From Desulfosarcina sp. (lineage in GTDB: Bacteria > Desulfobacterota > Desulfobacteria > Desulfobacterales > Desulfosarcinaceae): 44,498 bases of DNA. The stretch spans positions 1-44,498 of the forward strand of contig JABZFO010000155.1 of NCBI GenBank assembly GCA_014237405.1, given 5' to 3'. Position numbers and translations under genes: made by a program. Shown one piece after another: positions 1-44,498 of this stretch. The notes below the pieces were generated by a model. The model worked only from the letters and a program-made list of their open reading frames with translations. It was not told the DNA's origin and did no database searches. The stretch's first letter is position 1; each line of letters begins with the position of its first letter.

Positions 1-61
1 TGATTATGCGGAGGTTCTTTCCGCTCCATTGAGTTGATAGGCGGCGCTTTGCGCCGCGTAT
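1..61. repeat. 61-bp direct repeat, left copy, with strong palindromes
   Basis: These 61 bases recur identically at 1302-1362, so the pair brackets the oxidoreductase gene at 187-1182. The copy runs into a near-perfect palindrome at 26-72 (14-base outer arms, then GCGGCGC/GCGCCGC around a TTT loop). A second perfect palindrome lies at 91-117 (12-base arms, AAA loop). The left copy starts at the window edge and may extend further. This could be a palindromic mobile repeat or part of a cassette boundary. Confidence 0.85.
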
Positions 62-186
62 CAACTCAATGGCGGAGCATCTCGCGGCCCGATAAGCGGC
101 GCAAAGCGCCGCTTATCATTCAAGCTCACCTGCCAAATTTACCGCCGCTTTTTAGGCGCTAATTCTGGTCGGTGTGCAGCGATTTG

Positions 187-1182
187 TTAGGTTTTACCAT
201 GTACTCGGAAACTCACATCAGGCTCTATAGTGATTACAACATTTCCTGTTTTTTGCCCTTTTTCGACATACCTGGCAGCTTCTACAATCTGTTCCAGTGA
301 GTATCGCCTGTCAATCACCGCTTTATAGTTTCCAGTCTCGATGAGCTCTTTGAAAAAGACCACGTCTTCTTTACGTTCTTTCGGAATTGGCAACATGACT
401 TTTCTGCTACCAATTTTCTTAGTCCATAATTCTAATAATGGATTTTGTGCCATGAAACCCAGATCGGTTGAAACAAAAACTCCATTTTTTTTGATCAAAT
501 TTTTACAACGGAAAAACGAACTTTTGCCAACAGCATCAAAAACAATATCATACGTTTTATCGATCTTGGTAAAATCATCTTTTGTGTAGTCAATTACTTC
601 ATCGGCTCCTAATGATTTTACCAGTTCCAGGTTTTTTGTATTACACACTGCTGTAATCTCCGCCCCAAAATATTTGGCAAGCTGCACACCCGCCGTACCT
701 ATGGATCCAGATGCCCCATAGATAAGTATTTTTTGTCCCTTCTGGAGATTCATTTTCCGAATAGCGGTGAAAGCGAGCATTGCCCCATCACAGACAGCGG
801 CAGCTTCTTCAAAGTTCATATTGTCTGGTTTTAACGTGATTGGCGCTTCTTCAGGCAGGCATATATACTCAGCATGTGCTCCAAAATTGTCCCCAGTCAA
901 CCCAAAGACTTGGTTACCCTTTTGAAATGATCTTACATCTTTTCCCACCGCTTCAACTTCCCCAGCCAATTCACTGCCCAATATTGTTTTTTTGGGTCGG
1001 AAGAGACCGCTGAAAAATCTTACAATAAACGGTGTAGCTGATCGAACCCCGCAGTCCGATCGGTTTACTGTTGTTGCATGTATTTTTATTAGTACCTCGT
1101 TGTCCTTGGGAGTAGGTTTTACGACTTCCTTAAACTGAAGAACATCAGGTGATCCGTATTTTGTATATACAATCGCTTTCAT
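187..1182 (-). CDS. MDR-family NAD(P)-dependent oxidoreductase (quinone-oxidoreductase-like)
   Basis: A 331-residue medium-chain dehydrogenase/reductase, a normal length for quinone oxidoreductase/enoyl reductase-type members. The N-terminal GroES-like fold (about residues 1-125) carries the family stretch ending in GSELAGEVEAVG. The Rossmann half has the cofactor motif YGASGSIGTAGVQLAKYFGA near residues 155-174. There are no obvious zinc-ligand cysteines, which fits the zinc-free subgroup. The ATG is preceded by AGGAAACTT, a usable ribosome-binding site. By eye the gene is much more AT-rich than the chromosomal genes to the right, and it sits alone between two copies of a 61-bp repeat. The inverted heptamers GTTAGGT (186-192, overlapping the stop codon) and ACCTAAC (1243-1249) also flank it, which suggests recent acquisition as a discrete cassette. 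The substrate cannot be told from sequence. Confidence 0.85.
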   Translation of the reverse strand: MKAIVYTKYGSPDVLQFKEVVKPTPKDNEVLIKIHATTVNRSDCGVRSATPFIVRFFSGLFRPKKTILGSELAGEVEAVGKDVRSFQKGNQVFGLTGDNFGAHAEYICLPEEAPITLKPDNMNFEEAAAVCDGAMLAFTAIRKMNLQKGQKILIYGASGSIGTAGVQLAKYFGAEITAVCNTKNLELVKSLGADEVIDYTKDDFTKIDKTYDIVFDAVGKSSFFRCKNLIKKNGVFVSTDLGFMAQNPLLELWTKKIGSRKVMLPIPKERKEDVVFFKELIETGNYKAVIDRRYSLEQIVEAARYVEKGQKTGNVVITIEPDVSFRVHGKT

Positions 1183-1242
1183 AAGTTTCCTACAAGATTG
1201 TATCCAATCATTTTCAATATAATCTATCTATAAATTTTTACA

Positions 1243-1362
1243 ACCTAACGGGCCGCGAGATGAGCGGAAGGTTCTCCGCATAATGCGCCGCGATAGCGGT
1301 GTGATTATGCGGAGGTTCTTTCCGCTCCATTGAGTTGATAGGCGGCGCTTTGCGCCGCGTAT
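1243..1362. repeat. Right-hand palindromic block with second copy of the 61-bp repeat
   Basis: It starts with ACCTAAC at 1243-1249, the inverse of GTTAGGT at 186-192. An imperfect long hairpin follows, in which GAGCGGAA and CCGCATAAT at about 1264-1285 pair with ATTATGCGG and TTCCGCTC at about 1304-1327. It ends with the second copy of the 61-bp repeat (1302-1362). The shared GGGCCGCGAGATG motif occurs here on the plus strand and at about 76-88 on the minus strand, so the two flanks carry it in opposite orientation. Confidence 0.7.
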
Positions 1363-1800
1363 ATTTAATTACGGCTATTTGCCGCAACAAAACTAAAAAA
1401 ACTTAATAATACAATGAGTCAACGTCAATCAATATTTCATATTGAAATGTAAAATGCGGCTAAAATGCCGCCTATTTCTCATACGCTGCTGTTTTGCCGT
1501 ATAGTGCTTTTTATGAAATTTTTCTAACATTGGGATATTACATTAAATACAATGCAATCAAGATGTATATTGAGATTGAAAATGCGCATAACAATTTCTT
1601 CAAATTGAAAAATTCTGAAAGTGGTGATGAATTGAGACGATCTTAGTAATTGGAAATTAAAGAAATTTTACCGATATGCTTTGGTGATCCCCACGGTACC
1701 ACGTGAACCGCTATTTTAGCAAGTTTTGGCCCGTTGTGATTATTTTCAAACATCGTTGGTGAAGGGAAAACCACGCAGGATTTTTTTAGTTGTTGATGTG
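1363..1800. other. AT-rich intergenic stretch with no gene seen
   Basis: No open frame with a credible start and ribosome-binding site was found on either strand between the palindromic block and the metalloprotease stop codon. The sequence is AT-rich, with a few short GCGGC/GCCGC pairs near 1455-1500. I see no clear promoter or terminator. Confidence 0.5.
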
Positions 1801-3432
1801 TTAATTGCCGAGCTGCGATCTTTCAGACCATAGATTCACGAAGGGTGAATAAAATCCACCTGAATCGGCGATTGGAACATCGTTCTGTGTGTGTCCTTTG
1901 ATCAGTTCGAGCTGTGAGGCAGAAAAACGGCCGGGTGTCCAGAGGTGGGCATTGTAGCGACTATAGTATCCCATTACATTGAGCCCACATGCGAAGCTTA
2001 CCCAAGGATTCTCGACTGTTCCAAGATCGAATGACAATCCCTTTAAAGCATTATCACCAGTAAAGTAATAGTAATAATCATTCACTAAGCATTCCATTTC
2101 GCTGTTGCTTGTACCATAGCGATTATTCACTCTACAGTTGCATGGAACCACACAGCCGATGCAATCACCCGCATCGTTGTAATCACCACACGGGCATGGA
2201 TGGTACTCAATCGGCTTTAACCCAGCACCAGTCGCACAACCGGTAGCTTCAAGTGCATCCAGCTTGCTACTAAAGAAGACAGGTGCGACTTCTCCGTCGC
2301 AATAAGACAAATCCCAAAGATCTGTCCTGTTAACCTGGCGGTTTTCGGTTGGATGTCTTCCTCCAACATCCCAAGTATGAGGAATACCGAAAAAATGGCC
2401 CAGTTCATGGGTTAAATGATTAGGGCTCAAAGCGGGCTGACTGGGTGGGCGGTTCGGGTCGTAAATATTCTGAGAACTAATGATCACAAATCTTCCTCCA
2501 TCCGGAAAAGATGCGAGGCTGTGCCGATCTACCTCCCGACTGACCAGTGAATCTGGACCGAATACCCATACTATGAGTTCGGTAGGATCAGAAAAAATGG
2601 TACTCATATATGCTATCCACTCATTGGCTCGCCGGTCACTAGGCAACGGAGTGGGGTTTTGGATGGGAAAGACTTGTTCAATCTCGCCCTTGATGTCACC
2701 CCAATAAAACGTTTCTCCTTTTGGCCAACCCACATTGGCTAAATGGAACATGTTATAATTCTCAACAGATTTGATAAAAAAGTGTAGCCTTATTCCGGAA
2801 AATGCTTTGTTAAGGCTATCCACGGAGGCATAGATGGAAACCCAATCAAGGTGAGACTGACAGCTCTCTAAAAAGGGATAACAGTCTACCACCTGAACGA
2901 ACCTGAGCGGTATGACTTTATCCCAAAACATTTCGAAGTGCACCTGCACAATTTGAACTAAGTTTTTCGATACCCCTTTCAGTCCATCAAAAGCTTCCAA
3001 AATATCAGGATCTAACGGCATTTGAGACCCCACCTGGGCTTGGCCAGCGATCCTTACGGCATGGTGGCTCACATCTTCGAGAGCCTCTTCCAAACCATTT
3101 GTGTTTCGCATCTTTCTTTCGGACACGGAGTCCATTATTTTGGTCAATTGCTTTTCCTTAAGCATCAGCTTTTTGACCATAGCCATGAGTTTGCCTTCCA
3201 TACCCTTCGGTGCAGGAGTCTTTCCATCATAACGGATGAGCAGTCTATCCAACCTACGTTCGACCGAGTCAAGAGTGTTTCCGATGGCGTGTATCTTATT
3301 GACCTTTGCATTATAAGGTTGGCCTGCAATGGCTGTATTCGTAGGGAAGACAACGAATGAAGTAAGTGTCCAAATACAGGATAGCTGCAAAACAACAATT
3401 AGTAACAAATAAGGAAGAGATCTTTTCATCAT
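1801..3432 (-). CDS. Secreted M43-type (pappalysin/cytophagalysin-like) zinc metalloprotease
   Basis: A 543-residue protein with an N-terminal signal sequence (charged start, hydrophobic core about residues 7-30, probable cleavage after AIA near residue 36), so it should be exported. The metzincin zinc site HELGHFFGIPH lies at about residues 342-352, where the three His bind zinc and Glu is catalytic. A Met-turn candidate NVMGYY follows near residue 485, then a WTPGRFSASQ stretch like the region after the Met-turn in M43 peptidases. A Cys-rich insertion between the zinc site and the Met-turn probably forms disulfides. The roughly 300-residue N-terminal part has no recognised domain. The gene is AT-rich and monocistronic, in an accessory region. 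An extracellular proteolytic role is inferred from family and export signal; the target is unknown. Confidence 0.8.
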   Translation of the reverse strand: MMKRSLPYLLLIVVLQLSCIWTLTSFVVFPTNTAIAGQPYNAKVNKIHAIGNTLDSVERRLDRLLIRYDGKTPAPKGMEGKLMAMVKKLMLKEKQLTKIMDSVSERKMRNTNGLEEALEDVSHHAVRIAGQAQVGSQMPLDPDILEAFDGLKGVSKNLVQIVQVHFEMFWDKVIPLRFVQVVDCYPFLESCQSHLDWVSIYASVDSLNKAFSGIRLHFFIKSVENYNMFHLANVGWPKGETFYWGDIKGEIEQVFPIQNPTPLPSDRRANEWIAYMSTIFSDPTELIVWVFGPDSLVSREVDRHSLASFPDGGRFVIISSQNIYDPNRPPSQPALSPNHLTHELGHFFGIPHTWDVGGRHPTENRQVNRTDLWDLSYCDGEVAPVFFSSKLDALEATGCATGAGLKPIEYHPCPCGDYNDAGDCIGCVVPCNCRVNNRYGTSNSEMECLVNDYYYYFTGDNALKGLSFDLGTVENPWVSFACGLNVMGYYSRYNAHLWTPGRFSASQLELIKGHTQNDVPIADSGGFYSPFVNLWSERSQLGN

Positions 3433-3503
3433 TTTCCCCTCTTTGGTATATAGTTAAAATAACAACTACTTATTTAAACTAGACTTTTGTTAGAAACGAA
3501 ATT

Positions 3504-3532
3504 GCCTCCAAAGAATTTAACCCTTTGGAGGC
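3504..3532. terminator. Perfect 10-bp stem-loop, possible terminator
   Basis: GCCTCCAAAG at 3504-3513 pairs exactly with CTTTGGAGGC at 3523-3532 around a nine-base loop. There is no clear U-run on either strand. It lies 70 bases upstream of the metalloprotease start, inside the otherwise empty gap 3433-3832, and could insulate that gene or be part of its leader. I see no credible gene in the rest of the gap, which is AT-rich. Confidence 0.45.
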
Positions 3533-3832
3533 ATCATCTCGGTAACCTTAGGTGGCCCTTTTCCATGAAGTACTCTACGAAAAAAAAGAGTTTGATTTTT
3601 TTATACATTACTAATGCTATGGTGTTATTTCGTATAAAAAGCCAGGGAGGTATTACCAAATATTTTATGCTTTATTTGTCTTAGTTGTCAACATATCGAT
3701 TAAAGGTGTCAGATTGAAATAACTGGCAAGATAATGGGTTGTGATTTATTGAGAATACCAAAAGATGACGTTATTTACAGATATCATAAATATACCAACC
3801 TTTAAAAAATACAAATTTTCACAGTCTACTGG

Positions 3833-4153
3833 TTATATAATTCGGAATCTACCCCGTGAAACAAGCCGTACATTAAATTTTGGAGGCTCACCAGTAGGCC
3901 ATGAGGCGAACTTTTGGCAGATCAACCACTGACCGATATTTTTTGAAATGAGCTCCCTACATGAGTCATTCCAAAAAGACTCCTTATCAATGTTTAATAT
4001 AACCTCAATAAATTCATCGTTTGATGGAAGTTCCACCATCACGGAGCCCCAAGAGCGCCTGAAGAATTTATCACGATCGTCAATTGGCACTTTGAAGCCA
4101 TAGCCTGCTCCCGATGAGTGGAAGCTACCATTATTCCATGCAGTCCACTCCAT
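3833..4153 (-). CDS. Hypothetical protein, 106 aa
   Basis: I do not recognise this family. The start is well supported: GAGGAGG lies seven bases before the ATG. The product is soluble-looking with no signal peptide or membrane segment and several Trp and Phe residues; it begins MEWTAWNNGSFHSSG and ends in a basic stretch. Base composition is AT-rich like the metalloprotease and oxidoreductase genes to its left and unlike the GC-rich primase gene to its right. It therefore probably belongs to the cargo part of the accessory region. No neighbour suggests a function. Confidence 0.65.
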   Translation of the reverse strand: MEWTAWNNGSFHSSGAGYGFKVPIDDRDKFFRRSWGSVMVELPSNDEFIEVILNIDKESFWNDSCRELISKNIGQWLICQKFASWPTGEPPKFNVRLVSRGRFRII

Positions 4154-4318
4154 TAATATGCCTCCTCAATTGCAGATTTATTGAGTTATCTTATAAAAAC
4201 CGTGATTGTCAAAACCTGTACTTGACATATCATTTATCAGAAAAGACCTCTAACGGCAACGTACCCCCTTGGACTACGTTGTTATTTTCATAGCTGGATG
4301 TCCTGAATTACGATCCCT

Positions 4319-6931
4319 CTAATCATCATCCAGCAGCATCCCCATGCCTATAAAATGCGACCGCCTACCCTGGCCAAATGGCGCCTTGCGCACATTAGGA
4401 AAGTGCATCAAAATCTGATTGAAAAAATTATTCCGGCCCATTTTTCGGTAACCGCACTCTTCGCACCAGGTTTTATATCCCTCGTAGACAGCCTTGGTCA
4501 GCACGGCCCGGTCCGAGTCAAACGTCAGTTTTTCCTCCGCCCATATCAACATCGGGTTTAACTGGGCAAAAAACTGCTTACTCTCCTCTTTTACAACCCC
4601 GTCCAGCACAAAACGCTTATTGCGCAGCAGCAGGGCCAGCCCGTGCAGCATCCATAAAAAAATGCCGTCCAGCTCATCCAGAAGCTTTTCGGTAAGAGAT
4701 TCATCCTGTTCCTCTTCTGAAAATCGCCGCTTGAAATCAATGATCAGCAGCCGCCTGGTCAACCCGTAGGCCTTATCCGGGATAACAGGAATGTCATTCA
4801 TGGCGATCAGCCATTTCGCATAGGGGCGGAAGGTAAACGGGTCGCCATATTTTCGCTCAGACGCCACCGGATCACCGGCCACCACTGCCTTGAATATCTC
4901 AGTAGACAACGGATCCCTGGTATTGGTTTCCGACGCCAAATTGACCATCTTGTCTTGCAGAAATTGCGTTTGAAACCGAATACTCAAGGCAGACAAAGAC
5001 AGACTGGATGTGTTTTGCCGCCCGACGGCAGCTTCCAGGACGTTGAGCAACGTCGATTTACCGTTGGCGCCGGTACCCAACAGAAACATGGCTTTTTGAA
5101 AACGGCAGTCGTTGAGCAGGCAATACCCGAAAAATTGCCGGATCAACTCCTGTTTGCAACATCCATTTTTTAGATCGTCGGGGAAAATCTCGAACAGGAA
5201 TTTTACAAACCGGTCGCAGTCCGCATCTTTGTTAAACGTGCATGGCACCTGGCAACGGCTGCCATATGATGCCTGGTGCGGCAACAGCGCGTTATCCAGA
5301 TCATCCTGGGCAAGACGGTCAATATCGATCATACCGTTGGCGCAGTTGATCATTTTACTGCTATCCGGCCACTCCGCTTCTTCTTGGTTGACGGTACCGG
5401 CAAGGTTCTTTATGGCGTTCTCCACCCACTGTGGTTGCGCTTTCTCATTGAGCGCCAATGTGCCTGCAGAAAATATTTTTGTTTTTGGCATGCGTACCCA
5501 TACCCCACCTGCATATCGCCAGAAAATCCCATCGGTATGAACAATCGGGCCAAAATAACGCGCAAAATAATTGGCCATGTACGCCGGCACAAATACCGGG
5601 CCCCGCTTACCACTTTTAAAAAACATATCCGGATCAATTTCAGCGGGAGGGGGGAGCGGGGGATCAGCGGGGTCAGCTTCCATCGGGATGGTTTCAGGTG
5701 GAGGTATGACCAGCGGTGGCGGTGGCGTAGCCAACGGCCCGGGGTCTTTTGTTCCGGGTGGTTGCCAGTTGGGATCGTAGCCGGCGCAAAACGGCGCCAG
5801 TCCGTCGTTTCCGGAGATGGCCGCCCGTGCATCTTTCCAGGTATGGCCTTTACAGCTGTTGTGAAAGCACTGATAGGTGAGGTAGGGTGGCCTGTCATTG
5901 GCCACAATCGACGCCTCTCGCTTGTGGCTGGGGTCGAATATGCACTCCGCCAGCAGGTACTGCGTGCCGCCGTTACGCGTCGTTTTAGTCCCGATTACCT
6001 CGCGGCCGTAATGGGACAGGTACATGGCCACATCCAGGGGGCCCAGATCGGATTCTTTCGATTGGTCGAATTTTCTCGCCTTGCCTGTTTTTTTTGCCCC
6101 TTTAGAGCCCGGTGTTGAGGACTTCTTACCCTTACCAACACCCTGGCCTGCACCGGTTTCGGGTGGTTTGTCGGCTTTCGGCGCCATGGCCGCCAGTTTT
6201 TTCAGCAGATCGATCGAAGTAACTGGTATGTCGGCCAGGGTCTCGGGAACATCATTGAATACGTATGACCTCCGGTGCTGCCGTGAAGGGGTATTGTCTC
6301 CCTTGCGGCCGGTGGTGCCGTACATTTTCCAGATCCGGGCCGGGTTGAAAACCTTTTCGTCTACATCTACCCGATCGTTGAAGAATTTTGCTCCCAGGGC
6401 CAGCAGGCACTCGCGCAGCAGATCAACATTTTCGGCGCTGTTGGGCAGGTCCGGAATCCGGTAGCACATGTGGTACCCGTTACCGGACATTGCGCGGATT
6501 GCGCGGGCAAACCCCATCTCACCCTCAAGAAACTGCACAATCTCCTTTGCCAGGTCCTGGGCTGCCTGCAGCTCATCGTCGTTACTGGAGATGCCTGCCG
6601 GTCTTTTGGGGTCCAGGTCAATCAGCAACCAGCGCAGGCAGACCACATCCTGATCGTTGGCCGTAGATTTCGGGTCCGCTTTTATACGCCGGCTGGCCCT
6701 GGCTATCAAATCAGGATTGATGGGGTTGACGGTAAAATAAACGCCCAGCGGTTCGGCGCTGTCCAGCTTCTTGGCTGCGGACTCCAACGCCTCGGCATCA
6801 TCGAAATAGCCTGCGCCGGTAGAACTTTTGCACCATCCCGCCCAGGCGGCATTCTTGCCGCCGATCCCCAGCACCCGGATCTCGGTGACCTCTCCCGGAT
6901 GGAAGAATAAGTCAAACACGCGATGGGTCAC
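4319..6931 (-). CDS. Phage/plasmid P4-type primase-polymerase with SF3 helicase domain
   Basis: An 870-residue replication protein. The N-terminal part looks like an archaeo-eukaryotic-type primase/polymerase: the acidic metal-binding motif LLIDLDPKRP lies at about residues 102-111, and SGNGYH at 149-154 supplies the conserved His. A Cys/His cluster (about C330 to C359) resembles a zinc ribbon. A Pro-rich linker (about 390-432) leads to the D5/P4 C-terminal region with Walker A GTGANGKST at about 619-627, followed by the SF3 ATPase. It would prime and unwind the element's origin. The start overlaps the stop of the DHH gene by four bases (ATGA), so the two are translationally coupled. It is the last gene of the long leftward operon. 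Length and domain order are typical of satellite or integrative-plasmid primases. Confidence 0.92.
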   Translation of the reverse strand: MTHRVFDLFFHPGEVTEIRVLGIGGKNAAWAGWCKSSTGAGYFDDAEALESAAKKLDSAEPLGVYFTVNPINPDLIARASRRIKADPKSTANDQDVVCLRWLLIDLDPKRPAGISSNDDELQAAQDLAKEIVQFLEGEMGFARAIRAMSGNGYHMCYRIPDLPNSAENVDLLRECLLALGAKFFNDRVDVDEKVFNPARIWKMYGTTGRKGDNTPSRQHRRSYVFNDVPETLADIPVTSIDLLKKLAAMAPKADKPPETGAGQGVGKGKKSSTPGSKGAKKTGKARKFDQSKESDLGPLDVAMYLSHYGREVIGTKTTRNGGTQYLLAECIFDPSHKREASIVANDRPPYLTYQCFHNSCKGHTWKDARAAISGNDGLAPFCAGYDPNWQPPGTKDPGPLATPPPPLVIPPPETIPMEADPADPPLPPPAEIDPDMFFKSGKRGPVFVPAYMANYFARYFGPIVHTDGIFWRYAGGVWVRMPKTKIFSAGTLALNEKAQPQWVENAIKNLAGTVNQEEAEWPDSSKMINCANGMIDIDRLAQDDLDNALLPHQASYGSRCQVPCTFNKDADCDRFVKFLFEIFPDDLKNGCCKQELIRQFFGYCLLNDCRFQKAMFLLGTGANGKSTLLNVLEAAVGRQNTSSLSLSALSIRFQTQFLQDKMVNLASETNTRDPLSTEIFKAVVAGDPVASERKYGDPFTFRPYAKWLIAMNDIPVIPDKAYGLTRRLLIIDFKRRFSEEEQDESLTEKLLDELDGIFLWMLHGLALLLRNKRFVLDGVVKEESKQFFAQLNPMLIWAEEKLTFDSDRAVLTKAVYEGYKTWCEECGYRKMGRNNFFNQILMHFPNVRKAPFGQGRRSHFIGMGMLLDDD

Positions 6932-7845
6932 GAAGCGGGCTCCTCAACACCGATGGATTCGATGAAACCGGCAGCGCCTTTGTGGCCGCCGCCACCGCGG
7001 GCACTGGCATAAAGAGACACGTCAATATCGTCAGCGCCGGAATAGAGCGTATTTTTCCGCTGAATTATTTTGCCCACCCGCCGATCCACATAGCACCAAG
7101 CCACGTCGTACCCCATGTCTTTAATAACCTGGCCTAAATCTCCTGACTGGATGTGGTTTATCTTCAGCGCTTTCACCGGTCGTGTGTCACCGTTGTTGCC
7201 GACGTACATGATCACTTCCCGGCCCAGGTACTTGGCTGCAAAGCGCAGCCCCCGCATGCGTGCTTCGTACAGCGGCTTGCCGTAATCCAGGCACATGATT
7301 CTTAATTCGGTTCCGGGCATGCTGATGATCCGGTCCCAATAGCCGCAAGCCGGATGGGTATCCACCTCATTTATATAGGTCTCGTAAAACCACCGGGTCA
7401 TGTCTCCGTGCCGGAATGCCCATATGTCACGATCGCCGATATATTCGATTGCCAAAGGGGTCTGTTCGCCCGGGTTGCAAAACGCCCATGTCAGCACGCA
7501 ACCGGCGTAGCCGACATCACGCACCCCGGGCAGTTCGCAACCGATCCTCTCTGCCAGCCCGGCCAGGTCCTCAATTGCAGTTTTGTGGTGATCTATCCAA
7601 AACAATCCTTGCGGCCCCACCATCTCGATCAGTTGGAGCATCTCGGCCATGGGGTAGGAGAAATCCACAACCCAGATGTCGTCATCGCAGTCCGGATTAT
7701 AATCGGATAGATCCGGCAATGGCTTGCCATAACTGGCGGGCAGGTAAATAACATTATCATAACCCCGGCCCTCGGCATCCCGGCCGGCAATGGCAGCCGC
7801 CGCACGACCGTCAGCATCATCATGGTGCAGTATAATTCTTTTCAA
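6928..7845 (-). CDS. DHH-family phosphoesterase
   Basis: A 305-residue protein with the DHH superfamily layout. An N-terminal HHDDADGRAAAA motif (residues 7-18) and WIDHHK near residue 103 supply the metal-binding Asp and His residues. The DHHA1-type glycine-rich ARGGGGHKGAAGF motif is near the C-terminus. Known relatives hydrolyse phosphodiester bonds in nanoRNA, cyclic dinucleotides or short oligonucleotides; which substrate applies here is not evident. The gene overlaps the P-loop kinase gene upstream by 26 bases and the primase gene downstream by four bases. It is therefore part of the element's replication module, perhaps trimming nucleic-acid ends or degrading a signalling nucleotide. 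That role is inference. Confidence 0.85.
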   Translation of the reverse strand: MKRIILHHDDADGRAAAAIAGRDAEGRGYDNVIYLPASYGKPLPDLSDYNPDCDDDIWVVDFSYPMAEMLQLIEMVGPQGLFWIDHHKTAIEDLAGLAERIGCELPGVRDVGYAGCVLTWAFCNPGEQTPLAIEYIGDRDIWAFRHGDMTRWFYETYINEVDTHPACGYWDRIISMPGTELRIMCLDYGKPLYEARMRGLRFAAKYLGREVIMYVGNNGDTRPVKALKINHIQSGDLGQVIKDMGYDVAWCYVDRRVGKIIQRKNTLYSGADDIDVSLYASARGGGGHKGAAGFIESIGVEEPAS

Positions 7846-8362
7846 TTTCTTTACCCTCCCGGATTACTTTTATTCCCAGCTCGTTGTAAATTTCCAGCAA
7901 GCGGCGCTCGTACTCCACCTGCAAATCCTTGTCTACGCTCCGAAACTCGTCATCTTTTAAATATGGGTTGTCTGCTATGCCTCGAAAAAACACATGGTCG
8001 TACACCCGTGCATGGTGGCGGGCCAACGCTATCTGAGCATACGCCAGGTCATGCCACCCCATGATGCTCGAATACCCGATGCAGTCCACCACCGTCCGAT
8101 CGCTTATCACCACGTCGTATTTCAGCGGCATCTCCATTTCTTGGCGAATCTGCTCGGCAAAAATCCATATTTGCGCGTCACGGGTCGGTTGGGTTGTTTT
8201 TGTCAGGACCGGGAATGGGCAACGGCGGGCGGTCTCCAAGATTATCCCTACCTCTTTGGCCGGGTGCTTATACTTTTTTATCTCAGCCGCCAACTCATAT
8301 ACAGCCGTTGTTTTTCCAGTGCCATGGGCGCCGGAATAGGCTATGATTCGCTTCTCGATCAT
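7820..8362 (-). CDS. NadR/Ttd14-like AAA P-loop ATPase (nucleotide or nucleoside kinase-like)
   Basis: The product is 180 residues from the chosen start MIEKRIIAYSG, which has AGAAAGGATAAT before it; a start 63 bases upstream lacks such a site. Walker A is GAHGTGKTT. A DR-containing stretch VISDRTVVD near residue 110 resembles the Walker B/DRX region of AAA_28 (NadR-type) kinases. It lacks the dTMP-binding signature I would expect of a true thymidylate kinase. It overlaps the DHH gene by 26 bases. In phage-like elements such proteins usually act in nucleotide metabolism; the substrate cannot be assigned. Confidence 0.75.
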   Translation of the reverse strand: MIEKRIIAYSGAHGTGKTTAVYELAAEIKKYKHPAKEVGIILETARRCPFPVLTKTTQPTRDAQIWIFAEQIRQEMEMPLKYDVVISDRTVVDCIGYSSIMGWHDLAYAQIALARHHARVYDHVFFRGIADNPYLKDDEFRSVDKDLQVEYERRLLEIYNELGIKVIREGKEIEKNYTAP

Positions 8363-8378
8363 ATTATCCTTTCTATAT

Positions 8379-8624
8379 TTATTGGATTGTTGGGTGTGCT
8401 GGTGGTATGTCCTGATTGCGCTCAAGACGATCCGCTGTCTCGCGCAAAGCGGATATCATGTCAGCCCGCTTTGCGTTTGAAATATAAGTGCTGATCCCGG
8501 GGCGGTGGAACTCAAAAAGGATAATGGCAAAACCCATCTTGCCAAGTTGCTCCTCAACAACTTCATCAACGCCACCGGCCAACTTTTTCAAGAAATCCTC
8601 TATTTGCTGACTCTTCTGAAACAT
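8379..8624 (-). CDS. Small hypothetical element protein, 81 aa
   Basis: Unknown family. I chose the internal ATG giving MFQKSQQIEDFLKKLAG because GGGAG lies six bases before it; the longer frame has no such site. The product is mainly helical with a hydrophobic central strand (GFAIILFEF) and an amphipathic tail with a RETADRLER stretch. It sits 16 bases upstream of the kinase gene and is almost certainly co-transcribed with the replication module. Confidence 0.65.
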   Translation of the reverse strand: MFQKSQQIEDFLKKLAGGVDEVVEEQLGKMGFAIILFEFHRPGISTYISNAKRADMISALRETADRLERNQDIPPAHPTIQ

Positions 8625-8656
8625 TTCGAACTCCCTGTAATTAAGTCTGCACCGGT

Positions 8657-8860
8657 TCACCGACCACGATGGCGGTATACTTCGACTACCTGCCTGGTCC
8701 ACAAATAACACTCTTCCAACCGCGTGTGCGCTTGACTAATGCGGGAGTCACTGTAATCCTCCTTACCCAGGATCTCGCTGAGTATGTTCAGCTCTTCATC
8801 AAGATGCCGGATTGTTTCGCAACACGTTTGCCATATTTCCTCCAACGCTTTTTCTCTCAA
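8657..8860 (-). CDS. Small helical hypothetical protein, 67 aa, TTG start
   Basis: The start codon is TTG. It is supported by a strong AAGGAGGG site seven bases upstream, and no ATG exists near the beginning. The product is short, charged and predicted to be almost wholly alpha-helical (heptad-like Leu/Ile spacing in RHLDEELNILSEILG), with two adjacent cysteines at about residues 13-14. No family is recognised. It belongs to the same leftward cluster. Confidence 0.65.
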   Translation of the reverse strand: MREKALEEIWQTCCETIRHLDEELNILSEILGKEDYSDSRISQAHTRLEECYLWTRQVVEVYRHRGR

Positions 8861-8893
8861 AACCGCCCTCCTTTGTTACCTGCTCACATTGGA

Positions 8894-9253
8894 CTATTCC
8901 AAATATTCAAACTCGATCCTATTTTGCGGATCGTGAATAGTCACATTGTTATGCCGGCAGTACATATCAAGGAACCAACGAGGAGACTTATCCGGGAATC
9001 CTTCTTTTACGCATTCTGACTTTCCGTACACCGGGTTCCAGATCATATCTGATAGCGGTTCAGGAACGTTTGAAACGATCCTGATCAGATGGATTTTCCT
9101 TTGCTTCTCTCCCTTTTTCAGACCCATTCCTTTTTCAACTTGCTGAACAACATCCCCTGGGCGAAGAAAGCCCCATCCTTTGCGCCGGGTGACGGTTTTG
9201 GTTCGACTCCAGGCTTGCTCAGTTGTCATGGCGAAACTCATTCTGCGTGGCAT
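8894..9253 (-). CDS. ASCH-domain-like phage protein
   Basis: A 119-residue protein beginning MPRRMSFAMTTEQ with the stretch RTKTVTRRKGW and then LRPGDVVQQVEKGMGLKKGE. This is the arrangement seen in phage and island ASCH (PUA-like fold) proteins, which are thought to bind RNA or modified nucleosides. GGAGG lies ten bases before the first ATG; the methionine at residue 5 is an alternative start. It is followed after about 30 bases by the small helical gene. A DUF5131-like fragment lies immediately upstream, a pairing often seen in phages. The assignment rests on motif memory. Confidence 0.65.
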   Translation of the reverse strand: MPRRMSFAMTTEQAWSRTKTVTRRKGWGFLRPGDVVQQVEKGMGLKKGEKQRKIHLIRIVSNVPEPLSDMIWNPVYGKSECVKEGFPDKSPRWFLDMYCRHNNVTIHDPQNRIEFEYLE

Positions 9254-9257
9254 AAAT

Positions 9258-9395
9258 TCACATCCTCCGGATTGGATATTGGTCCCAGGTCCGGCCGTCC
9301 AGCACGCGGCCGGCTTTTTTCTTGCCCACTTTGAAAGATCCTAAATACCCGTCCCCTCGATGAAAATTCCCCTTTTTCCCCGACCACGTAGGCAT
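9258..9395 (-). pseudogene. 45-codon ORF resembling the C-terminal tail of DUF5131 (phage Gp37/Gp68)
   Basis: The frame ATG 9395 to TGA 9258 encodes 45 residues. Its second half contains FKVGKKKAGRVLDGRTWDQY, much like the last residues I recall for DUF5131/Gp37-Gp68 phage proteins, which are normally over 200 residues long. Upstream the frame stays open only about 20 codons before a stop, and the 96-bp repeats begin there. This looks like a remnant whose body was lost, although it could be translated as a micro-protein. Its last codons contain the GGAGG that serves the ASCH gene. Confidence 0.45.
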
Positions 9396-9428
9396 GCTGT
9401 TATGAAAAAGATCGACGGACTGGCTGTT

Positions 9429-9442
9429 GGGACTATAGTCCC
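9429..9442. promoter_or_regulatory. Perfect 14-bp palindrome with the GGGACTA half-site
   Basis: GGGACTATAGTCCC is its own reverse complement. The half-site GGGACTA recurs in the adjacent tandem repeats as spaced direct copies on the minus strand. This suggests a site bound by a dimeric DNA-binding protein, either as an operator of the downstream (leftward) genes or as part of a replication origin. The binding protein is unknown. Confidence 0.5.
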
Positions 9443-9665
9443 ATCGAGTCTATTTTGATATCACCCCCGGCCTGCCTACCTTCAGCCCGTTCTGTTTGGA
9501 CTAGTCCCAAATAGTCCCAAATAGTCCCAATATTCAGGATCGAGTCTATTTTGATATCACCCCCGGCCTGCCTACCCTCAGCCCGTTCTGTTTGGACTAG
9601 TCCCAAATAGTCCCAAATAGTCCCAATATTCAGGATCGAGTCTATTTTGATATCACCCCCGGCCT
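9443..9665. repeat. 96-bp tandem repeat (two full copies and a 31-bp third) with iteron-like boxes
   Basis: Copies run 9443-9538 and 9539-9634, differing at one base by eye, and a partial third runs 9635-9665 into the stop codon of the next gene. Each full copy carries, on the minus strand, three GGGACTA boxes spaced ten bases apart (GGGACTATTT repeated, the last becoming GGGACTAGTCC). Ten-base spacing puts the boxes on one helix face, as for iterons or cooperative operators. The block separates two groups of leftward genes and lies upstream of the primase module, so origin or promoter function are both possible. Confidence 0.85.
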
Positions 9666-9990
9666 ACCTCTCCTCATCCCTGTCCATCCACATTTCCGCT
9701 ACGCAGTCTATTGTCGCAATGACTTTACATGTGTTAAATCTCACCGTAGGACACTCATCCAAAACAGTGGGGTCCATAGGACCGTCTTCGGCTATTTGGG
9801 CCAAAGACCTGGCGGTTCCCCATTTACGCACTATAGACGCCTGATTCAGCGTTCCATACTCCCCATCCTCAGTATATTTACCAACAAAAACCCATCCTCT
9901 CGGCAAAATAACAATCCTCCAAACACCTGATATAGTATCTTTTCTGATGTACTGTACGCCGTTTACTTTCATTTCGTTTGGGTGTTCCAT
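9664..9990 (-). CDS. Hypothetical element protein, 108 aa
   Basis: Unknown family. An excellent AAGGAGAAAAG site precedes the ATG. The first half is beta-rich with aromatic residues (GVWRIVILPRGWVFVGKY); the second half has two cysteines and ends in acidic residues. No signal or membrane segment is seen. It overlaps the upstream 84-residue gene by 27 bases, and its stop codon lies at the edge of the third 96-bp repeat copy, so the repeat expansion stops exactly at this gene. Confidence 0.65.
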   Translation of the reverse strand: MEHPNEMKVNGVQYIRKDTISGVWRIVILPRGWVFVGKYTEDGEYGTLNQASIVRKWGTARSLAQIAEDGPMDPTVLDECPTVRFNTCKVIATIDCVAEMWMDRDEER

Positions 9991-10223
9991 CTTTTCTCCT
10001 TTTTTATTGGTGTTTGAATTGGTAGCCTATCTCGTGTTCCCATGTCCCCTTTAAAAATCCGCGCCCACAACCATGCCGGCATAACCACCGCGCCGGGAGC
10101 AAACTCCACCAGATCCCGGCGAAGGCGAAGCGGCAGGCCGGTTGCTGCCACCCGCACGGTTATCCGGTCAGGATCATGGTCATCCAGGATCCCCGATATG
10201 GGCACCCGCTCCACGTGCTGCAT
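9969..10223 (-). CDS. Hypothetical element protein, 84 aa
   Basis: Unknown family. The central part reads as a small beta-barrel-like domain (RITVRVAATGLPLRLRRDLV), followed by a Trp-containing helix and a basic tail. The start overlaps the upstream HTH gene by 44 bases and has only a weak AAAGGG site, so translation probably depends on coupling. The overlap with both neighbours supports a single operon. Confidence 0.55.
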   Translation of the reverse strand: MQHVERVPISGILDDHDPDRITVRVAATGLPLRLRRDLVEFAPGAVVMPAWLWARIFKGDMGTRDRLPIQTPIKKEKRWNTQTK

Positions 10224-10446
10224 CAGTCAGCCCTTTGATTCTGCCCTTGTACTTCAAACAAAATTTGTCCAGATCATCGACGTGATACTTTTTTATACGG
10301 CCTTTCAGGCCGTGGTTGATCTGAGCCTGGATCTTGTTGAACGTGGATTGTGATATCCCCAGGTACTCAGCCGCGTCAGATCCGCTCAGCCACGGGGTTT
10401 CAATAAAAAACCTCACCCCGTTTTTTTCCTTTTCAATCCTCTTCAT
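10180..10446 (-). CDS. Small HTH DNA-binding protein (excisionase/MerR-like HTH_17 type)
   Basis: The product is 88 residues from the start MKRIEKEKNG, which has GGAG just upstream. The core TPWLSGSDAAEYLGISQSTF is a typical winged-helix reading head of excisionase-like helix-turn-helix proteins, followed by a basic wing and the YHVDDLDKFCLKY helix. Such proteins act as recombination directionality factors or small regulators. Here it lies 4.2 kb from the integrase gene, so excisionase is possible but not shown. It is preceded by a strong stem-loop at 10466-10504. Confidence 0.65.
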   Translation of the reverse strand: MKRIEKEKNGVRFFIETPWLSGSDAAEYLGISQSTFNKIQAQINHGLKGRIKKYHVDDLDKFCLKYKGRIKGLTDAARGAGAHIGDPG

Positions 10447-10465
10447 ACTTCTCCACTTGGGGAAG

Positions 10466-10504
10466 CTCCCCGCCGGCGTTGTTGTGAGGGACACCGGCGG
10501 GGAG
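10466..10504 (-). terminator. GC-rich stem-loop between operon genes
   Basis: CTCCCCGCCGG at 10466-10476 pairs perfectly with CCGGCGGGGAG at 10494-10504 around a 17-base loop. It lies between the DUF5662 gene and the HTH gene. It has no U-run, so it may be a processing or stabilising element rather than an intrinsic terminator. Confidence 0.5.
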
Positions 10505-10545
10505 ATGGGGTGAGAAAGGCGGGGTGATTAGTCCCGCCGGAGGAA

Positions 10546-11040
10546 CTATTTAACGCTATGTTTCTTTGCATAGTCGATCACGGACATGCCTTCCATGTCG
10601 GCGGCTGTGTTGATCAGGATCTGTGTCAGCTGCGCGGACAGCCCGAACCGGAGTTGGTTTTTTAGAATGGACTGGTACAGGTTGCCATCCGCATGCCGTC
10701 CGCACGCCGCTGCCCAGTCGCATAACATCTCTATGATGTCCACCAGAGTCATATTGTTGACCCCCTCGGGGAAGTGCTCCGGGTGATGCCGGTTGTTCTT
10801 ATAATGATGATCCAGCGCAGGCTTGAGTAATTCGAGAAAACCCTTGTACTCGTCAGACATATAGGTGGAATGCTTCAGCTTGGGAGTCAGGCGGGTAAAA
10901 TGTTCCAGTTCAGGATCCTGCAACTTGCTGTCGTCGTGGTCAAGCATGCGATCGATTAAATCTCTACAGAAAAATTCTATTTTGCTTCTGACCTTGAAGA
11001 TGTGTTTCAGGGTCTCTATTTGGCATTCTTCCGGGGTCAT
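10546..11040 (-). CDS. DUF5662-like phage protein
   Basis: A 164-residue soluble protein. Features I associate with DUF5662 are an early helix with LKHIFKVRSKIEFF, the HDDSKLQDPELEHF stretch near residue 34, and DHHYKNNRHHPEHF near residue 77. The repeated His/Asp pairs suggest a metal-binding helical bundle, and the biochemical role of the family is unknown to me. Its ATG overlaps the stop of the small membrane-protein gene upstream (ATGA), showing translational coupling. Such genes are common in phage early regions. Confidence 0.7.
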   Translation of the reverse strand: MTPEECQIETLKHIFKVRSKIEFFCRDLIDRMLDHDDSKLQDPELEHFTRLTPKLKHSTYMSDEYKGFLELLKPALDHHYKNNRHHPEHFPEGVNNMTLVDIIEMLCDWAAACGRHADGNLYQSILKNQLRFGLSAQLTQILINTAADMEGMSVIDYAKKHSVK

Positions 11041-11192
11041 AATTCACACCTCCCTGACAGCCACACCGCAGCAAGCAGCATCCCGGCGCCAATGAGTTGA
11101 TTCAGCGGCATCATGTCGCCGTCGCTGCCGGCAATTATGATCCCGGCAAGCAGCAGTGCTCCGGTGGCGCATATTTTTAGTTTGTTGATCAT
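11037..11192 (-). CDS. Two-helix mini membrane protein, 51 aa
   Basis: An ATG with GGAGG five to six bases upstream opens a 51-codon frame ending in ATGA with the next gene. Two hydrophobic segments (about residues 7-21 and 34-46, containing GALLLAGIIIAG and IGAGMLLAAVWL) flank a short polar loop with Gly-Ser-Asp. The shape fits a small holin-like or membrane-anchor protein, but there is no family match to prove it. Strong start site and coupling make it a probable real gene. Confidence 0.6.
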   Translation of the reverse strand: MINKLKICATGALLLAGIIIAGSDGDMMPLNQLIGAGMLLAAVWLSGRCEL

Positions 11193-11216
11193 GACATCCC
11201 TCCATCAGCTTAGTGA

Positions 11217-11384
11217 TCACAGATACCTATCAGCGTTGGCCAGCACCTTGTCCCTTATAAATTCCGCATGGGACTGGTTGAGCGCATCAGAAAACTGAGG
11301 CTCATCGGCGGCCAGTTTCGCCACCATCAGCAACTCAAATTTCAACTGTTCTATTTCCCGGGCCATTGCCTGTTCGTTCGCCAT
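11217..11384 (-). CDS. Small hypothetical protein, 55 aa
   Basis: The chosen start (MANEQAMAREIEQ) has TTGGAGAAAAAACG before it. A longer upstream reading in the same frame runs through the neighbouring gene, has Arg/Ala/Pro-rich content typical of a wrong frame, and is rejected. The product is a short helical protein with an early heptad-like segment. No family is recognised. Confidence 0.55.
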   Translation of the reverse strand: MANEQAMAREIEQLKFELLMVAKLAADEPQFSDALNQSHAEFIRDKVLANADRYL

Positions 11385-11410
11385 CGTTTTTTCTCCAATG
11401 AGAGAATTAT

Positions 11411-11674
11411 CTAAATCAGTCCTGCCCGCCTCAACAGATTCACCACCCCATCCGGGTCGAGCCCGGCCTGCACCGCCCACCCGGCATGGTATCCGCACCG
11501 GAACCAGGCTTCCGGTGCTGGCCCTTGCGGCCAGCCCGGGGCGCGTGATTGCCCCAGATCGAGAATCGCGCGCCGGATAACGAGCCATGAGATATACGAC
11601 TCGTCAGTCGATATACTTGCCAGCGCGTACAACCCCTCGATGATTGCCTGCCGGGGGCACTCATGACGACACAA
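11411..11674 (-). CDS. Hypothetical element protein, 87 aa, TTG start
   Basis: I prefer this frame because its product reads naturally (helical, with GLYALASISTDESYISWLVI and a Trp-rich centre), whereas the alternative frame opened by the ATGA at 11664 gives Arg/Gly/Ser-rich sequence. The start would be TTG at 11674, inside the end of the upstream gene, with a modest AAAGAG site. No known family. Confidence 0.5.
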   Translation of the reverse strand: MCRHECPRQAIIEGLYALASISTDESYISWLVIRRAILDLGQSRAPGWPQGPAPEAWFRCGYHAGWAVQAGLDPDGVVNLLRRAGLI

Positions 11675-11918
11675 TTGTCTTATGCTCTTTGCGATTATCG
11701 CCGGGCTGTTTGATATTAGTTTTCACAATGCCCCTGATAGCCAAATATACCGGGGTGCCCCCGGCAAGAACGATCCGGTTCGGTTCTTTGGGCGGGGTGA
11801 AAACGTCTATAAATTTACGGTAAAGGATTTTCCTGTTGTCTTCTTTTCTGATTCCGCCCGCAGCTATTGATTGTGCCTTTCGCTGCTCAAAAGTTCCGCG
11901 CCTTTTAGCTTCTCCCAT
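11661..11918 (-). CDS. Basic hypothetical element protein, 85 aa
   Basis: It begins MGEAKRRGTFEQRKAQSIAA, a start seen in many small phage and plasmid proteins of unknown function. A GGAGGG site precedes the ATG. The N-terminal third is highly basic and helical, and a beta strand GGTPVYLAIRGIV follows. No signal sequence. It is the middle member of the run of small overlapping genes 11217-12315. Confidence 0.6.
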   Translation of the reverse strand: MGEAKRRGTFEQRKAQSIAAGGIRKEDNRKILYRKFIDVFTPPKEPNRIVLAGGTPVYLAIRGIVKTNIKQPGDNRKEHKTIVSS

Positions 11919-11932
11919 TACACCCTTCCCTC

Positions 11933-12133
11933 CTAATCCTTGTTTTCATCAAACATCATCTCCGGACCCAGGGACTCATACTGTGCAAACAGTTCGTTGA
12001 TGTCGCAGTAGCAGTTCAACGTGGCACCGCCCATCCAGCCGACGTGGATGCACCACACGAACACCAGCAGGCAAAACAGGGTGATAGCGGTGCCGTACAG
12101 AAAGTCGGTGAGAATTTCTTTAATCACCGACAC
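11933..12133 (-). CDS. Small single-pass membrane protein, 66 aa, GTG start
   Basis: The GTG start is preceded by GAGGTGAAG and overlaps the end of the upstream gene by ten bases. A hydrophobic segment TAITLFCLLVFVWCIHVGW (about residues 15-33) should span the membrane once, leaving an acidic tail with two cysteines. It could be a spanin, holin or anchoring peptide, but there is no family evidence. Confidence 0.6.
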   Translation of the reverse strand: MSVIKEILTDFLYGTAITLFCLLVFVWCIHVGWMGGATLNCYCDINELFAQYESLGPEMMFDENKD

Positions 12134-12315
12134 ATCTTCACCTCTTCGCGTTCACCCGTTTTCGGGTGGATCACGTAGCATGGCCGTCGCTCCGTCGGAT
12201 CGCGGTCCGGCAGCAGGCTCTGCAGGCTCTGGATCGCCAACTGCAGTTCCCTTTTCATTTTGCGCAGATGCTGGATCTGCGCGTAGATGGTCATATCTTG
12301 GTCGGTGAGTGGCAT
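12124..12315 (-). CDS. Small coiled-coil hypothetical protein, 63 aa
   Basis: The first half (YAQIQHLRKMKRELQLAIQ) is a clear amphipathic helix, the second half has a Pro/Arg-rich stretch and a terminal strand VIHPKTGEREEV. It starts one base after the stop of the frameshifted gene upstream and has no strong ribosome-binding site of its own, so it relied on coupling. No family recognised. Confidence 0.5.
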   Translation of the reverse strand: MPLTDQDMTIYAQIQHLRKMKRELQLAIQSLQSLLPDRDPTERRPCYVIHPKTGEREEVKMCR

Positions 12316-12316
12316 C

Positions 12317-12555
12317 TTATAGGTCGTAACCCCGATTTCTTGCTTGGCTGGCCGTCATTTTACGGCCTGGAAAAAAGATGATTGCATCATCTGGAAGGGG
12401 TGGAGTGTCTAACCTGATTCTGATGGCCCGCATATGGTGCGTAAGCGCCACTATATCCCGGCGTGTATATCCCGGCGTGTATGTCCGGAGTATGTGTCAT
12501 CTTTCAGATATTCACTTATTGCCGTTATAGCGTCACTCAACACATCACTAATCAT
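12317..12555 (-). pseudogene. Small element gene broken by a 14-bp tandem duplication
   Basis: From ATG 12555 (AAAGGA upstream) the frame reads MISDVLSDAITAISEYLKDD and on to a premature TAG just after a 14-base tandem duplication. Removing one of the two units (12453-12466 or 12467-12480) restores one continuous frame of 74 codons that ends with FFPGRKMTASQARNRGYDL and TAA at 12317, one base before the next gene. The restored C-terminal half reads as ordinary protein. The family is unknown. As the sequence stands, only a 34-residue peptide would be made. Confidence 0.7.
12453..12480. repeat. 14-bp exact tandem duplication
   Basis: ATATCCCGGCGTGT occurs twice head to tail (12453-12466, 12467-12480). 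Its length is not a multiple of three and it shifts the frame of the gene described at 12317-12555. Confidence 0.95.
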
Positions 12556-12614
12556 GGTTCATATCCTTTCGGGGTCTTGATTGGTTCTGTGTGCCTTGAA
12601 ATAGATGACCTTTT

Positions 12615-12995
12615 TCATAGCGATGGCGACAAGGGCAATGATGAAACTTCTTCCTGGGATAAATAACCAAAACCCATCGCAATGTCGTCCATACCGACGA
12701 ACTCCAATAATTGATCCACGGCTTCGTCAACAGCGGCTGGGTCGTATCCTTCTCTATTGAAGACAGCCTTAAACTTAAACATCTCCGATCCGTCGTAGCC
12801 ACGTTCCCTTGCCTTGGCAAAAATCAGATTTAAAAACATCCGCGACCGCTTGCGCGGAAGGCGGTCAAACTTCAAGTAGGCGGCAAAACTTATTAATGTG
12901 ATAACCCCGGCAGAGGTCAGGAATCCCTCCTCTTCCGGGGTTTCACGATCACCGGGTACTGCGATATCATCTTTGAACTTGATCACATTGCTCAC
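12615..12995 (-). CDS. Hypothetical element protein, 126 aa
   Basis: No family recognised. A GGGGGG run upstream of the ATG could serve as ribosome-binding site. The product begins MSNVIKFKDDIAVPGDRETP, has a helical middle with a basic RLPRKRSRMFLNL patch, and an acidic C-terminal half. No membrane segment. It is the first protein gene after the tRNA in the leftward cluster. Confidence 0.6.
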   Translation of the reverse strand: MSNVIKFKDDIAVPGDRETPEEEGFLTSAGVITLISFAAYLKFDRLPRKRSRMFLNLIFAKARERGYDGSEMFKFKAVFNREGYDPAAVDEAVDQLLEFVGMDDIAMGFGYLSQEEVSSLPLSPSL

Positions 12996-13032
12996 AGTCC
13001 ACCCCCCTTTGTTTAGATTGTTGGTTAAAAAA

Positions 13033-13106
13033 TGGTTGCGGGGCCGGGAATCGAACCCGGTTGGTGAGCTTATGAGACTCTCGAGTGGCCGTTACTCTAC
13101 CCCGCA
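13033..13106 (-). tRNA. tRNA with anticodon CAU (Met, or Ile2 if lysidine-modified)
   Basis: The minus strand folds as a 74-base cloverleaf. There is a perfect seven-pair acceptor stem (TGCGGGG/CCCCGCA), a D stem GAGT/ACTC, the anticodon loop CTCATAA (anticodon CAT), and a T arm CCGGG-TTCGATT-CCCGG. The discriminator is A and CCA is encoded. The anticodon stem is weak (one A-A mismatch and one G-T pair). Six T follow directly, like a terminator. It lies between element genes on the same strand, so it is an element-borne tRNA. It lacks the GC-rich anticodon stem of an initiator tRNA. Confidence 0.88.
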
Positions 13107-13211
13107 ATTTTATATTATTTCAGCGAATTAGTATTTTTTGTAATACAGAAAAACTACCAATAACCTACCGATTGAGTACGCCTGTATGACAGACAGGCAT
13201 AAAAAAAAGAG

Positions 13212-13550
13212 CTATCCATTATCCAGCTTCTCAAGAAGTGGTTGCAGCAAATCCCAATTATCAAAGAGGGTTCTGAAATGCGCAGTATTTTTAACCATGA
13301 ACTCAACTTCGGAGAGTGAAAAATGGACCCCAATTTGACCAGTTCGCTCGATATATTCGTTGAACGAAACCCTTTCTGCTCTGGCCGCACGCATGAAGTC
13401 ATTTTCGTCAGTAGGCTTGAACCGAATGGACTTTGGATCACCTTTACTCTGTGCCGGAGGCTTGTTCGGACGACCCGGTCGATTGTTAATCTCTACCTTT
13501 CCGCCGGCCTGGTTGTTGATGTACTGATCAAAATGGAGTTGTTGTCCCAT
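13212..13550 (-). CDS. Hypothetical element protein, 112 aa, possible DNA-binding regulator
   Basis: The ATG at 13550 has GAGGCGG just upstream, so I start there rather than at the preceding TTG. The N-terminal third is basic and disordered-looking (NNRPGRPNKPPAQS). The middle, SIRFKPTDENDFMRAARAER followed by VSFNEYIERTG, resembles a ribbon-helix-helix or accessory mobilisation-type fold. That is only a resemblance. The operator-like motif GCTTAT-TG-ATAAGC lies 47 bases upstream, between it and the Cro-like gene. Confidence 0.6.
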   Translation of the reverse strand: MGQQLHFDQYINNQAGGKVEINNRPGRPNKPPAQSKGDPKSIRFKPTDENDFMRAARAERVSFNEYIERTGQIGVHFSLSEVEFMVKNTAHFRTLFDNWDLLQPLLEKLDNG

Positions 13551-13596
13551 CAATCCGCCTCATTGATTGCCACTGTTAGATATTGATTTAACATTG

Positions 13597-13610
13597 GCTT
13601 ATTGATAAGC
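13597..13610. promoter_or_regulatory. ATAAGC inverted repeat, candidate repressor operator (left)
   Basis: GCTTAT-TG-ATAAGC lies between the Cro-like gene and the next leftward gene. The same half-site recurs, in opposite order and with wider spacing, in the divergent control region at 13896-13919. Shared half-sites around a Cro/CI pair suggest common repressor binding. Confidence 0.45.
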
Positions 13611-13617
13611 TTTAAAA

Positions 13618-13881
13618 TTACGCCGCATTGGCATCGGGACAGCACAGGTGATGACAGGTGCCTTTACCCTCGAAATACCAGGCAAAGACCGTTTCGGGTT
13701 TCATGTCGATCTCTTTGGCAATCACTGTCATCAGCGGCCGGGACACTCTGCGAAAGTTGATCACGTCAGATATGATCATTTCCGATTTGCCGTATTTTTC
13801 GGCCAGACTTCGCTGCGTGATGCCCTTTTTCTTAAGAAAGTATTGAATGTCCGTTGGGGTGATAGGGTCGGTGATGGTCAC
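13618..13881 (-). CDS. Cro-like XRE-family HTH regulator
   Basis: An 87-residue protein starting at GTG with AAAGGA upstream. The helix-turn-helix is GITQRSLAEKYGKSEMIISD (about residues 20-39), followed by the family's VINFRRVSRPLMTVIAKEI segment. It has a short tail with CHHLCC at the C-terminus, which could bind a metal. It is transcribed divergently from the CI-like gene across a 79-base control region, the classical arrangement of a lysogeny-type switch. It probably represses the CI-like promoter when the leftward operon is on. Confidence 0.82.
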   Translation of the reverse strand: MTITDPITPTDIQYFLKKKGITQRSLAEKYGKSEMIISDVINFRRVSRPLMTVIAKEIDMKPETVFAWYFEGKGTCHHLCCPDANAA

Positions 13882-13895
13882 GATAAATTCCTTTT

Positions 13896-13919
13896 ATAAG
13901 CTTCGTTGATATGGCTTAT
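13896..13919. promoter_or_regulatory. ATAAGC/GCTTAT operator candidate in the divergent control region
   Basis: ATAAGC (13896-13901) and GCTTAT (13914-13919) form an inverted pair with a 12-base spacer in the 79-base gap between the divergent Cro-like and CI-like genes. The position is right for control of both promoters, which must lie in this AT-rich gap. Confidence 0.5.
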
Positions 13920-13960
13920 ATCTACGCATTCGTTACCTTGTCAATGGTAAAATCCACGTA

Positions 13961-14542
13961 ATGATAGATTTTAGAGAAATTATTGATCGAATAAAATTTA
14001 TTACCGGCTATACCCAAAAGGATATAGCTACAGAAATATTTGGAATCTCAGACAAAAATTTATCTAATAAAATAAAAAGAGGTAGTGTTGATTTAGACTC
14101 TTTAATAAAATGGTCTATTAACGCTTCCGTGGATTTAACCTGGCTTCTAACCGGAAAAGGCAACCCTTATATAAATGGAGGTGGGAGTAATGATGGACAG
14201 GACGGGATCTTCGATCCCGCAACCCCGTATACTTCATCAAATGTAATTGTCAGCAAGTACGCCGACATCATCCGGCAGTTTAAAGACAAACCCAGGGCCA
14301 AGTCTGCAGGTCTCGATTTATTAACCCTGGAAAGGATTAATAAAACCGCCTTTATTGAAACCTGTGCATACATTAAAGGGGTGACCAATGGGATTCAATT
14401 GTTAGTCAAGAACGACCGCTCGTACATCGGCACCGAGCGCAGGGAAAAAGAGCGCAGGACGAGTGAACCTGGTACCGACATCCCATGGGAACCGGAACGC
14501 CGTAACGGAACGGACCGAAGGAAACCCGAACAGGGGGGGTGA
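13961..14542 (+). CDS. CI-type phage repressor with HTH domain, no peptidase domain
   Basis: A 193-residue protein whose first 70 residues match the phage CI repressor HTH family: IDRIKFITGYTQKDIATEIF, then ISDKNLSNKIKRG and SVDLTWLLTGKGNPY. The C-terminal half lacks a LexA/S24 peptidase (no Ala-Gly cleavage site or Ser/Lys dyad seen). Instead it ends in a strongly charged Arg/Glu tail (RREKERRTSEP). It should maintain the quiescent state of the element by repressing the leftward operon. Without a self-cleavage domain, induction probably depends on an antirepressor or a helper phage rather than RecA; this is inference. The gene is AT-rich at its 5' end. Confidence 0.82.
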   Translation: MIDFREIIDRIKFITGYTQKDIATEIFGISDKNLSNKIKRGSVDLDSLIKWSINASVDLTWLLTGKGNPYINGGGSNDGQDGIFDPATPYTSSNVIVSKYADIIRQFKDKPRAKSAGLDLLTLERINKTAFIETCAYIKGVTNGIQLLVKNDRSYIGTERREKERRTSEPGTDIPWEPERRNGTDRRKPEQGG

Positions 14543-14546
14543 TCAG

Positions 14547-14642
14547 ATGCGGCGGCAACTATACGGGCCGGCGCAACGACAAGCCGGCTCAATGCCGGTC
14601 AAAAAATATCGTCTGCCATCAGATAAACGTGTGCTGGTGTGA
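14547..14642 (+). CDS. Possible 31-aa basic micro-protein
   Basis: An ATG four bases after the CI-like gene, with a GGGGGGG run as possible ribosome-binding site, opens a 31-codon frame rich in Arg, Gln and Lys, ending 37 bases before the integrase gene. No homology is recognised. It could equally be non-coding leader sequence. Confidence 0.3.
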   Translation: MRRQLYGPAQRQAGSMPVKKYRLPSDKRVLV

Positions 14643-14679
14643 GCTTAAAAACGAAAAAGAACAGACACAATGAATTGTT

Positions 14680-15864
14680 ATGGCCGTAACCAAACTCAAA
14701 GACGGCCGGATCGTGGTCGCCTACCGCAAGGGAACGATCCCCGAGGACCCGGGCCGCACCCGCGAATATTTTAATCGGGGCCCGGCCGGCGAGAAAGCAG
14801 CCGAGAAACGCAATCGTGAGCTGGGCTTCGGCAAACGCAAGCCGGTAGTTAAAAAGACGCCCCCCACCTTCGGCGACATCGCCGGGGATTACCAGCAGGA
14901 TAGATTTTCCCGCAACACCGCTTCCACCAAAGACGGCCGCTATTACAAACTGAAAAGTATTATCCTGCCGGAACTGGGCCACCTGCCGGTGGACCGCCTC
15001 ACCCACCGGCGCCTGGATCTGTATGTGAACAAGCGCCTTAAAACACAGGTCACCGCATGGAAGGGTCCGGAAAAACGCCGGGTGAAAAAAAAGCTCCTCG
15101 ATGCCGACGGCAAACCCCGTTTTATCAAGGCCACCACCGTCCACCGGGAACTTTCCGACATCATGGCAATCATGGCCTGGGCCGTGGAGAATCGTAAAAT
15201 AGCCTTCAACCCCGTCGCCGGCTATAAAAAACCCAGGCGCGACGATGCCAGCATCCGGCCGCCGTCCCAATCAGAAACACGGGCGTTGCTGGCCCACGCC
15301 CCGGACCACCTGGTCCGGGCCATCACTCTCGCCTGGTACACCGGAGTCCGGCCCGGTGCCGTGGAGCTGTTGAGCCTCAGATGGTCAGACGTGGACATGG
15401 AGCGCCGCAGCATGCTGGTCATTGGAGCCAGAAAGGGCGGCCCTGTACGCCGTGTGGTGCCACTGGAGGATGCGTTTATAGCCACCTTGAAGAAATGGTA
15501 TAAGACTGATGGAGAGAACGACAACCGCCACATGATCACATACAATGGAAAGCCGATCCTCCGCATCAAGACCGCCTGGAAGAATACCAAGGCCGCCGCC
15601 GGCATCACCCGCCGACTGCGGCCCTACGATCTAAGGCATGCCTTCGTTACGTACCTGCTGGAAGACGGCGCAGACCTGAAAAGCGTCTCGACCATGGCCG
15701 GCCATAGCCGAACAGACACAACTACCCGAATTTACCAGCACATAAACATGGATCTGATGCGCACCAGCATCGCAAAAATGCCCCCTGTTGGACCAACTGG
15801 TACAACCGAGTTGTACCAGAAAAAAGCCCCCGTAAACCCTGACCAGCAGGATGATGACAAATAG
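14680..15864 (+). CDS. int: Tyrosine-type site-specific integrase
   Basis: 394 residues, a usual length for phage-type tyrosine recombinases. An N-terminal Arm-binding-like beta domain (KLKDGRIVVAYRKG) is followed by a core-binding helical domain (about 65-190). The catalytic domain has Arg in WYTGVRPGAVELLSLRWSDV (about residues 219-238), the HxxR-type LRHAF stretch, the GH of MAGHSRTDTT, and the nucleophile Tyr in TRIYQH near the end. The gene stops only six bases before the tRNA-Pro 3' fragment, the classic integrase-attachment-site layout. It would catalyse integration into, and excision from, the tRNA-Pro(CGG) gene. Confidence 0.95.
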   Translation: MAVTKLKDGRIVVAYRKGTIPEDPGRTREYFNRGPAGEKAAEKRNRELGFGKRKPVVKKTPPTFGDIAGDYQQDRFSRNTASTKDGRYYKLKSIILPELGHLPVDRLTHRRLDLYVNKRLKTQVTAWKGPEKRRVKKKLLDADGKPRFIKATTVHRELSDIMAIMAWAVENRKIAFNPVAGYKKPRRDDASIRPPSQSETRALLAHAPDHLVRAITLAWYTGVRPGAVELLSLRWSDVDMERRSMLVIGARKGGPVRRVVPLEDAFIATLKKWYKTDGENDNRHMITYNGKPILRIKTAWKNTKAAAGITRRLRPYDLRHAFVTYLLEDGADLKSVSTMAGHSRTDTTTRIYQHINMDLMRTSIAKMPPVGPTGTTELYQKKAPVNPDQQDDDK

Positions 15865-15870
15865 GCCGCC

Positions 15871-15917
15871 CGTTCGGGACGCTGGGGTCGCAGGTTCAAA
15901 TCCTGCTGTCCCGACCA
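15871..15917 (+). other. Attachment site (att): 3' fragment of tRNA-Pro(CGG)
   Basis: The sequence from the anticodon loop TTCGGGA through the T arm (GCAGG-TTCAAAT-CCTGC) to the acceptor strand TGTCCCG, discriminator A and CCA matches the 3' part of a bacterial tRNA-Pro with anticodon CGG. The 5' half is absent: integrase coding sequence occupies its place. This is the displaced 3' end left when an element integrates into a tRNA gene, so it marks the right border of the mobile element. The reconstituted tRNA-Pro and left border should lie beyond position 1. Confidence 0.85.
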
Positions 15918-15978
15918 AATCGGTTCAAAGGGGTTACGGTTGCCAATCGTGCCCTTTTTTCATTTTTAGGAGGACCAC

Positions 15979-16872
15979 ATGACGAACCAACGTATCGGAT
16001 GGATCGGGACTGGCGTAATGGGCGCATCCATGTGCGGGCACCTGCTGGATGCCGGACACCGGTTGACCGTGTTTAACCGGACCCATGACAAAGCCCTCGC
16101 GCTTCTGGAAAAAGGGGCAGCCTGGGCCGACACGCCCAAAGCCGTGGCACAAAACAGCGACATTGTTTTCACCATGGTGGGTTTTCCGGATGATGTCCGG
16201 GAGGTGATTTTTGGCGATGAAGGGGTGCTGGCGGGAACCAAAACCGGTGACACGGTGGTGGACATGACCACATCCAGTCCGGACCTGACCAGAACCATTC
16301 ACCGTGAATGCGCGACAAAGGGGGTAAAGGCGCTGGATGCCCCGGTCTCCGGCGGCGACGTGGGTGCCCGGGAAGCCACCCTGGCGATCATGGTGGGCGG
16401 TGACCAGCCGGTGTTCGATGCAGCGAAACCGCTGTTCGAAATCCTGGGGAAAACCATCGCCTTGATGGGCGGTGCCGGTTCCGGCCAGCACACCAAAATG
16501 ACCAACCAGATCCTGATCGCCGGCACCATGATCGGCGTGGTGGAATCCCTTCTATACGCACAGCGGGCCGGTATGAATGCCCACCAGGTCATCGATGTGA
16601 TCGGCAAGGGGGCGGCCAGCTCATGGTCCATCAATACCCTGGGGCGCAGAATTGCCGATGGTGACTTCAACCCCGGTTTTTACATCAAGCACTTTGTCAA
16701 GGATATGGGCATCGCCCTGGAAGAGGCCCGGCGTATGCGCCTGTCGCTGCCCGGACTGGCCCTGGTCCACCAGTTTTACGTGGCGGCCATGGCCATGGGA
16801 TGGGAAAACCTGGGCACCCAGGGATTATACCAGGTGCTGGCGGCCATGAATCGTCAGGCAGCCGATCGATAG
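15979..16872 (+). CDS. Beta-hydroxyacid dehydrogenase (3-hydroxyisobutyrate dehydrogenase family)
   Basis: 297 residues, standard for the family. The N-terminal dinucleotide-binding motif is IGWIGTGVMGASMCGHLL. The substrate-binding signature DAPVSGGDVGAREATLAIMV follows near residue 117, and the catalytic Lys lies in the GSGQHTKMTNQI segment near residue 173. Members reduce or oxidise short beta-hydroxyacids (3-hydroxyisobutyrate, tartronate semialdehyde, glyoxylate or succinic semialdehyde) with NAD(P). The substrate cannot be fixed here. AGGAGG precedes the start. This is the first gene of the host chromosome to the right of the element border. Confidence 0.9.
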   Translation: MTNQRIGWIGTGVMGASMCGHLLDAGHRLTVFNRTHDKALALLEKGAAWADTPKAVAQNSDIVFTMVGFPDDVREVIFGDEGVLAGTKTGDTVVDMTTSSPDLTRTIHRECATKGVKALDAPVSGGDVGAREATLAIMVGGDQPVFDAAKPLFEILGKTIALMGGAGSGQHTKMTNQILIAGTMIGVVESLLYAQRAGMNAHQVIDVIGKGAASSWSINTLGRRIADGDFNPGFYIKHFVKDMGIALEEARRMRLSLPGLALVHQFYVAAMAMGWENLGTQGLYQVLAAMNRQAADR

Positions 16873-16953
16873 GTTGGCGCTGTGATATTCCAGGTTAGGA
16901 TCGTGACCTTTAAAGTGGCCCTATTATTTTCGTTCACAGGTTTTAGTGAATGT

Positions 16954-17460
16954 TCATTCGTGGATGACCCGGTATCGGACGCAAAGGGTGTTTTCGTCCA
17001 GCTGCCAGAATTTTTTCAGGCCCAGCTTCAGGTCCACGGCATCTGAAAAGATGGACAGCCCGGAACCGAAGGCATAGGGTGAGATGGTCAGGATCAGCTC
17101 GTCGATCAGCCCTTTTGCGGCAAAAAGCTGGTTGATCTTCGCCCCGCCCACCACTACGGCCTTTTCGTAGCCTTGCGATGCCAGATCGGTGATAATCTGC
17201 TCGGGCGGCGCCTGGGTAAACACCAGATCGTCCCGGTCGGATCGTCGATTCGGGTTGCGGGTCATGACGATGGTTTTACGGCCGGGCAGCACCCGCCCGA
17301 TAGTATCGAAAGTCGTTGACCCCATGATCATCACACCGGCTTTTTGGGTAATTTCGACGTACAGCTGTTTGTCGGCCTTGCCGGTCCAGTCGGGATAGTG
17401 ATCCGAGGCTCTGGCGATTTTTCCGTCTATGGTAATGGCAACCATTAAACTGACATGCAT
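16954..17460 (-). CDS. Dihydrofolate reductase-like (RibD C-terminal family) reductase
   Basis: 168 residues with the RibD_C/DHFR fold signature. It opens with MHVSLMVAITIDGKIA, has the GSTTFDTIGRVLPGRKTIVMTRN segment for NADPH binding in the middle, and VVGGAKINQLFAAKGLIDEL near residue 110. Such single-domain proteins reduce pteridine- or pyrimidine-like substrates and are often stand-alone with unknown substrate. It is probably cytoplasmic and convergent with the dehydrogenase gene. No sign of a riboflavin operon nearby. Confidence 0.85.
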   Translation of the reverse strand: MHVSLMVAITIDGKIARASDHYPDWTGKADKQLYVEITQKAGVMIMGSTTFDTIGRVLPGRKTIVMTRNPNRRSDRDDLVFTQAPPEQIITDLASQGYEKAVVVGGAKINQLFAAKGLIDELILTISPYAFGSGLSIFSDAVDLKLGLKKFWQLDENTLCVRYRVIHE

Positions 17461-17693
17461 GGCGGCATTATCCCCGGTTTTAAATAATTGGTGGGATGCG
17501 GAAATACTGGACGCCTCATATCATAAAAGCACGCCACATAAAATAAAAAGGATGATCTCCGCACCAGCATTAATTGGCCTTGCTGAAATGGATTGGATCC
17601 GATTCTGCCATCAAGTTTCCGTACCCAGGGCCGATTAAGAAGGGTGACGGATTGCTTCCCTCGTCGCCTTCTAGTAATAAAGCAATTTGATTC

Positions 17694-17722
17694 TGGTCAA
17701 AATCAACCTAAATCGGTATAAT
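17694..17722 (+). promoter_or_regulatory. Sigma-70-type promoter for the HDOD gene
   Basis: TGGTCA at 17694-17699 and a perfect TATAAT at 17717-17722 are separated by 17 bases, and the gene starts 57 bases downstream. Apart from this, the 319-base gap 17461-17779 shows no gene. Confidence 0.6.
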
Positions 17723-17779
17723 ACAACATCGATCAACTGATTTGATAGAACTCCTGATGTGTCCGAGAAAGGTGTTCCC

Positions 17780-18865
17780 ATGAAAGTTGAATGCGAAAAA
17801 TGCGGCAAATCCTTCGATCTTCCCGATGACCGCCTTCCCACCGGGAAAAAGGTCTCCTTCCCCTGCCCCGGCTGCAAATTTAAAATCACGCTGGACCTGA
17901 GAGAGAAACCGAAACCAGCGACGGAACAGCTGGATGCGACGCCCGATGAATCAAAAGAGAAAGTGGTTTATACACCCATTGCCGAAAAATCTTCCGGGGA
18001 ACTGGGCGGCACCGATCTGAAACGTAAAATCCTGAACAGCATCAAAGATCTGCCGCCAATGCCAAAAATTATCTACAAAGCGCGGGAGGTCATGGCCAAC
18101 CCCATGTCCGGGTTCAAAGAGATCGCCGAGGTAATCGAAACGGATCAGGCCATTGCCGCCAAGGTCCTTCAGGTGGCCAACTCGGCCTATTACGGACTGT
18201 CCGGCATGGTCTCATCCATTCACCAGGCTACCGTCGTTCTCGGCCACAAAACACTGGAGCAGCTCATTACCATGGTTTCAGCCACCAGCCTGCTGGGAAG
18301 TCGCCTCAAGGGATACCGTATGGGGTCCGGGACCCTGTGGCAACATTCATTGGCCGTGGCCCTGTGTTCGCGATTGATCGCCAAAGACCGGGCGCCGGCG
18401 CTGGAAAATGACGCCTTTTCCGCCGGGCTGATCCACGACGCCGGAAAACTGGCGTTGGATCGCTATCTTTTAAAACGCAAGGTCCAGGTGGACCAGGCAC
18501 TAAAAAACGGTGTCACTTTTCTGGAGGTGGAAAAGCTGGTGCTCGGCTTCGACCACACGGAGCTGGCCTCGGACCTGTGCACCAAATGGAAACTTCCGGA
18601 GAACCACGTGAACGCCATGCGATTTCACCACGATCCCGGTGTTTCTAACGGCAATCAGCTGGCTTACATCGTCCATACCGCCAACCACATTGCCCAGCAA
18701 AGCGGCATCGGCAGCAGTATGGATGCGGCCCTGTACGAACTTGATCCAGGGGCACTGGCGTATCTCTCTTTGGATGAAGAAGACCTGACCAGCTATAACG
18801 AAGCGACGATTGAAGCCGTGAATCAGATTACCCAAAGCATAGGGTACGGGACACGGAAAAAATAA
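17780..18865 (+). CDS. HDOD-domain protein with N-terminal MJ0042-type zinc ribbon
   Basis: 361 residues from the start MKVECEKCGKSF; AAAGGTG lies upstream, while the earlier in-frame GTG lacks a site. Four cysteines as two CxxC pairs (C-x2-C near residues 4-7, C-x2-C near 29-32) make a zinc ribbon of the MJ0042/zinc_ribbon_5 type. After a charged linker comes an HDOD domain (about 80-290) with LPPMPKIIYKAREVM, ANSAYYGL and LIHDAGKLALD. HDOD proteins act in bacterial signalling, often with second messengers or motility. The zinc-ribbon plus HDOD arrangement is frequent in deltaproteobacteria. The target is unknown. Confidence 0.88.
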   Translation: MKVECEKCGKSFDLPDDRLPTGKKVSFPCPGCKFKITLDLREKPKPATEQLDATPDESKEKVVYTPIAEKSSGELGGTDLKRKILNSIKDLPPMPKIIYKAREVMANPMSGFKEIAEVIETDQAIAAKVLQVANSAYYGLSGMVSSIHQATVVLGHKTLEQLITMVSATSLLGSRLKGYRMGSGTLWQHSLAVALCSRLIAKDRAPALENDAFSAGLIHDAGKLALDRYLLKRKVQVDQALKNGVTFLEVEKLVLGFDHTELASDLCTKWKLPENHVNAMRFHHDPGVSNGNQLAYIVHTANHIAQQSGIGSSMDAALYELDPGALAYLSLDEEDLTSYNEATIEAVNQITQSIGYGTRKK

Positions 18866-18925
18866 ATTGATCTGAGATTGCGCCGGATTTTGGTTCGCCG
18901 GTTTTATATAAGATCAGGCAAGGCG

Positions 18926-18964
18926 CGTCGATGGTTTCATACTGGTTGTATGGGGCCATTGACG
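18926..18964. repeat. Structured intergenic hairpin (REP-like)
   Basis: CGTCGATGG (18926-18934) pairs with CCATTGACG (18956-18964) with one G-T pair. Inside it CATAC (18938-18942) pairs with GTATG (18948-18952). It sits in the 237-base gap after the HDOD gene and has no U-run, so it reads as a palindromic repeat rather than a terminator. I suspect it is dispersed in the genome but cannot test this. Confidence 0.55.
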
Positions 18965-19102
18965 CAACGTAAGTAGCCGGGCCAAAAGACAAGCAAGATG
19001 GGGGGATTGATTTTTTCCGCGAGCCTAAGCGGCTATAGCATTTTCACCATCAACCCATCGACCGAATTCAAATCGATTCAGGCTTAAAAAGGAGTTAACT
19101 GT

Positions 19103-19507
19103 ATGGCCGAGAATGGCAAGACGCTGACCACCGGTGAATTTTCACTAATGACGGGAATCGCCGTTTCCACCATCACCCGGATGCTGCGACAGGGTAAGAT
19201 CCGCGGTGAAAAACGTAATGGGAAATGGGCCATTAACGAAAGCGAGCTTCAAAGTAAGGTGGTCGTGACAAAAAAAGACCGTGGAAAATCATCGACCGGC
19301 CTTGGCCCCATCTTCGACACGCCGGCTACTGCGGGAAAGGCATATGATGTCAAAACGTTTGCCCAAATGACGTATCTGACCGAAAAAGGAGTTCGCCAGT
19401 GGCTCAAGACCGGCCGTCTTTCTGGCAAAACCAATGCCGGCGGCAAGGTTCTGGTGTACGCCTCCAACCTTGACCGTCCCGAACTCCGGCACCTGGTCAG
19501 AAAGTAG
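19103..19507 (+). CDS. Protein with two excisionase/MerR-like HTH domains
   Basis: 134 residues. GGAG lies eight bases before the ATG. The first reading head is LTTGEFSLMTGIAVSTITRM (about residues 8-27) followed by a wing RGEKRNGKWAINESEL. After a Lys-rich linker a second, related head appears: DVKTFAQMTYLTEKGVRQWL (about 82-101), with its own wing and strand. Tandem HTH_17 domains suggest binding to a repeated DNA site. It is chromosomal and monocistronic, away from the integrase, so a regulator is more likely than an excisionase. Function unknown. Confidence 0.7.
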   Translation: MAENGKTLTTGEFSLMTGIAVSTITRMLRQGKIRGEKRNGKWAINESELQSKVVVTKKDRGKSSTGLGPIFDTPATAGKAYDVKTFAQMTYLTEKGVRQWLKTGRLSGKTNAGGKVLVYASNLDRPELRHLVRK

Positions 19508-19567
19508 GAGGCTTTTGACAGCAGCCGGGTTGACGATGGATTTCGCAATCAAAACGAATCGGACGGG

Positions 19568-19834
19568 TCACGCGTCTGCGCGGTGTGACTGGATTTTCTC
19601 CTTGTTTTTTATCAGCTGTTTTTTAGCCTTGTCCACCACCAGATCGATGGCTTCATTCCATGCACCGCTCTCTTCCTTGGCATGAACATCAAAACCCTTG
19701 CCGCTTAGGTTGACATCCACGATTTTTCTTAGTTTTTCTTCCTGGAAAACCACATCAGCGGTTCCGGGATGGGGCATGATTTTTTCAAGACGTTCGAGCT
19801 TCCGATGCGGGCACCATTCTTGTTTTATAGTGTA
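19568..19834 (-). pseudogene. Headless HPF/RaiA-like ribosome-hibernation factor, in frame after the J-protein stop
   Basis: From the codon after the TGA of the J-domain gene an 88-codon frame runs to 19568. It covers the last three quarters of a short HPF/RaiA (sigma-54 modulation) protein: KLERLEKIMPHPGTADVVF, then VNLSGKGFDVHAKEESGAWN and EAIDLVVDKAKKQLIKNKEK. The first strand and helix (about 25 residues) are missing, and no ATG, GTG or TTG lies between the TGA and the methionine at 19777. An intact factor binds the 30S subunit and promotes dimerisation or idling. Either this is a remnant, or it is made as a 69-residue piece from 19777. Confidence 0.7.
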
Positions 19835-20656
19835 TCACCGGCCGAAAGCTGAGACAATAAAATCCTTTGCTTTTTCCAACAGCGGTTTTTTGAATTTCAC
19901 TTTCAGGTAGAGGTCGCCTGCCGTGCCGCCGTTCTTGCCCGCTGCTCCCATCTGGGAAAGGCGGATCTGCTGGCCTTCCTTCGTGCCGGCCGGGATGTTG
20001 ACCACCAGCTTCTTGGAACGTCGGTGGTGATGATAGGGATAGGGCCCGCCGGATCTAACAAATTCCGGAGTCAGATTTATGGTGTCGTATATATCTTCCC
20101 CCATTTGAGGCAGACTCAGCCCGGTGACCTTCTGGAAGAGATATTTGGCAAATCTGCCCACTCCAGGGGATGCACTGCCCGCCATGGCTCTTCCCCGACG
20201 CTTGCCGAATCCGCCACGGCCGAATCCACCACGATAGATGAATCCTTTGCCGTGAAGGCCACGCTGTCTGAACTCAAAGCGTTTGTACCCCGAACCATAA
20301 AAGTCGCTGAATATGGAATCCACACCCCGAAGGCCAAATGATCGCGCCATTTCTTCGAAGATCTGATGCACATCGGAGCCATTGAAGATATCCTGTTCTG
20401 TATACGTGTTTCGAAACTGACCATAGGCATTATCGCCGAAACGATGCTGCATGGCGTCGTACGTCCGCCGCTTTTCCGCATCGGACAGCACTGCATAGGC
20501 CTCGTTGATCAGCTTCATCATTTCGGAACTGGCCGGATTTTTTTCGTTGCGGTCCGGATGATATTTAAATGCCAGTTCCCGGTAGGCCTCCTTAATTTTT
20601 TTTGCATCCGCATTGCGATCCACACCCAGTATCTGATAGTAATCCTGCTGTGCCAT
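19835..20656 (-). CDS. J-domain protein (DnaJ/CbpA type B-like co-chaperone)
   Basis: 273 residues. The N-terminal J domain (1-70) has the diagnostic HPD tripeptide in [13 protein letters not shown] Gly/Arg/Phe-rich region follows (about 130-165). A shortened C-terminal substrate-binding domain carries [20 protein letters not shown] and [10 protein letters not shown]. There is no Cys-rich zinc domain, so it is not a classical DnaJ. It should stimulate DnaK ATP hydrolysis and deliver clients. The overall length is shorter than CbpA, with a reduced C-terminal half. The stop TGA is followed in the same frame by an HPF-like tail. Confidence 0.88.
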
Positions 20657-20947
20657 GCTCCCCTGTTTTCCTTTTTTTAATTAATTTTTTTCCGCGGCCC
20701 TTAACCCCCCCGAGATGCTTAGTAGGTAATATAGTCATGAATCGGCCGTTGGCGATGCCCGAAATCAGCCAGCCCGAAAAAATGACCCGGCCTATGCCCG
20801 CTCAATTTGCCGGCCGGTACACTCAAGCATTCAGGAAAAACGCCGACTATTGAATTATCAGGGACTATAGGGAAACATTGGTCTATTCTCCAATCCCTTA
20901 ATTTGCAATTCTTCAATTTCAGATTTGTCCGGGTTAGGAACTAGCAG

Positions 20948-21601
20948 ATGAAAACCAACTTTATCACGCTTCTGATCAGTTTGGCTGTATTTATGGCTAC
21001 GCTGTGTGCCCGCCAGACATTTTTTACCGGCTCCTCTGCGCATGGGCGCTATTATGTGGCAGCCATACTGATGATCAGCGGCATCCTCACGGCGATCGCC
21101 CTGTTCCGGTTGATCCGGCTTCATCGCAACCGGCCGATGTCCGCAGACAGTTCCGATCGGAAAATTTCCGGCCGGCCCCGCCAGCATTACCGAATACGGT
21201 TTGATAAATCGCCGTGGCCCATTTTCGTTGAGAAAACCGCTGACCACCAGCCGACCCCGGAGTTCACCTGCCAGGTCCTCGACATCTCGGAGACCGGCAT
21301 CAGTCTTGGCTGCACGGGCGTATACGCGCACGGACAAACGGTTCAGGGGGAAATAATCTTTGACAGCGGCCGGACGGCCCCGGTTAATGGCATGGTCGTT
21401 CGAGAAGAGGCTGACCGTACCTGTCTGCGCCTTCACTGCACCATCGACCCACCCCTGCTGCTGGCAGAGCAGCGTGAACAGATTATCATGGAAAAAGCCG
21501 ACGGCCCCCGGCCGGCGGTCAGCAAAACTGTGCTGGGCACGACGGCCGGGTCCCTTCCCAGTCACCACCCAAAAGGGATCTGTCGATTAAAACGGCCGTA
21601 A
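20948..21601 (+). CDS. Membrane-anchored PilZ-domain protein
   Basis: 217 residues. Two hydrophobic helices (about 5-19 and 36-55) precede a cytoplasmic PilZ domain. The c-di-GMP-binding signature is present: R-x3-R within RQHYRIRF near residue 78 and DISETGISL near residue 116. The binding half-sites look intact, so it probably senses cyclic di-GMP at the membrane. The C-terminal tail after about residue 175 has no recognised domain. It is monocistronic; no cognate flagellar or exopolysaccharide gene is adjacent. Confidence 0.8.
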   Translation: MKTNFITLLISLAVFMATLCARQTFFTGSSAHGRYYVAAILMISGILTAIALFRLIRLHRNRPMSADSSDRKISGRPRQHYRIRFDKSPWPIFVEKTADHQPTPEFTCQVLDISETGISLGCTGVYAHGQTVQGEIIFDSGRTAPVNGMVVREEADRTCLRLHCTIDPPLLLAEQREQIIMEKADGPRPAVSKTVLGTTAGSLPSHHPKGICRLKRP

Positions 21602-21721
21602 TTTATCATCCCATTAGGGCCTCTGAAAAAATTAATTGCTTTTAATTAAACCTCTGGGTATGCCCGAGCGACCCTGAAAGGTTTTACCGTTCCGGCGAGA
21701 ATAAAAATATTCAATAGCGGC

Positions 21722-21870
21722 AGCTTAAAGCTTTTTTTTAACATCGAACATCGAACGTTGAACATCGAATGATGAAATCGCTTCGCTCCGCCAGTTTATA
21801 AAAATAGGCAGAATACCTTATTCAAAATTCGACGTTGGACGTTCGATGTTCGACGTTCACAGCCTTTAAG
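21722..21870. repeat. Large imperfect inverted repeat with internal ATCGAAC reiteration
   Basis: The 31-base arm 21740-21770, itself built from repeats of ACATCGA/ACGTTGA-like heptamers, matches the reverse complement of 21827-21857 at 27 of 31 positions. Outside them AGCTTAAAGCT (about 21722-21733) and AGCCTTTAAGCT (about 21861-21872) continue the pairing. The 56-base loop is AT-rich and codes for nothing. It lies in the 500-base gene-free gap 21602-22101 and could form a cruciform or a long RNA hairpin. Confidence 0.75.
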
Positions 21871-22033
21871 CTTTACGGCCACGTCCTTGATAGCGGATTG
21901 TAATCTGCATGAATAGCGAGCTATTTCGAGGCCAATTTTATAAGGTCGGGTGAGAGTGAGGTATCAGCCAAAGATGGGCTGAAGCTGAGATGCAAAAATG
22001 TGAAGTTATTTTTAAGTGAGCCCTAAGCATGAA

Positions 22034-22061
22034 GGGGCTCGGATGATCCCATCCGAACCCC
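22034..22061 (-). terminator. Stem-loop terminator of the 3-hydroxyacyl-CoA dehydrogenase gene
   Basis: GGGGCTCGGATG (22034-22045) pairs with CATCCGAACCCC (22050-22061) around a four-base loop with one G-T pair, 40 bases beyond the stop codon at 22102. On the minus strand it is followed by TTCATGCTT, a weak U-rich tract. Confidence 0.65.
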
Positions 22062-22101
22062 TCCATTGACTTGAAAACACCTGCACGCAGATATCTTTTG
22101 G

Positions 22102-23226
22102 CTACAGCTCCCAGGGTGACGGAACCCCGCCCGAAAAGGTTTTGGGCATTTTAAACTCGCCGCTCTCCACCGTGAGTGCCACTAGACGGGCAGATTCTTC
22201 CATCCCCATGGCGTTCATCATGGCAAACGGTCCTTTGGGCCAGGCCAGTGAGGTGCAGATCCCCAATTCCAGGTCTTTCATGGAGATGACGCCCTTTTCG
22301 ACAAGGTGGGATGAAATGGTAAAGATGGATCCCAGCAACCGCTCCTTGACGACATTCAGCAAAGCCGGATCGTCGGTCACCGGCCCGTCCTCAAGATTCC
22401 AGGGTTTGCCGCTCTCGAACTGGGTTTTAAGCTGACCCGGCACCGCCGGATAGCCTACATCGGTATCGGCCAGATAGTCGTTCATGGAAACGGCGGCGTG
22501 GTAGCAGGTGCCCAAGCCGGAGCCGTTTTGCACCCACATGATGCCGAACCGCACCCCCAATGCCAGTTGGGAGATGTGTTCCAGGGTGGCCACATTGTAA
22601 CCGTCGCCATAAAATGAGTCGAGCATCATGTAGCTGGAGATAAACACCGGGTTGATGGCAAAGCCGGGGAAATCTTTAACCGCAATGGGCACTTTCCGGT
22701 TTTTTTCGGCAAAAGCCATCAGTGCTGCGAAGGTCTCCGCACTGGTCTCTTTCTGCCGGATCACCTCCACCAACCGGTTGATGTTGGCCGGGAAAAAATA
22801 ATGCAGTCCGGCAGTCCGGGAGGGGTTGGAAACCGATGCCATCAGCTTTTCGATGAGAAAGGTGGAGGTGTTGCTGACAAATATGGCATCCGGACGGCAC
22901 ACCGTATCCAGATCCTTGAAAATCTGGATTTTAAGGTCCATCTTTTCCACTGCCGCCTCGATGACCAGGTCACAGGGCGCCAGATCCTGGTAGCTGGCAG
23001 TACCCGATATCATGCCGGCCACCTGATCCATCTCCTGCTGGGTCATCTTGCCTTTGGTCACTCGTTTTTCCAAAGCGCCTTTCACCCATCGGTCATACAT
23101 GGAGTGTACCAGCTCGTCGTTCAGCTCCTTGTAGATGACGCGGTACCCGGACGATGCGGCATTGAGTCCGATGGCCGCGCCCATAACGCCGAACCCAACG
23201 ATTCCCACGGTTTCAATATTCGCCAT
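22102..23226 (-). CDS. 3-hydroxyacyl-CoA dehydrogenase (NAD-binding HBD/HADH family)
   Basis: 374 residues, longer than the usual 280-320 of stand-alone HADH. The NAD motif VGIVGFGVMGAAIGLNAASS is at the N-terminus. SNTSTFLIEKL near residue 118 contains the conserved Ser/Asn region. GLHYFFPANINRLVEVI near residue 140 supplies the catalytic His, and VKDFPGFAINPVF leads into the helical dimerisation domain. It oxidises 3-hydroxyacyl-CoA in beta-oxidation or a related ring-cleavage route. No partner enoyl-CoA hydratase or thiolase gene is adjacent, and Phe-Phe-Pro-Ala replaces the more common Phe-Phe-Asn-Pro, so specificity may differ. Confidence 0.88.
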   Translation of the reverse strand: MANIETVGIVGFGVMGAAIGLNAASSGYRVIYKELNDELVHSMYDRWVKGALEKRVTKGKMTQQEMDQVAGMISGTASYQDLAPCDLVIEAAVEKMDLKIQIFKDLDTVCRPDAIFVSNTSTFLIEKLMASVSNPSRTAGLHYFFPANINRLVEVIRQKETSAETFAALMAFAEKNRKVPIAVKDFPGFAINPVFISSYMMLDSFYGDGYNVATLEHISQLALGVRFGIMWVQNGSGLGTCYHAAVSMNDYLADTDVGYPAVPGQLKTQFESGKPWNLEDGPVTDDPALLNVVKERLLGSIFTISSHLVEKGVISMKDLELGICTSLAWPKGPFAMMNAMGMEESARLVALTVESGEFKMPKTFSGGVPSPWEL

Positions 23227-23555
23227 CTCTTCTCCTTTTCCATTGACGGGCCAGGCCCGCCCATTGCATCGACATGATGGTGGTTATCGCTTAAAATTAC
23301 CAATAAAATACGTCGGTTATGGAACGGTTAACAATCGGTCGGGGTGGATCGTCTCTTTTTATCTCACCCTTCCAGCCCATGGTCAAGGCTATTTTTTAAC
23401 TACAATAAAGCTACATTTAATCTATCTTTTCGTTTTTAACGCAAAATAAGCCGCCCGACCACCTTGTATTGAACTGCCGGATGGCTATATTGGCTCTTGT
23501 TCGAACAACCGGCATTCGAGGGCCGCGGAAACGCCAACCAACAAAACGAGCAAAT
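23227..23555. other. Divergent intergenic region between the dehydrogenase gene and typA
   Basis: 329 bases that must carry both promoters. I see AT-rich patches (about 23290-23320 and 23390-23450) but no strong consensus hexamer pair and no coding frame with a credible start. Confidence 0.4.
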
Positions 23556-25385
23556 ATGTCTTCTTCTTTAACAAACGAACTTATTCGCAATATCGCCATT
23601 ATCGCCCACGTCGACCACGGCAAGACCACCCTGGTGGACGCCATGTTCCGCCAGAGCGGCCTCTTTCGCCAGGGCCAGCAGATAGACGAGCGGATCATGG
23701 ACAGCATGGACCTGGAGCGGGAACGGGGCATAACGATTGCCGCTAAAAACTGTTCCGTTGTTTACCAGGGTGTAAAAATCAACATCGTGGACACGCCGGG
23801 GCATGCCGATTTCGGCGGTGAGGTGGAGAGGGCCTTGTCCATGGTGGACGGCGCCATCCTGCTGGTGGATGCGTCCGAAGGCCCTTTGCCTCAAACCCGT
23901 TTCGTTTTGCAAAAAGCCCTGCAGTCCAAACTGAAAATCATCGTGGTGGTCAACAAGATCGACCGTAAGGATGCCCGGCCGGCAGCGGTGCTGGACCAAG
24001 TGTACGATCTGCTCATCGAACTGGATGCCAACGAAGACCAGCTGGAATTCCCATTGTTTTATGCCATCGGCCGCGACGGGATGGCGGGAACGGCCCCCGA
24101 CCGGTTGGTCGATGACCTACACTTGCTCTTAGATGCCATTATCAGGGAAATTCCCCCGCCCCGGTTCGAGCCTGAGTCACCGTTTCAGATGCTGGTCTCC
24201 GACCTTGGCTATTCAGACTATCTGGGTCGCCTGGCGGTGGGCCGGGTGGTGGGCGGAAAGGCCGAATCCAGTCACCGGCTCATCTGTATCGATGCCGACG
24301 ACCACCATCGTCCCTTAAAAGTCACACGCCTGCAAATTTACGAAGGCATGGATATCACACCGGTATCTACGGTGAGCGCCGGTGAAATCGCTATCCTGTC
24401 CGGCATCGACGAGGTGACCATCGGCGACACCATCTGCACCGAGGATGCTCCGTTCGCCCTGCCACGCATCACCGTGGACCCGCCCACGGTCTCCATGATG
24501 TTAACCATCAATGACGGGCCGTTTGGCGGCAAAGAAGGCCGCTACGTGCAGTCGGCAAAGATCCGGGAGCGCCTGCTCAAAGAGACCCTGCTCAATGTGG
24601 CCATCCAGGTGGAAACCACGGGGGACCGGGACTCCGTGGTGGTCAAAGGCCGCGGCGAATTTCAGCTGGCCATCCTCATCGAGACCATGCGACGGGAAGG
24701 ATTTGAATTTTGCGTGGGTCGCCCTGAAGTGATCCTGAAGCAGGAGGATGGCGTCACCAAAGAGCCCGTCGAACGGCTCTTTGTTGACTGCGGCGAGGCA
24801 TTCATGGGGGTGGTGACCGAAAAGCTTTCTGTACGCAAAGGAAAAATGATGAGCCTGACCAACACCGGTACCGGACGGGTGCGCATCGAATTTTCCATCC
24901 CCTCCCGGGCCCTGATCGGCTATCGGGACGAATTTCTCACCGACACCCGGGGAACGGGCATCATGAACTCCTACTTCATGGGGTACGAGCCCTACCGGGG
25001 AGATTTTCCCAGCCGGTTTACCGGATCCATCGTATCGGACCGCCAGGGCCATGCCGTGCCCTATGCTCTTTACAACCTGGAGCCGCGGGGCCGACTGTTC
25101 ATTCAACCCGGCGAACCGGTGTACGAGGGGATGGTCATCGGCGAGCACAACCGGGAAACGGACATCAACGTCAATCCCACCAAGGAAAAAAAGCTGACCA
25201 ACATGCGAGCTTCAGGCAAGGACGAAAACGTGATTCTCGCCCCCATCCGGCCCATGACCCTGGAGCAGGCCATCAATTTTATCCGTGACAACGAGCGTGT
25301 GGAGGTGACACCCAAATCCGTCAGACTTAGGAAGGTAATCTTGGGCGTCAAGGCCCGCTATACCCGGCGTGGATCTAAAAAGTAG
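23556..25385 (+). CDS. typA: Translational GTPase TypA/BipA
   Basis: 609 residues from the start [15 protein letters not shown], the usual TypA length; the frame is open 29 codons further upstream, but that part is not conserved-looking. GTPase motifs are intact: [12 protein letters not shown] (G1), RGITIAAKN (G2), [16 protein letters not shown] (G3) and [12 protein letters not shown] (G4). The EF-G-like domains and the TypA-specific C-terminal domain ([38 protein letters not shown]) follow. It binds 70S ribosomes and helps large-subunit assembly and stress growth. The ribosome-binding site is weak. Its stop lies five bases from the convergent lipoprotein gene. Confidence 0.96.
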
Positions 25386-25390
25386 GCCGC

Positions 25391-25732
25391 TTACCGGGGA
25401 TTTTCAAAAAAGACATAGCTGGTGGAGTAATCGGAAAATTCGAAGTAGACTTTTCGCTCATCCGGATCCTTGACCATATTCAAATTGGCATCCAGGTACC
25501 CGTACCCGAAGCGGTATGGTCGCGGGTTATTGTCCGAGGTGCCGTATGCCGTGGACAGCTTGTCCACGTTGATGAAGCGGCGCACCAACTGCTGGCCGGC
25601 GTAGATCTCCAGTACCCCGTCCGTACCGGTCCAATTCTGAATGGAACGTCCGATCTTGTTCTGCGACTCCTGCGTACATGCCACGGCCATCAATACTGCG
25701 ACCACCGCCAGTGTTTTAATTATTGCCTTCAC
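25391..25732 (-). CDS. Small hypothetical lipoprotein, 113 aa
   Basis: The N-terminus MKAIIKTLAVVAVLMAVACT is a lipoprotein signal with lipobox MAVAC (Cys about residue 19), so it should be membrane-attached and periplasm-facing. The mature part is beta-rich with many Tyr residues near the C-terminus (RPYRFGYGYLDANLNM, FSDYSTSYVFFENPR). It lies 35 bases downstream of aroF on the same strand and may be read through from it, although nothing links the functions. Family unknown. Confidence 0.75.
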   Translation of the reverse strand: MKAIIKTLAVVAVLMAVACTQESQNKIGRSIQNWTGTDGVLEIYAGQQLVRRFINVDKLSTAYGTSDNNPRPYRFGYGYLDANLNMVKDPDERKVYFEFSDYSTSYVFFENPR

Positions 25733-25767
25733 GAATATGCTCCTGATTCATCTGAAGTAGTTAGCGC

Positions 25768-26787
25768 CTAAAACGGCTCGTCCCCTCCGCAAACTTTGAA
25801 AATAGCCATGACCTGCCGGCAAAGTATCTCGAATTGCTCAGGATAGAGGCTCTGGGCCCCGTCGCTCAAGGCCTGGTCCGGTTGATGGTGGACTTCCACC
25901 ATCAATCCGTGGGCATTGGCGGCCACTGCCGCACGGGAAAGGGGCAGCACCTGATCCCGACGGCCGGCGGCGTGGCTGGGGTCCACCACGATAGGCAGGT
26001 GGCTCTCTTTTTTGACCACCGGCACGGCGGACAGGTCCAGGGTGTTACGGCTGTGGTGGACAAAGGTGCGCACCCCCCGCTCACACAGGATGACCTGGTG
26101 ATTGCCCCGGGCCATGATGTATTCGGCGGCCATGAGCCACTCTTCAATGGTGGCGGCCATGCCCCGTTTGAGCAAAATGGGCCGGTAGGACTCCCCTGCC
26201 CGCTTGAGCAGGCTGAAGTTCTGCATGTTTCGGGTGCCGATCTGGACCACGTCGGCGTAATGTTCCACCACGTCAAAATTTTGGAAATCCATCGCCTCGG
26301 TGACCACGGGCAGGCCTGTGGTCTCTCTCACCTTGGCCATGATCTTTAGCCCCGCTTCCCCGAGCCCCTGGAAGGAGTATGGGGAAGTTCGCGGCTTGAA
26401 GGCACCGCCCCGGAACAGATGGGCGCCGGCCTTTTTGACATGCCCGGCAATAGTTATTGCCTGGTCTTCACTTTCGATGGCACAGGGTCCGGCAATGATG
26501 GTAAGGTGGCCGTTGCCGATGGTGTTCTCACCCACCTGAATCAAGGTGTCCTCGGCTCTTGTCTCCCGACTCACCAGTTTGTAAGGTTTGGTAATGGGCA
26601 CCGCTTCCTTGACCCCCGGCAAGCCGATGAACAGGGCCATATCCACGGGTCCTTTGTTGTTCAGTACGCCGATGGAGACACGATCGCCACCGGGAATGGG
26701 CCTGGCCGTGCAGCCACGACTTTCAATGACCTTGACCACCTGGTCGATCTGTTCAGGTGTCGCCGTTTTATCCATCACCACCAGCAT
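25768..26787 (-). CDS. aroF: 3-deoxy-7-phosphoheptulonate synthase (DAHP synthase, class I-beta)
   Basis: 339 residues with an N-terminal ferredoxin-like regulatory domain (MLVVMDKTATPEQIDQVVKV, about 1-70). A KDO8P/DAHP synthase barrel follows: IIAGPCAIESEDQ, HLFRGGAFKPRTSPYSFQGL, VVQIGTRNMQNFSLLK, LLKRGMA and VVDPSHAAGRRD. It condenses phosphoenolpyruvate with erythrose 4-phosphate, the first step of aromatic amino-acid synthesis. AAGGAGG precedes the ATG. Upstream on the same strand are a Trp-rich leader peptide (26938-27021) and a hairpin with a T7 run (26836-26865), so expression is very likely controlled by tryptophan-dependent attenuation. The next gene is a lipoprotein. Confidence 0.95.
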   Translation of the reverse strand: MLVVMDKTATPEQIDQVVKVIESRGCTARPIPGGDRVSIGVLNNKGPVDMALFIGLPGVKEAVPITKPYKLVSRETRAEDTLIQVGENTIGNGHLTIIAGPCAIESEDQAITIAGHVKKAGAHLFRGGAFKPRTSPYSFQGLGEAGLKIMAKVRETTGLPVVTEAMDFQNFDVVEHYADVVQIGTRNMQNFSLLKRAGESYRPILLKRGMAATIEEWLMAAEYIMARGNHQVILCERGVRTFVHHSRNTLDLSAVPVVKKESHLPIVVDPSHAAGRRDQVLPLSRAAVAANAHGLMVEVHHQPDQALSDGAQSLYPEQFEILCRQVMAIFKVCGGDEPF

Positions 26788-26835
26788 CTTGCGCCTCCTT
26801 TGGAATATGGGACCCGGGTTCAGCCCCCCGGCCAG

Positions 26836-26865
26836 AAAAAAAGGCCCGAGGTTAACCCCGCGGCC
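26836..26865 (-). terminator. Attenuator terminator upstream of aroF
   Basis: On the minus strand GGCC-(G)-CGGGG (26865-26856), loop TTAA, then CCTCG-GGCC (26851-26843) form a nine-pair stem with one bulge and one G-T pair, followed by seven T (26842-26836). It ends 48 bases before the aroF start, so by default transcription should stop there. Confidence 0.8.
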
Positions 26866-26876
26866 CCTTAAACCGG

Positions 26877-26912
26877 AAACGGACCGCCGGATTTTCGCCC
26901 GTTGGTCCGTTT
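26877..26912 (-). promoter_or_regulatory. Upstream hairpin of the aroF attenuator region
   Basis: AAACGGACC (26877-26885) pairs exactly with GGTCCGTTT (26904-26912) around an 18-base loop. It lies between the end of the leader peptide and the terminator hairpin, the position of the pause/protector structure in classical amino-acid attenuators. The exact antiterminator pairing was not resolved. Confidence 0.6.
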
Positions 26913-26937
26913 GCTTTTCATCGACACGAAACGCGTC

Positions 26938-27021
26938 TCATGCAATAAGGAACCTGCAGGCGCACTCCATTGGCCAGCGCCACCACCAGAACCAAATCTT
27001 CCCGATTACTGAGAGGTTCAT
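26938..27021 (-). CDS. Trp-rich leader peptide of aroF, 27 aa
   Basis: ATG at 27021 with AGGAG five bases upstream opens a 27-codon frame ending at TGA 26938. The peptide reads MNLSVIGKIWFWWWRWPMEC and then seven more residues. Five of the seven residues 10-16 are Trp, with one Phe and one Arg. Such a cluster makes the ribosome stall when charged tRNA-Trp is short, which would alter folding of the hairpins at 26877-26912 and 26836-26865 and let transcription reach aroF 151 bases downstream. The role is inferred from the trpL-type layout. It is too short for ordinary gene finders. Confidence 0.85.
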   Translation of the reverse strand: MNLSVIGKIWFWWWRWPMECACRFLIA

Positions 27022-27227
27022 GTTCTCCTGCTTTTCCTAATGGTTACCGCGTGAGCGGATTTTCTTGGATATGGCACCCATCACCGTGATTGTCAACCGC
27101 TTTTTCCACTGGCAAACCGGCGGCGAATGTGGATTTGAGCCAAACTTTTATGAGCAGATGCAAAAAGGGGGCTTGACTTGGGGGGGGGTACCATTATTGT
27201 ATTGCAAAAGAATCAAGGAGCATGATT

Positions 27228-27437
27228 ATGCCAATCTTCGAGTATCAATGCAAGGCCTGCTGCCATCAATTCGAGCAACTGGTGTTCTCATCGGACACCG
27301 AATCCCCGGTATGCCCGGCGTGCAACTGCGGCGATGTGGAAAAGCTGATGTCGGTCGGTGCCGTCCGGCCCCATGGCATTCCCACTGGGTCCGGCGGTTT
27401 CAAGCCCCCGGCCTGCAAACCATCTGCCGGCGGCTGA
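27228..27437 (+). CDS. FmdB-family zinc-ribbon protein
   Basis: 69 residues from [19 protein letters not shown]; the AAGGAG site is spaced correctly for this ATG and too close to the ATG six bases earlier. Two CxxC pairs (residues 8-11, and CPAC near 29) make the FmdB/CxxC_CXXC_SSSS-type zinc ribbon, followed by a Gly/Pro-rich tail. Members are small putative regulatory proteins; biochemical role unknown. Its 3' 150 bases overlap the convergent uracil-DNA glycosylase gene in antisense. Confidence 0.82.
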
Positions 27438-28181
27438 GGAATTTAACTCTCCGATTTCCATGGCCGCCAGTTCCGACTCCACCAGCGGCGCCCATCCCCG
27501 GTTGGCTTTGGGGTTGGCCGGGCTGGGGTGGGTAATCCGGCCGATCTTCATCCCCATGCCATTTAATGCATCCTGAGCCCGCTTTTCGGCAAACCCGCCA
27601 ATACCCACCACCCACTGCGGCTTAAGGATTTCGATGGATTTTCGAAGCGCCTGGTCGCAAATCTGGAACAACCGTTTTTTTTCAACCGCCGGCAGCTTGT
27701 CCGGGGTACGGTTGCGGCCGCTTGCTTCCATGAACACCATCGGGCAGTAATTTAGCACAAAAAACTGTTTAAAAAAGGCACCCGGGTTTCCATACCGCTG
27801 TTTGGCCCATCCCCACAGCCGGCGACCGCTCACCTCCCCGCGCGTGCAGGAAAAGCCCGATATTGGCCGTTTGGGATGGGGACTCGCCGGCTGCGCCACG
27901 GCGGCGGTAATGCCCATCCACCCCTTTACCATTTCCACGTCGCCGAACGGCACACCGGTCTGGGCCATGCCGAAGGGACCGGGATTCATGCCCACCAGAA
28001 TCACCTGTTTGGCTGTGCCGCCGAAACGGGCCACATACCGGTCATAACCGCTCCGGGCATAGACCAGCGGATTGTAGGTGTGGGTCACGGGAGCGGAAAA
28101 CGTCATCCGTCGGGTGCGCGCCACCAGGTTATCGGTCACCGCAGCGATGCCGGCCACCCGGCCGCCGCCGGATAACGCCAT
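27288..28181 (-). CDS. Family-3 (SMUG1-like) uracil-DNA glycosylase
   Basis: 297 residues. The family-3 motif [18 protein letters not shown] (about residues 64-81, with the catalytic Asn) and the HPSPANP motif near 218-224 are intact. The enzyme removes uracil, and often oxidised uracils, from DNA in base-excision repair. SMUG1-type proteins usually end soon after the second motif. Here about 50 extra residues after [10 protein letters not shown] are encoded opposite the FmdB gene and are Arg/Gly/Ala-rich, so they look like read-through rather than a domain. The start follows a 31-codon gene by one base. Confidence 0.88.
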
Positions 28182-28182
28182 C

Positions 28183-28278
28183 CTATTGGGCTGCCCGAGT
28201 CTGAGTCATGGCCTGTGCCTGGGCGTTCAGGGCTTGTTGAACTTCGGGGTCCATCATGTATTGCATGGTTTTCATCAT
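28183..28278 (-). CDS. 31-aa micro-protein upstream of the uracil-DNA glycosylase
   Basis: A strong AAAGGAG site lies eight to ten bases before ATG 28278. The peptide MMKTMQYMMDPEVQQALNAQ plus eleven residues is Met- and Gln-rich and helical, and its stop at 28183 is one base from the glycosylase start. Such spacing implies translational coupling. No family recognised; it could be a regulatory upstream ORF or a small functional protein. Confidence 0.6.
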   Translation of the reverse strand: MMKTMQYMMDPEVQQALNAQAQAMTQTRAAQ

Positions 28279-28547
28279 GTGCACCTGCTCCTTTCGATAT
28301 GGTGTTCAGTTAGGGTAGGCACCGCCTCCGATTATCAGTTACCGCCTGCGGCGAATTCAAGAAGGCGCACTATATCCCATACCGTCTCCAAACACAACAG
28401 GTGCCTGCCGCTTTGCACGGGTTGTCGAAAGCTGTAACAATCAGATTTCTATTGACTTTTCGGGTAGATGATGGTCCTATTTTCTAGTGAACTATTCAAT
28501 GGGTCTTTTCTGATCACATTTTTCGATACCCCATGTAAGGTCCGTCT

Positions 28548-29663
28548 ATGGCTAAAGCCAAAACACCGCCAACTGCCCAGCCTCCGGGAACCAAGACACT
28601 GAATGCCAAACGACTGGAATCAGAAAACCGGAAGCTGCGTCAAAAAAATGAGGGGTTGAAACATAGGAAACGAGAGCTGGAATTGATCAGTCAATCCTTT
28701 CTATCCATCAATTCCAGCCTCGAACTGGACCGGGTGCTGTCCACAATTTTAGAGGCGATCCGAAACCTGTTCGGCGTCGTCGGCAGTTCCATCTGGCTCA
28801 AGGATCAGAAAACCGGAGAGGTGGTGTGCCGGCAGGCAGCCGGCTTCCAGCAAAATATCGTCAAAGGTTGGCGCCTATCACCCGGTGAAGGAATTGCCGG
28901 TTGGGTCAGTTCCTATGGTGAAAGCGTCGTTTTACCAGACACCCGGGAGGACACGCGCCATTTTCGGAAGGTGGCCGATAAGATGCAGGTGGAACTGCGC
29001 TCCATCATCAGTGTACCCATGCGGGTAAAAGGTACGGTCATCGGCGCTTTGCAGATGGTGGACAAGAAGGTGGGCCGTTTTAATGAATCCCACGGGACGT
29101 TGCTTGAAGCGCTGGCCGACGCCTCGGCAACCGCCATCGAAAATGCTCAGCTTTTCGAGCGGGCCAATCGTGAAATCGCCGAACGAAAACGGGCGGAAAA
29201 AAAACTCAAGAATAACGAAAAGGAGCTGAAGGACAAAAGCGTCGCCCTGAAAGAGGTCAACACCGCGCTTAATGTGCTGCTGAAAAACAGGGAGGAAGAC
29301 CAGGGTCACATGGAAGATATCATCGTGGCCAATGTTAAGGACTTGGTCCTGCCGTTCCTGGAAAAGCTCGGTCAGAGCCAATTGGATGAAAAGCAGGCCA
29401 CCTACGTTGACATCATCCAGGCCAACATTTCCAATATCGTATCCCCCTTCCTGCGCCAAATCCCCATGAAGTTTTTCGACCTGACCCCCACTGAAATCCA
29501 GATTGCCGACCTGGTTCGCAAAGATAAAACCACCAAAGAGATCGCACAGATTTTGAACGCATCGGCAAAAACCATAGAGGCTCACCGCAATCGCTTGCGA
29601 AAAAAACTCGGGTTGACCAATCAGCGGATTCAGCTTCGCGACTACCTGATGACCCTGGTATGA
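28548..29663 (+). CDS. GAF-domain regulator with C-terminal LuxR-type HTH
   Basis: 371 residues. A coiled-coil N-terminus (about 22-50) leads to a GAF domain (about 60-205) with LDRVLSTILEAIRNLFGVVG, GEGIAGWVSSYGESVVL and SIISVPMRVKGTVIGALQMV. A second long coiled coil (about 210-245) and a linker follow. The C-terminal domain carries the LuxR/GerE helix-turn-helix: LTPTEIQIADLVRKDKTTKE and ASAKTIEAHRNRLRKKLGL. It probably senses a small ligand and binds DNA. A CheY-like gene lies convergently just downstream and may belong to the same circuit. Confidence 0.85.
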   Translation: MAKAKTPPTAQPPGTKTLNAKRLESENRKLRQKNEGLKHRKRELELISQSFLSINSSLELDRVLSTILEAIRNLFGVVGSSIWLKDQKTGEVVCRQAAGFQQNIVKGWRLSPGEGIAGWVSSYGESVVLPDTREDTRHFRKVADKMQVELRSIISVPMRVKGTVIGALQMVDKKVGRFNESHGTLLEALADASATAIENAQLFERANREIAERKRAEKKLKNNEKELKDKSVALKEVNTALNVLLKNREEDQGHMEDIIVANVKDLVLPFLEKLGQSQLDEKQATYVDIIQANISNIVSPFLRQIPMKFFDLTPTEIQIADLVRKDKTTKEIAQILNASAKTIEAHRNRLRKKLGLTNQRIQLRDYLMTLV

Positions 29664-29692
29664 TTCATTCTCAAATAGACTTTAATCGTCAA

Positions 29693-30073
29693 TCATGACG
29701 TTCCCGGCCCAATGAGTTCACGAATTTTTTCTACCAGTTGCGCATTGGAAAACGGTTTGGTGATGTAGGCTTCGGCCCCCATGGCAAGACCCTTGGCTAT
29801 GTCGGCGTCCCGGTTTTTGGCCGTGAGAAAGATAATCCGGATAGATTCCCATTCGGCGCGCTGTCGAATCATCTGATAGATCTCATACCCATCCAGATCC
29901 GGAAGCATGATATCCAGCAGAATCAAGTCGGGCCGAACCTCGGCGATTTTTTCGATGGCTTCCTTACCGCTTTGGGCCAGTTTTGGTACGTACCCTTCCT
30001 TTTCCATGAGAAACTGTAGCGGCACCAGAATGCTCAGCTCGTCATCCACTATGAGAATCGTTTTTCGATGCAT
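29693..30073 (-). CDS. Stand-alone CheY-like response regulator receiver
   Basis: 126 residues, a single receiver domain with no output domain. Acidic pocket residues DDE (10-12), the phosphoacceptor Asp54 in LLDIMLPD, Thr84 and Lys106 (TKPFS) are all present, so it should be phosphorylated normally. The cognate kinase is not adjacent; the nearest are the GAF-LuxR protein (convergent) and the hybrid kinase at 33831. The 182-base gap 30074-30255 upstream shows no gene. Confidence 0.88.
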   Translation of the reverse strand: MHRKTILIVDDELSILVPLQFLMEKEGYVPKLAQSGKEAIEKIAEVRPDLILLDIMLPDLDGYEIYQMIRQRAEWESIRIIFLTAKNRDADIAKGLAMGAEAYITKPFSNAQLVEKIRELIGPGTS

Positions 30074-30255
30074 TCAACTACTCCCAAGGGCGAAACGGCA
30101 CTTCGTCCATGTCCGGAAAAAACGGAAGATTTTGTGAGATCGAACAATGCTGATCTTTGTATAACCAGTATAATGGATTTTGGGTTTATGTACAATCCGT
30201 TGCGAAAAAAACTGTGGGGAAATGCATGAAGCCGGATCCAGGGGTTGGGGGAGAA

Positions 30256-31233
30256 TCAACGCTCATCTGGCACAGACGCTTGGCCAATCCATATGTCTTG
30301 ACCGTCGAGCACCGCCGCCACAACTTGTCGGTACCGGCCGAGAGAGCCGGCCTTGCGTATTTTTTTCAGGATTTGCGATCCATCCGATAGTCCAGATGCA
30401 AAATATCGCCAGAATCCTTTCATCCGGTCCAGCACATGGCCGGGCCCGGAAAACAGGCGACTGTATTCGTCCACCAGATCGTCGTGAAATTGCTCAAACC
30501 GTGCTTTCCCGTGGCAAATAAGCCGGGTTCCCGATTGGATCATCTCCGGCAGAAACGGGTTGGCTATAAGCCCTCGCCCCAGCATCCAGCCGGATACCAC
30601 CGGTAATCGGGACTCCAGCGATTGGAACATGGCAAGGTCATTTATATCCCCGTTGTAAATCACGGGATGGGAGATATTCGCCAGGCAGGATTCGAAAGCC
30701 TTCAGATCCACATTCCCCGCATACATCTGTACCCCGGTGCGCGGGTGAACGATCACCCGGGCAAGGGGATAACGGTTGAACACAGGGATGAGCCGATCCA
30801 TTTCATCCGCTGAGAAACGCCCCAAACGGGTCTTGATGGACAAACTGCCGGCAAATCCATGCAGCGTTTTTTCGAGCATGCGGTCGATGATATCCGGATG
30901 GGGCAGCAGGCCGGAGCCACGCATTTTTTTTGCCACCATGGGGTAGGGGCACCCCAGGTTCCAGTTGATCTCCCCGTAGCCCAGATTGATAAGCGTGTTT
31001 GCCAGGCGGATGAACTCGTCTATATTGTTACTCAGAATCTGGGGGACTATCGGCATGGCCCGATTGTCGGCCGGCGCCAGATCCCGCAGGTGGGAGGGTT
31101 TGATACGCCGGCCCTTTATCGAAGTGACAAACGGAGCCAGCGCCTCATCAATTCCTTGAAAATGGCGCTGGAAGGCGTTTCTGAATACGGCATCGGTAAA
31201 GCCACGCAAAGGGGCAAGGATCAGGTGTTTCAT
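30256..31233 (-). CDS. tRNA-dihydrouridine synthase family protein
   Basis: 325 residues from MKHLILAPLRGFTDAVFR. I chose this start because its ATG overlaps the TGA of the upstream radical SAM gene (ATGA) and GGAAG lies upstream. A flavin TIM-barrel with NLGCPYPMVAKKMRGSGLLP (catalytic Cys), LSIKTRLGRF, VIVHPRTGVQMYAG and YNGDINDLAMF is recognisable. It should reduce specific uridines in tRNA with FMN and NAD(P)H. It is closest to DusC-like members, but subtype is unsure. Coupling to a radical SAM gene is unusual. Confidence 0.85.
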   Translation of the reverse strand: MKHLILAPLRGFTDAVFRNAFQRHFQGIDEALAPFVTSIKGRRIKPSHLRDLAPADNRAMPIVPQILSNNIDEFIRLANTLINLGYGEINWNLGCPYPMVAKKMRGSGLLPHPDIIDRMLEKTLHGFAGSLSIKTRLGRFSADEMDRLIPVFNRYPLARVIVHPRTGVQMYAGNVDLKAFESCLANISHPVIYNGDINDLAMFQSLESRLPVVSGWMLGRGLIANPFLPEMIQSGTRLICHGKARFEQFHDDLVDEYSRLFSGPGHVLDRMKGFWRYFASGLSDGSQILKKIRKAGSLGRYRQVVAAVLDGQDIWIGQASVPDER

Positions 31234-33098
31234 CGCCACTTCCGCCATGAAACCGGTACGGCCAGACTCAGGTAGCAATCTCCCTCTTCGAACATCAGTC
31301 GTTTTTTCGCCATGGATTTGAAAAAGGAGCTGATCGTTTCCAGGCTGTGAGAAGCAAACACCCCGGCCACCTGCTCGAGGGTGCGGGGGATATGGCAGTA
31401 GCGATAGATCTCGGCCGAAATCCCAGTGAGCCGATGCCTGACGGTAGGCTGATCCGGCAAATGCTGGTCGATGATCAAAAACCGGTCACCATCTCGAAAG
31501 GCCAGCGCCGGTTTACCACCGGTCTGCCGCTGCATGATCTTGTAGTCTTTATGCCATTGGTGCGTTTCTGTTTCCACTGATCGCCAAAGCTTCCGCTGCC
31601 GTTTTCGATCGCCGCGATAACCCTGAATCATGAAACGGAACCCCGCGGCAATCGGCTCCGGGAACAGCTTTTTCAAGTTAGGGTGGTTGAAGACGGACCG
31701 GATATGAAACCGGTGGGCAAATCGGTAAACCGGGCTTTCCAGGCCCAGCCAGAAACTGACCGTTTTCAGGGGGTTGTACCACCGCGCAAAACTCAGAGCA
31801 TAAAGGGTTTCATTCACATCGGTGTCATCGCTTCCGGGAAAATGGAGCATCAGGTTCGATGCGTTGACGATTCCAACGGCTTCGCAATGCTTCATCAGGC
31901 TCAGGTTGTCGATGGTACGGACGCCTTTGTTCATCTTGGCGAGCAGTTGACTGGATAGGGCTTCGATTCCCACCTGAACCGTATCCACGCCGGCCTGTTT
32001 CATTTTCTGGAGCAACGCCGGTGGGGTGTTTGCCCGCAGTTCGGTAAAGATGGACAGGTCCCGTCCCAACGCCCGAATCCCGTCAAATATGGGCGCGGCA
32101 TGGTTTATCGGGAAGGCATTATCGGCAAAGGCCAGGGAAAGCACCTGATGCCGTCGGACCATGTGATCCACTTCCCGGATCACTTGATCCGGCCGTTTCG
32201 TGCGATACCCCTTCCACTGCAGGTTCAGGTTGCAAAAGGCACACCCCCTGAACTGGCCAACGGTATCGTGCCGGTGCCACCAGCATCCCCGAGAGGCCTC
32301 AACGGGGAGTGTGGGAAAGAACCGATGTCGGGAAGAAAACCCAGCCAGCATGTCGAAATAGTCTTCGTAGTCCGGCACGGGCAGGCGGTCCAACCGGCTG
32401 AGTTGGGAAAACCGATTCCGTTCGCCGGGCTTGGCATCGGGGAAAAAGACGCCGTCGGGAAGCTCCGCCATGGATCGGGAGCGGGGGCTCATCAGATGGC
32501 GCAAAAGGCCGGCCAAGGGGCGCTCCCCCTCCCCCACCACCAGGTAGTCGATATGGGGAAACACTTTCAGCAGATCGGACGATCGTTCCCCGGAGAAAGA
32601 GGACCCGCCCACAACTACCGGCAGTGAAGGGCAGATGGCCTTGATTCGCGAAATCAGATAAAGAGAGGCGGTCACCTGACAAAACGAGATGGAAAAGCCG
32701 GCAAGGTCCAGCGCAGACCAATCAATCTGCTGGAGCCAGTTGTCGGTGACGGTTTTCACCTGGTGCACCAGGTGCTGAAAATCGGCGAGTGCGTTGTCTC
32801 CCCGTTTAAGGGTGCTGGCGTATAGCGATTCAGCCCGGTGGGCATGGTCGGGATACAGCAGCGCCGAAAAGAGGGTCTCAGCCCGCCAGACCCGCTGGGA
32901 AAGGCGCTGATAACGATCATATCCCAATGCATTGGCCACCTGCAGGAAAAGGTGGCAGGCGTCCACTTGAAGGTGCGGCAGTGCTGCTGACAGGTAGGCT
33001 TTCAATGCCCCCAAGGGCAAGGATGGACGGTTGAATAGTGGCCAGGGTGCGGAAATCAGAAGCACCCGCCCCTTCATGGCCGTTGAATCTGCTGACAT
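31230..33098 (-). CDS. B12-binding radical SAM protein, RiPP-maturase-1-like
   Basis: 622 residues. The N-terminal third looks like a cobalamin-binding Rossmann domain (VLLISAPWPLFNRPSLPLGA, then LAGFSISFCQV, VVVGGSSFSGERSSDLL and VVGEGERPLAGLL). The radical SAM core has an atypical cluster motif EASRGCWWHRHD...GCAFCNLN, in which three Cys (C-x12-C-x2-C) bind the 4Fe-4S cluster. This Cys-Trp-Trp pattern is what I recall for ribosomal peptide maturation radical SAM protein 1. A C-terminal domain of about 150 residues follows. No precursor peptide gene is evident nearby, so the substrate is open. It is coupled to the Dus gene by ATGA overlap. Confidence 0.78.
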   Translation of the reverse strand: MSADSTAMKGRVLLISAPWPLFNRPSLPLGALKAYLSAALPHLQVDACHLFLQVANALGYDRYQRLSQRVWRAETLFSALLYPDHAHRAESLYASTLKRGDNALADFQHLVHQVKTVTDNWLQQIDWSALDLAGFSISFCQVTASLYLISRIKAICPSLPVVVGGSSFSGERSSDLLKVFPHIDYLVVGEGERPLAGLLRHLMSPRSRSMAELPDGVFFPDAKPGERNRFSQLSRLDRLPVPDYEDYFDMLAGFSSRHRFFPTLPVEASRGCWWHRHDTVGQFRGCAFCNLNLQWKGYRTKRPDQVIREVDHMVRRHQVLSLAFADNAFPINHAAPIFDGIRALGRDLSIFTELRANTPPALLQKMKQAGVDTVQVGIEALSSQLLAKMNKGVRTIDNLSLMKHCEAVGIVNASNLMLHFPGSDDTDVNETLYALSFARWYNPLKTVSFWLGLESPVYRFAHRFHIRSVFNHPNLKKLFPEPIAAGFRFMIQGYRGDRKRQRKLWRSVETETHQWHKDYKIMQRQTGGKPALAFRDGDRFLIIDQHLPDQPTVRHRLTGISAEIYRYCHIPRTLEQVAGVFASHSLETISSFFKSMAKKRLMFEEGDCYLSLAVPVSWRKWR

Positions 33099-33110
33099 CG
33101 TCGCTGACGG

Positions 33111-33560
33111 CTATCCCGCCAGACCGGATAGGGCCAGGAGGCGTTGGGCCCGCCGGTCAGCGGCCATGGTAACGTTATTGATGAGGTGTTTTAACTTAAA
33201 CCACCGATACGAAGCTGTATTTACGAACCCACAGATGCAGGCATCCGGGGGCATCGGAGCACCGTATCCGGAAAACGCGTTCAGGTGTAGTCGACCGTTT
33301 TTCACCACGGCCGCCATGTTGGCTTTTTTCAGGTCTTCATATTGGCCGTCCAGGGTGATGGACACCCGCGTGACGCCATTGCCCCATTCACGGGAAAGAA
33401 TCTGGCCCACCACGGTTCCCATGTGAACGACAGACGAATCGAAGATGACCGGATTACCGTCAAACATCACCCCAATGCCGGACGGACTCCCGATCTGCGG
33501 CACCGAACAACCGGACAAACAAACCATCATCATCAAGAAAAGGACAACCGATTTTTTCAT
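33111..33560 (-). CDS. Lipoprotein of unknown function (weakly MlaD/MCE-like)
   Basis: 149 residues from MKKSVVLFLMMMVCLSGCSV; GGGGGG lies upstream, and a longer frame without a site was not used. The lipobox LSGC makes it a lipoprotein. The middle has GIGVMFDGNPVIFDSSVVHM and TRVSITLDGQYEDLKKANMA, reminiscent of one strand pair in MCE/MlaD domains, but the similarity is weak. It is 13 bases upstream of the radical SAM gene, so it is probably the first gene of that operon. Confidence 0.65.
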   Translation of the reverse strand: MKKSVVLFLMMMVCLSGCSVPQIGSPSGIGVMFDGNPVIFDSSVVHMGTVVGQILSREWGNGVTRVSITLDGQYEDLKKANMAAVVKNGRLHLNAFSGYGAPMPPDACICGFVNTASYRWFKLKHLINNVTMAADRRAQRLLALSGLAG

Positions 33561-33744
33561 GATCCCCCCACAACGTGTTGAGTTGCATCTGGCAAGTGGA
33601 ACCAGCGGAAGCGTACCGACCCCGTTTGGCAAACGGGAGGTTTATATCGCTAAAGCTTAATTTCATCAACCCATAAGCGTTTCTGTAAAGCTGTTTTTTT
33701 GGCAATTTAACACCATCCGCTGACCGCACCCTTTGATTTTTTCC

Positions 33745-33773
33745 TTGAAACCTGAATAAGTCCCATATATAAT
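33745..33773 (+). promoter_or_regulatory. Near-consensus sigma-70 promoter of the hybrid kinase gene
   Basis: TTGAAA (33745-33750) and TATAAT (33768-33773) are exactly 17 bases apart, 58 bases before the ATG. This is one of the best sigma-70-type promoters readable in the window. Confidence 0.75.
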
Positions 33774-33830
33774 TATTATTTTATCCAGCACGGCTTCGTA
33801 CTTCCATTCGCAAATACGGTCAATTCTAAT

Positions 33831-36800
33831 ATGCAAATGAAAATTTCCATTCGCTGGGCGTTGATTGTCGGCTTACTATGCCTGATCTGGGGCACCCACC
33901 TGATCACCACCACTTCTTCCTATCTCACCTCCCAAGAAGTGCTTCGTCAGCACGCCCGGGATATTATGAAGAACATCGCCGAACTGGCCATGGAGCAGTC
34001 CCAGCGCCACCTGCTTCATGCTCAAGGGGCCGCCGCTTTGACAAGGCGGCTGCTGGCATCCAACGTGGTGGGCAGCCAGTCCCATCAAATCAACGCCCTG
34101 GAACGGTATCTGCACGACCAACTCTCCGTCAATCCCCATTTTGCCGGTATTTATGTCGGCACCCCCCAGGGGGACTTTTATGATGTGCGCCATTTTGATG
34201 CAAAGGCAAAGGGGGGATTTCGTACCAAGGTGATCCTGAACACGCCCCAGGGAAAACAGGTTCAGTTGGCCTACCGCGATTCCCTTTTTAAGCCCCTGTC
34301 AGAAGAAACCGACGATTTAGACACCTATGATCCACGCAAGCGGCCCTGGTACCAGAAAGCGGTGGCCGAAAACCGCATCGTCTGGACCGATCCGTACATT
34401 TTTTACACATCGCAAAAGCCGGGGATTACCATCGCCAGTCCCTTTTACGACACGGCCGGAACGCTCATGGGGGTTGTCGGCGTGGATATCGAAATCGACA
34501 GGCTGTCGGTTTTCATCGGCAACCTGAAAATCGGCAAGCATGGAAGGGCGTTCATGCTCAACCGCAACAGCGACGTGGTGGCATTCGGCGACCTGGACAA
34601 GCTGAAAAAAACCGACCCCACCGACGGTGGTGCCACCCGCCTGGTAAAGATCGATGAGCTGGATGATCCTCTGAGCCGGAAAGCCTTTAACGCTGCGCAT
34701 ATCCAAACCGATTCATCGGGTATACTGGTCATGGACGGTTCCCGTTTTGCCCAATTCCAGCACAACGGCCAGACCTACCATGCCATGTTTACGCCCTTTT
34801 CCACCACCCAATGGCCATGGATCATCGGTGTCCACCTGCCCGAAGACGACTACCTCGGCGCTATCAAATCCAACCGGTTCTACAATATTCTGGTCACCGT
34901 GGCGATCTCCCTGTTTGCCGCCTTTGCGGGATTCCTATTGGCGCGGGGCGTCATTCGACCCATTTCACTGTTAGGGCGCACTTCCCGACAGATGAAAATC
35001 GGTCAGCCCACCCCGTTACCGGAAATCCACTCCGTGTATACCGAAATCCAGGAGACCGCCAACGCCTTCGCGGAAATGATAACCGCCGTGGAGCGTAGCT
35101 GTAGAAAATATCAGGGCATTTTTAACAACATTCAGGACGTCTATTACGAGGCCTCTCTTAAAGGCACCGTGATCGAGATCAGCCCGTCTATTGAAAAGAT
35201 ATCCCAATACCGGCGACAGGACTTGATCGGGAAGACCCTGTTAAAATTTTATGCCGATCCCGGCCAGAGAAACGGACTCCTCCAGCAGTTGAAGGAAAAG
35301 GGACGCATCCACGATTATGAAGTGGTGTTTCAGGACAAAAATGGCCGGTTCAAACACTGCTCCCTAAACTCAACGATTCTGCGAACCCGGTCCGGCAAGC
35401 CCTATCGCATCATCGGCTCCCTGCGCGACATCAACGACCGTAAAATGGCCGAACAGGAACTGCTCAAGTACAAAAACCGGCTGGAAATTTTGGTCAAAGA
35501 ACGGACCCTGGAACTGGAAAAGGCCAATACCGGCCTTATGAAACAGATCGAACGGCGCCACACCATGGAAAAACAGCTTCGTATCAGCGAAGAAAAATAC
35601 AGAACGATTCTGGACACCATCGAAGAAGCCTATTTTGAGCTGGACCATACCGGCACCCTCACCTTTGTCAACGATGCGGCCTGCCGGATTATGGAATACG
35701 ACTGCGAGGAGTTGTCCGGCATGCATTTTAGACATTTCTCTGCCCACCAGCCGACGCGGAAAATGATCCAGGCCTTTCGGGAAATGGTCCAATCCGGTAA
35801 ACCGGTTCAGGTCATCACTTATCCGGTGATTACGAAAAATGGTGGAAATGAGGTCCTGGATCTGAGCGCCACCCTGATCAGGGACGCCTCCGGAGCAATC
35901 CGGGGATTTCGCGGTGTAGCCAGGAATGTGACGGCCAAGATTGCCGCGCAAAAGGAAAAGGAAAAGCTTCAGAGCCAGCTCAACCACGCTCAGCGAATGG
36001 AGGCTGTGGGCACCTTGGCCGGTGGCATCGCCCATGATTTTAATAACCTGCTCATGGGCATCATGGGCAACGTGTCCTTGCTTGCTACCAAACTCGGCGC
36101 TTCCGATCCCCTTGCCGATCATCTGAAGGCCATCGAGCAGTGTGTGGAGAGCGGTGCCGCCCTCACCCGTCAGCTGCTGGGCTATGCCCGCGGTGGTAAA
36201 TACCAGGTCACGCCCGTCGATTTGAACGAAACCGTTCAGCAAACTACCGACATGTTCGGCCGGACCAAAAAGGAAATTCAGATCCAGGCCCAATACCAGG
36301 AGGACATCTGGGCGGTGGATGCCGATCAGGGCCAGATCGACCAGGTGCTGGTCAACCTTTATGTGAATGCCTGGCAAGCCATGACCGGAGACAGAACGCT
36401 GACCCTGTCGACGGCAAACGTCATTTTAGAGGAGGCCTACACCACGCTTTTCGGCGTCAAGCCTGGGCCGTACGTGTCCGTCAGTGTCCAAGACCGGGGC
36501 AAAGGCATCGAACCGGACGCCATGAAGCGGATTTTCGAGCCCTTCTTCACCACCAAAAAAATGGGCCGGGGAACGGGTCTGGGGCTGGCCTCGGCATTTG
36601 GCATCATCAAGAACCACGGCGGCATCATCGATGTTCAAAGCCAAGTGGACCAAGGCACAATCTTTACGATCTATCTGCCGGCTGTATCCCGGATTCCCGA
36701 AAAAGTATCGGCTCCGGCACCCGATTTGCCGCGAAACAGTTCAGGCACCCTGCTGGTGGTGGATGACGAACCGTACATCCTAGAAGCCCTGACAGATATT

Positions 36801-37112
36801 CTCCAAGACCTTGGGTACCTTGTCATCCCCGCCAATGGCGGGCACCAGGCCATTGCCTTGTTCGAAAAGGAGATGAATCGAATTGACGGGGTGCTGCTGG
36901 ATATGATCATGCCCGATCTGAGCGGCCGACAGGTATTGGAACAGCTGAAAAAGATCAGGCCCGGCATCAAGGTGGTCCTATCCAGCGGTTACAGCCTCAA
37001 CGGCCTGGGTGAAAATGATCAGGAAGCGGCAGGAGACGGGTTTATTCAAAAGCCCTATCATATTGAGCAGTTGGTTGCTGTACTGAATGAGGTGTTAGGG
37101 CCTCGGGAATGA
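33831..37112 (+). CDS. Cache-HAMP-PAS-PAS hybrid sensor histidine kinase with receiver
   Basis: 1093 residues. An N-terminal membrane helix (about 8-27) is followed by a periplasmic dCache domain (about 40-345; RKRPWYQKAVAENRIVWTD and SPFYDTAGTLMGVVGVDIEI are typical). A second helix (about 350-372) and a HAMP-like linker follow, then two PAS domains (about 430-545 and 585-700). HisKA has the phosphorylatable His735 in GGIAHDFNNLL, HATPase the N box VNLYVNAWQAM and G boxes DRGKGIEP and GRGTGLGLASAFGI. The receiver has phospho-Asp1024 in VLLDMIMPDLSG. It senses an extracellular small molecule and passes phosphate to its own receiver. No adjacent output regulator is seen. No clear Shine-Dalgarno lies before the ATG. 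Confidence 0.93.
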   Translation: MQMKISIRWALIVGLLCLIWGTHLITTTSSYLTSQEVLRQHARDIMKNIAELAMEQSQRHLLHAQGAAALTRRLLASNVVGSQSHQINALERYLHDQLSVNPHFAGIYVGTPQGDFYDVRHFDAKAKGGFRTKVILNTPQGKQVQLAYRDSLFKPLSEETDDLDTYDPRKRPWYQKAVAENRIVWTDPYIFYTSQKPGITIASPFYDTAGTLMGVVGVDIEIDRLSVFIGNLKIGKHGRAFMLNRNSDVVAFGDLDKLKKTDPTDGGATRLVKIDELDDPLSRKAFNAAHIQTDSSGILVMDGSRFAQFQHNGQTYHAMFTPFSTTQWPWIIGVHLPEDDYLGAIKSNRFYNILVTVAISLFAAFAGFLLARGVIRPISLLGRTSRQMKIGQPTPLPEIHSVYTEIQETANAFAEMITAVERSCRKYQGIFNNIQDVYYEASLKGTVIEISPSIEKISQYRRQDLIGKTLLKFYADPGQRNGLLQQLKEKGRIHDYEVVFQDKNGRFKHCSLNSTILRTRSGKPYRIIGSLRDINDRKMAEQELLKYKNRLEILVKERTLELEKANTGLMKQIERRHTMEKQLRISEEKYRTILDTIEEAYFELDHTGTLTFVNDAACRIMEYDCEELSGMHFRHFSAHQPTRKMIQAFREMVQSGKPVQVITYPVITKNGGNEVLDLSATLIRDASGAIRGFRGVARNVTAKIAAQKEKEKLQSQLNHAQRMEAVGTLAGGIAHDFNNLLMGIMGNVSLLATKLGASDPLADHLKAIEQCVESGAALTRQLLGYARGGKYQVTPVDLNETVQQTTDMFGRTKKEIQIQAQYQEDIWAVDADQGQIDQVLVNLYVNAWQAMTGDRTLTLSTANVILEEAYTTLFGVKPGPYVSVSVQDRGKGIEPDAMKRIFEPFFTTKKMGRGTGLGLASAFGIIKNHGGIIDVQSQVDQGTIFTIYLPAVSRIPEKVSAPAPDLPRNSSGTLLVVDDEPYILEALTDILQDLGYLVIPANGGHQAIALFEKEMNRIDGVLLDMIMPDLSGRQVLEQLKKIRPGIKVVLSSGYSLNGLGENDQEAAGDGFIQKPYHIEQLVAVLNEVLGPRE

Positions 37113-37123
37113 ACTGAATCTGT

Positions 37124-37954
37124 TTATTGCGGTGAGGTGCCCTCGAGATAGTGCCGGTCCAATCGACGGTGGATCACGGGCAATGATTCCATCGAAGGCG
37201 GGAGATAGCCGAATATCGTATTCAAAAACTGTTCGGTGATCCGGTAGGTTGCCCCCCACAACAGTTCATCTTGACCATTATGGCGATGGACGAAACAGGG
37301 CATGTCCCGATGGGGCATGTCCGGCGCACCCGGAGTGCCGGTCTTGAACGAGATACGATACCGGGCGTAGTTGCCGGCGTCAAACAATGCCGCAACTGGG
37401 ATGCGGACGATCTTTTCCACTTCCCAGTTGGGGAAAAAGCGTCGCTGGCGGTTCACCCATCCCACCAACGGGTAAATGGCCCGCTTGAACATGACCAGTT
37501 GCTGAGCGGGCATGGGCCCCAAAAACGTCACCCCAAGTGGATTGAGCCGCATCTCTTCGAGCCCCTCCCGCAAGGCGGCGGCCAGGAGAAGGGCCAGCTT
37601 CGGGAAATCGGTCTTTCGGTGACGCCGCCACCACGTCCCGTGAGGCCATCTGGACAATGGCGTTGCTGGCAGATTGAGCCATTTGGAAAGCAGAAAATCC
37701 ATGGGCGGAGAGATGCCGCCACCCGGACAACACAAGTCGGCGGACTGACGAACACGCTGGGAACGTTTGTTCAGAATCAGAAACGGCTCCCCATTGGGAT
37801 CTTTTCCCAGAAGGAAAAGCACCGCAGAGACCTGACTCAGATCGCCATTTGTATTGAACGCAAAGGTTGTCGGAGACCGGTGGTGAAGCCGGTCCTGCAC
37901 GAGACGGATAAACGATTCGGGTGGTTGGGGCAGTGCTGGCATGGCTGATTCCAT
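37124..37954 (-). CDS. Nudix hydrolase-like protein with an interrupted Nudix box
   Basis: 276 residues. It opens like CoA-pyrophosphatase Nudix proteins (FIRLVQDRLHHRSP, then AVLFLLGKDPNGEPFLILNK and SADLCCPGG). The catalytic helix RE-x2-EE appears as AALREGLEEMRLNPLGVTFL. However, the canonical spacing G-x5-E-x7-REUxEE is broken: more than 40 residues, including a WPHGTWWRRHRKTD stretch, separate the GG from REGLEE. A normal C-terminal fold follows with FPNWEVEKIVRIPVAALFD. Either a lineage-specific insertion or altered substrate is likely. Convergent with the kinase gene. Confidence 0.78.
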   Translation of the reverse strand: MESAMPALPQPPESFIRLVQDRLHHRSPTTFAFNTNGDLSQVSAVLFLLGKDPNGEPFLILNKRSQRVRQSADLCCPGGGISPPMDFLLSKWLNLPATPLSRWPHGTWWRRHRKTDFPKLALLLAAALREGLEEMRLNPLGVTFLGPMPAQQLVMFKRAIYPLVGWVNRQRRFFPNWEVEKIVRIPVAALFDAGNYARYRISFKTGTPGAPDMPHRDMPCFVHRHNGQDELLWGATYRITEQFLNTIFGYLPPSMESLPVIHRRLDRHYLEGTSPQ

Positions 37955-37959
37955 TGGTG

Positions 37960-39126
37960 TTAGGGCCGCGGAAAAATAACCAACCGCTGGCCGGGGTGAA
38001 TCACTTTATTGATGCCGATGCGGTTCCAGATAAGCAGGGCGGCTAGGGGTACATCGAATTTTTGGGCGATGCCCGAAAGGCTTTCCCCTTCCTTCACCAC
38101 GTATACGCGCTGGTTACGAATTTTGGTATCCGCTTCAATCAGGGTTGCCAGACGGGCCTGAAACCCCGCTACACCATCGCCGGGGATGTTGACCATGCGG
38201 GTTCCGGCAGCCATATAATGTCCCCGCAACTCCGGGTTGAAATCTTTGATTGTTTTAAAATCTGTACCCGCCGCGTTGGCGATGAGACGGAGGGGAAGAT
38301 CCGCAAAGGCATTGACCTGAACCGTTGAAAAGGTCTCCGGTGCATAAAAATCGCCGGGAGAAGGTGTAAATCCATGTTTTTGGGGTGCTTCGATAATTCG
38401 TTTGATGGCCAGGATACGGAAGACGAAGCGCTGGGTTTCCAGGGGAAGGTAGAGTCTGTAATAGTCGGTGATGCCCTGCTCCAGGATTTCTGCTTCCAGC
38501 CCCTCTTCGCCCATGTTGTAAGCTGCCAGGGAAAGACTCCAGGAACCGAACCGGTCATGGAGGTCTGTAAGGTATGCCGCCGCCGCCGGTGTACTCAAAT
38601 AAAGATTGCGCCGCTCGTCGAAATTGTCGTTCACCACCAACCCATATTTTCTGGCGGTCTGAGGCATCAGCTGCCACACGCCCATGGCCCCTTTTCGGGA
38701 CCCGGCGTGCATTCTAAGGGCACTTTCAGCGATGGCCAGATACTTGATGTCAGCGGGAAGGCCATTTTCCCTGAGCACCTGTTCGATGTATGGAAAATAC
38801 CGGGTGGTCCGTTTCAACCAGAGAATCACCTGGGGCCGGTTCCCTAAGGATACCAGCATCTCCTTTTCAAACCGCTCCACCACCTGCGGGTCATCCACAG
38901 GCACCGTTTCGCCGCAAATCAGAACCGGCTGTTCCAGCTTGAGCGCCAAAAGCAGGTCGTCTCCCGTTTCCTGGGCCACAGTCATGCAGGGAGACAGCGC
39001 TGAAAAAAGCATCAATATCGCGTAAACAACAAGGGTTGGCCACATCGGTATTATCATAATTAAAAAGCACCGTTTGTAATCGAATCGGCCCGCGATAACA
39101 TTCAGCAGCCCGTTGGCCCTTTTCAC
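37960..39126 (-). CDS. MltD-like membrane-bound lytic transglycosylase with LysM domain
   Basis: 388 residues from a GTG start; a later ATG giving MWPTLVVYAILMLFSALSPC would provide a tidier signal peptide, so the true start is uncertain. The GH23 lytic transglycosylase domain has the catalytic Glu in LAIAESALRMHAGSRKGAMG, the WQLMPQTARKYGL motif and the SLAAYNMGEEGL motif. A C-terminal LysM (YVVKEGESLSGIAQKFDVPL ending VIHPGQRLVIF) binds peptidoglycan. It cleaves the glycan strand for wall remodelling. The start region lies 21 bases after the hypothetical 39148 gene. Confidence 0.88.
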   Translation of the reverse strand: MKRANGLLNVIAGRFDYKRCFLIMIIPMWPTLVVYAILMLFSALSPCMTVAQETGDDLLLALKLEQPVLICGETVPVDDPQVVERFEKEMLVSLGNRPQVILWLKRTTRYFPYIEQVLRENGLPADIKYLAIAESALRMHAGSRKGAMGVWQLMPQTARKYGLVVNDNFDERRNLYLSTPAAAAYLTDLHDRFGSWSLSLAAYNMGEEGLEAEILEQGITDYYRLYLPLETQRFVFRILAIKRIIEAPQKHGFTPSPGDFYAPETFSTVQVNAFADLPLRLIANAAGTDFKTIKDFNPELRGHYMAAGTRMVNIPGDGVAGFQARLATLIEADTKIRNQRVYVVKEGESLSGIAQKFDVPLAALLIWNRIGINKVIHPGQRLVIFPRP

Positions 39127-39147
39127 CCGGAGACCTGGAAGCGGTGA

Positions 39148-39573
39148 CTATTTCAGGCTCAACCAGCGGCAGATCAGGCTTTTGACCTCTGCGTTGTCCA
39201 TTTTACTGTCGGAAACAGCAGCCAGTCCCAGACGAAGGGATATCCGTTCATCGTCCCCCCAGGGCCACCACGCGGCATAGAGCACCACCCCGTTGACGGG
39301 GTCCATGGTAAAGACTTTCTGGCCCGGTACGATGCCGAACCCGGCCTGAAGAAAATCACGGACGGGCGCTTCGGCGTCGTGGATGGAGGTGAAATCCCAT
39401 TTGTGTGCAAATTCAAGGGTCAACGGAAGCTCGATCGTGATTTCATCCTGCCTGTCAATCACCGTCAGCGCCAGGTTGAACTCCTTGTCCCACCGCCATG
39501 GGCAGTTGTCAGGAATGTTGAGACTGATGCGTTGGCAGACCGTTCCCAAGACATCCAGATCGGTTCGTGGCAT
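39148..39573 (-). CDS. Hypothetical protein, 141 aa
   Basis: No family recognised. The start MPRTDLDVLGTVCQRI has AAGGAAG upstream, while the longer frame has no site. The product is soluble and beta-rich with several Trp residues (NCPWRWDKEFNLALTVIDRQ, LYAAWWPWGDDERISLRLGL). It is directly upstream of the transglycosylase gene and probably co-transcribed. Confidence 0.65.
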   Translation of the reverse strand: MPRTDLDVLGTVCQRISLNIPDNCPWRWDKEFNLALTVIDRQDEITIELPLTLEFAHKWDFTSIHDAEAPVRDFLQAGFGIVPGQKVFTMDPVNGVVLYAAWWPWGDDERISLRLGLAAVSDSKMDNAEVKSLICRWLSLK

Positions 39574-40019
39574 AAGCTTCCTTTTCTTTAAACGGATTAG
39601 CACCCTGTGATGGCACTGCCCAATTTACGTTGCAGCTGTCACGACGGGCCGCTCAAGATTAGTTTTCCCTCGGGCTTTAGACTATATAGCAACGGTCATG
39701 CTTCTGGCAAGGGTTGGGACGCAATGGCCACCCAATCCCTGAAAAAACGATCCGCGGGGGTCACCGGGTATCTGGATTTAGCCATATTGCCTCCGTTGGG
39801 ACGGGCTGTCAGCATCGGACGGCAAACACGGTATTGTAAACATTTGCCAAAATCCGGTTGACACCGTTTCCTATTTATACCAAATTGCTGAGAATTTTCA
39901 TAGACACTGGCAGACTGACGTTATCCTTAGTATTCCATACAGCTTGACTTGTTATTACTTCTTATTCAGATAGTTAAGTTATAAACCATCATGTTTAACC
40001 GGAACATAAAGGAGCGCTG
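39574..40019. other. Intergenic region upstream of the TRAP operon
   Basis: 446 bases without a credible gene. TTGACT at 39944-39949 is a possible -35 element, but no well-spaced -10 hexamer follows. The AT-rich 3' part (about 39860-40000) is where the dctP promoter must lie. Confidence 0.4.
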
Positions 40020-41039
40020 ATGAAACCCTTTCGCCCGTTCGTACTGATCCTGATGTTCATCGTGATCGTAGCCACCGCTGCGGTTCCTGCTCCCATTGCC
40101 GCCAAATCGGTCCATCTAACCTACAGCATATTTTTCCCTCCCACACACGGCCAGTGCCTGGCCGGAATGGAGTGGGCCAAGGAGATCGAACGACTGACCG
40201 ACGGAAAGGTAAAAATAACCGTTTTCCCCAGCGGCACCCTCACCAAGGCCAACCAATGTTATGACGGCGTAGTCAAAGGAATTTCAGACATCGGAATGTC
40301 CTGTTTTGCATATACCCGCGGTCGTTTTCCGGCCATGGAGGCCCTTGACCTGCCGATGGGCTATCCCAATGGCCTTGTTGCCACCCGCGCGGCCAATGCC
40401 TTTTATGAAACATTCAGCCCCAAGGAACTGGATGGCGTCAAGGTGCTCTACCTACACGCCCACGGTCCGGGTCTGCTCCACACCCAGAAGCCGGTGGCCA
40501 CCCTGGGTGACCTGCAGCGTATGAAAATTCGATCGACCGGACTCAGTGCCAAAGTCGTAGAAGCGCTGGGGGCCGTACCTGTTGCCATGCCCCAGGGGGA
40601 CACTTATGAATCCCTGCAAAAGGGCGTGGTGGAAGGCACCTTCGGCCCCATCGAAGTGCTCAAAGGGTGGCGCCAGGCCGAGGTGGTAAAATACACCACC
40701 GACTGCAACGTTGTTGGCTATACCACCGCCATGTTCGTGGTGATGAACAAAAACAAATGGGATTCCCTGCCCCCAGAGATCCAAAAGGTCTTTGAGGCGA
40801 CCAGCCACAAGTGGATCGATGTCCATGGACGGCGCTGGGACCAGGGCGATGAAGAGGCTCGCAACTACGCCACCAGCCTGGGCAACGAAATCCTGAATCT
40901 GAGTAAGGAAGAAAGCGATCGCTGGAAGGAAAAAGTTCGCCCCATCATCGACGCCTACATTTCCGGTGCAACCGCCAGGGCGCTGGATGGCAAGGGCTAT
41001 GTCGATATGCTCACCGGCGCCATTGATGTCAAAAAATAA
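40020..41039 (+). CDS. TRAP transporter solute-binding protein (DctP family)
   Basis: 339 residues with a Sec signal peptide (hydrophobic core about 8-22, cleavage near AAKS at 29-30), so it is periplasmic. The DctP fold is recognisable: [56 protein letters not shown], and [20 protein letters not shown] with the conserved substrate-carboxylate-binding Arg. It feeds the DctQ/DctM permease encoded immediately downstream. The substrate (a carboxylate-like compound) is not predictable. GGAG precedes the ATG. Confidence 0.93.
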
Positions 41040-41053
41040 TCGGGAGCGATGCC

Positions 41054-41545
41054 TTGAGTCGGATTGAACGTCTTGTGGGCCAATTGGCCTCATTTTTCAA
41101 CGGTATTGCCTCGGCCGCCGTGGTGGGGATGATGGCCCTGACCTGCCTGGATGTGCTATTGCGCTTTTTGCGTCATCCCATTCCAGGGACTTACGAGATC
41201 GTGGGCATGCTGGGGGCGGTTTTCGTCTCCTTCTCCCTAGCCCGCACCTCCGTGGATCAGGGGCACATCGCCGTTGATTTTCTGGTCCAGCGGTTCCCCA
41301 AGCGGATGCAGCATGCCGTTGAAGCGCTCAACACCGGCATCTGTGCTCTTCTGTTTACGGTGGTGTGCCATCAGTGCGTGCTTTATGCCCGGGACCTGAA
41401 GGCCAGCGGCGAGGTTTCCATGACGCTGCAGATGCCCATTCATCCATTTGTTTTCGGCATCGCCGCGGGATGTGCCATGCTCAGTGTCGTGCTCTACGCC
41501 AGCTGCGTTTCATGGTCGGTGAAGGCATTCAAACCAGCCGTCTGA
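41054..41545 (+). CDS. TRAP transporter small permease (DctQ family), TTG start
   Basis: 163 residues from TTG at 41054 with GGGAG eight bases upstream; the nearby ATG at 41049 is out of frame. Four hydrophobic segments (about 10-35, 46-66, 85-105, 128-150) are consistent with DctQ. Conserved features include the RFLRHPIPGTYEIVGMLGA and RTSVDQGHIAVDFLVQRFPK stretches. It is the small membrane subunit of the sodium-coupled TRAP transporter, and the gene starts 14 bases after dctP. Confidence 0.88.
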   Translation: MSRIERLVGQLASFFNGIASAAVVGMMALTCLDVLLRFLRHPIPGTYEIVGMLGAVFVSFSLARTSVDQGHIAVDFLVQRFPKRMQHAVEALNTGICALLFTVVCHQCVLYARDLKASGEVSMTLQMPIHPFVFGIAAGCAMLSVVLYASCVSWSVKAFKPAV

Positions 41546-41592
41546 AGACAACGCTGATGAATTTAGAATCACGAAGATAGAAGGAATGGTCG

Positions 41593-42894
41593 ATGAGTCC
41601 TACCATGGCCGGGGTTGCCGGCCTCATTTTATTGTTCGTCCTGATCTTTACCAAGATGCCCGTCGGTTTTTTAATGGCCCTTCTAGGCGTTGCCGGCTTT
41701 GCTTATCTGGTCACCGTGGATGCGGCGCTCAACCTCATGGCCAAGGATCTGTTTAGTGTGTTCGGTTCATACAACCTGACCGTCATCCCGCTGTTTATCC
41801 TGATGGGCCAGATCGCCTTTCATTCGGGCATCAGCAGCCGGCTGTTCAAGGTGGCCTACACCTTTATCGGCCACTGGCCCGGCGGCATGGCCATTGCCAC
41901 GCTGGGAGCCTGCACCGGATTTTCCGCCATATGCGGCTCCACCAACGCCACAGCCGCCACCATGGCCGCCGTGACCCTTCCCGAAATGAAAAAATACCAT
42001 TACCATGACAGCCTGGCCACCGGCGTGGTGGCCGCTGGCGGAAGTCTGGGTATCCTGATTCCGCCCAGCGTCATCTTCATCATCTACGGCATCATGACCG
42101 AGCAGTCCATCGGCAAGCTGTTCATGGCGGGAATCGTGCCGGGCATCCTGCTCACCGTCCTGTTTATCCTGGCCGTGGTGATCTGGGCCACCTTGCGGCC
42201 GGAACTGGCCCCCCGGGGGCCTAAAAGCACGTTTAAAGAAAAGCTGGAATCCCTATCCGGCCTAGTGGAAACGCTGATCCTGTTCGCCATGGTCATGGGC
42301 GGCCTTTTCTTCGGTATCTTCACCCCGACGGAAGCCGGCGCAATAGGGGCCATGGGCACGCTCGTCATCGCCGCCATCCGACGCAAAATAACCGTCAAAG
42401 GATTCATCCGGGCCCTGTCTGAAACCACCCGCATCTCCTGCATGGTTCTGGTAATCGTTGCCGGCGCCACCATCTTCGGCCATTTTCTGGCCATTACCCG
42501 GATCCCCTTTGATGTGGCCAGCTGGGTGACCGGCTTCAACCTGCCACCCTATATCATCATGGCTTTGATTATTGGCGTCTACCTGCTGGGGGGCTGCTTT
42601 ATCGACGCCCTGGCCTTTATCATGCTGACCGTGCCCATTTTCTACCCGGTGATCGTCTCCATGGGATACGACCCCATGTGGTTCGGCGTGATCATTGTAC
42701 TGGTCACCCAGATTGGTGTCATCACCCCGCCGGTGGGCGTCAATGTCTATGTGGTCAGCGGAGTGGCCCGGAATGTACCCCTAGAGGTCATTTTCAAGGG
42801 GGTCGTCCCCCTGCTCATCGCCCTGATCGTCGGCGTGGTGCTGATGATTCCCTTTCCCCAGATCGCCCTGTTCCTGCCTGGACTAATGAAATGA
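41593..42894 (+). CDS. TRAP transporter large permease (DctM family)
   Basis: 433 residues, about twelve hydrophobic segments. DctM landmarks are present: VGFLMALLGVAGFAYLVTVD, LFILMGQIAFHSGISSRLFK, ATLGACTGFSAICGSTNATA, SLGILIPPSVIFIIYGIMTE, FTPTEAGAIGAMGTL and TQIGVITPPVGVNVYVVSGV. It forms the transport channel with DctQ. GGAAT lies just upstream of the ATG. The last 12 bases overlap the convergent lipoprotein gene. Confidence 0.93.
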   Translation: MSPTMAGVAGLILLFVLIFTKMPVGFLMALLGVAGFAYLVTVDAALNLMAKDLFSVFGSYNLTVIPLFILMGQIAFHSGISSRLFKVAYTFIGHWPGGMAIATLGACTGFSAICGSTNATAATMAAVTLPEMKKYHYHDSLATGVVAAGGSLGILIPPSVIFIIYGIMTEQSIGKLFMAGIVPGILLTVLFILAVVIWATLRPELAPRGPKSTFKEKLESLSGLVETLILFAMVMGGLFFGIFTPTEAGAIGAMGTLVIAAIRRKITVKGFIRALSETTRISCMVLVIVAGATIFGHFLAITRIPFDVASWVTGFNLPPYIIMALIIGVYLLGGCFIDALAFIMLTVPIFYPVIVSMGYDPMWFGVIIVLVTQIGVITPPVGVNVYVVSGVARNVPLEVIFKGVVPLLIALIVGVVLMIPFPQIALFLPGLMK

Positions 42895-43839
42895 TTTGCT
42901 AATCCGGCCCGACCCCTTATTCTGGAATATCAGCTCCTTGGGTTCGATCTCTTTGCTGTATTCGATCTTGCCGTGGGAAATGCTGCCTGGCTCCAGTACA
43001 CTGTCCAAGCTGTCGCTGATTTTGCACGTTGCCCTGTTGTTGTTGCTGTCAACAAGGGTAAAATGGTCGGGATGAGTGGTAAGAATCTGTCTGCTGACGT
43101 TTTTGACCCAGACGTATAGGGAACCGTTGCCCATGTCGTGCGCGGCCATCTCGGCGGTGCCGTTTCCGGTATATTGCCGCAGCTTTTTGTTGCGCGCCTC
43201 ACGGGCCTGTTCCCACGCCTGCCGGTGCTTTTCTTTGGCGATACGAACGGCGCGTTCCTGACGCGCCTTTTTTTGCCGGGCCAACCGCTCTTCGTATACA
43301 GCTACCTTTTTCTGATACCGGGAATTGTCGGGATCCAGATCCAGCAGTTGACGGTATAGCTTCAGGTTCAGGACGGCATTGGAGGCAGGAACAGGCTTCA
43401 CTTCTTTTTCAAGGGCCTCGATTTTTTTCTGACGTTCTGCCTCTGCTTGCTGTCGGGCGGCTTCGCCCATTTCAGCCTGCCGCCGTTCGCGTTCGGCAAT
43501 CTCAGCCCGGCGTTCCCGCTCCTCTTCCTCCCGGGTCCAGGGTTCGGTCAGGTCATCACCGACGGCAACCACCTGCCCGTTTTCAAAAGCGATCGGCGTA
43601 CACAACGCCGGCGTAACGGGGGTACCGGACGATTTACCGGCTTTTGTCTGGTAGTAGACCACAAAGCGCTGGTCGGTGATGTCATTTCGAAGATCCGGCG
43701 GGCCCATGGTATTGAAAACCACCTCTTGAGAGTCACCCGGCTGAACCCGCTTCAACGCGCTGATTTTTTTGTTGATGTCCAGATGGGCACAGCTCGTCAG
43801 CATAACGGCTGCGATAAAAACGATCACCCCGATTCGCAT
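42883..43839 (-). CDS. Coiled-coil lipoprotein with a BamE/SmpA-like N-terminus
   Basis: 318 residues from MRIGVIVFIAAVMLTSCAHL; AAGGAG precedes this ATG and a longer frame is rejected. The lipobox LTSC gives a lipoprotein. Residues about 25-85 (LKRVQPGDSQEVVFNTMGPP followed by VVYYQTKAGK) resemble the SmpA/OmlA fold of BamE. Then comes a long Glu/Arg/Ala-rich coiled coil (about 95-140 and 170-215), and a C-terminal beta domain (LYVWVKNVSRQILTTHPDHF and a terminal KELIFQNKGS). It could be an envelope stabiliser or assembly factor; function is not established. Confidence 0.65.
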   Translation of the reverse strand: MRIGVIVFIAAVMLTSCAHLDINKKISALKRVQPGDSQEVVFNTMGPPDLRNDITDQRFVVYYQTKAGKSSGTPVTPALCTPIAFENGQVVAVGDDLTEPWTREEEERERRAEIAERERRQAEMGEAARQQAEAERQKKIEALEKEVKPVPASNAVLNLKLYRQLLDLDPDNSRYQKKVAVYEERLARQKKARQERAVRIAKEKHRQAWEQAREARNKKLRQYTGNGTAEMAAHDMGNGSLYVWVKNVSRQILTTHPDHFTLVDSNNNRATCKISDSLDSVLEPGSISHGKIEYSKEIEPKELIFQNKGSGRISKSFH

Positions 43840-43877
43840 TGCACTGATCTCCTTCTTCCATGGTACGGGGATCATGG

Positions 43878-44387
43878 TTACCGATCCTGCTGTTTTCGTC
43901 CCGCAATGGGTTGAGCAAACTGTATTTCCGAATCCCAGGGAAACAGAATCCAGGTATCCTGGCTCACCTCGGTCATGAAAGTATCTACCAGAGGGCGACC
44001 GGCCGGTTTTGCATATATGGTGGCGAAATGGGCCTTTGGAACCATTTCGCGAACCAATTTGGCGGTTTTGCCCGTATCCACCAGATCATCCAGTAGCAGC
44101 CACCCTTCACCGTCTCCGCTCGTGGATTTTAGCACCTTGATCTGCCCCTGATTCCGGCCAGCGTAACTTGAGATGCAAACGGTGTCAACCAGTCGGATAT
44201 CCAGTTCCCGGGAAATAATGGCGGCCGGCACGAGCCCACCCCGGGTAATGGCGATAATCCCCTGCCACGGTCCCAGTTCGATCAGCCGCCAGGACAGGGC
44301 CCGGGCGTCCCTGTGCAATTGTTCCCATGAAATGGGATAGGACCGATGGTAAGTGTTCTTGTAAGCGTTCACGGGTTCAGGGTTCAC
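43878..44387 (-). CDS. gpt: Xanthine-guanine phosphoribosyltransferase-like (Gpt type I)
   Basis: 169 residues. The order of motifs follows E. coli Gpt: [55 protein letters not shown], the PRPP loop [19 protein letters not shown], and [20 protein letters not shown]. It salvages xanthine and guanine with PRPP. The GTG start at 44387 is uncertain; another GTG 18 bases downstream would also fit family length. The 5' end abuts a short repeat-like stretch of GGGTTCA. Confidence 0.85.
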
Positions 44388-44498
44388 CGTTCAGGGTTGC
44401 TTTTTTCTTTGATGTCGCAAGCAAAATTGGCCGTCTTTGTCAGGCCATAGACCTTGCAAGCTAGCTCCCGGGCCAACTGCCATGCCTCAATATCTTAA
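44384..44498 (-). pseudogene. Fragment of a four-helix-bundle (23S rRNA IVP-type) protein
   Basis: On the minus strand a frame next to the window edge reads DIEAWQLARELACKVYGLTK and continues to KEKSNPER before TGA. The first part matches the first helix of the four-helix-bundle family (about 115 residues normally), while the rest departs from the expected sequence and stops early. An in-frame TAA lies just before the first residue shown, at the window edge. It is therefore most likely a degraded remnant. Confidence 0.5.

Follow-up and report, generated by a model that had tools for sequence, protein, structure and literature searches.

A probable tryptophan-codon attenuator before the DAHP synthase gene aroF of Desulfosarcina and its putative relatives in aromatic amino acid synthesis of Desulfobacterota

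In a 44,498-nucleotide stretch of Desulfosarcina DNA (the window), positions 27096–26836 of the minus strand very probably form a ribosome-mediated transcription attenuator that ties the transcription of aroF, encoding a stand-alone 3-deoxy-7-phosphoheptulonate (DAHP) synthase, to the charging of tRNA-Trp. Sequence and comparison identified a promoter, a leader open reading frame with a run of tryptophan codons, a pair of hairpins of which the second has a U-run, and conserved pairings that exclude one another. Attenuation by leader peptides is a classical device for trp, phe and his genes; here it would reach beyond the trp branch and act on the first step of the aromatic pathway, and no report of this was found for the phylum. 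On a wider scale, we lean towards the view that most aromatic amino acid synthesis in Desulfobacterota is controlled via one family of six-segment attenuators with codons re-set for each enzyme: Trp for trpE and the stand-alone DAHP synthase, Phe for a DAHP synthase-prephenate dehydratase fusion, Phe/Tyr for pheA, and Tyr/Phe/Trp for aroF-aroB-pheA-aroD operons of other classes, where the RNA plan is putative. DAHP synthase isozymes would thus be controlled by leader codons, a task that in E. coli falls to TyrR and TrpR, which are repressors.

The regulated gene lies at 25768–26787 on the minus strand and was assigned by the families NF006421 (485.9 bits) and TIGR01361 (394.3 bits), both over cut-off. 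By sequence comparison, its closest named relatives are from Desulfosarcina and other Desulfobacteraceae. All leader elements are on the same strand. A −35 hexamer TTGACA (27096–27091) and, after a 17-nt spacer, a −10 hexamer CATATC (27073–27068) were read from the sequence, and the leader transcript would start near 27061. A Shine-Dalgarno sequence AGGAG (27029–27025) follows at a short spacing of only 3 nt from the ATG of the leader reading frame (27021–26938, 27 codons, MNLSVIGKIWFWWWRWPMECACRFLIA), which was recognised from the sequence and from counterparts in relatives. Shine-Dalgarno-like cores were found at 46 of 79 leader starts compared with 71 of the 477 remaining ATGs of these regions. 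Tryptophan occupies leader residues 10, 12, 13, 14 and 16, which makes five in seven residues, and these codons, W F W W W R W (26994–26974), form the regulatory cluster, segment 1. The end of the leader coding sequence (26963–26941) is segment 2, the predicted partner of segment 3 (2:3 duplex, −21.0 kcal/mol). Right behind the leader stop codon is a small hairpin (26937–26923); its stem letters vary, with pairing retained by eye in the related loci L028, L031 and L009. Sequence and alignment define segment 3 (26912–26904, AAACGGACC) as the 5' arm of the 9-bp hairpin 1, the 3' arm of which, segment 4 (26885–26877, GGTCCGTTT), is able to pair with segment 3 or segment 5. The terminator consists of segment 5 (26869–26856, AAGGGGCCGCGGGG; 4:5 duplex, −20.1 kcal/mol), a TTAA loop and segment 6 (26851–26843), followed by seven T (26842–26836). 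The distance from the leader stop to the aroF start (26787) is 150 nt.

An earlier note on this DNA had already named the leader, the five Trp codons, the 9-base stem, the T7 terminator and aroF, and each of these elements was found in its place; the promoter and the small hairpin behind the leader stop are additions to that list. Its reading of the region as a ribosome-mediated attenuator of the trpL kind that controls aroF in a member of Desulfobacterota was supported by the comparison, in which the nearest named relatives belong to Desulfosarcina. The 9-base stem is present and is better read as a relay hairpin formed by segments 3 and 4. For a role of the Arg codon in the cluster no support was obtained, and Arg sensing was set aside.

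In the proposed mechanism, a ribosome supplied with ample Trp-tRNA would reach the leader stop and cover segment 2; the 3:4 hairpin and then the terminator 5:6 would form, and transcription would stop before aroF. If Trp-tRNA is scarce, the ribosome would stall in the Trp run over segment 1 and leave segment 2 free to take segment 3; segment 4 would then take segment 5, the terminator 5:6 would fail, and aroF would be made. In aroF leaders, segment 2 starts a median of 12 nt past the last Trp codon, and the stop codon ends 4 nt beyond it; stalling on Trp thus keeps segment 2 accessible, and a ribosome at the stop covers it. The scheme of the his attenuator has six segments as well, with 1:2, 3:4 and 5:6 set against 2:3 and 4:5. 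The same plan very probably serves trpE with Trp codons, the fused DAHP synthase-prephenate dehydratase with Phe codons and Desulfosarcina pheA with Phe/Tyr codons; since the plan is shared and the codons go by gene, each DAHP synthase would respond to the amino acid that its branch of the pathway produces.

Leaders with a Trp cluster, defined as a short reading frame with at least three Trp in eight residues no more than 500 nt upstream, were identified in 43 of 74 stand-alone aroF regions of the class compared with 1.6% of dinucleotide shuffles (20 for each of the 74 upstream regions). These 74 regions are those long enough among 77 fetched (L161, L166 and L168 were dropped), in a set that leaves aside partial matches and three genomes of the genus matched in the same draw. 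The earlier note had named homologous aroF leaders lacking a Trp-rich frame as evidence against an attenuator, and the outcome is mostly favourable, with such a frame in 43 regions and, by the chosen cut-off, none in the other 31. A crude terminator scan of the window gave 2 sites against a shuffle mean of 3.7; the terminator alone is therefore not above chance, and the case for the attenuator rests on comparison. This is the one point in favour of regarding the Trp-rich frame as a chance neighbour of an ordinary terminator, an explanation of practically negligible probability that is already contradicted by the 43 of 74 regions against 1.6% and by the conserved promoter and hairpins.

A second kind of DAHP synthase in the class is encoded by a longer frame, exceeding 600 codons. 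In the window's own genome it is fused to prephenate dehydratase according to a family search, and the remaining genes of this set, judged from their frame length of 624–732 codons, are presumably fusions of the same type. Trp clusters precede none of 30 fused aroF-pheA genes. Phe clusters precede 26 of the 30, a figure less striking than that for Trp because they also occur in 18% of the shuffles of this set; before the stand-alone aroF genes of the class they were seen in 9 of 74 (shuffles 5.8%). The Phe leaders are mostly of the form FGRFFFxFRSVHPV. A Trp leader was also present at 21 of 30 trpE loci of the class, and the trpE gene of the window's own genome has a Trp leader, MDHEPGLSTPFLPLPESRWWFWRHPNACRV, with its own terminator; the earlier claim that the device sits on aroF and not on the trp operon is thus not supported. 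Phe or Tyr occurs in or just before the Trp run in 22 of 32 aroF leaders and 4 of 17 trpE leaders (Fisher p 0.006), a contrast that is only suggestive since the sequences are related.

Coordinates place aroF and trpE next to each other on one strand in three genomes (G013, G028 and G035), which account for three of the nine trpE loci of the class without a Trp leader. Here a Trp leader stands before aroF (L210, L197 and L196) and trpE lacks a separate one (L374, L371 and L385), an arrangement that suggests an aroF-trp operon under a single attenuator. In two others (G105 and G086), aroF and a gene read by eye as trpE are divergent neighbours. Judged from the sequences, aroF belongs with trp. 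One relative of the stand-alone aroF (G114:C1:187783–188802) has a single in-frame TAG within the match.

For the analysis of the RNA, 112 leaders were collected (50 aroF, 30 aroF-pheA, 22 trpE and 10 pheA), of which 79 could be parsed into two hairpins with a U-rich stretch behind the second; the pairing tests refer to these and not to the other 33. Three leaders judged by eye to be mis-parsed (L176, L230 and L238) were left out of the ribosome-mask folding described below, which leaves 76, and 42 of these 76 were chosen by hand for an alignment of the four gene types. Therein, the same eight columns of segment 4 pair with segment 3 in 94.8% of cells and with segment 5 in 95.2%, compared with 23–56% in slid controls. 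The covariation score was matched by 0 of 500 shuffles, but two of five measures, those counting pairs or pair types, were matched by 19–111 of 500, and the covariation stems largely from differences between gene types and thus represents few events. The core GACCGTGG of aroF and trpE is replaced by CCCCGGG in aroF-pheA, and both helices survive.

Pairing of segments 2 and 3 was stronger than in shuffles in aroF (−20.4 vs −15.7), trpE (−20.8 vs −13.2), pheA (−27.2 vs −15.3) and aroF-pheA (−21.8 vs −11.6, where all 24 rows surpassed 95% of shuffles). The alternatives 2:4 and 2:5 were near shuffles in aroF, trpE and pheA, with a small excess in aroF-pheA. Pairing 1:2 exceeded shuffles in aroF (p 6e-4) and trpE (p 2e-5), and among the parsed leaders of aroF-pheA and pheA it did not. 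The mean of 4:5 was stronger than shuffles in each type (aroF, −17.1 vs −11.2); the rows beating 95% of shuffles numbered 19 of 32 in aroF, 8 of 17 in trpE, 2 of 24 in aroF-pheA and 2 of 6 in pheA, and partners from other gene types were beaten in only 3 of 17 trpE rows and 0 of 6 pheA rows.

These data bear on a simpler arrangement as in E. coli trp, in which hairpin 1 would be a first terminator or a pause hairpin, the leader region would compete directly with it, and 4:5 would be incidental to the similarity of the hairpins. We hold this to be unlikely, if a serious competitor. A U-run of at least five follows hairpin 1 in 14 of 32 aroF, 14 of 17 trpE and 16 of 24 aroF-pheA leaders, and several aroF leaders (e.g., L039, L061, L067 and L073) show just one terminator, as this arrangement would have it; hairpin 1 of the window, however, has only T3, the 4:5 complementarity survives the change of the core between gene types, and on average it beats both shuffles and partners taken from other gene types, in all four of them. 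Behind hairpin 2, a U-run of at least five was found in 25 of 32 parsed aroF leaders.

The effect of the ribosome on the six-segment relay was modelled by partition-function folding of the RNA cut before segment 6 with the ribosome as a mask. From the stop to the best stall codon, 4:5 went up by more than one pair in 63 of the 76 leaders and down in 2. When segment 2 was shuffled, mean 4:5 dropped from 7.6 to 2.7 in aroF, from 7.0 to 1.6 in trpE, from 6.6 to 0.7 in aroF-pheA and from 9.7 to 1.4 in pheA, where the shuffled runs covered the last two cluster codons only and the real figure is the best of all codons. At the level of the clade, the mutually exclusive antiterminator pairing (2:3 and 4:5 versus 3:4 and 5:6) is conserved in four gene types, and aroF, trpE, aroF-pheA and pheA have a common RNA plan, for which a six-segment relay is the best interpretation. 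For the C-terminal leader motifs GCACRIP, RSVHPV and KGLPGAR, RNA segment 2 offers an explanation in place of a function of the peptide.

In the window itself, expected 4:5 pairs rose from 1.8 to 4.6 along the Trp codons compared with 2.6 at the stop. Among its relatives, L028 moved in the wrong direction, L029, L030 and the trpE of the own genome showed no clear change, and L031 and the own-genome pheA (L288) shifted in the right direction. According to the folding model, the switch is clear across the clade and weak in the window's own copy; either the aroF leaders of the genus perhaps belong to a drifting branch of the device, or a mask this simple possibly does not do justice to their GC-rich stems.

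The whole leader of the window folds with a z of −2.25, and 4 of 200 shuffles fold equally well. Such a long structured leader would also be expected of an RNA sensor that works independently of the leader peptide, i.e., a T-box, a riboswitch or the target of an RNA-binding protein, but no Rfam family, T-box included, reached its gathering score in the window, the only match above gathering score over 20 related loci was a tRNA, with no T-box, and the codon cluster is the conserved element, so that a sensor of this kind appears highly improbable. The Rfam model of the Trp leader (RF00513) had no match in the window and none over cut-off in 40 genomes of the class, and the trpB motif (RF04312) likewise had none over its cut-off of 59 in the 40 genomes (best, 43.5 bits). 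The His leader model (RF00514) gave sub-threshold scores of 37.4 and 34.7 bits on two aroF-pheA leaders (cut-off, 49).

Within the genus, promoter and leader of aroF were conserved together in seven of ten sequences compared; AAAGCNNTTGACAA and an ATAT-type −10 were found in the window, L028, L029, L030, L031, L009 and L286. L032, which is without a leader, retains the −35, and L033 and L011 lack it. By genome, an aroF leader with at least three Trp was present in G000, G001, G002, G003, G004 and G008, and one with two Trp in G007; G006 has retained promoter and terminator with the leader missing, no aroF leader was found in G011 and G012 (D. widdelii), and G005, G009 and G010 are without a readable aroF start. 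For trpE, a leader was detected in 7 of 10 (six by scan and L111 by eye). In the trpE loci L112, L113 and L116 (of G004, G008 and G007), leader and hairpin 1 are mostly or wholly missing, and promoter and terminator are retained. The genomes that have lost the trpE leader retain the aroF leader, and G011 and G012, which are without an aroF leader, retain that of trpE; given the few cases, this complementarity is an observation only.

A further explanation treats the inverted repeats as operators in the DNA to which a Trp-responsive repressor would bind, with the Trp-rich frame as a by-product. There are indeed two similar palindromes downstream of the promoter, and the second outlives the loss of the leader in three trpE genes and one aroF. 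The stems nevertheless contain G-U pairs and end in U-runs, the codons of the frame follow the pathway branch of the gene (Trp or Phe), and segment 2 within the frame is complementary to segment 3, which makes operators a very doubtful reading compared with attenuation.

In L112, L113 and L116 (trpE) and in L032/L008 (aroF), the promoter runs almost straight into the kept terminator, a like loss in two genes. The aroF genes of L033 (D. widdelii) and its relative L011, for which no leader was found, have a sequence like the neighbouring zinc-ribbon gene close upstream, and the trpE and pheA leaders are retained there.

Two further leaders were identified in the window's own genome, GRYFYFYYFFSKGLPGTR before pheA (L288) and the Phe leader SRLFFGCFFFSFRSVCPAL before the fused DAHP synthase (L002/L217, contig C119 of G000). 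With this second enzyme, fused to prephenate dehydratase on C119, the aroF under the Trp leader is not the only DAHP synthase gene of this genome. Contig C119 may be foreign to the genome bin (4.84% contamination), and in the other 12 genomes of the genus, several of them incomplete, a search for the fused type only found no such second DAHP synthase. For Desulfosarcina pheA, Phe/Tyr leaders were present in 10 of 12 examined covariance-model loci, and the other two matches lay inside the gene.

A covariance model was built from 19 aroF leaders and run over 97 genomes of the class. It matched 30 loci, the window and 29 others, of which 22 stand before trpE, 6 before aroF and 1 (L248) at a contig edge, as named by eye from the start of the downstream protein. 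A leader with at least three Trp was found in 27 of 28 loci, and L249 has two. At least two of the aroF matches (L241 and L255) were training sequences, and trpE was outside the training set. The model also gave weak matches before unrelated or unidentified genes (L289, L292, L293, L294 and L296) and, at true sites, matches on the reverse strand.

In other classes of the phylum, stand-alone aroF genes of 60–77% identity had a Trp leader in 6 of 17 cases (L311 and L317 were left out as the gene start was not where expected), and those of 50–57% identity in 0 of 38. In the latter group, which is another DAHP synthase lineage, 16 of 38 leaders (L324, L333, L334, L340–L342, L345, L347, L356, L358 and L362–L367) contain at least six Phe, Tyr or Trp in eight residues (shuffles 0.3%), e.g., FSFSFWYYFYYYCLPVCPSL. 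The region downstream was inspected by eye for eight of these 16, and six have aroB-like and then chorismate mutase/prephenate dehydratase-like frames; L398, where the contig soon ends, and L404 have no such frames, and those of L397 proved to be aroB, prephenate dehydratase with a chorismate mutase domain, and aroD. Leaders that name all three aromatic amino acids therefore seem to head common-pathway operons and are candidate pan-aromatic attenuators. Apart from the matches L097 and L105, no convincing leaders were found outside Desulfobacterota or at the Geobacter locus L103 in a W-only scan of the loci of aroF relatives and a W/F/Y scan of 28 loci from L079 on.

As usually described, the trpL attenuator of E. 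coli and other Proteobacteria (RF00513) has tandem Trp codons, alternative hairpins, an intrinsic terminator and a pathway gene downstream in common with the leaders described here. The device differs in that it stands on aroF as well as trpE, has two tandem hairpins after the stop and a segment 2 between Trp run and stop, and is not matched by RF00513 above its cut-off in any of 40 genomes from the class. With the his operon attenuator (RF00514) it shares the relay logic, and codons, genes and sequence are other ones. The comparative surveys of Vitreschak 2004 and Merino 2008 may list some of the leaders before trpE. A leader is also found before E. coli pheA.

Leaders before DAHP synthase genes have been proposed in other phyla. 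Corynebacterium glutamicum aroF is described as having a putative attenuator with a Phe-Tyr-Phe leader peptide (PMC4046766), thus Phe/Tyr instead of Trp codons, and the uORFC-13-1 motif of Acholeplasma combines an upstream frame and a terminator before aroF with proposed attenuation (PMC8632094), in a different RNA with a Phe-coding U run. For E. coli aroF, an attenuator was hypothesised, as cited in PMC8632094 and, as sensing of Tyr-tRNA, in PMC2659441, and the DAHP synthase genes aroF and aroH are placed under TyrR and TrpR (PMC5343134). Leaders of Shewanella pheA and trpE (PMC2659441), like that of E. coli pheA, also put a leader peptide before a chorismate mutase/prephenate dehydratase gene, whereas here it occurs on the aroF-pheA fusion too and on the same chassis as the Trp leaders. 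An aroF attenuator in Desulfobacterota is not reported in the accessible text of PMC8632094, PMC4046766, PMC5343134, PMC1262725, PMC2965389, PMC2659441, PMC9413887 and PMC11109978, and no description of a single chassis with codons re-set for paralogous DAHP synthases turned up in the literature searched. In the present set, paralogous DAHP synthases carry leaders for different amino acids, and recoded, deleted and intact attenuators form a natural series on one RNA plan, which makes the joint evolution of leader codons, relay pairing and gene function testable.

Beyond the promoter, the window holds a divergent small reading frame (27228–27437, plus strand), which we take to encode an FmdB-type zinc ribbon protein. 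This gene is overlapped by a frame of 297 amino acids (27288–28181, minus strand) that has no NCBIfam match and presumably resembles a SMUG-type uracil-DNA glycosylase.
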